DNA from: an uncultured marine group I thaumarchaeote
Lineage (GTDB): Archaea; Thermoproteota; Nitrososphaeria; Nitrososphaerales; Nitrosopumilaceae
NCBI GenBank assembly: GCA_902606965.1
Contig: CACLIK010000007.1
Span: forward strand, 1-37,919
Reading direction: 5' to 3'
Length of the DNA: 37,919 nucleotides
The position numbers and the translations under genes were made by a program. This document shows positions 1 through 37,919 of this stretch, in pieces; positions within the stretch are counted from its first letter, which is position 1; each line of letters begins with the position of its first letter. The notes beneath the pieces are model-generated. The model ran no database searches, was not told where the DNA came from, and was given only the letters and a program-made list of their open reading frames with translations.

Positions 1-97
1 CAAAGCCCTGTTTTTGCATCGTTTTTACAGCAAGGGTACTATCTAATCCTCCAGAAAGCAAAGCAACAACTTTCTTTTTCTCTTCCTTTTCTGCCAT
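1..97 (-). CDS. PP-loop ATP pyrophosphatase family protein (N-terminus only, runs off window)
   Basis: Reverse translation from the ATG at 97: MAEKEEKKKVVALLSGGLDSTLAVKTMQKQGF; SGGLDS is the PP-loop signature. Family within the superfamily cannot be resolved from 32 aa. Confidence 0.75.
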   Translation of the reverse strand, partial: MAEKEEKKKVVALLSGGLDSTLAVKTMQKQGF

Positions 98-169
98 TAT
101 AGTTACAGAATGATATGGATATACAAACTTTGCAACATACATAAATTCACAAAAACATCTTTTTGAACA

Positions 170-1231
170 ATGAAAACACGTAGAAAAAGACTTGAAAAAT
201 ATTGTAATGCCATTAACTGTGATACTCTTGTCACTTTCGAGCCTGAGAATCTCTTCTATCTAACCGGTTTTTGGGGTGAGGCAATTGGTGTTTTGGAAAA
301 GGGTGGAAAAACCACAATTATTGCTCCAGAGCTAGAGGCGCAGAGGGCGAAAGAAGATTCAGTAAATTGTAACGTTGTAATCTCACAAAGAGGTGGTCTT
401 GTATCTTCATTGGCATCTACCATAAAGAAGAAAAAAATCTGCACAGATTGCCAAAATTATTCTATAATGCAATCACTGAAAAAATCGATTCCTAAGATAA
501 AACAATCTTCTGCTCCTTTTTACAATGCACGTATAATCAAGGATTCCGAAGAAATTCGTGTCTTGAAAAAGACATCTTCTATAATAGATGAAATGTTTGA
601 GCTTTGCACGCAAACCATACAGAAAGGTAGGAGGGAGTCAGAACTCCAAACAATCTTGATGTCATTTGCAAACGCAAATGATCTCTTTGACACTGGATAT
701 CGCTCAACGTTAAACCCATTGATAATTGCTAGCGGTTCAAACTCATCACTTCCACATGCACAAGTTACTAAGAGAAAATTTGCAGATGGCGATATGATTA
801 CAGTCGATTTGACCTTACGATACAAGGGATATGTTTCAGACGCAACTAGGACATTTGGATTAGGTTCGATCTCTAAGGAAGCAATTACAGTTTATGAAAT
901 TGTAAAAGAATCACAAAAGGCTGGACTAAAAGCTGTCAGACCTGGGAAAACCTGCGCATCGGTAGATGATGCATGCAGGAAAATCATAGAGGAACATAGC
1001 TATGGACCACATTTCATTCATTCAACCGGTCATGGTATAGGATTGGATGTCCATGAAAGTCCTAACATTTCTGCCAAAAACAAAGAAAAGCTGAAAAAAG
1101 ATATGGCGATTACGGTAGAACCTGGCATCTACATACCAAAAAAATTCGGCGTTCGTATTGAGGACTCGCTAATAGTCAAGGACAGAGCAGCTGTGATGCA
1201 TAAGTTTACGAAAGATTTGATTGTGATTTAA
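170..1231 (+). CDS. Xaa-Pro aminopeptidase / M24 family metallopeptidase
   Basis: 353 aa ORF with creatinase-type N-domain and M24 metal-ligand motifs (TVDLTLRYKGYVSDATRTF, HSTGHGIGLDVHE, TVEPGIY, GVRIEDSLIV). Confidence 0.93.
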   Translation: MKTRRKRLEKYCNAINCDTLVTFEPENLFYLTGFWGEAIGVLEKGGKTTIIAPELEAQRAKEDSVNCNVVISQRGGLVSSLASTIKKKKICTDCQNYSIMQSLKKSIPKIKQSSAPFYNARIIKDSEEIRVLKKTSSIIDEMFELCTQTIQKGRRESELQTILMSFANANDLFDTGYRSTLNPLIIASGSNSSLPHAQVTKRKFADGDMITVDLTLRYKGYVSDATRTFGLGSISKEAITVYEIVKESQKAGLKAVRPGKTCASVDDACRKIIEEHSYGPHFIHSTGHGIGLDVHESPNISAKNKEKLKKDMAITVEPGIYIPKKFGVRIEDSLIVKDRAAVMHKFTKDLIVI

Positions 1232-1235
1232 AAAA

Positions 1236-1625
1236 TTAATAGGTTTTAGTGCCGTTTCCATTCTTATTTTCCCAAGAAGCAAATCCACCCTCAAGGTTTA
1301 CTATATCAACTTTCAATTCAGACTTTACTAGCTCTTCAGCAGCAAGGTCTCCCCTATATCCAAAAGAACAGTACGTACAAATTTTCTTGCCTAGAGATTT
1401 TTCTACATCTACTTGTTTTGTGAGAACTAAAAATAGACGATGTCTTTCGTCAGGACTAAACTCATCCTTTTCCGTCTTTCTTACTTTTCTGATTAATTGT
1501 CCTAATGGCAAATGAATAGAATCATCAATATTGCCACCAAGTAATTCTTCTTGTTCTCGTACATCTATCAAAATATATTGTTCACGATTTTTTTTCAACT
1601 CGTCAGCATTGATGGTTTTCGCCAT
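1236..1625 (-). CDS. Rhodanese-like domain protein
   Basis: YILIDVREQEE...HLPLGQL... and active-site loop CSFGYRGD (CxxGxR). Confidence 0.9.
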   Translation of the reverse strand: MAKTINADELKKNREQYILIDVREQEELLGGNIDDSIHLPLGQLIRKVRKTEKDEFSPDERHRLFLVLTKQVDVEKSLGKKICTYCSFGYRGDLAAEELVKSELKVDIVNLEGGFASWENKNGNGTKTY

Positions 1626-1814
1626 TTTTGATTTGGTTTTGGCAGGGAATTTAAGCTATACACATTCAGTCACGTAAAAAACTAGTACAGGTATCAAAGC
1701 AAACATGAAATTAAATACTCTGTTGTTCAGTGGATCGATCTGACTCAACAAACTCGTGACATAAGAAAAGCGTTTGGACAGTTCTCATCCAGTAAGACGC
1801 AGGTATGTAACACA

Positions 1815-2222
1815 TTGAAACCTATAGAGATTGAGTTTGATGCACAAGAAGATGTTCTTGAGGCAACACAATCAATTGATTTTGACAAGGGAGATGTTAT
1901 AATTAAAAAATCAGGAATCTATCTTGTAATTGCAGGACCACAGATTGCAAAACTAAGAGGAGCAAGAAATCGTTGGATTGATTTTTGGCTAAGAGTGAAT
2001 AACGTAGATCTTCCCAACTCTAATGTTAGACGTGTGTTGACAGACTCTCAAGAAAAAGATGTTATACCAATCAATGCTGTTTGTCCATTAAACCGTGGTG
2101 ACACATTGAACATTATGATGGCTGCTGAAACTGAAGGTGAAGGTATTGGCATAGAAGCAATGCAACCTGACGGCGAACCAACTATTCCATCCATAATACT
2201 AACACTTGTCCAATTAGATTAG
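1815..2222 (+). CDS. C1q/TNF-like jelly-roll hypothetical protein (true start may be further upstream)
   Basis: 135 aa: GDVIIKKSGIYLVIAGPQ...IDFWLRVNNVDLPNSNVRR...LNRGDTLNIMMA...IPSIILTLVQLD resembles C1q/TNF-like beta-sandwich proteins. The frame is open back to 1686. Confidence 0.65.
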   Translation: MKPIEIEFDAQEDVLEATQSIDFDKGDVIIKKSGIYLVIAGPQIAKLRGARNRWIDFWLRVNNVDLPNSNVRRVLTDSQEKDVIPINAVCPLNRGDTLNIMMAAETEGEGIGIEAMQPDGEPTIPSIILTLVQLD

Positions 2223-2235
2223 GACGTTGTTCTAA

Positions 2236-3027
2236 TTGTCTTCTAATTCAAAGAAAAAACAAATACACAAAAGTTTACTTACAAAAACATTATTGGTTTT
2301 TTTCATATTTGTTTCATCTACATTTTTCATCCATATGTCATTTGGTGCTACGGGAGAAAGAGATGCGAGCTGTCATGTTTTAGAAATTAGTGAGCATTGT
2401 GATCTCTCAGGCATTGGGCATCTAGTTTACGGTGATCTAGTTGTAGGCGGTGTTCTAGCACTTTTTTTCCATCATCTTGCACACAAAAATCAAGTTAGAA
2501 TAGATAAGATCATCAGTTCAAATGAAGAGCACAGACTAAAAAGAAAAGACTTTGCTGTATTTCATCTTAAATCCCAAGTTACTGCAATGCTATTCAATTT
2601 AGGCCGAATTAAGAAGACAGCACAGTTTCACAACGACGCAATCAAATTAGAATATCATCCGCTTACACTGGAAGAAAAGGAGAGAACTTGGAAAATACGT
2701 ACCTTAACTGAAAGAATGAAGTTTGAGCAGGAAAAGCTTGGACGATTGCTCGATGTTGTTAGAAGTACATTGGTAGGTGCTCAAGACGTTTTGGAACCTG
2801 AAGTGGTTATGCAGACAGATGGAGTAATTACGTTTGTTGGAGAGATGACAATTGAGGAGCAACCAGACGAAACAATGGAATTTCTGAAATATTCAGTTTC
2901 TAAGCAGAAGGTTTTGTACCTTTTAGAGAAACTAAAATCTTATTCGACTGTAACACATACATTCAAAAAAATGGAGGAAGATATTGAGGACGAGCTCAAT
3001 GTTTCAGCGTATCCTGATGCACGCTAG
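2236..3027 (+). CDS. Hypothetical protein with N-terminal hydrophobic segments
   Basis: 263 aa ORF, TTG start, N-terminal signal/TM (LLVFFIFVSSTFFIHMSFGA) plus a second hydrophobic stretch, then a charged helical domain. Confidence 0.75.
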   Translation: MSSNSKKKQIHKSLLTKTLLVFFIFVSSTFFIHMSFGATGERDASCHVLEISEHCDLSGIGHLVYGDLVVGGVLALFFHHLAHKNQVRIDKIISSNEEHRLKRKDFAVFHLKSQVTAMLFNLGRIKKTAQFHNDAIKLEYHPLTLEEKERTWKIRTLTERMKFEQEKLGRLLDVVRSTLVGAQDVLEPEVVMQTDGVITFVGEMTIEEQPDETMEFLKYSVSKQKVLYLLEKLKSYSTVTHTFKKMEEDIEDELNVSAYPDAR

Positions 3028-4754
3028 TCGCCTTCTCCACGAGCCAAGTCACCAATTCCAAATTCATCAACAACTTGTTTGCGTTTACCTTCATGTTCTG
3101 CAATTTCGTTCTCTTCCCGCTTTTCATCTCCTTGGTAAACTGTTCTAATTGGCCATGGAATTCTGATATCATATTTTTTAAATTCTTCGTACATTATTAG
3201 CCGCATTGTACTTTTCATTTTGAATTGTGATCCATATGATCTAACATAGACCCAAACTGAAAAATCAAGAGATGAGTCGTTGAATTTGTTAAATCTGACT
3301 GTGGGTTGTTCTATATCAACATGAATGTCCTTATCACACCCGCAGCTTGGTTTGTTTTGATCAAGATACGGACAGCGTTTTTGTACAGCAAGATGATTTC
3401 CTTTTGAATCTTTTACTTCAACAAGTGCTCGACTTCCTATTTTTACTAGAATTGACGCAACCTGTTTTGGATCATTAAGATATGATACACCAACATCAAC
3501 TATAGATGGAACAAACTCAATTTCCTTTGTATAATTAATTATCTCTGCGGTAACTAACTGTCGCGTTGGGATAATTGCAAGTGATTCATTAAGCGCTTCT
3601 CTGACGTATGTAACTCTTGGAGTTATCCTGTGCACAATTCCATTATAACCACTTGCTAACTGAATCCGATCTCCTTCACTAAACACCTTGTCTTTTCTAA
3701 TTAGAATATATGCAAAATAATTTTCCAATGTTTCTTTTAATGCTAAACCAACTCCCAATGCTAAACCACCAGTTGCTGTAGCCAAAACAAAAAGGTCAAC
3801 TCCCCACCATCCAACTACACCTATGACAGTTCCAACAAAAACTCCTATAGGAATAATTTGCTTAGCTGATTTGGGAACGCGTTCTTCTTGTAATGATGCA
3901 TGACCTGATGGTTTTGAAGCAGGAATTATTGGATCATATGCTTGTTGTCGTTTAACTTCTCTCCATGTATCAATGGGATAGATTTCTTGTGGTTTTGTTC
4001 CAGGTATAAGTTTTCTACCCGTTGCATTATTACCTGTTACACAATCAGAAAAGTATTTGTGATATTTCTTTCTCTCTGCACTTTTCCATTCTCCAAATGG
4101 ATCATCAACTAATTTTTGATAACTTCCTATTGGTACACCCTTAGTGGTTCGATAGTTTTCTAAAAAATTTATACCTTCTTTTGTTTGCAGATTCTTTTCA
4201 AACTCATCCTTTGGTATATCCTCAGGAAGAATTTTTGGTGGAACCCATTTGAATAATTTATGGAATAGATCATCATCATCATCGGGAAAACCCTTTAGCT
4301 CTTTCCAATTTTCAAAATCTTCTTTTTCAAGTGTTATTTTTTCTCGCTTGTTCAACGCGATTGGTATTAGATGAGATATAGTGTATCCAATAACAAGTAT
4401 GTTAATTGTGTTTAAGATCTTTGCAAATGTTTGATTCGGAGTAAGCTCATCATTTGTTATTGTAACCTGTTCATCAAACAACTCAAAAATTTGTATGTAT
4501 CCATTTACTGAAGAAACTAATCCAATTGCGAAAAAAGCTAGCATCGCAGTGCGGGCAAATCTCGATATGTGTGGACGGGTATAACTAAACTTTTGAGTTT
4601 CTATCCATTGTGAAAATTTACGATATCCAACAGATATAATTATCAAACCAACAACAAGTACTGCTAATGCAATCTGTAGTGAAACTGAAGACATCAATAG
4701 CTGTGAAACAGTTTCAAACTGTCCTGCAGAAAATTCACTAAGCTCCTCTACCAT
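3024..4754 (-). CDS. MscS-family mechanosensitive ion channel protein
   Basis: 576 aa; TM segments and the MscS core GLALGVGLALKETLENYFAYILIRKDKVFSEGDRIQLASGYNGIVHRITPRVTYVREALNESLAIIPTRQL. Confidence 0.9.
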   Translation of the reverse strand: MVEELSEFSAGQFETVSQLLMSSVSLQIALAVLVVGLIIISVGYRKFSQWIETQKFSYTRPHISRFARTAMLAFFAIGLVSSVNGYIQIFELFDEQVTITNDELTPNQTFAKILNTINILVIGYTISHLIPIALNKREKITLEKEDFENWKELKGFPDDDDDLFHKLFKWVPPKILPEDIPKDEFEKNLQTKEGINFLENYRTTKGVPIGSYQKLVDDPFGEWKSAERKKYHKYFSDCVTGNNATGRKLIPGTKPQEIYPIDTWREVKRQQAYDPIIPASKPSGHASLQEERVPKSAKQIIPIGVFVGTVIGVVGWWGVDLFVLATATGGLALGVGLALKETLENYFAYILIRKDKVFSEGDRIQLASGYNGIVHRITPRVTYVREALNESLAIIPTRQLVTAEIINYTKEIEFVPSIVDVGVSYLNDPKQVASILVKIGSRALVEVKDSKGNHLAVQKRCPYLDQNKPSCGCDKDIHVDIEQPTVRFNKFNDSSLDFSVWVYVRSYGSQFKMKSTMRLIMYEEFKKYDIRIPWPIRTVYQGDEKREENEIAEHEGKRKQVVDEFGIGDLARGEGD

Positions 4755-4836
4755 TTCCCCTATTCACTAATGAAAAACTAGGCTAAATCTCAGAGTTATA
4801 CCAATCAGTCAGTAGTTATTTAAGCACCAATCAAAA

Positions 4837-4850
4837 TTTTTTATAAATTT
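4837..4850 (+). promoter_or_regulatory. Putative archaeal TATA box upstream of the KamA-like gene
   Basis: ttttttataaattt about 80-90 nt upstream of the 4931 start codon. Confidence 0.45.
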
Positions 4851-4930
4851 ACACGCCTAGAAAACAAAAATTCGTGCCTATTTTGCCATTTTTTGCCAAG
4901 ATTTAACAATGGTATGTGATAAAATAAGTA

Positions 4931-6280
4931 ATGACAGAACAGCAAACGCTTTGGTCAGTAAACGAAACCACATCGATTAAATCTTATACTTTAACAAATT
5001 TTCGCAACATTCCAGAAATTGAGCAAATGTCAGAAGAATCCAAGTTTGAGATGGAAGTTGTTGGAAACGTACTTCCTTTCAAGACGAATAATTATGTCGT
5101 TGAACAACTTATCGATTGGAGTAATGTTCCAAAAGATCCTATGTTTGTTTTAACATTTCCTCAAAAAGGGATGTTAATTCCTGAACATTATGATAAGATG
5201 GCAGCCATTCTGAAGAGTGGGGCTGACAAAAAAGAAATACAAAGAGTTGCAAATGATATCCGCTTAAAATTAAATCCACATCCGGCTGGTCAGATGGAAC
5301 TGAACGTTCCACAGCTAAAGGATGGCACAAAACTTTACGGAATGCAGCACAAATATGATGAAACCTGTCTCTTCTTTCCAAGTCAGAGTCAAACATGTCA
5401 TGCTTACTGTAGCTTCTGTTTCCGATGGCCACAGTTTGTTGGTATGGATGAAATGAAATTTGCGATGAGAGAAGGTGAACAATTAGTACAATATCTGAAA
5501 GAGCATCCAGAAATATCAGATGTTTTGTTTACCGGCGGGGATCCTATGATTATGAAGGCTAGCATGTTTTCTGTTTATATTGACGCTTTACTTGATGCAA
5601 AATTACCTAATCTTAAGACAATTAGAATTGGAACCAAAGCTGTTTCTTATTGGCCTTACAAATTTTTAACTGATTCAGATGCCACTGAAACCCTGAAAAA
5701 TTTTGAAAAAATAGTAAAAAGTGGAACGCATCTGGCCATAATGGCTCATTTTAATCACCTAACTGAGCTCTCGACGGATCCAATAAAGGAGGCAATCAAA
5801 CGCATAAGAAATACTGGAGCCCAGATTAGAACACAATCACCACTTTTGGCTCACATAAATGATGATGCAGACATGTGGGCAAAGATGTGGCAAAAGCAAG
5901 TTTCCTTGGGCTGTATACCATACTACATGTTCGTTGTCCGGGATACAGGAGCTCAGCATTATTTTGGCGTACCTTTAGTTAAGGCAGAAAAGATCTTTAG
6001 ATCTGCATTTAGAAAAGTTAGTGGTTTGGCAAGAACTGTTAGGGGACCAAGTATGTCCGCTACTCCAGGCAAAGTACACGTTCTTGGCGTGTCGGAAATT
6101 AATGGGCAGAAAGTGATGGCATTACAACTATTACAAGGAAGAGAATCAGCGTGGGTTGGTGTGCCATTTTTTGCAAAATATGATGAAAGTGCTATATGGC
6201 TTGATGATTTAGAACCTGCCTTTGGCGAAAAATTCTTCTTTGAAGATGAGCTTAAAACAAAATACACAAAAACTGCCTAA
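4931..6280 (+). CDS. KamA family (lysine 2,3-aminomutase-like) radical SAM protein
   Basis: 449 aa; CHAYCSFCFRW (Cx3Cx2C), DVLFTGGDPMIM, RIGTKAVSYWP, SATPGKVHVLG in the PLP-lysine region. Confidence 0.88.
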   Translation: MTEQQTLWSVNETTSIKSYTLTNFRNIPEIEQMSEESKFEMEVVGNVLPFKTNNYVVEQLIDWSNVPKDPMFVLTFPQKGMLIPEHYDKMAAILKSGADKKEIQRVANDIRLKLNPHPAGQMELNVPQLKDGTKLYGMQHKYDETCLFFPSQSQTCHAYCSFCFRWPQFVGMDEMKFAMREGEQLVQYLKEHPEISDVLFTGGDPMIMKASMFSVYIDALLDAKLPNLKTIRIGTKAVSYWPYKFLTDSDATETLKNFEKIVKSGTHLAIMAHFNHLTELSTDPIKEAIKRIRNTGAQIRTQSPLLAHINDDADMWAKMWQKQVSLGCIPYYMFVVRDTGAQHYFGVPLVKAEKIFRSAFRKVSGLARTVRGPSMSATPGKVHVLGVSEINGQKVMALQLLQGRESAWVGVPFFAKYDESAIWLDDLEPAFGEKFFFEDELKTKYTKTA

Positions 6281-7696
6281 CTAGACTACTATAATTCCTT
6301 CTTGTATTAGATATTGAATTCCTTGAACAAATGTAGAATCATCAATTTGATCTGTAGCCCACCAACCTGCATTATTTTTAATCCATGCTGGAATTGATGT
6401 TTGTTCAACACCAATTCGGTCTACAATTACAGGGAAAACTGCATCAGCCAAATCACTGCCATTGAGGTCTTCAAACTGCAGAGTAATTACTCCTGTGACA
6501 TCATCTGGAACATCAAATTCTATCATGCTTTGTACAACATCATTACTAATACCACTTGATTGGAAAATGCGTTCATCATCATGTAATATAGTAAAATCAT
6601 GACCAACAGAAACCTGCCTATCTAACAAGAATGCATCAAAAATTTCGAAGAAAAACACAACTGTTGAACCAGATTCTATACTTTGAGGTGCCCAGCTTAG
6701 ATTTATCTTGAATTGGGCATTTTCGGTCATTGTAGTAAGCGGCAAACTATCTCCAGATGGCATTATAGAAAAATCCATTTTGTTAGGAAATCCATCTATT
6801 GCTTTTGATATTTTTAGAAGATCATTTTGGTTCAAAACCAGATGAACAAGCCTGTTTTGTGGTGAAAAATCATCAATTGTCAAAACATTTTCCTGTACTT
6901 GTAATCCATTTACATTTGCTGAAAAGCTTTCTATCATTAAATCACCAAATGTTTTTGGAATTATAATCTCCTGATGCATAGTAGAAGTTACTAGAATATT
7001 TTCTTCGGACCAATCAAACGGCATGGAATAAGTGATCATTTTTTTATTTTGATCATAAGTAAAATCATCATTAATCAGATCATAATACGTTATAATACCA
7101 AGCTCCTGCTGACCAAAATTTATGTCATTAATACTGTAAGATGTTTTGTCCAAAAATGAAATCCCTACATCATAATCCAGTGGAGGAGAAAGCACATTTG
7201 AGTAATTATCTCCTGTTGTTATAATTACCTTAAATTCATACAATCCTCCAGAACTGAATGCATTACCTTTCACATTAACAACTTCACCACTATCAAACAA
7301 CGAGCCAAAAAAATCAGAACCCGACTCCTCGACTGTGATCTGATCAGACTCTGTTGTATGTAGTTTTAAAATAAACGTGCCATCATCCCTTTGTTCTGTT
7401 ACATCAAACAGCACTTCATTTTGTTTAGTTAGCATAACGAAATATGTAACATTCTCTACGTTAATGCCAGTATCAGTCTCAAATAACGAGAATACAATTT
7501 CTTTTGTATATTCGTCCGGCCAAGTGTCAGATGATATCTCAAGCGAAACTAATTTCGAGCCAAGCATTTCTGGCGGCATGATTTCATATCCTAACCCATG
7601 ACCATATGATTCTGCAATGGAAGAAAATGACAGTATACAGGCGATCAAACCAAAACAGAAAACCCATCCAATTTTCACATCAAAACGCATGGACAT
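6281..7696 (-). CDS. Secreted/surface hypothetical protein with C-terminal thaumarchaeal WIKNNAxWW motif
   Basis: Signal peptide-like N-terminus; beta-rich ectodomain; C-terminus IPAWIKNNAGWWATDQIDDSTFVQGIQYLIQEGIIVV. Confidence 0.8.
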   Translation of the reverse strand: MSMRFDVKIGWVFCFGLIACILSFSSIAESYGHGLGYEIMPPEMLGSKLVSLEISSDTWPDEYTKEIVFSLFETDTGINVENVTYFVMLTKQNEVLFDVTEQRDDGTFILKLHTTESDQITVEESGSDFFGSLFDSGEVVNVKGNAFSSGGLYEFKVIITTGDNYSNVLSPPLDYDVGISFLDKTSYSINDINFGQQELGIITYYDLINDDFTYDQNKKMITYSMPFDWSEENILVTSTMHQEIIIPKTFGDLMIESFSANVNGLQVQENVLTIDDFSPQNRLVHLVLNQNDLLKISKAIDGFPNKMDFSIMPSGDSLPLTTMTENAQFKINLSWAPQSIESGSTVVFFFEIFDAFLLDRQVSVGHDFTILHDDERIFQSSGISNDVVQSMIEFDVPDDVTGVITLQFEDLNGSDLADAVFPVIVDRIGVEQTSIPAWIKNNAGWWATDQIDDSTFVQGIQYLIQEGIIVV

Positions 7697-7713
7697 TACT
7701 ATCAGCCATCAAA

Positions 7714-7729
7714 TCTCTATAAATAGAGA
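7714..7729. promoter_or_regulatory. Palindromic TATA element between divergent genes
   Basis: TCTCTAT-AA-ATAGAGA, perfect 7-bp inverted repeat ~20-30 bp upstream of the minus-strand ATG at 7696. Confidence 0.55.
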
Positions 7730-7789
7730 CCGAAGCTTTTAGTACATGGTTTATAAAGACTATCGAAATTAGATCGGGGAAGTGAAAAC

Positions 7790-8701
7790 ATGGTAAAAAC
7801 CTCGAAAGCAAATTTGAAAGAGAAATGTCCTAGATGTGTCAAAGGCACACTGGTAACCGATCATGAATCCGGAGAAATGTTCTGCTCAAAATGTGGTTTC
7901 GTATTATCCGAAAAACTGCAGGAAGCTGGACCAGAATGGAGATCATTCACTCAGGATGAACATGGCGACAGAGCTAGAGCTGGCGCACCTACATCACTGA
8001 CAATGCATGATATGGGTCTTGCAACGATCATTAATCCTACAAACAAGGATGCATCTGGCAAACCCCTAACCACTACAATGAAAAGTACCATCGAGAGACT
8101 GAGAACTTGGGATAGTAGAAGCCAAGTTCATGAACCAGTAGATCGAAACTTTAGGCAGGCATTTAGCGAACTAAACAGACTGAAAGACAAACTCGCTATA
8201 TCCGACGCAGTGATAGAAAAAGCTGCATACATTTACAGAAAAGCATTGGATAAAGGTCTAGTTAGAGGAAGATCAATTTCTGCATTAATGGCATCAGCAT
8301 TATACGCTGCTTGTAGAGATACAGAAACTCCAAGAAACCTTAAGGATGTAGAACACGCTGCAAACATAAAACGAAAAGACATTGCAAGATGTTACAGACT
8401 TCTTATCAAAGAACTGGATCTAAAAATGCCGGTTACAGACTCTATTCAGTGTGTAGCACGAATAGCAAGCAAGATAGGCATACAGGAAAAAACAAAAAGA
8501 CATGCAATTAAGGTACTAAAAACTGCGCAAGAAAATGAAATATCTGCAGGAAAGGATCCTATGGGTCTAGCAGCAGCCGCATTATACCTAGCATGCGTAA
8601 AAAATGGTGAAGATAAGACACAAAGGGACATTGCAGAAGCGGCAAATGTTACCGAAGTAACTATCAGAAATCGCTACAAGGGATTAAAAGATTCCACATA
8701 A
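7790..8701 (+). CDS. tfb: Transcription initiation factor TFB (TFIIB)
   Basis: N-terminal zinc ribbon CPRCVKGTLVTDHESGEMFCSKCG, B-finger (EWRSFTQDEHGDRARAG) and two cyclin folds. Confidence 0.97.
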   Translation: MVKTSKANLKEKCPRCVKGTLVTDHESGEMFCSKCGFVLSEKLQEAGPEWRSFTQDEHGDRARAGAPTSLTMHDMGLATIINPTNKDASGKPLTTTMKSTIERLRTWDSRSQVHEPVDRNFRQAFSELNRLKDKLAISDAVIEKAAYIYRKALDKGLVRGRSISALMASALYAACRDTETPRNLKDVEHAANIKRKDIARCYRLLIKELDLKMPVTDSIQCVARIASKIGIQEKTKRHAIKVLKTAQENEISAGKDPMGLAAAALYLACVKNGEDKTQRDIAEAANVTEVTIRNRYKGLKDST

Positions 8702-8707
8702 TTTTTT

Positions 8708-10165
8708 TTATTTTTTATCTTTAACAAAACCACCACTATGACTTTCTGGAGGAGGAATCTTTTTTGCACCGCCTAAACCAATTGTGGTAATAATAACAGA
8801 TGTTATGACAACGAAAAAGATAATTTGTGGGTATGCTTCAGCATTCGGCAGACCCATTGACAGCGGAAATGTGGCCAATACAGCGGCTGCTAAACCACGT
8901 GGAATCATAACAGATGTCACTTTTGTATCAAGCTTGGAAAAACCTCTAACTAGAACAGATTTAGTAATGATTATTCTGCCTATGTAAATTGCGATTGCGG
9001 CTATTACACCAAAAATGACATATTCTATTTGAGCAAAACTTGCTAGCAGACCGACAAAAACAAAGAAAAATGCTCTTACCAAAAAGGTTACCTGGCTATG
9101 TAAAGAATTGTCTATGGTATCCTCTGGAAATTTGATTTTTAGAATTCGTGAAAAGTATGTCTTTTTTCCAAGCATCAATCCAAAAACAAGTGCGGTTAGT
9201 GCACCTGACTCGCCAAATGAAGTGGCTAAGAAAAATAGCATAAACACCATTCCGATTGTTAGCATGTAGCTATGTTGTGCATTCTTCAGTTTTGATATCA
9301 CAAACATCCAAGGAATGCCAACTCCAAACCCTAGCACGAGACCAACCATCACTGCCTTTCCAATCGTTACTCCCAACGTATCAAAACTAAATTCCCCAGA
9401 TAATGCTGCCTCGAACAAAACGAACGCAATGATGACTGCAAAAATATCAGTCAGTGCGGACTCGAAGCTTAGCATAGATTTGGCATCTTCGGATATGTGG
9501 ATCTTTTTTACAAGACCGAAGACAATGATAGAGCTGCTTCCTCCAACTATTGACCCAAGCAAAATACTATCTATCCACTCCCATCCTAAGCCATAATGTG
9601 CAAGTCCAGCAACGATACCAACCGAAACTGCAAAGCCCACAATTACAAGAATTATAGCAAAATGTGCGGTCTTCAAAACTTTACCAATATGTAGATTCAA
9701 GCCACCATCAAACATGATGATAATTAGAGCTACAGCCGCAAAGTAAGGAACAATTTCCAATACAGCTTGAGGTTGGATTATTCCCAAAACCGGCCCAATA
9801 ATGATTCCTAATACCATCAAAAATAGAATATCAGGAATTCCAGTCCTTTTGAAAAATGCCTCACCCAAGACGCCCATTATTATTACCACGCTTGCAGATA
9901 AGAGCAAAATTGGTGCTGAGGCAACCAGCGAATCTCCAAATGTCAAATCAGCGATAACACTTTGTAGATTTGTAACACCTTCTAGGAGAAAATTTGAGCC
10001 AAATTGCTCAGGATTTCCTTCAGGGATAGGATTTTCTTCGAAATATTTTCCGAGAATATCTCTTACATTTGAACCCGCAAATTCGCTTGTATTGATATCA
10101 GGGAAAACCTCATCTCGGAAGAAAGAGACAAAACTATCTAACAGAGCCAAGAATCCAAAATTCAT
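8708..10165 (-). CDS. Cation:proton (Na+/H+) antiporter, CPA family
   Basis: 485 aa multi-TM; GIPDILFLMVLGIIIGPVLG, MFDGGLNLHI, ESALTDIFAVI motifs typical of CPA exchangers. Confidence 0.9.
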   Translation of the reverse strand: MNFGFLALLDSFVSFFRDEVFPDINTSEFAGSNVRDILGKYFEENPIPEGNPEQFGSNFLLEGVTNLQSVIADLTFGDSLVASAPILLLSASVVIIMGVLGEAFFKRTGIPDILFLMVLGIIIGPVLGIIQPQAVLEIVPYFAAVALIIIMFDGGLNLHIGKVLKTAHFAIILVIVGFAVSVGIVAGLAHYGLGWEWIDSILLGSIVGGSSSIIVFGLVKKIHISEDAKSMLSFESALTDIFAVIIAFVLFEAALSGEFSFDTLGVTIGKAVMVGLVLGFGVGIPWMFVISKLKNAQHSYMLTIGMVFMLFFLATSFGESGALTALVFGLMLGKKTYFSRILKIKFPEDTIDNSLHSQVTFLVRAFFFVFVGLLASFAQIEYVIFGVIAAIAIYIGRIIITKSVLVRGFSKLDTKVTSVMIPRGLAAAVLATFPLSMGLPNAEAYPQIIFFVVITSVIITTIGLGGAKKIPPPESHSGGFVKDKK

Positions 10166-10246
10166 TCTAACTAGGTCAATTATTGGTCTGTAAAATAACG
10201 GTTAGGTCATATACAAATTATAAGTCAGCTTGCAAATTTTGAATAG

Positions 10247-10789
10247 TTGAGCGCTACAGAGACCCTTAGGGATGATCACAAACAAATCAAAAGACTAGAC
10301 AAGATTATTGCAAAATGCTATTCTGATCTTAATTCAGGAAAAACCGTTCCATTCTCTGATTTGGAGAAGATTGCCATCATCATCTCAGACTTTTTGGACT
10401 CGATCCATTACTCCAGAGAAGAGGATTCATACTTTCCCTGCGTTGCTAGTTATGACCACCTCAAAAAAGAGATTCGGGCATTACTGATAGAACATGAGTT
10501 TAGCAGAAACATAGCATTCAAAATCACACATCATCTAAAACGTTGGAAAAATGGAGAAGATTCTAGCGAGCCAGTAGCCAGATTCCTGAGAACCTATTCG
10601 ATTTATCTGAATGACCATATATCGAAGGAAGAGGACTTTTTTGAGCGAGCAGAAAAGGAGATTCTTTCCAAAGAGGAGGAAAAAGAAATGTTTGAACAAT
10701 TTCAATCAGATATAGCAATTACACAAAAAATGGAATCTATTGTAAAAGAACTCGATTATTTGGAAAATCAGCCTTGGTTCAAAAATTAG
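10247..10789 (+). CDS. Hemerythrin HHE cation-binding domain protein
   Basis: RDDHKQIKRLDKII, HYSREEDSYFP, LIEHEFSRNIA, YLNDHISKEEDFFE: spaced H/HxxxE ligands. Confidence 0.87.
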   Translation: MSATETLRDDHKQIKRLDKIIAKCYSDLNSGKTVPFSDLEKIAIIISDFLDSIHYSREEDSYFPCVASYDHLKKEIRALLIEHEFSRNIAFKITHHLKRWKNGEDSSEPVARFLRTYSIYLNDHISKEEDFFERAEKEILSKEEEKEMFEQFQSDIAITQKMESIVKELDYLENQPWFKN

Positions 10790-10999
10790 TTATGTTGTTA
10801 ATTCTGGCTTCAAAGTCCATGCAATACCAAGTACTACAAAAGGAATTGAGATGAAACCAATAATAGGCAATATAGTGAATGCTTGATCCTGACCTATATC
10901 ACCAGTAAATACCCAAGGCAAAGGTAGTGTAATTACAAACCAGATTATTGCCATAACGATAATCATATTCCGTCTTTTCTTTTTCTTGTTATTTGCCAA
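10790..10999 (-). CDS. Small two-TM hypothetical membrane protein
   Basis: 69 aa, basic N-terminus then two hydrophobic helices. Confidence 0.7.
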   Translation of the reverse strand: MANNKKKKRRNMIIVMAIIWFVITLPLPWVFTGDIGQDQAFTILPIIGFISIPFVVLGIAWTLKPELTT

Positions 11000-11037
11000 T
11001 TATCTCACTTTTCATTATTTCAAAGACTATTTCTATT

Positions 11038-11643
11038 TTATCGCAATAAGGATATGGTTACTGAGCCTTCCAAATTACCAGTTCTTGTAATTGAAATTTC
11101 CCAACCTCCTTCTGGAATATAAACATCATATTCTTCTGCTGAAAGACCGTGCTGGTCAACATACTCCCATGTATAGTATTTTGAGATACCTGTGTCTACC
11201 AATGTTCCTTTCAAAATAAATTCCTCAGAGAACAGCACTCTCCACGACTCAGATGGGTCTAGTCGTTCAACAAAAGGCGTCTCAATACTAATTCTAATTT
11301 TATCAGGAGAATCACCCATCGGAACAAATCCAAACTTGTAAATTCCTTCTTCTAGATATGGAACATCTTTGGTGGAGTGTTTCAACCAAGCCCTATGTGT
11401 TTGACTATCATCATTTCGTTCTGTGACTGAACATTTACCCCATAATTCCAAATTAGATTCATCATAGGAAGTGTAGGTATCGCAGCTGTTGGTCCACTCA
11501 GATCCAGCCATACGAATACTCCAAACTTCTAAATTTGGACTCTTCTTGTTTTCGGGATTATCTGGATTTATCTGGGCTCCAACAAATACCACCCCTATGA
11601 TGGCTGCTAGGATAATACCACCAATTATGGGCTTTTTACTCAC
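11038..11643 (-). CDS. Hypothetical membrane-anchored/secreted protein
   Basis: 201 aa; N-terminal TM (IIGGIILAAIIGVVFVGAQI), beta-rich remainder. Confidence 0.7.
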   Translation of the reverse strand: MSKKPIIGGIILAAIIGVVFVGAQINPDNPENKKSPNLEVWSIRMAGSEWTNSCDTYTSYDESNLELWGKCSVTERNDDSQTHRAWLKHSTKDVPYLEEGIYKFGFVPMGDSPDKIRISIETPFVERLDPSESWRVLFSEEFILKGTLVDTGISKYYTWEYVDQHGLSAEEYDVYIPEGGWEISITRTGNLEGSVTISLLR

Positions 11644-11745
11644 AGAATTCGTGCTGTTTACTAGTAAATTTAGTCATCGAAATTTCATTTACTGTTAACC
11701 ATTATTCACACCTGAAATTAATAATCAATTTCTAAAGCATGCCCT

Positions 11746-12393
11746 ATGGCTTCGTTATCAAGTAGGTGGTCAAAACCACAGAAACCAGGCATATCTGAAA
11801 GATTAAACAGTGTGATCAAACCAAAGGGTGCCTTAAAACCACGCATTGAAACAGCCATTAAAAAATTGCAAATGCAAACTGCAAAATTAGATAACATGCT
11901 ATCATCATTAGATAGCAGAAACGAGAAAATTTTTCATAGAATAGTCGAAGCTACACAACAGCACGATACTCATACTGCTAAAACTTTATCAAAAGAATTA
12001 GCCGAAGTTCGAAAAGTACGTCGTGTTCTAGGAAATGCACGAATGGCTATAGAACAAATAGAATTACGATTAACAACATTCCATGATTTGGGAGACACAG
12101 TAGTAACTGTAATGCCAACCATCGGATTAATGAAAAACATGAAAACATCACTAGCCAAATTCATGCCAGGCGCAGACCAAGAGCTTAACAACATGGCAGA
12201 GATGCTAGGTGGCTTGATGACAGAAACCTTCCACAGCACAGATGCCTCATTCGGCACTGATGCGGTTATGAATGCAGAATCAGAAAAAATCTTGCAAGAG
12301 GCTTCTGCAGTTGCAGAACAGCAATCTGGAGATAGATTCCCATCCATACCAAATGAAGTATCGCAGGCTTCTTCACAATCTCGTTTTATGTAA
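11746..12393 (+). CDS. cdvB-like: CdvB-like (ESCRT-III/Snf7) protein, paralog 1
   Basis: GALKPRIETAIKKLQMQTAKLDNMLSSLDSRNEKIFHRIVEATQQHDTHTAKTLSKELAEVRKVRRVLGNARMAIEQIELRLTTFHDLGD is the archaeal ESCRT-III core; strongly similar to the ORF at 36567. Confidence 0.9.
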   Translation: MASLSSRWSKPQKPGISERLNSVIKPKGALKPRIETAIKKLQMQTAKLDNMLSSLDSRNEKIFHRIVEATQQHDTHTAKTLSKELAEVRKVRRVLGNARMAIEQIELRLTTFHDLGDTVVTVMPTIGLMKNMKTSLAKFMPGADQELNNMAEMLGGLMTETFHSTDASFGTDAVMNAESEKILQEASAVAEQQSGDRFPSIPNEVSQASSQSRFM

Positions 12394-12403
12394 GTGGTTT
12401 TAG

Positions 12404-12544
12404 ATGCTACGAAATTGGTTCAAAACTCTAGAGAAACATCATGATCCAGTTTGTACAAGTTGTGGTTCTATGATTGCTACAGATGATATATTCTGTACAA
12501 ATTGTGGAGAAAAACGACAAATAAAAGAATCTGTATTTTCCTAA
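12404..12544 (+). CDS. 46-aa zinc-ribbon mini-protein (not in supplied ORF track)
   Basis: MLRNWFKTLEKHHDPVCTSCGSMIATDDIFCTNCGEKRQIKESVFS; two CxxC pairs; starts 10 nt after the cdvB-like stop. Confidence 0.7.
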   Translation: MLRNWFKTLEKHHDPVCTSCGSMIATDDIFCTNCGEKRQIKESVFS

Positions 12545-13107
12545 CTTTTAGAAGATTTAAAACTGTTAATTCTACTAGCCTCATCAGCTACTATTTTATC
12601 AATTTCTGTAATTTTATCACGTAGGCTGTAGACTATATTGCCAACTTCATCCGCATCCTTTTCTACCTCAGATCGTTTTCTGGTTAGTTCTTGTAAACCC
12701 TCATTTTCCTCTTGGATGAATTGACTTATTTTCGTAAGCTTTTCTTTCAAATTTTTAATATCAACAGATTCGTCTTCAATGCTTTTTTGTAGGTTTGCTC
12801 GCTTGTCTCTCAACTCTTTAATCATTGAGCCAACATAGTCAATAGCCTCTCCCACCTTGAATCGTTTATCCATCAATCCTTCTATTCCAAGCTGACTTTG
12901 TACTGCAGTTCCAGTTTGTGAATATGACGTTGTTTCTTCAGCAGGTTCAGTGGTAGGAGTTTCGTCTCTACTTTCTGCTGCTGGCTCTGACTCAAAACTA
13001 GGAGTTTCTGCTGGCTCTGGCTCTGACTCAAAACTAGGAGTTTCTTCAGCCACTCCGCCAGAATTTTCATCTTCATCCTTATCCTTGAAAACATCAAACA
13101 GTCCCAT
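12541..13107 (-). CDS. Coiled-coil hypothetical protein with acidic repeat-containing linker (ORF extends to 13179; MGLFDVF start preferred)
   Basis: MGLFDVFKDKDEDENSGG..., TPSFESEP repeats, then a long coiled coil (KRANLQKSIEDESVDIKNLKEKLTKISQFIQEENEGLQELTRKRSEVEKDADEV). Confidence 0.75.
   Translation of the reverse strand: MGLFDVFKDKDEDENSGGVAEETPSFESEPEPAETPSFESEPAAESRDETPTTEPAEETTSYSQTGTAVQSQLGIEGLMDKRFKVGEAIDYVGSMIKELRDKRANLQKSIEDESVDIKNLKEKLTKISQFIQEENEGLQELTRKRSEVEKDADEVGNIVYSLRDKITEIDKIVADEASRINSFKSSKS
12983..13045. repeat. 27-bp exact direct repeat, 36-bp period (12 codons)
   Basis: GGCTCTGACTCAAAACTAGGAGTTTCT at 12983-13009 and 13019-13045, encoding the duplicated TPSFESEP segment. 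Confidence 0.9.
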
Positions 13108-13219
13108 TGATTCAATAAAATTATTCAGCAAGATAAAAGTTATGGCAAACCCCAAATTCTTGGATTTTCGCCCCCGCATAGAAAATACCGATTTTTAGCA
13201 AATTTCGACCTAAGAAAAT

Positions 13220-13275
13220 GTGTTCCGCTAGGTGTTCCGCTGTGGTGTTTCAAAATGTTCCTCATAAACACCTAG
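13220..13275. promoter_or_regulatory. Candidate operator region with direct and inverted repeats
   Basis: GTGTTCCGCT at 13220-13229 and 13232-13241; CTAGGTGTT (13228-13236) inverted as AACACCTAG (13267-13275). Confidence 0.5.
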
Positions 13276-13290
13276 ATCCTATGATATGAC

Positions 13291-13578
13291 ATGTCAAAAC
13301 AACAGTACAGATCCGAGATGGGAATCATGGGAGATATCCTAGATGTAACCATGGATGGAGGCCAAAGAGGAGTTATTGTATCTGCAATATCCCGAAAAGC
13401 AAACCTCTCTCACTATGCAGTATTAGACAAGTGTGAGAAGCTAATCAATGCAGGTTTGATGCAGTCGGAAAGAAGCGATAGAAACAGACTTTTCAAGATT
13501 ACCGAAAAGGGACTTGATTTTATCCAGGAATTCCAGAAGTTTCAGAATCTCATTGAATCCATGAATCTAAGGTATTAG
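13291..13578 (+). CDS. Winged-helix DNA-binding protein
   Basis: 95 aa: RGVIVSAISRKANLSHYAVLDKCEKLINAGLMQSERSDRNRLFKITEKGLDFIQEFQKFQNLI, typical archaeal wHTH. Confidence 0.82.
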   Translation: MSKQQYRSEMGIMGDILDVTMDGGQRGVIVSAISRKANLSHYAVLDKCEKLINAGLMQSERSDRNRLFKITEKGLDFIQEFQKFQNLIESMNLRY

Positions 13579-13650
13579 GCTTTGAATTTGCAACAAATTG
13601 TTGCACAAAAGCATCAATCTCCGGGGGGGGAAATGCTTTTGGTGGGGAAG

Positions 13651-14601
13651 ATGGATATCCTCTCAACGATGGTAAGAATGCCACTAGTTGTGATGGGTCT
13701 AGTGCTTATAGCACTAAGCATCCCAATCCAGCAGTCCTTTGCGTCCAGCCGAACCCTTGATTTTACCATTTATCCGGATGGCTCTACACATGTTTTTTAT
13801 GAATTAGGCGTGGATCCACTAGAACTGGAAGTACCAGTTGAGCTTTTTGGGGAAATGATAGAAAATGTTACAATCATTGATGAAGATGGATTTTTACTAT
13901 CAAGTGAGATTGATCATAATTCAGCTGTAATAGAAACATTTGGCGCGTCACAGATCTCCATTGATTATGATACTCAGGATCTGGTTTCTAAAGATGGAAA
14001 AATATGGACATTTTCTGTTATTGTATCTGAGCAATATTCTGTAGTAACGCCAAAAAATTCAGTGATTATTGAAATGAGTAATTTTCCAATTAGTATGCAG
14101 GTGGAAAATGACCAATCATATCTAGTTTTCCCCCCAGGTCACACAAACATTAGTTATTACATTAGTACATTAGCATCTGCCCAATCTACACAGCAAATAG
14201 CTGAAGATGGTGGAACTGATAACCAATTAATCTTGTATATAGGTGGTATCGCAGCTGCTGTGATTGGCGCTGCGATAGTTATTGCAAAAAGAAAATCAAG
14301 AACTGCTGAACCAACTGTAATAATTAAAAAAGACGACCAACCAAAACCACCAAGCCTTGATCCCGAATCAATTTTCAAGGCAAAACAAGATCTAAGAGAG
14401 GACGATAAAGAAATAATTAATTTCCTATCTGCAAATGGGGGACAGGCTTACGAAAGTGAATTACGTAAGAAATTCCTTCAACCACGTACTACTATGTGGA
14501 GGGCCGTAAAACGTCTTGAAAGGCAGGGAATTGTAGACGTTGTTGAGAAGGATCTACAGAACCTTGTAAAGCTAAAAAGTAGCTTGGAGGATAATTCATG
14601 A
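13651..14601 (+). CDS. Membrane-anchored wHTH protein: beta-rich ectodomain, TM, C-terminal winged helix (ORF open from 13582)
   Basis: N-terminal signal/TM, TM at LILYIGGIAAAVIGAAIVIAKRK, C-terminal EDDKEIINFLSANGGQAYESELRKKFLQPRTTMWRAVKRLERQGIVDVVE wHTH. ATG 13651 is preceded by a GGTGGGG purine stretch. Confidence 0.8.
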   Translation: MDILSTMVRMPLVVMGLVLIALSIPIQQSFASSRTLDFTIYPDGSTHVFYELGVDPLELEVPVELFGEMIENVTIIDEDGFLLSSEIDHNSAVIETFGASQISIDYDTQDLVSKDGKIWTFSVIVSEQYSVVTPKNSVIIEMSNFPISMQVENDQSYLVFPPGHTNISYYISTLASAQSTQQIAEDGGTDNQLILYIGGIAAAVIGAAIVIAKRKSRTAEPTVIIKKDDQPKPPSLDPESIFKAKQDLREDDKEIINFLSANGGQAYESELRKKFLQPRTTMWRAVKRLERQGIVDVVEKDLQNLVKLKSSLEDNS

Positions 14602-15653
14602 ACAAAGCACTGATCTTTTTCTCATTAATTTTGGCTGTTAGTATATGCCTTGTTACTACACCGAATACTGCGCATGCAGATACCCAACTTGATATCCTAA
14701 TCAAAATAACTCAAAACACACAAGGACATATCAAACAAGACATTGACAAAATGAACAATGTTACACAAGAAATTTATGATTTCTATGATAGTGGTACAAA
14801 GCAAATATCTCTGCTAATTCAAGCTGTAGAAAATGGAGATGATGTATCAGCAAAGCAACACTTTGTTGATGCCATGATTGCTTTCAAGCAGACCAGTTTA
14901 GCAATTTCTGAAAACCAACCACAGGTGGTAATTTTAGATCATAGCCAAATAATCAAGAAATACGAAGTCAATATTCAAAAATTAAAGATGGTATCAGGCA
15001 AACTAGGTACGGATGTTGATTTTGAAAAGATAGATCATTTACTTGCTTTGGCCAAGGCAAATAACGCTCAAGGCAAATTACAACAGGCTAAAGATGTTCT
15101 TAATGAAGTTGCATCTGAAGGTAAAGAAATTCAGAGATTGCTATATGAAATTAGTGAACAGAACAAAATTCTCAAGGCCAAGCAATTTGTACAAAGACAT
15201 GCTGAGAGAATTAACAGTCTAATACTACAAGCTAAGACATTTGGCTTGGATAAAACCGCTGATGACTTACAGCAGTCTAGAGTTCAACTTTTACAAGCAA
15301 ATACCACTAGCCAAATAAAACAGCAATTCAAAATTATCATTATCCACCAACAAAAGGTTCAACAGGTAAAAGAAATCAATCAGGCTGAGCTTCTGAGATT
15401 ACAATCATTGCTTTCTCCACTTGAAAGGGAAGCGGAAAGACTATCTAATGATCTACAGGGAAATAACGCAGCGGCAAATCTACTCAACAAGGCTTTCAAT
15501 CTTATCGAGCAGACCAAGCAGGATATACAGGATTTGGAATACATTTCTGGTAAAATAGATGCCAAAAATCTTGACTTAACAATTGGGAAAAATATCCAAA
15601 CAATCAAAGACCTACTTATGAAGGTTGAAAAATTAATTTACGCTTCATCATAA
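14598..15653 (+). CDS. Secreted coiled-coil hypothetical protein
   Basis: 351 aa, signal peptide (ALIFFSLILAVSICLVTTPNTAHAD), helical/coiled-coil remainder; ATGA overlap with the upstream gene. Confidence 0.8.
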   Translation: MNKALIFFSLILAVSICLVTTPNTAHADTQLDILIKITQNTQGHIKQDIDKMNNVTQEIYDFYDSGTKQISLLIQAVENGDDVSAKQHFVDAMIAFKQTSLAISENQPQVVILDHSQIIKKYEVNIQKLKMVSGKLGTDVDFEKIDHLLALAKANNAQGKLQQAKDVLNEVASEGKEIQRLLYEISEQNKILKAKQFVQRHAERINSLILQAKTFGLDKTADDLQQSRVQLLQANTTSQIKQQFKIIIIHQQKVQQVKEINQAELLRLQSLLSPLEREAERLSNDLQGNNAAANLLNKAFNLIEQTKQDIQDLEYISGKIDAKNLDLTIGKNIQTIKDLLMKVEKLIYASS

Positions 15654-15686
15654 ACTTCATATACAATTTTATGAACAATTCAAAGC

Positions 15687-15881
15687 ATGGCGTCTAAACA
15701 AATTACTGTTGGAATTGGAATTCCAATGATTGTAACGGGTTTTTTAATTGCAATCTTTTGGGCGCCACTAGTTGGAGATGTTAAAGAAACAGTTGAATTT
15801 ATTGGAAGCTTAATTGGTATTATAGGCGTTATATTGTTCATAGCCGGATTGTTTTACACTAAACAACCAGTAGCTGCATGA
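15687..15881 (+). CDS. Small two-TM hypothetical membrane protein
   Basis: 64 aa, two hydrophobic helices. Confidence 0.7.
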   Translation: MASKQITVGIGIPMIVTGFLIAIFWAPLVGDVKETVEFIGSLIGIIGVILFIAGLFYTKQPVAA

Positions 15882-15884
15882 AGT

Positions 15885-16598
15885 TTGAACGCTAGAATTT
15901 TTGAAATTTTTACCTCCATTGAGGGAGAAGGAATACTTTATGGAACTAAGACACTATTTGTTAGGTTTGCAGGATGCCCTTACTCATGTTTTTATTGTGA
16001 TACGTTGGATGCCCTTCCATTAGATTCTGGTAAGGAGTACTCGATTACCGAGGCCTGTAATCTTATAGACAGCAATCTGCAAGACAACACTTTCAAGGTA
16101 AACTTTACTGGAGGCGAACCACTCATTCAACACGAGGCTGTCAGTGAACTTGCAAAACATGTTAAGGCACGAGGTCTTCCGACGTATTTAGAATCTGCAT
16201 GTTTTGATTCAAAAAAATTTTTGTATGTTTTGCCATCAATTGATTTTGTTAAAATTGAGTTCAAAACAATAGAATCGGAGTTTATTGATGAAAAGCATTA
16301 TCCCGAGTTGCTTAGAAACACATTAGAATGCCTTCAGGCAGCGGTAGAGGCTAAAAAAACGACCTACATCAAGATAGTTGTGAGCTCAAAAACCGAACCA
16401 GAATCATTTAAGGAAATTTTAGAACAAATATTCAAAATTATTTCCAAGGAAAATATTTCTGGGTTCATAATTCAACCCACTACCAGCCTTTCTGAACCAA
16501 CCTTGGAGCAATTATTGGAGTTCTATGATCTTGTTTATCCATACTATGATGAAGTTAGAGTAGTACCACAATTGCATAAAGTAATCTCAGCACCATAA
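15885..16598 (+). CDS. queE: 7-carboxy-7-deazaguanine synthase (QueE-like radical SAM)
   Basis: IFTSIEGEGILYGTKTLFVRFAGCPYSCFYCDT (Cx3Cx2C), FTGGEPLIQ; close to FolE and QueC genes. Confidence 0.88.
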   Translation: MNARIFEIFTSIEGEGILYGTKTLFVRFAGCPYSCFYCDTLDALPLDSGKEYSITEACNLIDSNLQDNTFKVNFTGGEPLIQHEAVSELAKHVKARGLPTYLESACFDSKKFLYVLPSIDFVKIEFKTIESEFIDEKHYPELLRNTLECLQAAVEAKKTTYIKIVVSSKTEPESFKEILEQIFKIISKENISGFIIQPTTSLSEPTLEQLLEFYDLVYPYYDEVRVVPQLHKVISAP

Positions 16599-16675
16599 TT
16601 CCTAAAATATCACATACTAGCGTAGATTATACCAGATGGCATAAATAGCGCTTTATTTTCTCAATTTGTATTATC

Positions 16676-17242
16676 ATGGATGAGGAAAGGATCAAGAAAC
16701 TAGTTAGAGAGTTACTCATAGAAATAGGCGAGGACCCAACTAGGGAAGGGTTAGCTAAAACACCACAACGTATAGCGGATGCATATAGAGAGATTTTCAG
16801 CGGATATGATTCTAATTCTGAATTATCTGTGCAATTTTCAGAGGACTCCGAGGTCGTAGTAGTAAGAGACATCCAATTCTATTCAATGTGTGAGCATCAT
16901 ATGCTACCATTCTTTGGGAAAATTCAACTAGCATACTCTCCAAATGGAAGGGTTTTTGGAATTTCCAAATTGGTAAGATTGGTTGAAAAATATTCTCGAA
17001 GGTTACAAATTCAAGAAAGAATGACAAAAAACATAGCTGATGAATTGTATTCTCATGGAGTAAAGGGAGTTGCTGTAATAACAGAAGCTGAACACCTATG
17101 CATGAAGATGAGGGGCGTAAAAAATAACGCATCTGTGTCTGCTGCCGCATTTAGAGGAATTTATGAGAAAAAGGAAGAAAAAGAAAACATAGTCAATATC
17201 ATCAGAAGACCATCAAAAACATTTTTCACACAAAATTCCTGA
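16676..17242 (+). CDS. folE: GTP cyclohydrolase I
   Basis: EDPTREGLAKTPQRIADAYREIFSGY, SMCEHHMLPFFGKIQLAYSPNGRVFGISKLVRLVEKYSRRLQIQERMT. Confidence 0.95.
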   Translation: MDEERIKKLVRELLIEIGEDPTREGLAKTPQRIADAYREIFSGYDSNSELSVQFSEDSEVVVVRDIQFYSMCEHHMLPFFGKIQLAYSPNGRVFGISKLVRLVEKYSRRLQIQERMTKNIADELYSHGVKGVAVITEAEHLCMKMRGVKNNASVSAAAFRGIYEKKEEKENIVNIIRRPSKTFFTQNS

Positions 17243-17274
17243 AAAGATAAATAATCAATAGTTAGATTCGACTT

Positions 17275-17601
17275 GTGGTAGGACGAGATAATGCCCATAT
17301 TCCAAAGGAATCTTGGCCAAGTTTTACATGGTATCTTATAGAATTCGCTATAGTGTTTGCGGTAGCAAATCTAATCGCATTTCAAGTAATACCAATGGTT
17401 GACGAAATGGTCGGTCAGAAGAACCTTTTGTATTGTGAGCAGGTATCATGGCTGTCTAAATGTGCGCCTACTGAGGAAGCGGTATCTGATACAGGACTAC
17501 TAAATTGGGTATACTGGAGTATTGTAGGCGGCGTGTTTATTGGATGGTATATAATCATTAGAGGATTAATTATCAAAAAACCAATTCTAGGAAATCGATG
17601 A
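17275..17601 (+). CDS. Hypothetical two-TM membrane protein
   Basis: 108 aa, GTG start, two hydrophobic segments. Confidence 0.65.
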   Translation: MVGRDNAHIPKESWPSFTWYLIEFAIVFAVANLIAFQVIPMVDEMVGQKNLLYCEQVSWLSKCAPTEEAVSDTGLLNWVYWSIVGGVFIGWYIIIRGLIIKKPILGNR

Positions 17602-18276
17602 CTATCTAAGATATCTTGTTTTATCTTTAATATTTGCTTCAACAAACGCAGATTTGCGGTTATTACAAGATTCACATTTACCACACTGTACCTTCCCATT
17701 TTTGTAACAACTCCAAGTGTTGAAAATTTTATCACCCAAAATATCATAGCCTTTTTTTAACAACTGTTTCTTTGATAATTTTGCTCTGTACGGTGACCAG
17801 ATTTGTATACTTTTTCGAATTCCTGACTTGATACCATCTATCTCTCCCTGATTAAATGAAGACTCAATTTTTTGTGAAAATGTTGGTCTACAATCTGGAT
17901 AGTTTTTGTCGCCTGTATGAGCACCATACGCAACTAAAGAAGCATTTATTGAAAAAGCCCAAGCAGTTGCAATAGATAAGAAAATCCCGTTTCTGATAGG
18001 CACAACAATTGAATAATTGAATTTACCAGGAACTTTTTTCTTCTGACTTGTAAGTGCATTCGTATTCCCATACAATTTCTTCATGAAACTAATGTCTACA
18101 ATCTTATGCTCTTTTAATCCAAGTATTTTTGCGAAGGATTTTGCCTTTCTTATTTCCTGATTTGCTTTTTGGCCGTACAGAAAAGAAATTCCATACAATT
18201 CGTATTTTTGCTTCAAATATGCGCATGTACTGATAGAATCAATTCCACCGCTGAAAACCACTACTGCTTTTTTCAT
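17602..18276 (-). CDS. queC: 7-cyano-7-deazaguanine synthase
   Basis: MKKAVVVFSGGIDSISTCAYLKQKYELYGISFLYGQ... C-terminal zinc-site cysteines TWSCYKNGKVQCGKCESCNNR. The supplied ORF has an implausible N-terminal extension overlapping thrB. Confidence 0.93.
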   Translation of the reverse strand: MKKAVVVFSGGIDSISTCAYLKQKYELYGISFLYGQKANQEIRKAKSFAKILGLKEHKIVDISFMKKLYGNTNALTSQKKKVPGKFNYSIVVPIRNGIFLSIATAWAFSINASLVAYGAHTGDKNYPDCRPTFSQKIESSFNQGEIDGIKSGIRKSIQIWSPYRAKLSKKQLLKKGYDILGDKIFNTWSCYKNGKVQCGKCESCNNRKSAFVEANIKDKTRYLR

Positions 18277-18277
18277 T

Positions 18278-19201
18278 TCAAACCCTAATCTTAGGACCCA
18301 TACTAGGTTTACAGATAATTGTATCACAATCTATCTTTGCAGAACTAAACCCCTTCTCCATGGATTTTGCAATCTTCTTTACATTTTGAGATTTTTTACA
18401 GAATGCAATCACGGATGGACCAGCACCACTAATTGTAACACCTAAAGCTCCTGCACTAAGTGCGTTGTTCTTTACCTTTGGAAAACCCGGAATCAAGTGT
18501 TTCCTAGCTGGTTCGACAATTACATCCTGAATAGATCTACCAATGAGATCCGAGTCTTTGAGCAAAAATCCAGAAACAATGTTAGCAGCATTTGAGAGAT
18601 TTTCTGTTAAATCTGATAATTTAACTGTCTTTGGAATTACAGCTCTTGAAACCTTCGTCTTTTTCTTTGGTACCTTTAATTTTGGAATTGCTACACATAA
18701 AACCAAGTCTTTTGGTGGTTCTAACCTAATAACTTCGAATGGTTTTGTTTTAACTACTATAAACCCACCCAGTAATGATGCAGCTACATTGTCATAATGA
18801 ATAGTTCCGGCACTTGCTTTTTCTCCTATTCCGGCACATTTGACTAGTGTTTTGTTATCTAATTTTAGATTAAACAATCTATTACATGCCAGTGCTGCGG
18901 CTGCAGCAGACGCTGCACTGCTTCCCATTCCAAATCCAGCTGGGACTCCTTTCTTAATTCTAATCTCGATCCCAGATTTTATCTTGAATTTTTGTTTCAT
19001 TGATTTGACAACTAGTCCAGCTGTGTTTTGTTGTGGATCTTTAGGTACATCATCTGCAGTTAGTATTCTAACGCCAAGCCATGGTTTTTTTACAAGTGTT
19101 ATTTCATCATGAAATGCATCTAGTGCTAGACCAAATACATCAAAGCCGGGACCCAAATTCGCTGTTGACGATGGAGCCCGTACCTTAACACTTGTCATCA
19201 T
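18278..19201 (-). CDS. thrB: Homoserine kinase (GHMP family)
   Basis: VRAPSSTANLGPGFDVFGLAL, KGVPAGFGMGSSAASAAAAALA, GVTISGAGPSVIAF. Confidence 0.92.
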   Translation of the reverse strand: MMTSVKVRAPSSTANLGPGFDVFGLALDAFHDEITLVKKPWLGVRILTADDVPKDPQQNTAGLVVKSMKQKFKIKSGIEIRIKKGVPAGFGMGSSAASAAAAALACNRLFNLKLDNKTLVKCAGIGEKASAGTIHYDNVAASLLGGFIVVKTKPFEVIRLEPPKDLVLCVAIPKLKVPKKKTKVSRAVIPKTVKLSDLTENLSNAANIVSGFLLKDSDLIGRSIQDVIVEPARKHLIPGFPKVKNNALSAGALGVTISGAGPSVIAFCKKSQNVKKIAKSMEKGFSSAKIDCDTIICKPSMGPKIRV

Positions 19202-19273
19202 TAGCCATCAACCTCATTCGTCAGAATATCTTCTTGGCTTGGCTTATATTTGAATGCATGAAAAATTCTTCGA

Positions 19274-20371
19274 ATGAACTGGCGAATTGCAGTTATTCCT
19301 GCAACCATGATTCCCATCATTATAATTATTATTCAATTTGATATAAAATTAGAAGATGTCCTTGCTATAGGCGCATTACCATTCATTGGAGCTGCATTAG
19401 CTATGATGACAAAACTAGGACTCCAAGGATTGAAACTCAGCTACATAGCAAGAACATTCCTTGGTCCATTTGATGCCATTAAGAATTTAGTAGCAATGAG
19501 GATTGGAAGTGAGTTCATTAAATTTACGACACCAATGTTTGTTGGTGCAGAGTTTGCCGTGATTTATTATTTGACTAAAAAACGAATTTCACCGGCAAAG
19601 GCGTCATGGGTCGCAATAGTTGATATTGTTACAGAAGTTCTTGCAGGAGGTGTGTTATCTATTCTTGCTGGAATTTTTGCATTACTAAGTGGCGCTTATG
19701 TTGTAGCTACTATAGTTTTAGGAACTAGTATTGTAGTAACTGCGATTTGGGTCGTATTGTTTTTTGTTTCATCAAAACACACGTTTCAGGTACCAAAAGT
19801 TATTGCTGTGTTAATGACAAAATTTGGAAAGGATCGTGGTGAGAAATCTCTACATCAAACTAATGAATGGTTAGAAGAGGTATGTACACTAAGTAGAGAA
19901 AACTTGGGTTCAGCTAAAACAAAAAAAGTTTTTGTCGTTGGTTTCCTAATAGCGTTGGCTGCATGGATATTCTATGGAATTTCATTTTTGATAATAGCAA
20001 ACAGTGTTGGATTCAACATAGAAGTTTTTGAATCCATAATGGCTGTTATGGGTGCGAATGCAATAGGAAACTTGCCTATTACTGTAGGCGGTTCTGGTTT
20101 GGCAGAATTTGGAATTATAGCATACATCAACAACTTGGATCCTTTCAATTTAGTAATTCCAGAAGAAGGACTTGAATGGAATGCAGTAATAGGCTGGAGA
20201 ATCGCTACATATTATGTTCCAATTGTAGTAACTTGGATTCTGCTAGTTAAGCTGGCTTTAGGCAAATATACGAGACCAGAAACTGCTCAAAACGAATGCC
20301 CCGTTTGTGGCAAATTACTAAGCGATACTGAATTTGCTAGTCATTTGGAAAAGAACCATCCATCTGAATAG
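19274..20371 (+). CDS. Lysylphosphatidylglycerol synthase TM/flippase-like (UPF0104-type) membrane protein with C-terminal zinc-finger tail
   Basis: Multi-TM, TVGGSGLAEFGIIAYI motif; C-terminal NECPVCGKLLSDTEFASHLEKNH (CxxC...HxxxxH). Confidence 0.82.
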   Translation: MNWRIAVIPATMIPIIIIIIQFDIKLEDVLAIGALPFIGAALAMMTKLGLQGLKLSYIARTFLGPFDAIKNLVAMRIGSEFIKFTTPMFVGAEFAVIYYLTKKRISPAKASWVAIVDIVTEVLAGGVLSILAGIFALLSGAYVVATIVLGTSIVVTAIWVVLFFVSSKHTFQVPKVIAVLMTKFGKDRGEKSLHQTNEWLEEVCTLSRENLGSAKTKKVFVVGFLIALAAWIFYGISFLIIANSVGFNIEVFESIMAVMGANAIGNLPITVGGSGLAEFGIIAYINNLDPFNLVIPEEGLEWNAVIGWRIATYYVPIVVTWILLVKLALGKYTRPETAQNECPVCGKLLSDTEFASHLEKNHPSE

Positions 20372-20404
20372 AAAGTACTTATTTTTCTATGATAATTTTA
20401 AACT

Positions 20405-21217
20405 ATGAATTTCAAGAATAAAGTAGTTGTAATAACGGGCGCCTCTAGCGGAATTGGTAAGGCATCAGCCATCAAGTTTGCCAAAAAAAATGCTAAGGTT
20501 GTTTTGGTAGCAAGAAGAAAGGAAAAATTACTCCAAGTAGAGAAAGAAATTTCACAATATGCAGACTCTACTCTAGTTTGTCAGTGTGATGTTTCTAACA
20601 AATCACAGGTTAAGGAGATGTCGGATACAGTACTAGATACATTTGGTCGAATTGATGTTTTAGTAAATAATGCTGGATTCGTAATTTATGGTAAAGTTTC
20701 AGAGCTTACAATCGAAGAAATAGAGTCACAGATGGAGACAAACTACTTTGGTATGATCTACTGCACAAAAAACTTTCTTCCGTATATGATTGAACAAGGT
20801 GAAGGACATATCGTAAATGTTGCATCAGTAGGAGCTAGTTTAGGAGTTCCGGGTATTGCTTCATACTGTGCAACGAAATTTGCCATGTTGGGATTTTCAG
20901 AGGGATTAAAACATGAGCTTTCTGGAACAGGGGTAGATCTAACCGTGGTTAGCCCAATAATGGTGGACACTCCTTTATTTGATCATCCATCTTTTGAAAA
21001 TTTTTCAAGACGCTCTACAATAGCTATCTTAAGTCCAGAAAAAGTAGCAAATGCTGTTCTCAAGGCTGTAAAATCATCAAAACTGGAAATTGTTGTTCCT
21101 CCAGTTGCCAGAGCTGGAATATGGGCAAAACAAAATTTTCCATTTTTAATAAATCCCATTATAGGTAACGCGTTTAGAAAACAACTGTCAAAAAGAAGTT
21201 CTAAAAAACAATCTTAA
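20405..21217 (+). CDS. Short-chain dehydrogenase/reductase (SDR)
   Basis: VVITGASSGIGKASA (TGxxxGIG), NNAG, Ser-138-type VASVGA, YCATK (YxxxK). Confidence 0.95.
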   Translation: MNFKNKVVVITGASSGIGKASAIKFAKKNAKVVLVARRKEKLLQVEKEISQYADSTLVCQCDVSNKSQVKEMSDTVLDTFGRIDVLVNNAGFVIYGKVSELTIEEIESQMETNYFGMIYCTKNFLPYMIEQGEGHIVNVASVGASLGVPGIASYCATKFAMLGFSEGLKHELSGTGVDLTVVSPIMVDTPLFDHPSFENFSRRSTIAILSPEKVANAVLKAVKSSKLEIVVPPVARAGIWAKQNFPFLINPIIGNAFRKQLSKRSSKKQS

Positions 21218-21585
21218 GATGTTTCATGCTCATCAATTATTTTTAGCTCTTTTAATTCAAGCTTAATAATTGAATTCATCATAATTCCTTGTTCTTTCAA
21301 ATACTCTATAGTTTTCTTGCTTAATGTAGCCTTTAGTTCATCAAGCTTGAATTCACAAACTATACCTTTTTCCAAGTCACCAAGCTTAATTTTTTTTGAA
21401 ACAGAAAGTCCTTCTAAGATTGTAGCGCCAGAAACTGGTTCGTAAGTTTGAATGTCCACTTTGTTATCTTTCTCATTAACATCCAAAATATATCCAGATG
21501 CTGTCAATTCGGTTGGTTCTCCAAATTTAGGTGATTCCAATTCTTTATTGATATCCTCAGGTATATCGTTCTGTTTTTTCCCCAT
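21214..21585 (-). CDS. Hypothetical protein
   Basis: 123 aa ORF with acidic/basic globular composition, convergent with the SDR gene. Confidence 0.65.
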   Translation of the reverse strand: MGKKQNDIPEDINKELESPKFGEPTELTASGYILDVNEKDNKVDIQTYEPVSGATILEGLSVSKKIKLGDLEKGIVCEFKLDELKATLSKKTIEYLKEQGIMMNSIIKLELKELKIIDEHETS

Positions 21586-21601
21586 TTTATCTAAATCACA
21601 T

Positions 21602-21919
21602 TTACTGTTTTTCTTTCTTGCTTTTCTGCCACCATTCTAAATAATCATATTGCTTGTCTTCCTTTGTAGATATCCTTTGGTTAAGCTTCTGACGTATATC
21701 AGATATTTGTTCTCTAGTGGCATACAGCCCACACCTCTTGCAAATGAAATGCTTTGTAGAAGGATCTAGTTTCATAGGTATTTCGATATCATTTCCAATA
21801 TCTCTATCATTGGGGATGAGGTACTCTTTGCCTTCTTCTTCTGCCTTCTCAGCTTCCAGTTGATATTGTTTTTTGAGAGCATTTTTTTCTCTTGCAACAC
21901 ATTCTGGACAATTAGGCAA
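21602..21919 (-). CDS. Zinc-ribbon-like hypothetical protein
   Basis: 105 aa; MPNCPECVAREK ... HFICKRCGLY. Confidence 0.75.
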   Translation of the reverse strand: MPNCPECVAREKNALKKQYQLEAEKAEEEGKEYLIPNDRDIGNDIEIPMKLDPSTKHFICKRCGLYATREQISDIRQKLNQRISTKEDKQYDYLEWWQKSKKEKQ

Positions 21920-21983
21920 TGTTCACAAGACTAAATTTTTTCCATAAAAGCGTTCGCAATCTAGACTGATCGCATAGCATTTT

Positions 21984-22070
21984 CTAAAAAAGATGCCCAG
22001 TACGTGGATTATATCTTCATCCCGTTAAGGTCAGTTCGCCCATCGAACATACCACGTACCAGACTATCAA
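21984..22070 (-). ncRNA. Candidate structured non-coding RNA / riboregulatory element
   Basis: Minus-strand RNA: 13-bp helix GUCUGGUACGUGG (22064-22052) / CCACGUACUGGGC (22007-21995) with internal hairpin GUUCG-AUGGG-CGAAC (22048-22034), followed by U6 (21991-21986). Confidence 0.5.
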
Positions 22071-22087
22071 AAATTATAATATCAAAA

Positions 22088-23323
22088 CTATTTCTTTCTT
22101 TCTAGAATCTCTGATACTATTTTAGCAGTATTTTCTGCTCCATTCCCATCAAAATTTTTCGAAAACTCTTCCAACCTTTCTTCATATTTGTTATAGTTTT
22201 GTCTTATCCTTTGGATTGCCTCGATAACTTGTTTTTTACTCTCCGCTAAAACTCCCAACTGTTTCTCTTCTGCCCATTTTATTTGGTTTGTGTGTTCATC
22301 GTATATCGGCATGCCAATTATAGGCTTTGAATTCATACCCATCACTTCTCCCATTATTGTATGAGAACCGTTGATTACTGCGTATTTACATTCAGTTAAT
22401 ACCGTCTGCATTTCTTGTTCCGTCAAAAAACCAATATCAATTTGAATCCAATCAATCTTTTTTTCATATGCGTCTTTCATTGAATATTTTTTCCCATCTT
22501 TTCCAACAACTCTATCAATAGATTTGTCATTCTTTGCATGAGAAATAATTCGCCTTTCGCCATTCATATCAGTCTCATGGAAAACTTCTTCGTATCTTTG
22601 ACCAGTTCCATCATTTGTAGATTTATTTCCAGTTCTCATCCAATATCCAAAATCTCTCCCATCAACAAGCCCTTCCAAATCAGTTTGTGATGTATGAGCA
22701 GGCAATTTTCTATTCGAGAAATGCCCAACATACGTAACCTTATCTCTAATATCATTAGGAAAATTCAAGTTATATTCACAGATTGTATAAGGTGGGGCTG
22801 AGTCTGCCACCAAGATTCTTGTAGCCTTTGCAATTTGTTTTGATATAAAATATAGTCCTGGGTAAAAATAACTTCTAGATTTCCACAGCTTAGGCATATA
22901 CTGATTTGTTACAAAGAGACTAGGAATACCCCTTTTCTTAGCCAATACGTTAGAGCCCATATCACCATCATTTATCACAACATCAAATTTTTCCTTGTTG
23001 TAGAACTCCCTCTCTTTCTTCATGTAGTTTTTAACTTGATTTACTAAAGAGTGATTGTCTGCTACTGGAAAAAGTATGTTAAGTAGGGATCGTGAAACAC
23101 TTGGACCAACCTTTCCATCTATGGGAGTTGGCATTAGAACTTCATGCACATTATTTTGTTTATCTGGAAATCTTTCAAGTAATTTTTTGTAAACCTCTCC
23201 CTTGCTAAAATAATGAGTGTCAAATTCCTCATTGAGATATTTTGGCAATACCATGTCAAGCCTCATCATTCGTGTGTAATGCCCATTTCCCCAGGGATAG
23301 ATAAACTGCCCTATTTTTTTCAT
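22088..23323 (-). CDS. Glycosyltransferase (GT28/MurG-like fold)
   Basis: 411 aa; YPWGNGHYTRMMRLDMVLPKYL N-terminus, C-terminal VINGSHTIMGEVMGMNSKPIIGMPIYDEHTNQIKWAEEKQLG donor-binding-like region. Confidence 0.78.
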   Translation of the reverse strand: MKKIGQFIYPWGNGHYTRMMRLDMVLPKYLNEEFDTHYFSKGEVYKKLLERFPDKQNNVHEVLMPTPIDGKVGPSVSRSLLNILFPVADNHSLVNQVKNYMKKEREFYNKEKFDVVINDGDMGSNVLAKKRGIPSLFVTNQYMPKLWKSRSYFYPGLYFISKQIAKATRILVADSAPPYTICEYNLNFPNDIRDKVTYVGHFSNRKLPAHTSQTDLEGLVDGRDFGYWMRTGNKSTNDGTGQRYEEVFHETDMNGERRIISHAKNDKSIDRVVGKDGKKYSMKDAYEKKIDWIQIDIGFLTEQEMQTVLTECKYAVINGSHTIMGEVMGMNSKPIIGMPIYDEHTNQIKWAEEKQLGVLAESKKQVIEAIQRIRQNYNKYEERLEEFSKNFDGNGAENTAKIVSEILERKK

Positions 23324-23329
23324 AAATCT

Positions 23330-24460
23330 TCACTCATCTGATCTTATTTCATCCAAAATCTCATGAACATTGTTAGGTCCAATATTAACTGCGACAGTTT
23401 TTTTATTTGTTATAGATTCATTAACCATTTTTTCAATTATTTTTGTAGGCTGTTTTGAATTATGGAATTTTATATTACCTAGCTTTTTGATGTTACTGAG
23501 ATATTTTTCCAATCCAATCTCTTTGGCACTCTCAAATACATTATCATCTAAACCAGATAAAGGAAAATATGTAATTAGATTTTTGCTGAATGCCTGCTCT
23601 GTCAAGCTCTCAGAAAAATCAATTGGATAAATTAACGGGGATGTACTCAAAGAAATTCTTTTGATTCTATTCTTATATGCTATTTGTAACAAGATTTTCG
23701 ATGAAATTTCTGTTAGTAGTAATGGTGTCAGTTTTTTATTACTGTGTATTTTGTGAAAATCTAAATTTATTTTTGGTTTAACAGTTCTACGTATTATTTG
23801 ATTAATGATTTTGACTAAATGTAGCAACTCAGAGTCCTTACTATAACAAACAATAATCTTGACATCAAATCCTTGTTTAATGGTTTCAAGACACGATACT
23901 GCTGATAGTTCATCAAATATACAACAAACGATTTCCGTGTTTTGTGAGTTATTAGGAACTCCTCCGAGACCGTTATCATAATAAATACAAATGTATGCGT
24001 TTAGTTTCGTCAAACAAACGTAAAGTTTCCTATCGTGTTTTTTGTTGGTACCAGGTTTGATTCCCATTCCTGTAGTTTTTTCTATTACAGAAGATGTAGC
24101 TGCAAGCTCAATATCCTTGGTTGTAAATCCTTTAGCAAGTCCTTCTATCTGTATAAGAAATTTTTCGCCTTTAAGGAATATATCTTCAGCAGCTTTGGAT
24201 ACACCATCTACAATTGATTCAAAATCATTGGTGACTTGTTTTGCAATTGCGACGCCTTTTATTCCAAATAATGTGTTGATGGCTGATGATGCAAAAACTG
24301 GATCGTCTGCTTCAACTATTATTACATCACCTTCTTTTCTTATTTTACGAAAATTTTGCTTTTGTATTTTGAGAACTTTTTTAATATTTGTTATAAGAGA
24401 ACTAACCTTATTTTTAGAAAACATAGATGGAAATACGACGATTAAAACCTCATTTTTCAT
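23330..24460 (-). CDS. ThiI-like THUMP-domain protein with degenerate PP-loop domain
   Basis: 376 aa; NFLD/THUMP-like N-terminal half then YYDNGLGGVPNNSQNTEIVCCIFDELSAVSCLETIKQGFDVKIIVCY aligning by layout to the ThiI 'G(I/L)GG(L/F)P...SGGxDS' region but without SGGxDS. Confidence 0.65.
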   Translation of the reverse strand: MKNEVLIVVFPSMFSKNKVSSLITNIKKVLKIQKQNFRKIRKEGDVIIVEADDPVFASSAINTLFGIKGVAIAKQVTNDFESIVDGVSKAAEDIFLKGEKFLIQIEGLAKGFTTKDIELAATSSVIEKTTGMGIKPGTNKKHDRKLYVCLTKLNAYICIYYDNGLGGVPNNSQNTEIVCCIFDELSAVSCLETIKQGFDVKIIVCYSKDSELLHLVKIINQIIRRTVKPKINLDFHKIHSNKKLTPLLLTEISSKILLQIAYKNRIKRISLSTSPLIYPIDFSESLTEQAFSKNLITYFPLSGLDDNVFESAKEIGLEKYLSNIKKLGNIKFHNSKQPTKIIEKMVNESITNKKTVAVNIGPNNVHEILDEIRSDE

Positions 24461-24491
24461 GTAGTATCATTACTCAGTTGTAATTTTAGAA

Positions 24492-25265
24492 TTGTCATTC
24501 ATTGATATGAGTAATGATTATAAAACAAATCAAAAGATGGTTTTTATGTCAAAATTCACTCCAGAGCAAATATCTGAACTAAACGATAAATTCAAAACTC
24601 CTGAGGAAGTCTTGGGATGGGGTTTAGAGAATATACATCCTAAACTTGCATTAGCATCAAGTTTTGGTGCTGAAGATGTATGCGTAATCCATATGTTGTC
24701 AAAAATTAATCCAGAGGCTAGAGTTTTTTCATTGGACACTGGCAGAATAAATCAAGAAACATACGATGTTATGGATGAAATAAGAAAAAAATACAATACT
24801 AAAATTGAAATTACTTTTCCTGAGGCAAGCGAAGTAATTGAAATGGTCCAAACTCATGGTATGAATTTATTCTATGAAAGTGCTGAAAATAGAAAATTAT
24901 GTTGTGGTGTAAGAAAGGTACATCCTTTAAACAAAATGTTGTCTACATTAGATGGCTGGATCACTGGTCTTAGAAGTGATCAGACTCAAAATAGACAATC
25001 ATCTACAAAAATTGAAATTGATGAACAACATGATGGCATGGTAAAACTTAACCCAATTCTTGATTGGACTTGGGAACAGACAATGGGTTACATCAAAGAA
25101 AACGATATTCCTTACAACAAATTAATTGATCAAGGCTTTCCTAGCATTGGTTGTGAGCCATGCACAAGAGCAATTAAACCTGGTGAAGATTTACGAGCAG
25201 GCCGTTGGTGGTGGGAAAACCAATCCGACAAGGAATGTGGCCTACACATGGATCATAAGAAGTAG
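24492..25265 (+). CDS. cysH: Phosphoadenylyl/adenylyl-sulfate reductase (APS-type, CysH)
   Basis: [58 protein letters not shown]: Fe-S CC...CxxC plus catalytic Cys. Start may be the ATG at 24534 or 24549. Confidence 0.92.
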
Positions 25266-25270
25266 AAATT

Positions 25271-26416
25271 TTGTCCGAATCCATTGGAGTAACTAAACCA
25301 CACGGTGGAAATCTAATAAACAGATTTTCGAATACTGATCCTTCTGGTCTATCATCAATATCAATTACTGCTGATCTTGCAAATGACGTGGAAAATATTG
25401 CTGATGGAATATTCAGTCCATTGGAAGGTTTCCTATCTCAGCAGGATTTTGAAAATGTAGTAGAGAAGGGAAGACTTGCTAATGACACACCATGGACAAT
25501 CCCAATTGTATTGGATGTTGATGAATCAACTGCCTCAAAAGCAAAAGATAGTGGCAGTGTCCTGCTGAAAAATCCTGATGGATTAGGAGTTGCAGTATTG
25601 AATGTAGAAGAAATATTTAGCTTTGACAAAGGCAAAACAATACAAGGCGTTTATGGCACAACTGATGATTCTCATCCTGGCGTTGCGAAAACAATGTCAA
25701 TGAATGATTTTCTTCTGAGCGGGAAAATAGATTACATTAAGAGACCAGAAAACACAGAGATTAGAAAATTGAGAATGACTCCTCAAGAAACAAGAGAATC
25801 TTTTTCAAAGGCTGGATGGAAAAAAATTGTTGCGTTCCAGACTAGAAATCCACCACATGTTGCCCATGAAATTCTCCAAAAGACAGCTATAACTACGCGA
25901 GACGGCGTTTTCGTCAATCCACTTGTTGGAAAGAAAAAATCTGGTGACTTCAAAGACGAAGTGATTATCAAATCATATGAGGCCATGATTGAAAATTACT
26001 ATCCTGAGAATCGGTGCAAGTTAGGAACACTTCACACAGAGATGAGATATGCAGGACCAAAAGAAGCAATTCATCATGCCATAATGAGACAAAACTATGG
26101 GTGTACACATATCATCATTGGGCGTGATCACGCAGGAGTTGGAAAATTTTACGATCCATTTGCGGCTCAAAAGATATTTGATGATTACCATGATCTTGAG
26201 ATTGCACCAATATTCTTTCCTGCATTCTTTTACTGTAAAAAATGTCTTACATTTACCAATCCAAAAGTATGCTCCCATGGTGACGAGTCAAGGGAACAAA
26301 TCAGTGGAACCAAACTACGCTCTTTAATTCAAGAAGGAAGTGCACCATCAGAATTTATTCTAAGACCAGAAGTTGCAAAAGTTATTCTGGGCTATGACAA
26401 GCCATTTGTAGACTAG
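25271..26416 (+). CDS. sat: Sulfate adenylyltransferase
   Basis: [56 protein letters not shown]-sulfurylase motifs; TTG start. Confidence 0.96.
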
Positions 26417-26447
26417 ATTTTTATCCTCGCCAAAAATTTCCTAAAAC

Positions 26448-27134
26448 ATGAGATACCTACTTGTTATTTTCCTCGCCTTTACAGTAGTACCAGCCTTTGG
26501 ATATGAGCCAATGATTGGAGATTACATACAACCAGTCAATGAATCGTTGATAATTCAACAAACAGAAGTTCCATATTCCGAATTCAACAAAGTTTCAAGA
26601 GATGCAGTAATAATAGAATTTGGAAATATACATCCACATAGCTGGCAGGCGGAGTTGCATAACGATTTGTTATATGGCAATCCTGAGGGTGACGCTGTAA
26701 TACGTATTTACGATTCAGAGATTCCGGGTAAATTTTTTGAGATTGGAATGGGAAGTCATCCAAGATACTCATACTGGATAGCTGCTGATGTTCCATCAAC
26801 AGGATACGTTCTTCTTTATTCAGCATTTGAAAATGGTTGGATCCCAGGAAAACCTACAAAGATTACATATTCTGAACAAACTGGTCTTACGGTTGATAAT
26901 GGTTTGAGGACCGTTCTATCAAACCTTGACCTCTCGCCATTTACAATCAAATCATATTCTGTTTTCGGAATGAAAGGTACTACTGATCCTCCAGCAGTGA
27001 CAAATGGTATTTACACAGTTAAAATAATCTCAGCTGATTATGGCGAAAATCCACTTTCATTGTTTCCATTTGTTGTTACTGGTATTCTTGGGGTAGTGGT
27101 TGCAGTTTTGATTTTTTCTAAGAAGCGTTCTTAG
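26448..27134 (+). CDS. Hypothetical secreted/membrane-anchored protein
   Basis: 228 aa, signal peptide and C-terminal TM (FPFVVTGILGVVVAVLIFSKKRS). Confidence 0.75.
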   Translation: MRYLLVIFLAFTVVPAFGYEPMIGDYIQPVNESLIIQQTEVPYSEFNKVSRDAVIIEFGNIHPHSWQAELHNDLLYGNPEGDAVIRIYDSEIPGKFFEIGMGSHPRYSYWIAADVPSTGYVLLYSAFENGWIPGKPTKITYSEQTGLTVDNGLRTVLSNLDLSPFTIKSYSVFGMKGTTDPPAVTNGIYTVKIISADYGENPLSLFPFVVTGILGVVVAVLIFSKKRS

Positions 27135-27777
27135 TTTTAAAATATTTACAATTATTTCTAATTTTACAAACATCACACATTGGTGAAATTGGTTTACAGA
27201 TGTTCTGACCATACATAACAAACGTGTTATTTATGGGAAGCCAATATTTTTTTGGGATCTTTTTCCTTAACTCCATTTCTGTATCCTCGGGAGTCTTTGT
27301 GTCCACCAAACCAAGTCTGTTAGAGATTCGGTGCACATGAGTATCAACAGGTATTGCTGGCTTTTCAAATGCATATACAAGAACACAGTTAGCAGTCTTT
27401 CTCCCAACTCCAGGAATTTCTACTAGTTTATCTATGTCAGGAGGAACTTTTCCATGATATTTGGTGAGGATAATATTAGCAACCTCGATTATACGTCGTG
27501 CCTTTACATGATAAAACCCAACTGACTTTATTATTCTCTCAACATCCTTGACTTTGGCCTTTGCAAGTTTTTGTGGAGTATTATACACCTTGAAGAGCCC
27601 TGTTACTGCTTTGGTAGTATTCTCATCTTTTGTCCTAGCCGAGAGTACAGTTCCAATGAGTATCTTGAAGGGATTAGCCGTTTCAGCCTTTTGTAACCCC
27701 TCCAAGGCTGTGTATCTAGGAGGTTTTACAGCCATCATAGTCTTTTGCATGCCATCCAGAATTCTCTTCATTTCCAT
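27118..27777 (-). CDS. nth: Endonuclease III (HhH-GPD base-excision DNA glycosylase)
   Basis: LVEIPGVGRKTANCVLVYAFEKPAIPVDTHVHRISNRLGLV (HhH-GPD); C-terminal Fe-S CKPISPMCDVCKIRNNC. Confidence 0.96.
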   Translation of the reverse strand: MEMKRILDGMQKTMMAVKPPRYTALEGLQKAETANPFKILIGTVLSARTKDENTTKAVTGLFKVYNTPQKLAKAKVKDVERIIKSVGFYHVKARRIIEVANIILTKYHGKVPPDIDKLVEIPGVGRKTANCVLVYAFEKPAIPVDTHVHRISNRLGLVDTKTPEDTEMELRKKIPKKYWLPINNTFVMYGQNICKPISPMCDVCKIRNNCKYFKTKNAS

Positions 27778-27787
27778 AGAATCTCGT

Positions 27788-28753
27788 ATGATTTTTTGTT
27801 ATAAGTTTAATTTTCAGCAGATAAAATCAAAACCATTGCTATCTGAGATTGAACAAGTGGAGATGCTGATCGCACTTGGTAGGGGAGACAAGTACAGACT
27901 GGTTCACATAAGAGAAACCCTTGAAAGCGGAAGGGAACTTTACATATCTGATAAGAATTTCCTGCATGATTTAGTCAAGACACATCTTAAAGACAGAATA
28001 TATCATGCAAGGATCGTATCTACATCAGAGGTTACTAATCGGTTTTGTGAGGAATGCGGCTCGAAAATTTCACCTGATGAGAAGTTTTGTACTGACTGTG
28101 GGGCATCTATAGAACCAGACTCGTCTACAACTGTTGATGTACCTGCACCAACCCCAGAGCCGGAGACTACAACAGAAGTTGAAGCAGGCAAGCAAGAAAA
28201 AACTAGCGGCTTTACATTTACTGATGATGGCGAGATAGCGGAAACCACAACTGGGGAAAGTACGCGAGAAAAACCAAAACCAAAGAAGAAATCCAGACAA
28301 GAGGAACTGGAAGAATATGAAAAAAAATATGTGAATGAACAAGAGACCAAAGTTTCCTGGAAGGCATACGATGTTAAGGCAAAAAGAAAGGTAGAGATCC
28401 AGAACCCGAAGGTCATAAAAATGAAAAATGGCAAGTGGGCCATCAAGGGTACATCTCCAATTACTGGCATCAAAGTTTTCAGGATTGTTGGAATGAAAAA
28501 GCCAGACCTTTCAGGCAAAAAAACTGCAGACAGTTCGAAAGCAGAGAAGGAACCAACCACATCGGCTGAAAAAACTACAAGCAGTAAGAAAACAGAGAAA
28601 GAAGTAGTTTCACGATATTACAGACCATCCGAGACAGAGAATCAGGAAGTAAAGAAACCCAAATCAAAAAAACCTAATCAGTTTTGTGAGGAATGCGGGG
28701 CCAAGATCGCTAAAGCCGATATGTTTTGTACTAGCTGTGGGGCAAAACGATAA
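27788..28753 (+). CDS. Double zinc-ribbon hypothetical protein (supplied ORF start at 27548 is too far upstream; TTG 27836 also possible)
   Basis: CEECGSKISPDEKFCTDCG and CEECGAKIAKADMFCTSCG flank an acidic/basic low-complexity linker; the region before 27780 is antisense to nth. Confidence 0.75.
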   Translation: MIFCYKFNFQQIKSKPLLSEIEQVEMLIALGRGDKYRLVHIRETLESGRELYISDKNFLHDLVKTHLKDRIYHARIVSTSEVTNRFCEECGSKISPDEKFCTDCGASIEPDSSTTVDVPAPTPEPETTTEVEAGKQEKTSGFTFTDDGEIAETTTGESTREKPKPKKKSRQEELEEYEKKYVNEQETKVSWKAYDVKAKRKVEIQNPKVIKMKNGKWAIKGTSPITGIKVFRIVGMKKPDLSGKKTADSSKAEKEPTTSAEKTTSSKKTEKEVVSRYYRPSETENQEVKKPKSKKPNQFCEECGAKIAKADMFCTSCGAKR

Positions 28754-28773
28754 GTAAAAAAATGTGTGATAAG

Positions 28774-29307
28774 ATGGAAAAAATAATGATTCTTCCCATT
28801 TGTTTAGGAATTATCCTACTTGGGGTTATGATAGCACCTAATGCATTTGCAGCTGATGGATGTGGACAAGGAACAGTACTGGTAGATGGCGTTTGCCAAC
28901 TTGCACCTCAGGAATCCAATGATGGATGTGGTGCGGGAACGGTTATGGTTAATGGAGTATGTCAACTTGACAAATCATCTGGAAACTCAATCCAACCAGG
29001 ATATATCGCAGCTGGGGCAGCTGGAATAGGCGCTGCAATTGTTGGAATTGTCTTTGTTGTAAGGAGAGGATCAAGTGGAACAAAAAGACCAAAACCTGCT
29101 AGACAAAATTTGGAAGACTATGAGGAACAATACCTACGAAGACAAGGTCAAAGACCTAGACGAAAGCCAGCAGACACGATTGGTGTTGTTGAAGAATTTG
29201 CAAGAAAAAGGCCTAGACTAACAGAGACATCTTCTTCTTGTGACAGTTGTGGAAAACCACTAAAGCCAACTGCAAAGTTTTGTGGTAAGTGTGGCGCAAA
29301 ACAGTAA
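28774..29307 (+). CDS. Membrane protein with cysteine repeats outside, TM, and C-terminal zinc ribbon
   Basis: Signal peptide, DGCGQGTVLVDGVCQL / DGCGAGTVMVNGVCQL repeats, TM (YIAAGAAGIGAAIVGIVFVVRR), CDSCGKPLKPTAKFCGKCG. Confidence 0.78.
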   Translation: MEKIMILPICLGIILLGVMIAPNAFAADGCGQGTVLVDGVCQLAPQESNDGCGAGTVMVNGVCQLDKSSGNSIQPGYIAAGAAGIGAAIVGIVFVVRRGSSGTKRPKPARQNLEDYEEQYLRRQGQRPRRKPADTIGVVEEFARKRPRLTETSSSCDSCGKPLKPTAKFCGKCGAKQ

Positions 29308-29340
29308 TCACTATTATAGAGAAAAGCCAAATCACAATTA

Positions 29341-30495
29341 TTGGAATTAACAAAAGATGAAGAGAAATCGCTAAACGGCGAACATGGAGAGGTACTGCAA
29401 ACAGCCTACAGGATTTTGTCAGCTACTGGTGAGGCAACCGATGCTGAAAAACTTGTACCGATTCACTGGGCTCACGTCTCCGGTGTAAACTATAATACGA
29501 TTGGCGATGCCGGCGAAGAATTTCTAGCAAGTCTAAGTAAGGATGCAAAGTTCAAGGTAAGGACTACGGTAAACCCGATGGGCTATGACAAGGACAGCGT
29601 AGAAAAGTTTGGTCTTGATGAAAATTTTATACAAAAGCAAGAAAGCATTAGGGAATCATACAAAAAGATGGGAGTGATTCCATCGTTTTCTTGCATTCCT
29701 TATGAAATCTATGACATGCCACAGGAGGGCACACAAGTAGCCTTTGCGGAAACCAACGCGGCAATTTATGCAAACTCAATTGGAAAGCTAAAGACAAACA
29801 AGGAAAGCGCATTTTCTGCATTGGCAAGCGCAATTACTGGCAAAAGCCCATACTCTGATCTTCGGAAGGATGATTCTCCAACTATGTCAATTGCCATGAA
29901 GGTTTCAGATCCAAATGAGCTAACATTTGGACTGTTAGGATATTTTGCTGGAAAGGTGGCAGACAAGTCTGTCGCAATTTCTGGCGTAAAGAATTTGGAT
30001 AAAAGATGTAACAAGTCATTGTGTGCCAGCATGGGCACATCTGGAACCTGTGGTAAGTTTGTTTTTGATGATAATTCCGATGCATCCGAAAAGGTAGATT
30101 TTGACGAAAAGGAGATGCAGAAAGTTTACGATGAACTGAACACCGCGGAATCGGGCGACATGATTACACTCGGCAGTCCACAGCTTGGACTTGATGAGAT
30201 GAATGATCTGGCTTCAATGCTAAAGGGAAGGGCATTCAAGAAAAGATGTCTGATATTTTGCCCAAGGACAATTCAGGAACAGGCAAGACATTTGGGATAT
30301 GCAGACCAACTTGTGAGTGCTGGATGCGAGTTAATGTCAGACTGCTGTACATGTCTTACTCCATTGGTTACAAAAAAAGATGTGGACAGCGTTACCACAA
30401 ACAGCATCAAGGGAGCATATTATTACAAAAACTCAAGCGGTTTGGATGTAAATCTAAAACCACTATCAAAAATTATTGAGGATGAGACCGGTTGA
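29341..30495 (+). CDS. Aconitase X catalytic (large) subunit; probable phosphomevalonate dehydratase large subunit
   Basis: 384 aa: PIHWAHVSGVNYNTIGDAGEEFL..., CNKSLCASMGTSGTCGKF, CLIFCPRTIQEQARHLGYADQLVSAGCELMSDCCT; followed immediately by the swivel subunit. Confidence 0.88.
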   Translation: MELTKDEEKSLNGEHGEVLQTAYRILSATGEATDAEKLVPIHWAHVSGVNYNTIGDAGEEFLASLSKDAKFKVRTTVNPMGYDKDSVEKFGLDENFIQKQESIRESYKKMGVIPSFSCIPYEIYDMPQEGTQVAFAETNAAIYANSIGKLKTNKESAFSALASAITGKSPYSDLRKDDSPTMSIAMKVSDPNELTFGLLGYFAGKVADKSVAISGVKNLDKRCNKSLCASMGTSGTCGKFVFDDNSDASEKVDFDEKEMQKVYDELNTAESGDMITLGSPQLGLDEMNDLASMLKGRAFKKRCLIFCPRTIQEQARHLGYADQLVSAGCELMSDCCTCLTPLVTKKDVDSVTTNSIKGAYYYKNSSGLDVNLKPLSKIIEDETG

Positions 30496-30854
30496 CTCTG
30501 AAAACTATTGTAAGAGGAAAGGTTACAGGCAAAATTATCAAATCTAGCCAGCCAATCAACTTTCTGGGCTCTATTGACAAAAAAACAGGAGAAATTACTG
30601 ACCAAAAACATGATCTGTTTGGAAAAAATATTGCTGATTCGATTCTGGTTTTTCCAAATGGAATAGGAAGTAGTGTTGGCGCATACACCATCTATTCTCT
30701 AAAGTCAAACAACGTTGCTCCTGCTGCAATGGTTTGCCAAAAGGTAGATCTAACAGTTGCATCAGGATGTGCGCTAGCAAACATTCCTTTGTTTGTTTTG
30801 TCACCTGATGAATATGGAAATATGAAAGATGGGGATGAAATATCACTTGGCTAA
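30492..30854 (+). CDS. Aconitase X swivel (small) subunit; probable phosphomevalonate dehydratase small subunit
   Basis: IVRGKVTGKIIKSSQPINFLGSIDKKTGEI...SILVFPNGIGSSVGAYTIYSLK; overlaps the large subunit by 4 nt. Confidence 0.9.
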   Translation: MTLKTIVRGKVTGKIIKSSQPINFLGSIDKKTGEITDQKHDLFGKNIADSILVFPNGIGSSVGAYTIYSLKSNNVAPAAMVCQKVDLTVASGCALANIPLFVLSPDEYGNMKDGDEISLG

Positions 30855-30921
30855 GAGTGTCAGGAAGAAAAAAAGATACAAAGACCCTTACAAGAAAAGA
30901 TACCGAGAAAATTTAGGCTGA
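30829..30921 (+). CDS. Candidate small basic ORF overlapping the aconitase X small subunit and the NFACT gene stop
   Basis: MGMKYHLAKSVRKKKRYKDPYKKRYRENLG (30 aa), +1 frame overlap at its 5' end. Confidence 0.35.
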   Translation: MGMKYHLAKSVRKKKRYKDPYKKRYRENLG

Positions 30922-32808
30922 ACCAGATTCTGTTATGTTACACGCACCTGTAGGCAAAACTCGTACAAAATCATCAATGCTAAATGGCTTTGCAATTTCC
31001 TCATTACTTGACAAAAATTCATAACGAATTCTTTTTGCAACATCGGGCATATCTTGTCCTGTAGGTTCTATCATGGCATAGCAGATTGCTGTATTCTTCA
31101 GGCTTGGTGGACCACAAGTAAGCAAATAACTTTCTTCATGCTTGATTATGGCAACGCACATCTTCAAACTTGAAATTTTGACAAAGTTACGCTGTCCCTC
31201 GATCATGAAAGATCCTTTAGCCATAGATTGTCCGCTGGGAGCGCCCTTTTTGACTTGATCTGGATTAACCCAGTAAGCGCTTGAACCATAGAATGCTTCT
31301 TTCCATACTTTGCTAAAGCAGATTGTAGCGTGGGCAACTTCAGTAAGGCTTGCTGGCGTTGGTGAAACATTATCCTTTAACAGGAAAAATGGCGAGCCGG
31401 ATATTTCAGCATGGAAAACCTTGTCATTTTTCTCAAGATGTTTTCGAATAATGGCAGAGTTTGATGAAGAGTCACGTCCTCCCACAGCCAATACACCATC
31501 TGTTGTGTAAAACCATCTATATCGTTCAAACCAGTTTTTCTTTCTAACCTGCGTAACACTAACTTGCTTTGCACCCTCGCCTTTCTTAACCACTTTTTGA
31601 AGTTCTTTCTCAGTTTTTTCTAATAGTTTTTCAATTGAGCCTATGGCGGCTTTTTGCTTTTTTGATTCATTGAATAATGCGGAAGCTGTTGTAGGAAGAG
31701 ATGAATTCAAATCTATTTTGATTTTTTCATCCTCAACTTTGAGGTATGTTATTCCTTTCTCTTTGATAATCTCTGAGTTGTTCGTTTTTAGAAGTGCAGT
31801 AATTTTGGAATCGTCCATTGATGAAATTCCTTGGGAAACTCCTTCAAAAAGTGAGTTTGCTACTTTAGCAATTTTTTCTGATTTTTCAGTTACTATTCCA
31901 ATTGCCTTTGTTTGTTCATCAAGTCTTGTTTCTAACTCTGAAATTTTTTTGGCAAAAGGAGAGCTTTGAATTGTTTTTCCCTCGGCAAGAATGCTTTCGG
32001 TGAAAACTGTATCTAGACCGTCCATAAAACTGCTAATTTTTTCATGATTTTCTCCCGCTAACGAAATTGGGTTAACATACATCTCATCATCCCGAACAAT
32101 TTCAGGATCATGTTTGCCGGTCACAACATTGTTAACAATCTGAGTTGCGGAATCAAATAATCGTTTTACTTCCTCGTTAGAGATCTCTTCTCCCTTCTTT
32201 TTTGATTCAACTTTTGCTAATCTGGTTATCTCTTCGATATATTTTCTAGGCAATCCCAGAGTTTTTCCTATCCATTTTGCCACGGCAATTGGCGCAGAAT
32301 GAATAGGTTCAAAATCTTTCTCAGTCATATTCAAAATATCCAGATTATCTAATGGTGGTTGAACATATTGTGAACCTACGCGTAGTTGCCTATGCTTGAC
32401 ATTGATAGAGTGTGATAGAGCAAGAATTTTCATTTCGTTGTTACAAATTATGATGTTTCCATCACCAAACAACTCTACAACAATTACGAACTCTTTTTCA
32501 AAATATGAAAGTGTCAGATATACAATTCTTTCAGTACCTATCTGCTTTATCTCCCTAAGTTTGGATCTAAGAATATTGCTTCGTAGATGTTTTAGCAGTT
32601 TATTTGGTTCAATTTGTTCTATCTTGACATTTGTTATCCAAATTCCAAAAGTAGACAACATGAGTAAAATGTCTGATTTTTCTGGGTGGTGAAATTTGAA
32701 GAGTAAGCTATCTTTGGTGATTCCATAGATGTTACTAACATAGTAGCCCTCAATCCTTTTGTTGATATCATTAACAAGATACCTTAATTCAATTCCAGCC
32801 AGTGCCAT
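30913..32808 (-). CDS. rqcH: NFACT family protein (archaeal RqcH/Rqc2 homolog)
   Basis: 631 aa; NFACT-N MALAGIELRYLVNDINKRIEGYYVSNIYG, coiled coil, NFACT-R KKNWFERYRWFYTTDGVLAVGGRDSSSNSAIIRKHL. Confidence 0.95.
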   Translation of the reverse strand: MALAGIELRYLVNDINKRIEGYYVSNIYGITKDSLLFKFHHPEKSDILLMLSTFGIWITNVKIEQIEPNKLLKHLRSNILRSKLREIKQIGTERIVYLTLSYFEKEFVIVVELFGDGNIIICNNEMKILALSHSINVKHRQLRVGSQYVQPPLDNLDILNMTEKDFEPIHSAPIAVAKWIGKTLGLPRKYIEEITRLAKVESKKKGEEISNEEVKRLFDSATQIVNNVVTGKHDPEIVRDDEMYVNPISLAGENHEKISSFMDGLDTVFTESILAEGKTIQSSPFAKKISELETRLDEQTKAIGIVTEKSEKIAKVANSLFEGVSQGISSMDDSKITALLKTNNSEIIKEKGITYLKVEDEKIKIDLNSSLPTTASALFNESKKQKAAIGSIEKLLEKTEKELQKVVKKGEGAKQVSVTQVRKKNWFERYRWFYTTDGVLAVGGRDSSSNSAIIRKHLEKNDKVFHAEISGSPFFLLKDNVSPTPASLTEVAHATICFSKVWKEAFYGSSAYWVNPDQVKKGAPSGQSMAKGSFMIEGQRNFVKISSLKMCVAIIKHEESYLLTCGPPSLKNTAICYAMIEPTGQDMPDVAKRIRYEFLSSNEEIAKPFSIDDFVRVLPTGACNITESGSA

Positions 32809-32907
32809 AATACTAGTAAAGAGTCTCCGATTATACTCTTATCGATTATCTCTATTGACAGACAAAGGTTTTAAAAATGGCAGCGCAGAATCAACCTAGA
32901 AATTTCA

Positions 32908-33585
32908 TTGGCTAGACATGGTAAAAAAAGAATAAGATTTGGTTCGAGGGATAAAAAAACTGAGGATTTTGTAGATCCTAACAAAGATCCTCGTAGTTAT
33001 ATCAAAAGGTACATTTTAGAAGAAAAATACAGGGAGTGGTTTGACCGAAACTATCCTGATAATACAATTTACAATGCAGTTGGACTAAATGAGTGGGATT
33101 ATAATGAAATTAAAAAGAAACTTTCACCAGATCAAACAGCAGATGACGCAAAGACTGAACCAGAACCAGAACCGGAGTTCGCTGAGATTCCTTTAAGACC
33201 ATCCTCTGATACACCAGACACGGAACCAGATCCACAACCAGTGATCTCTGAGGAACAACAAAACATCACCAAAAAACGTACTAACATTCTTTTCTGGTTG
33301 CGCTTTGCCTTTGCAATGATTGGTGGTTCTGTTGCAACATTTCTCTTTGAGGGGATTGAAGATAGTGAAGAACGCAGATGGTCATCAATAATTTTCATGA
33401 TCATTCTTTTCATAGTCACTTGCTTCATAGCAAAAGGAATGAAGATAAACTTCCCAAAGTCAGATAGGAAGAAACTTGTAACAACAGGAATGGGCAGTTA
33501 CATATTCTTGTACTTGTTCGCATGGATCATGAGCTATACACTCCTCAACCTTCCAAAAGAGGACTTTTCACTACCGTTTACTTAG
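32908..33585 (+). CDS. Hypothetical membrane protein with acidic proline-rich linker
   Basis: 225 aa, TTG start; EPEPEPEFAEIPL...TEPDPQPV linker, then three hydrophobic segments. Confidence 0.75.
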   Translation: MARHGKKRIRFGSRDKKTEDFVDPNKDPRSYIKRYILEEKYREWFDRNYPDNTIYNAVGLNEWDYNEIKKKLSPDQTADDAKTEPEPEPEFAEIPLRPSSDTPDTEPDPQPVISEEQQNITKKRTNILFWLRFAFAMIGGSVATFLFEGIEDSEERRWSSIIFMIILFIVTCFIAKGMKINFPKSDRKKLVTTGMGSYIFLYLFAWIMSYTLLNLPKEDFSLPFT

Positions 33586-33598
33586 ACTGGTTGTATCT

Positions 33599-34189
33599 AT
33601 GTGGAAGACAAAAACTCCTGGCATTCCTGATGAAGAATTTGAGAGAACAGAATCTGTACCAATTACTAAAGAAGAGATTCGTGCTATACAAATTAGTAAA
33701 GGTAGACTCTCTGCAGGACAAACCGTTTTAGATATTGGGTGTGGTAGTGGTTCTGTAACAATAGAAGCTGCAATTCAAGTTGAAGAATCAGGTAAGGTAA
33801 TTGGTGTTGATATTGATCCTAATGCAATAGAGCTAACTGAAAAAAACCTAAAAAAATTTGGAATCACAAATTATACGTTAATTGAAGGAAATGCTAAAGA
33901 TAAAATCTCTGAACTACCTCAAGCAGATACTATATTTATTGGTGGAACAGGCGGTGATACAAAAGATATAGTAGAATTATGTCAAAATAAAATTAAATCT
34001 GGTGGAAGAATTGTAATTGGTGTTATACTCATTGAAACACTTTATTCTGTATTACAAACAATTGAAAAATTAGATTTTGAATCAGTTGATATCACACAAA
34101 TTACAATTGGAAAAAGTCGAAAGACCAAAACAGGCACAATGATGCTTGCACGAAACCCAGTAACTGTCATCTCGGCAACAAAAAAATAA
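33599..34189 (+). CDS. cbiT: Precorrin-6Y/cobalt-precorrin C15-methyltransferase (decarboxylating), CbiT
   Basis: EIRAIQISKGRLSAGQTVLDIGCGSGSVTIEAA...VIGVDIDPNAIELTEKNLKKFG; IFIGGTGG. Confidence 0.92.
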   Translation: MWKTKTPGIPDEEFERTESVPITKEEIRAIQISKGRLSAGQTVLDIGCGSGSVTIEAAIQVEESGKVIGVDIDPNAIELTEKNLKKFGITNYTLIEGNAKDKISELPQADTIFIGGTGGDTKDIVELCQNKIKSGGRIVIGVILIETLYSVLQTIEKLDFESVDITQITIGKSRKTKTGTMMLARNPVTVISATKK

Positions 34190-34216
34190 TCTATCTTTTT
34201 AATTAGGCATAATTTT

Positions 34217-34948
34217 ATGTCTGTTATGTCTCAATTAACAGGAATTGGTGTAGGTCCAGGCGATCCAGATTTACTTACTGTAAAAGCAGTAAATGCAATT
34301 CAAAATGCTGATACTATAATGTGTCCTGCATCAGCAGAAGATAGACCTAGCATTGCTTTATCAGTTGTTGATTCATTAATTGATAAATCAAAAAATCAAG
34401 AAATTGTAAAATTAATTTTTCCAATGACTAAAGACAAAGATGTTCTTGAATCACACTGGAAAGTAAACTCAAAAATTATGGCAGAAAAAGTTTTGTCAGG
34501 AAAAAATGTTGTCTATCTCACAGTTGGTGATCCATATCTTTACAGTACATGGATCTACATGCACAGAGAAATCAGTCAAAATCATCCTGATATGAAAATT
34601 ACTGTAATACCTGGAATTGTTTCGATGTTTACCTTTGCATCTAAAGTTGGAATAAGTATAGCAGAAGGAGCAGAAAAAGTTGCAATAATTCCATCATGTT
34701 ATGATCTGAGTTCTGTTAAAGAGATTGCAAAACATTCTGAAGTTTTAGTCTTTCTTAAAGATGGTCGATATTTTGATCAAGTGATTGAACTAGTTAGAGA
34801 ATCTGGATTCTCTGACGATTCTATATTTGCAATTGGTCAAGATTTAGGAACAGACAAAGAAATTATTAGAAAATTAAGACTAGGTGATGTAAATGATGAC
34901 ACTCTTACTACAAAGTACTTTTCAATTTTGGTGATAAAACGTGTCTAA
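34217..34948 (+). CDS. cbiL: Precorrin-2/cobalt-factor II C20-methyltransferase
   Basis: LTGIGVGPGDPDLLTVKAVNAIQNADTI, VYLTVGDPYLYSTWIYM. Confidence 0.92.
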   Translation: MSVMSQLTGIGVGPGDPDLLTVKAVNAIQNADTIMCPASAEDRPSIALSVVDSLIDKSKNQEIVKLIFPMTKDKDVLESHWKVNSKIMAEKVLSGKNVVYLTVGDPYLYSTWIYMHREISQNHPDMKITVIPGIVSMFTFASKVGISIAEGAEKVAIIPSCYDLSSVKEIAKHSEVLVFLKDGRYFDQVIELVRESGFSDDSIFAIGQDLGTDKEIIRKLRLGDVNDDTLTTKYFSILVIKRV

Positions 34949-35714
34949 GGTATATTTTGTTGGCTGTGGTCCGGGCGACCCTGATTTAATCACAATAAAA
35001 GCAAAAAAACTGGTTCAGAAAGCAGATGTCATAGTTTATTCAGGCTCATTGATTCCTTCTGAGATTTTGAAATATAATAAAAAAGGAAAAAAACACGATG
35101 CAGCGAAACTTGTTCGTGAAGAAATCCTTGATTTACTTTTAAAAAATTCAAAAAAAGGAAAAACTGTAATTAGATTACATGATGGTGACCCTGCAATTTA
35201 TGGTGCAATTAGAGAGCAGATTGATAATTTAAAAAAAGAAGGAATAGAATCAATTGTAGTCCCTGGAGTTACATCATTTTTAGCATCTGCAGCTGCACTT
35301 GGAACACAACTAACTTTACCTGGAATTACACAAACAATGATTATTACACGTGCAGAATCAAGAACTAAAGTTCCTAAACGTGAAAAAATTTCTGAACTTG
35401 CAAAACATCAGGCAACTTTAATTTTTTATCTTAGCGTTCATCTACTAAATAAAATTACAAAAGAAGCAATAGAAGGTGGATACAAAAAGACTACTCCTGT
35501 TGCAGTAGTTTACAAAGCAAGTAGAAAAGATCAAAAAATTATTCTTGGGACACTTACAGATATAGCAAAAAAAGTTAAAGCTGAAAGGATTACAATGACT
35601 GCAATTGTCATAATTGGAGATGTTATAAAACCAAAATCATACGAATACTCTCGTCTATATGATAAGAGCTTTAGTCATGGATTTAGAAAAGCAAAAGCTA
35701 GCACAAAACGCTAA
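34941..35714 (+). CDS. cbiF: Precorrin-4/cobalt-precorrin-4 C11-methyltransferase
   Basis: YFVGCGPGDPDLITIKAKKLVQKADVIVYSGSLIP, RLHDGDPAIYGAIREQ; GTG start, 8-nt overlap with cbiL. Confidence 0.93.
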   Translation: MSKVYFVGCGPGDPDLITIKAKKLVQKADVIVYSGSLIPSEILKYNKKGKKHDAAKLVREEILDLLLKNSKKGKTVIRLHDGDPAIYGAIREQIDNLKKEGIESIVVPGVTSFLASAAALGTQLTLPGITQTMIITRAESRTKVPKREKISELAKHQATLIFYLSVHLLNKITKEAIEGGYKKTTPVAVVYKASRKDQKIILGTLTDIAKKVKAERITMTAIVIIGDVIKPKSYEYSRLYDKSFSHGFRKAKASTKR

Positions 35715-36459
35715 CGTTTTTCTTAATTCCAATCTGTAAAAGATACTTTTGAAACTTTTTTGGGTCAGATGATGTAAAAATTTGCATTGTGTTTATTTTT
35801 GACTGCTTTCTTGCCACAATTTTTTTAACTTTTTGAGCTACTTCCTTCCCAGGATCAACAAATGTAATATTTGGAAATTGCTTTTTCAAAAATGGTAATA
35901 AAAATGGCAAATGTGTGCTAGATAGCATTGCCACATCAATATTTGTTCTGGAGAATGGTTCAAAAAGTACTTTTAAAACTGTCTTTTCACACAACTTCCT
36001 ATCTTCTAAAAACTTTCCATGCTCTACCAATCCTACCAATTTTGTTGCGTCGATTTTCTTTAGGTTGATATGTTTGGGTAATCTATTCTTTCTTACATAT
36101 TCTGATAATGTTTTGCTTTTTACGACAGCATTGGTTGCAAGTATTGCAACATTTCCTGTCATAGAGATTTTTGCTGCTTTTTTAATTGGGGGTAATACTT
36201 TTACTAGATTTTTTTTGTTTATACCAACTAACAGTGAGGGAGTGTTAGAACCCATTACTATCAGATCTGGCTCAAATTTTTTTTCTAACAATCTTATTGT
36301 TTTTGTGATTATTGTGGTCAATTGGGACTTTGATTTTTTGCCATATGGAAAATTCTTTTGGTCTGCAAAATAGATGATATTAGATTTCATTGCTTTTTGT
36401 ATTGGCTTTATTATTGAAAGAGACCCAAATCCAGAGTCGAATATTACGATTTTTACCAC
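35698..36459 (-). CDS. Asp/Glu racemase superfamily (MurI-like) protein with both catalytic Cys positions replaced by Ser
   Basis: IFDSGFGSLSII, FPYGKKSKSQL, IVMGSNTPSLL (cf. ACNTAS), AMLSSTHLPFLLP (cf. LGCTHYP). Confidence 0.82.
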   Translation of the reverse strand: MVKIVIFDSGFGSLSIIKPIQKAMKSNIIYFADQKNFPYGKKSKSQLTTIITKTIRLLEKKFEPDLIVMGSNTPSLLVGINKKNLVKVLPPIKKAAKISMTGNVAILATNAVVKSKTLSEYVRKNRLPKHINLKKIDATKLVGLVEHGKFLEDRKLCEKTVLKVLFEPFSRTNIDVAMLSSTHLPFLLPFLKKQFPNITFVDPGKEVAQKVKKIVARKQSKINTMQIFTSSDPKKFQKYLLQIGIKKNVSVLC

Positions 36460-36566
36460 AAATACGAATGATTTATTCCGGTTTTTACTGTTTGTTAGCT
36501 AAATTTAGCCTAGTGTTGATCTAATTCCACACCCAGTATTAAGAGTAAAATTGGAAATCATGCTCT

Positions 36567-37244
36567 ATGACATCTTTCCAAAAGTCATGGGCACAAAAAG
36601 AAGTAAAAAGTATGACTGAAAGGATTCGTGATACTGTTAAACCACAGGGCGCACTAAAGCCACGAATACAAACAGCAGTTAACAAACTTCAGGTCCAAAC
36701 TTCAAAGATGGACATCATGTTGACAAAGTTACGTGAAAGGGACCAACAACTCTTCGACCGAATTGTCACTGCAACGCAGAGTCATGATACACAAACTAGC
36801 CGAGTTTTATCTTCCGAGCTAGCAGAGGTTCGTAAAGTTTCAAGAGTATTAGGCGGTGCCAGAAATTCCCTTGAACAAGTACAGTTACGATTAACCACTA
36901 TTCATGATCTTGGCGATGCAATGATTGCAATTGGCCCAGCGATGTCAACTATGAGAGACTTGAAACCAACAATGAGCAAATTCATGCCAGAAGCAGATTC
37001 TGAATTGAATTCCATGACAGAAACACTGAATGGACTTATGGTTGATTCACTTTCAGGCGATTCGTTTGAAATGCAAGACAGTGCTATGAATGAAGAGACA
37101 AATTCGATTCTTCAGGAAGCATCAGCCGTTGCTGAACAACAAACAGACGAAAGATTTCCATCGATACCAACAACAACTCCAACAGGGATTCCAACCCAAA
37201 CGCAATCTAATACACAATCAAATCCAATGGATTTCCTTGAATAG
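36567..37244 (+). CDS. cdvB-like: CdvB-like (ESCRT-III/Snf7) protein, paralog 2
   Basis: GALKPRIQTAVNKLQVQTSKMDIMLTKLRERDQQLFDRIVTATQSHDTQTSRVLSSELAEVRKVSRVLGGARNSLEQVQLRLTTIHDLGD. Confidence 0.9.
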   Translation: MTSFQKSWAQKEVKSMTERIRDTVKPQGALKPRIQTAVNKLQVQTSKMDIMLTKLRERDQQLFDRIVTATQSHDTQTSRVLSSELAEVRKVSRVLGGARNSLEQVQLRLTTIHDLGDAMIAIGPAMSTMRDLKPTMSKFMPEADSELNSMTETLNGLMVDSLSGDSFEMQDSAMNEETNSILQEASAVAEQQTDERFPSIPTTTPTGIPTQTQSNTQSNPMDFLE

Positions 37245-37290
37245 ATGCTAAGGTAGGATCCAATTTTTTCTCTTTTTCTTTTTCAAAGTA

Positions 37291-37919
37291 CTAGGGGAAT
37301 GCAGTTTCCTTAGAAAGTATATTATCCAACTCAGAAACTTTTATTCGATTTTGTTCCATCGAGTCACGCATTCTAAGAGTAACCGTATCATCTTGTAATG
37401 TTTGATGATCAATTGTAATAGCATATGGCGCACCAACTTCATCCAGTCTTCTGTATCTTCTTCCTATCGCACCAGAATGATCCAAAAACACATCATACTT
37501 TCGCTTGATTTTTAGATAAATTTCATCCGTCTTTTCTGCAAGACCATCTTTTTTTACCAGGGATAATAGCCCAACATGAATTGGAGATAAATATGGTTTG
37601 AGTGACAACACAATCCTATCATTTTCTTTGTCTTCTCGTAGACTGCTTTCTAGTATAGTATACAAACTACGATCTATTCCCATAGAAATCTCAAAAACAT
37701 GTGGAAGTACTTTTTCATCGTTATCCATCACTTCAAATTTTTCTTTGCTTTTATTGGCATGACTAGTCAGATCATAACCAGATCTATAGTTGCATGCTAC
37801 CAATTCAAGCCATCCTGTCGTAGTCTCAACCTCAAAATCAAAAGCCACTTCCGCATAGAATGCCTTTTCTTTTTCTCCTAATTTTCGAAATCTGCTTTTT
37901 TGAATATTAACGCCAGCCT
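37291..37919 (-). CDS. glyS: Glycyl-tRNA synthetase, C-terminal part (runs off window)
   Basis: VETTTGWLELVACNYRSGYDLTSHANKSKEKFEV, FEISMGIDRSLYTILESSL, DHSGAIGRRYRRLDEVGAPYAITID; frame is open to the window end (AGVNIQKSRFRKLGEKEKAFYAEV...). Confidence 0.95.
   Translation of the reverse strand, partial: AGVNIQKSRFRKLGEKEKAFYAEVAFDFEVETTTGWLELVACNYRSGYDLTSHANKSKEKFEVMDNDEKVLPHVFEISMGIDRSLYTILESSLREDKENDRIVLSLKPYLSPIHVGLLSLVKKDGLAEKTDEIYLKIKRKYDVFLDHSGAIGRRYRRLDEVGAPYAITIDHQTLQDDTVTLRMRDSMEQNRIKVSELDNILSKETAFP

Follow-up and report, generated by a model that had tools for sequence, protein, structure and literature searches.

A conserved single-kink-turn RNA of ammonia-oxidising archaea as a probable guide for 2'-O-methylation of 16S rRNA C1402

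What is encoded in the 168-bp gap that separates two minus-strand open reading frames in the genome of a marine group I thaumarchaeote? The window, i.e. the whole analysed stretch of 37,919 nucleotides, had previously been inspected without database searches, and this sequence-only reading proposed a structured minus-strand RNA in the gap, richer in GC than its flanks and not a tRNA. The length it gave for the gap agrees with our measurement, and all elements it named are found in the window: a 13-bp closing helix, a hairpin GUUCG-AUGGG-CGAAC, a CUGA...GAUGAA segment, a T6 run and a second hairpin, GCGAUC/GAUUGC; only the number of G-U pairs in the long helix has to be corrected, from four to three. 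The GC fraction is 0.50 for the RNA, 0.32 and 0.09 for the remainder of the gap, and 0.365 for the whole window. The 79-nt minus-strand fold has a predicted energy of -26.7 kcal/mol versus -16.3 kcal/mol for the plus strand; its z-score is -3.5, and 0 of 200 shuffled sequences are as stable. A search with ARAGORN yields neither a tRNA nor a tmRNA, and both identities were rejected. According to our analysis, the RNA is most likely a guide with a new architecture, and we assign a probability of roughly 0.85 to the reading that it is a box C/D-type 2'-O-methylation guide for 16S C1402 (E. coli numbering throughout). Its features are listed in Table 1.

Table 1. Positions of the RNA, its predicted elements and the neighbouring genes in the window.
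Feature	Position	Strand	Remark
Glycosyltransferase, MJ1255-like (match below cut-off)	22088-23323	-	ends upstream of the RNA
Conserved RNA core, ~70 nt	21995..22064	-	putative single-kink-turn box C/D-type guide RNA; covariance model match of 87.2 bits in the window
P1, 5' strand, GUCUGGUACGUGG	22064-22052	-	13/13 pairs changed on both sides
Guide, CGAUGGGCG	22037..22045	-	predicted to pair with 16S rRNA 1400-1408
Box D' (CUGA)	22031..22034	-	GA invariant, 77/77
Kink-turn canonical stem and loop, CC-UUAAC-GG	22022..22030	-	100% of cells paired; compensatory changes at both pairs
Box C' (AUGAAGA)	22014..22020	-	AUGANGA in 77/77
Spacer UAUAAU, box C' to P1	22008..22013	-	site of a second 16S-complementary segment in G579 and G406 (outside the order)
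P1, 3' strand, CCACGUACUGGGC	22007-21995	-	pairs with 22064-22052
U6 tract (T6 run), possible terminator	21986..21991	-	variable in relatives
Promoter-like element CTTTTATGG, window form CGCTTTTATGG	21941-21951	-	between the RNA and the zinc-ribbon gene; conserved across the family
Zinc-ribbon protein, 105 aa	21602-21919	-	weak Rpr2/Rpp21 (RNase P subunit) match, below cut-off

The RNA is conserved, unannotated and single-copy in nearly every ammonia-oxidising archaeon and in their relatives. Close relatives contain copies of 77-91% identity according to a DNA search, which also returns shorter matches from two other families. A first covariance model, built from ten sequences, matches 166 of 250 genomes of the order; a second one, built from 77 sequences, matches 206 of the 222 genomes that are at least 90% complete (193 of 209 high-quality ones), nearly always in a single copy. 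Among the matches listed, the core sequence occurs in records of Nitrosopumilus, Nitrosopelagicus, Nitrosarchaeum, Nitrosotalea and Nitrososphaera as well as in Cenarchaeum, Methylarchaceae and other thaumarchaeal MAGs; the order and family labels of the genomes designated here by G numbers are inferred from these named records. Across the phylum, the covariance model produces only a few weak matches outside the order. Rfam 15 contains no family that scores above its gathering threshold at the RNA, neither in the window nor in divergent homologs, and permissive E-values add nothing credible. Nor is the RNA described in the searchable, subscription-free literature on archaeal C/D sRNAs and thaumarchaeal transcripts. 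The ammonia-oxidising archaea thus gain a near-universal RNA gene that lacks an Rfam annotation. Two model matches each are present in G043 (contigs C31 and C41), G178 and G638; the two matches of G043 score identically and possibly represent an assembly duplicate.

The closing helix (P1) goes far beyond what chance would give, since compensatory change maintains it in homologs from all over the order. In the alignment of 77 sequences, such changes occur at all 13 pairs, 94.3% of the cells are paired, and the covariation score reaches 0.564 compared with 0.210 after shuffling and at most 0.149 for slid controls; these pair counts are biased towards P1 and the kink-turn stem, because both helices were already part of the model used to fit the alignment. 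RNAalifold recovers the same two helices from a MAFFT alignment with no prior structure. The inner 11 pairs of P1 include 50 G-U cells versus a single A-C cell among the homologs, which identifies the minus strand as the functional one; the argument that had been drawn from the wobble pairs of the window thus extends to its relatives. The two smaller hairpins fared differently. GCGAUC/GAUUGC (21973-21956) is present in the window and is not kept in relatives. GUUCG/CGAAC likewise exists in the window, yet it is no conserved stem: its 5' strand drifts into mismatches, while the 3' strand remains almost unaltered. The near-invariant 3' strand and the common mismatches rule against a conserved arm of a three-way junction. 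The pairing mostly reflects the self-complementarity of the guide described below, although the outermost pair covaries somewhat and the hairpin may therefore form in the free RNA.

Judging from its sequence pattern, P1 encloses a D'/C' kink-turn, capped by a short covarying stem, rather than a three-way junction. The CUGA...GAUGAA segment, which had been noticed without an interpretation, is the part that identifies the RNA. CUGA lies 5' of the stem and GAU-GA-N-GA 3' of it, an order that corresponds to box D' followed by box C'. Together they reproduce the kink-turn succession, in which the C-stem is followed by a bulge of three nucleotides, by tandem G-A pairs, by the variable 3b-3n pair and lastly by a C-G pair. 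None of the 77 homologs departs from the GA of box D' or from the AUGA, G and A of box C'; compared with the consensus RUGAUGA, box C' varies only in the U of the U-U position. The 3b-3n pair changes on both sides (U-A, G-C, U-G, U-U, C-C and others). Box D' reads CUGA in 49 homologs, CGGA in 13, CCGA in eight, CUGGA in three, AUGA in two, and CAGA and CUAGA in one each. The stem carries a GNRA tetraloop (GAAA or GCAA) in many relatives, and in others it is 5-7 bp long. A variant kink-turn is found in family f10 (L103, L105, L107 and L109), where an extra nucleotide turns box D' into CUGGA or CUAGA and the capped stem is longer; the guide spacing is retained. An H/ACA sRNA was considered and rejected as well, since the alignment has no consistent ACA after P1 and no pocket, and the upper stem comprises 2 bp.

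Which RNA would such a kink-turn address? Directly 5' of box D' lies the segment UUCGAYGGGCGAA, within which GAYGGGC is invariant in 77/77 homologs. It is complementary to 16S positions 1401-1407, and the corresponding motif, CGCCCGUCG, is found in the rRNAs of the same genomes. Counted from box D', guide positions 4-10 pair in all 77 homologs and position 3 in 74 of them; the duplex comprises 9 bp at positions 3-11, positions 1-2 being unpaired in most of the order. The fifth nucleotide upstream of box D' (22039) is a G that faces C1402. The sole variable position of GAYGGGC (C/U) faces G1405 and pairs either way, and the target site is invariant among those 16S rRNAs in which it was located. 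The guide 9-mer of G041 matches its combined 16S and 23S rRNA in full at exactly one place; shuffled 9-mers have any match there in 4.8% of cases, before a known methylation site is required. Of 13 genomes, 11 have C1402 as their best or second-best target, and no other target recurs; competing targets vary by genome, and in two of the 13 (G189 and G264) other rRNA sites score slightly above it. An alternative site in 23S rRNA, AAAGCCCGUUGG, is good in G041 and was rejected, as it is lost in most other genomes. The predicted assignment to C1402 is based on complementarity and spacing. What speaks for it is that almost all members keep the two unchanged, in contrast to the freely varying remainder of the RNA.

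C1402 lies in the ribosomal P site of the decoding centre, and its ribose is methylated in the two other domains, by the protein RsmI in E. coli and by a guided snoRNP in eukaryotes (PMC11542601). Yeast, human and Arabidopsis carry the homologous Cm1639, Cm1703 and Cm1645, respectively; AtU43 is the guide for the Arabidopsis site, and the archaeal entry is blank (PMC11542601 Table 1). A survey of C/D guides from seven archaea predicts no C1402 site, its helix-44 predictions being only the equivalents of A1408 and G1494 (PMC4644070), and the 16S rRNA of H. volcanii has no Cm1402 and no modification at position 1402 (PMC2584109 Table 4). Because of these two results, Cm1402 cannot be regarded as established in archaea. 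The RNA is a candidate archaeal C1402 guide, in one of the most abundant archaeal groups on Earth. The proteins needed are encoded: fibrillarin scores over the cut-off in 15 of 16 genomes, and Nop and L7Ae are present in 14/14 genomes each. RsmI exceeds the cut-off in 0 of 16 genomes; a weak RsmI match inside the window is CbiF.

Based on these observations, we propose that the RNA acts in trans as a non-coding guide. Boxes D' and C' would form a single kink-turn that has a capped stem of its own; L7Ae would bind this kink-turn and recruit Nop5 and fibrillarin. Guide positions 3-11 would then pair with 16S 1400-1408 and set C1402 opposite the fifth guide nucleotide, with P1 standing in for the terminal C/D kink-turn and holding the guide strand in register with the spacer across from it. 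Fold conservation, the kink-turn motif, the constant complementarity and spacing and the encoded proteins are computational findings; expression of the RNA, its binding by these proteins and the methylation itself we infer. The same complementarity and the same kink-turn would also serve an assembly chaperone or timing factor of the U3 type, in which GAYGGGCG binds the decoding region of 16S rRNA without methylation and the kink-turn only recruits L7Ae; in its favour, the active guides known from archaea do not resemble an RNA with a single kink-turn (PMC8413462). We consider such a role unlikely, however, because the distance from box D' is exactly that of the fifth-nucleotide rule and leads to a site 2'-O-methylated in the other two domains (PMC11542601), and because RsmI is missing while fibrillarin and Nop are present.

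How does the putative methylation guide relate to known guide systems? It shares with archaeal box C/D sRNAs the D'/C' kink-turn, the guide directly upstream of box D', the fifth-nucleotide rule and an rRNA target, and the genomes that bear it encode fibrillarin, Nop5 and L7Ae. Box C', box D' and the kink-turn pattern (tandem G-A/A-G pairs and a 3-nt bulge) all point to box C/D membership, and the guide, expected to be the 10-12 nt upstream of D/D' with its target at the fifth nucleotide, forms a 9-bp duplex in most homologs. Archaeal C/D guides, however, combine a terminal C/D with an internal C'/D' motif, both reported as essential (PMC8413462, PMC7994747). We looked for the terminal motif and found no box C and box D flanking P1 in the alignment; the covarying 13-bp helix occupies their position, for which reason the RNA is not filed as a canonical member. 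It further differs from these sRNAs in its single guide within this order, in a box C' with a free U5 position, and in a real, often GNRA-capped stem where they usually have a K-loop. Whether a box C/D enzyme requires two symmetric motifs is a question on which the single-kink-turn architecture bears, given that both are necessary in archaeal guides according to the literature. Minimal, single-domain C/D snoRNAs of eukaryotes manage with one C/D kink-turn plus one antisense element (PMC7994747); here, by comparison, the kink-turn stem is closed into a hairpin and the termini of the RNA lie within P1, which resembles a circular permutation. U43-type guides (SNORD43) address the homologous nucleotide, as AtU43 does for 18S Cm1645 (PMC11542601), but they use a terminal C/D kink-turn, and no comparison that we made reveals homology in sequence or architecture. 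Bacterial RsmI acts on the same ribose, 16S C1402, but it is a protein enzyme without a guide RNA and is absent from the genomes examined. We take human U43 to be the guide of 18S Cm1703.

The layout itself is asymmetric: the guide side, from P1 to box D', measures about 14-19 nt, and the opposite side is only a short spacer. Two sequences from outside the order, in G579 (L271) and G406 (L272), have the same layout with a spacer that reads AUCCAUUGUAGC. In both, box C' is followed by CCAUUGUAGC, a perfect 10-bp complement of GCUACAAUGG in the 16S rRNA of G579 itself; this site corresponds, as we presume, to approximately E. coli 1237-1246. In view of this second 16S-complementary segment, the layout can be described as two guide slots around one kink-turn, of which the Nitrososphaerales form appears to use one, and a two-guide ancestor is suggested. 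We lean towards the wider view, somewhat more cautiously than towards the guide function as such, that the RNA represents an architecturally distinct class of methylation guide: one closed-stem kink-turn and a long helix that clamps guide and spacer would act as a half-occupied or asymmetric C/D RNP and would place Cm1402 in archaea. The single-copy gene would then date back to the order's ancestor, and related lineages would have a two-guide form. A scan of 800 kb of G041 for canonical C/D sRNAs and sibling RNAs returned only the RNA described here, with a canonical-C/D scanner that had no validated positive control and likewise gave none in 400 kb of a comparison genome.

The genomic neighbourhood bears on two further explanations. 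In Nitrosopumilaceae, the RNA follows a glycosyltransferase-like gene at 25-43 nt in every locus examined and usually precedes a zinc-ribbon gene by 44-80 nt; Nitrososphaeraceae often have the zinc-ribbon gene downstream as well, at 72-1256 nt, with a different gene on the upstream side. Given that the zinc-ribbon gene follows in the same orientation in the majority of Nitrosopumilaceae and in many Nitrososphaeraceae, the RNA could be its cis-regulatory leader or a riboswitch. The distance between RNA and gene, however, varies between 44 and 1256 nt; neither gene is near in several further families of the order, in which the zinc-ribbon gene is not found within 1.5 kb and tRNA genes are often close by instead; and the conserved promoter-like element CTTTTATGG, apparently the promoter of the zinc-ribbon gene, lies in between. 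With neighbours that differ between families and a linkage that is not constant, we rejected the leader, which we regard as extremely improbable. What the context agrees with is a separate RNA gene whose product is either cut out of a longer transcript or transcribed from a weak promoter of its own.

The zinc-ribbon protein is possibly an Rpp21 that has diverged in thaumarchaea, or else a different RNA-binding ribbon. Its weak Rpr2 match invites a second explanation, namely another structured RNA, for example an RNP scaffold or a part of RNase P, whose complementarity to 16S rRNA is coincidental; pairing in the inner hairpin could then account for part of the conservation. This explanation is very unlikely in our judgement, as 25 of 31 genomes contain a separate full-length RNase P RNA, located elsewhere – which also led us to discard an RNase P RNA fragment – and Rfam offers no match. 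Moreover, seven invariant guide nucleotides and an exact D+5 register on a universal methylation site would hardly arise by chance. A tRNA gene lies about 25-170 nt from the RNA in L021, L075, L077, L080, L089 and L272, which belong to families outside the ammonia oxidisers, and this proximity suggests co-transcription.
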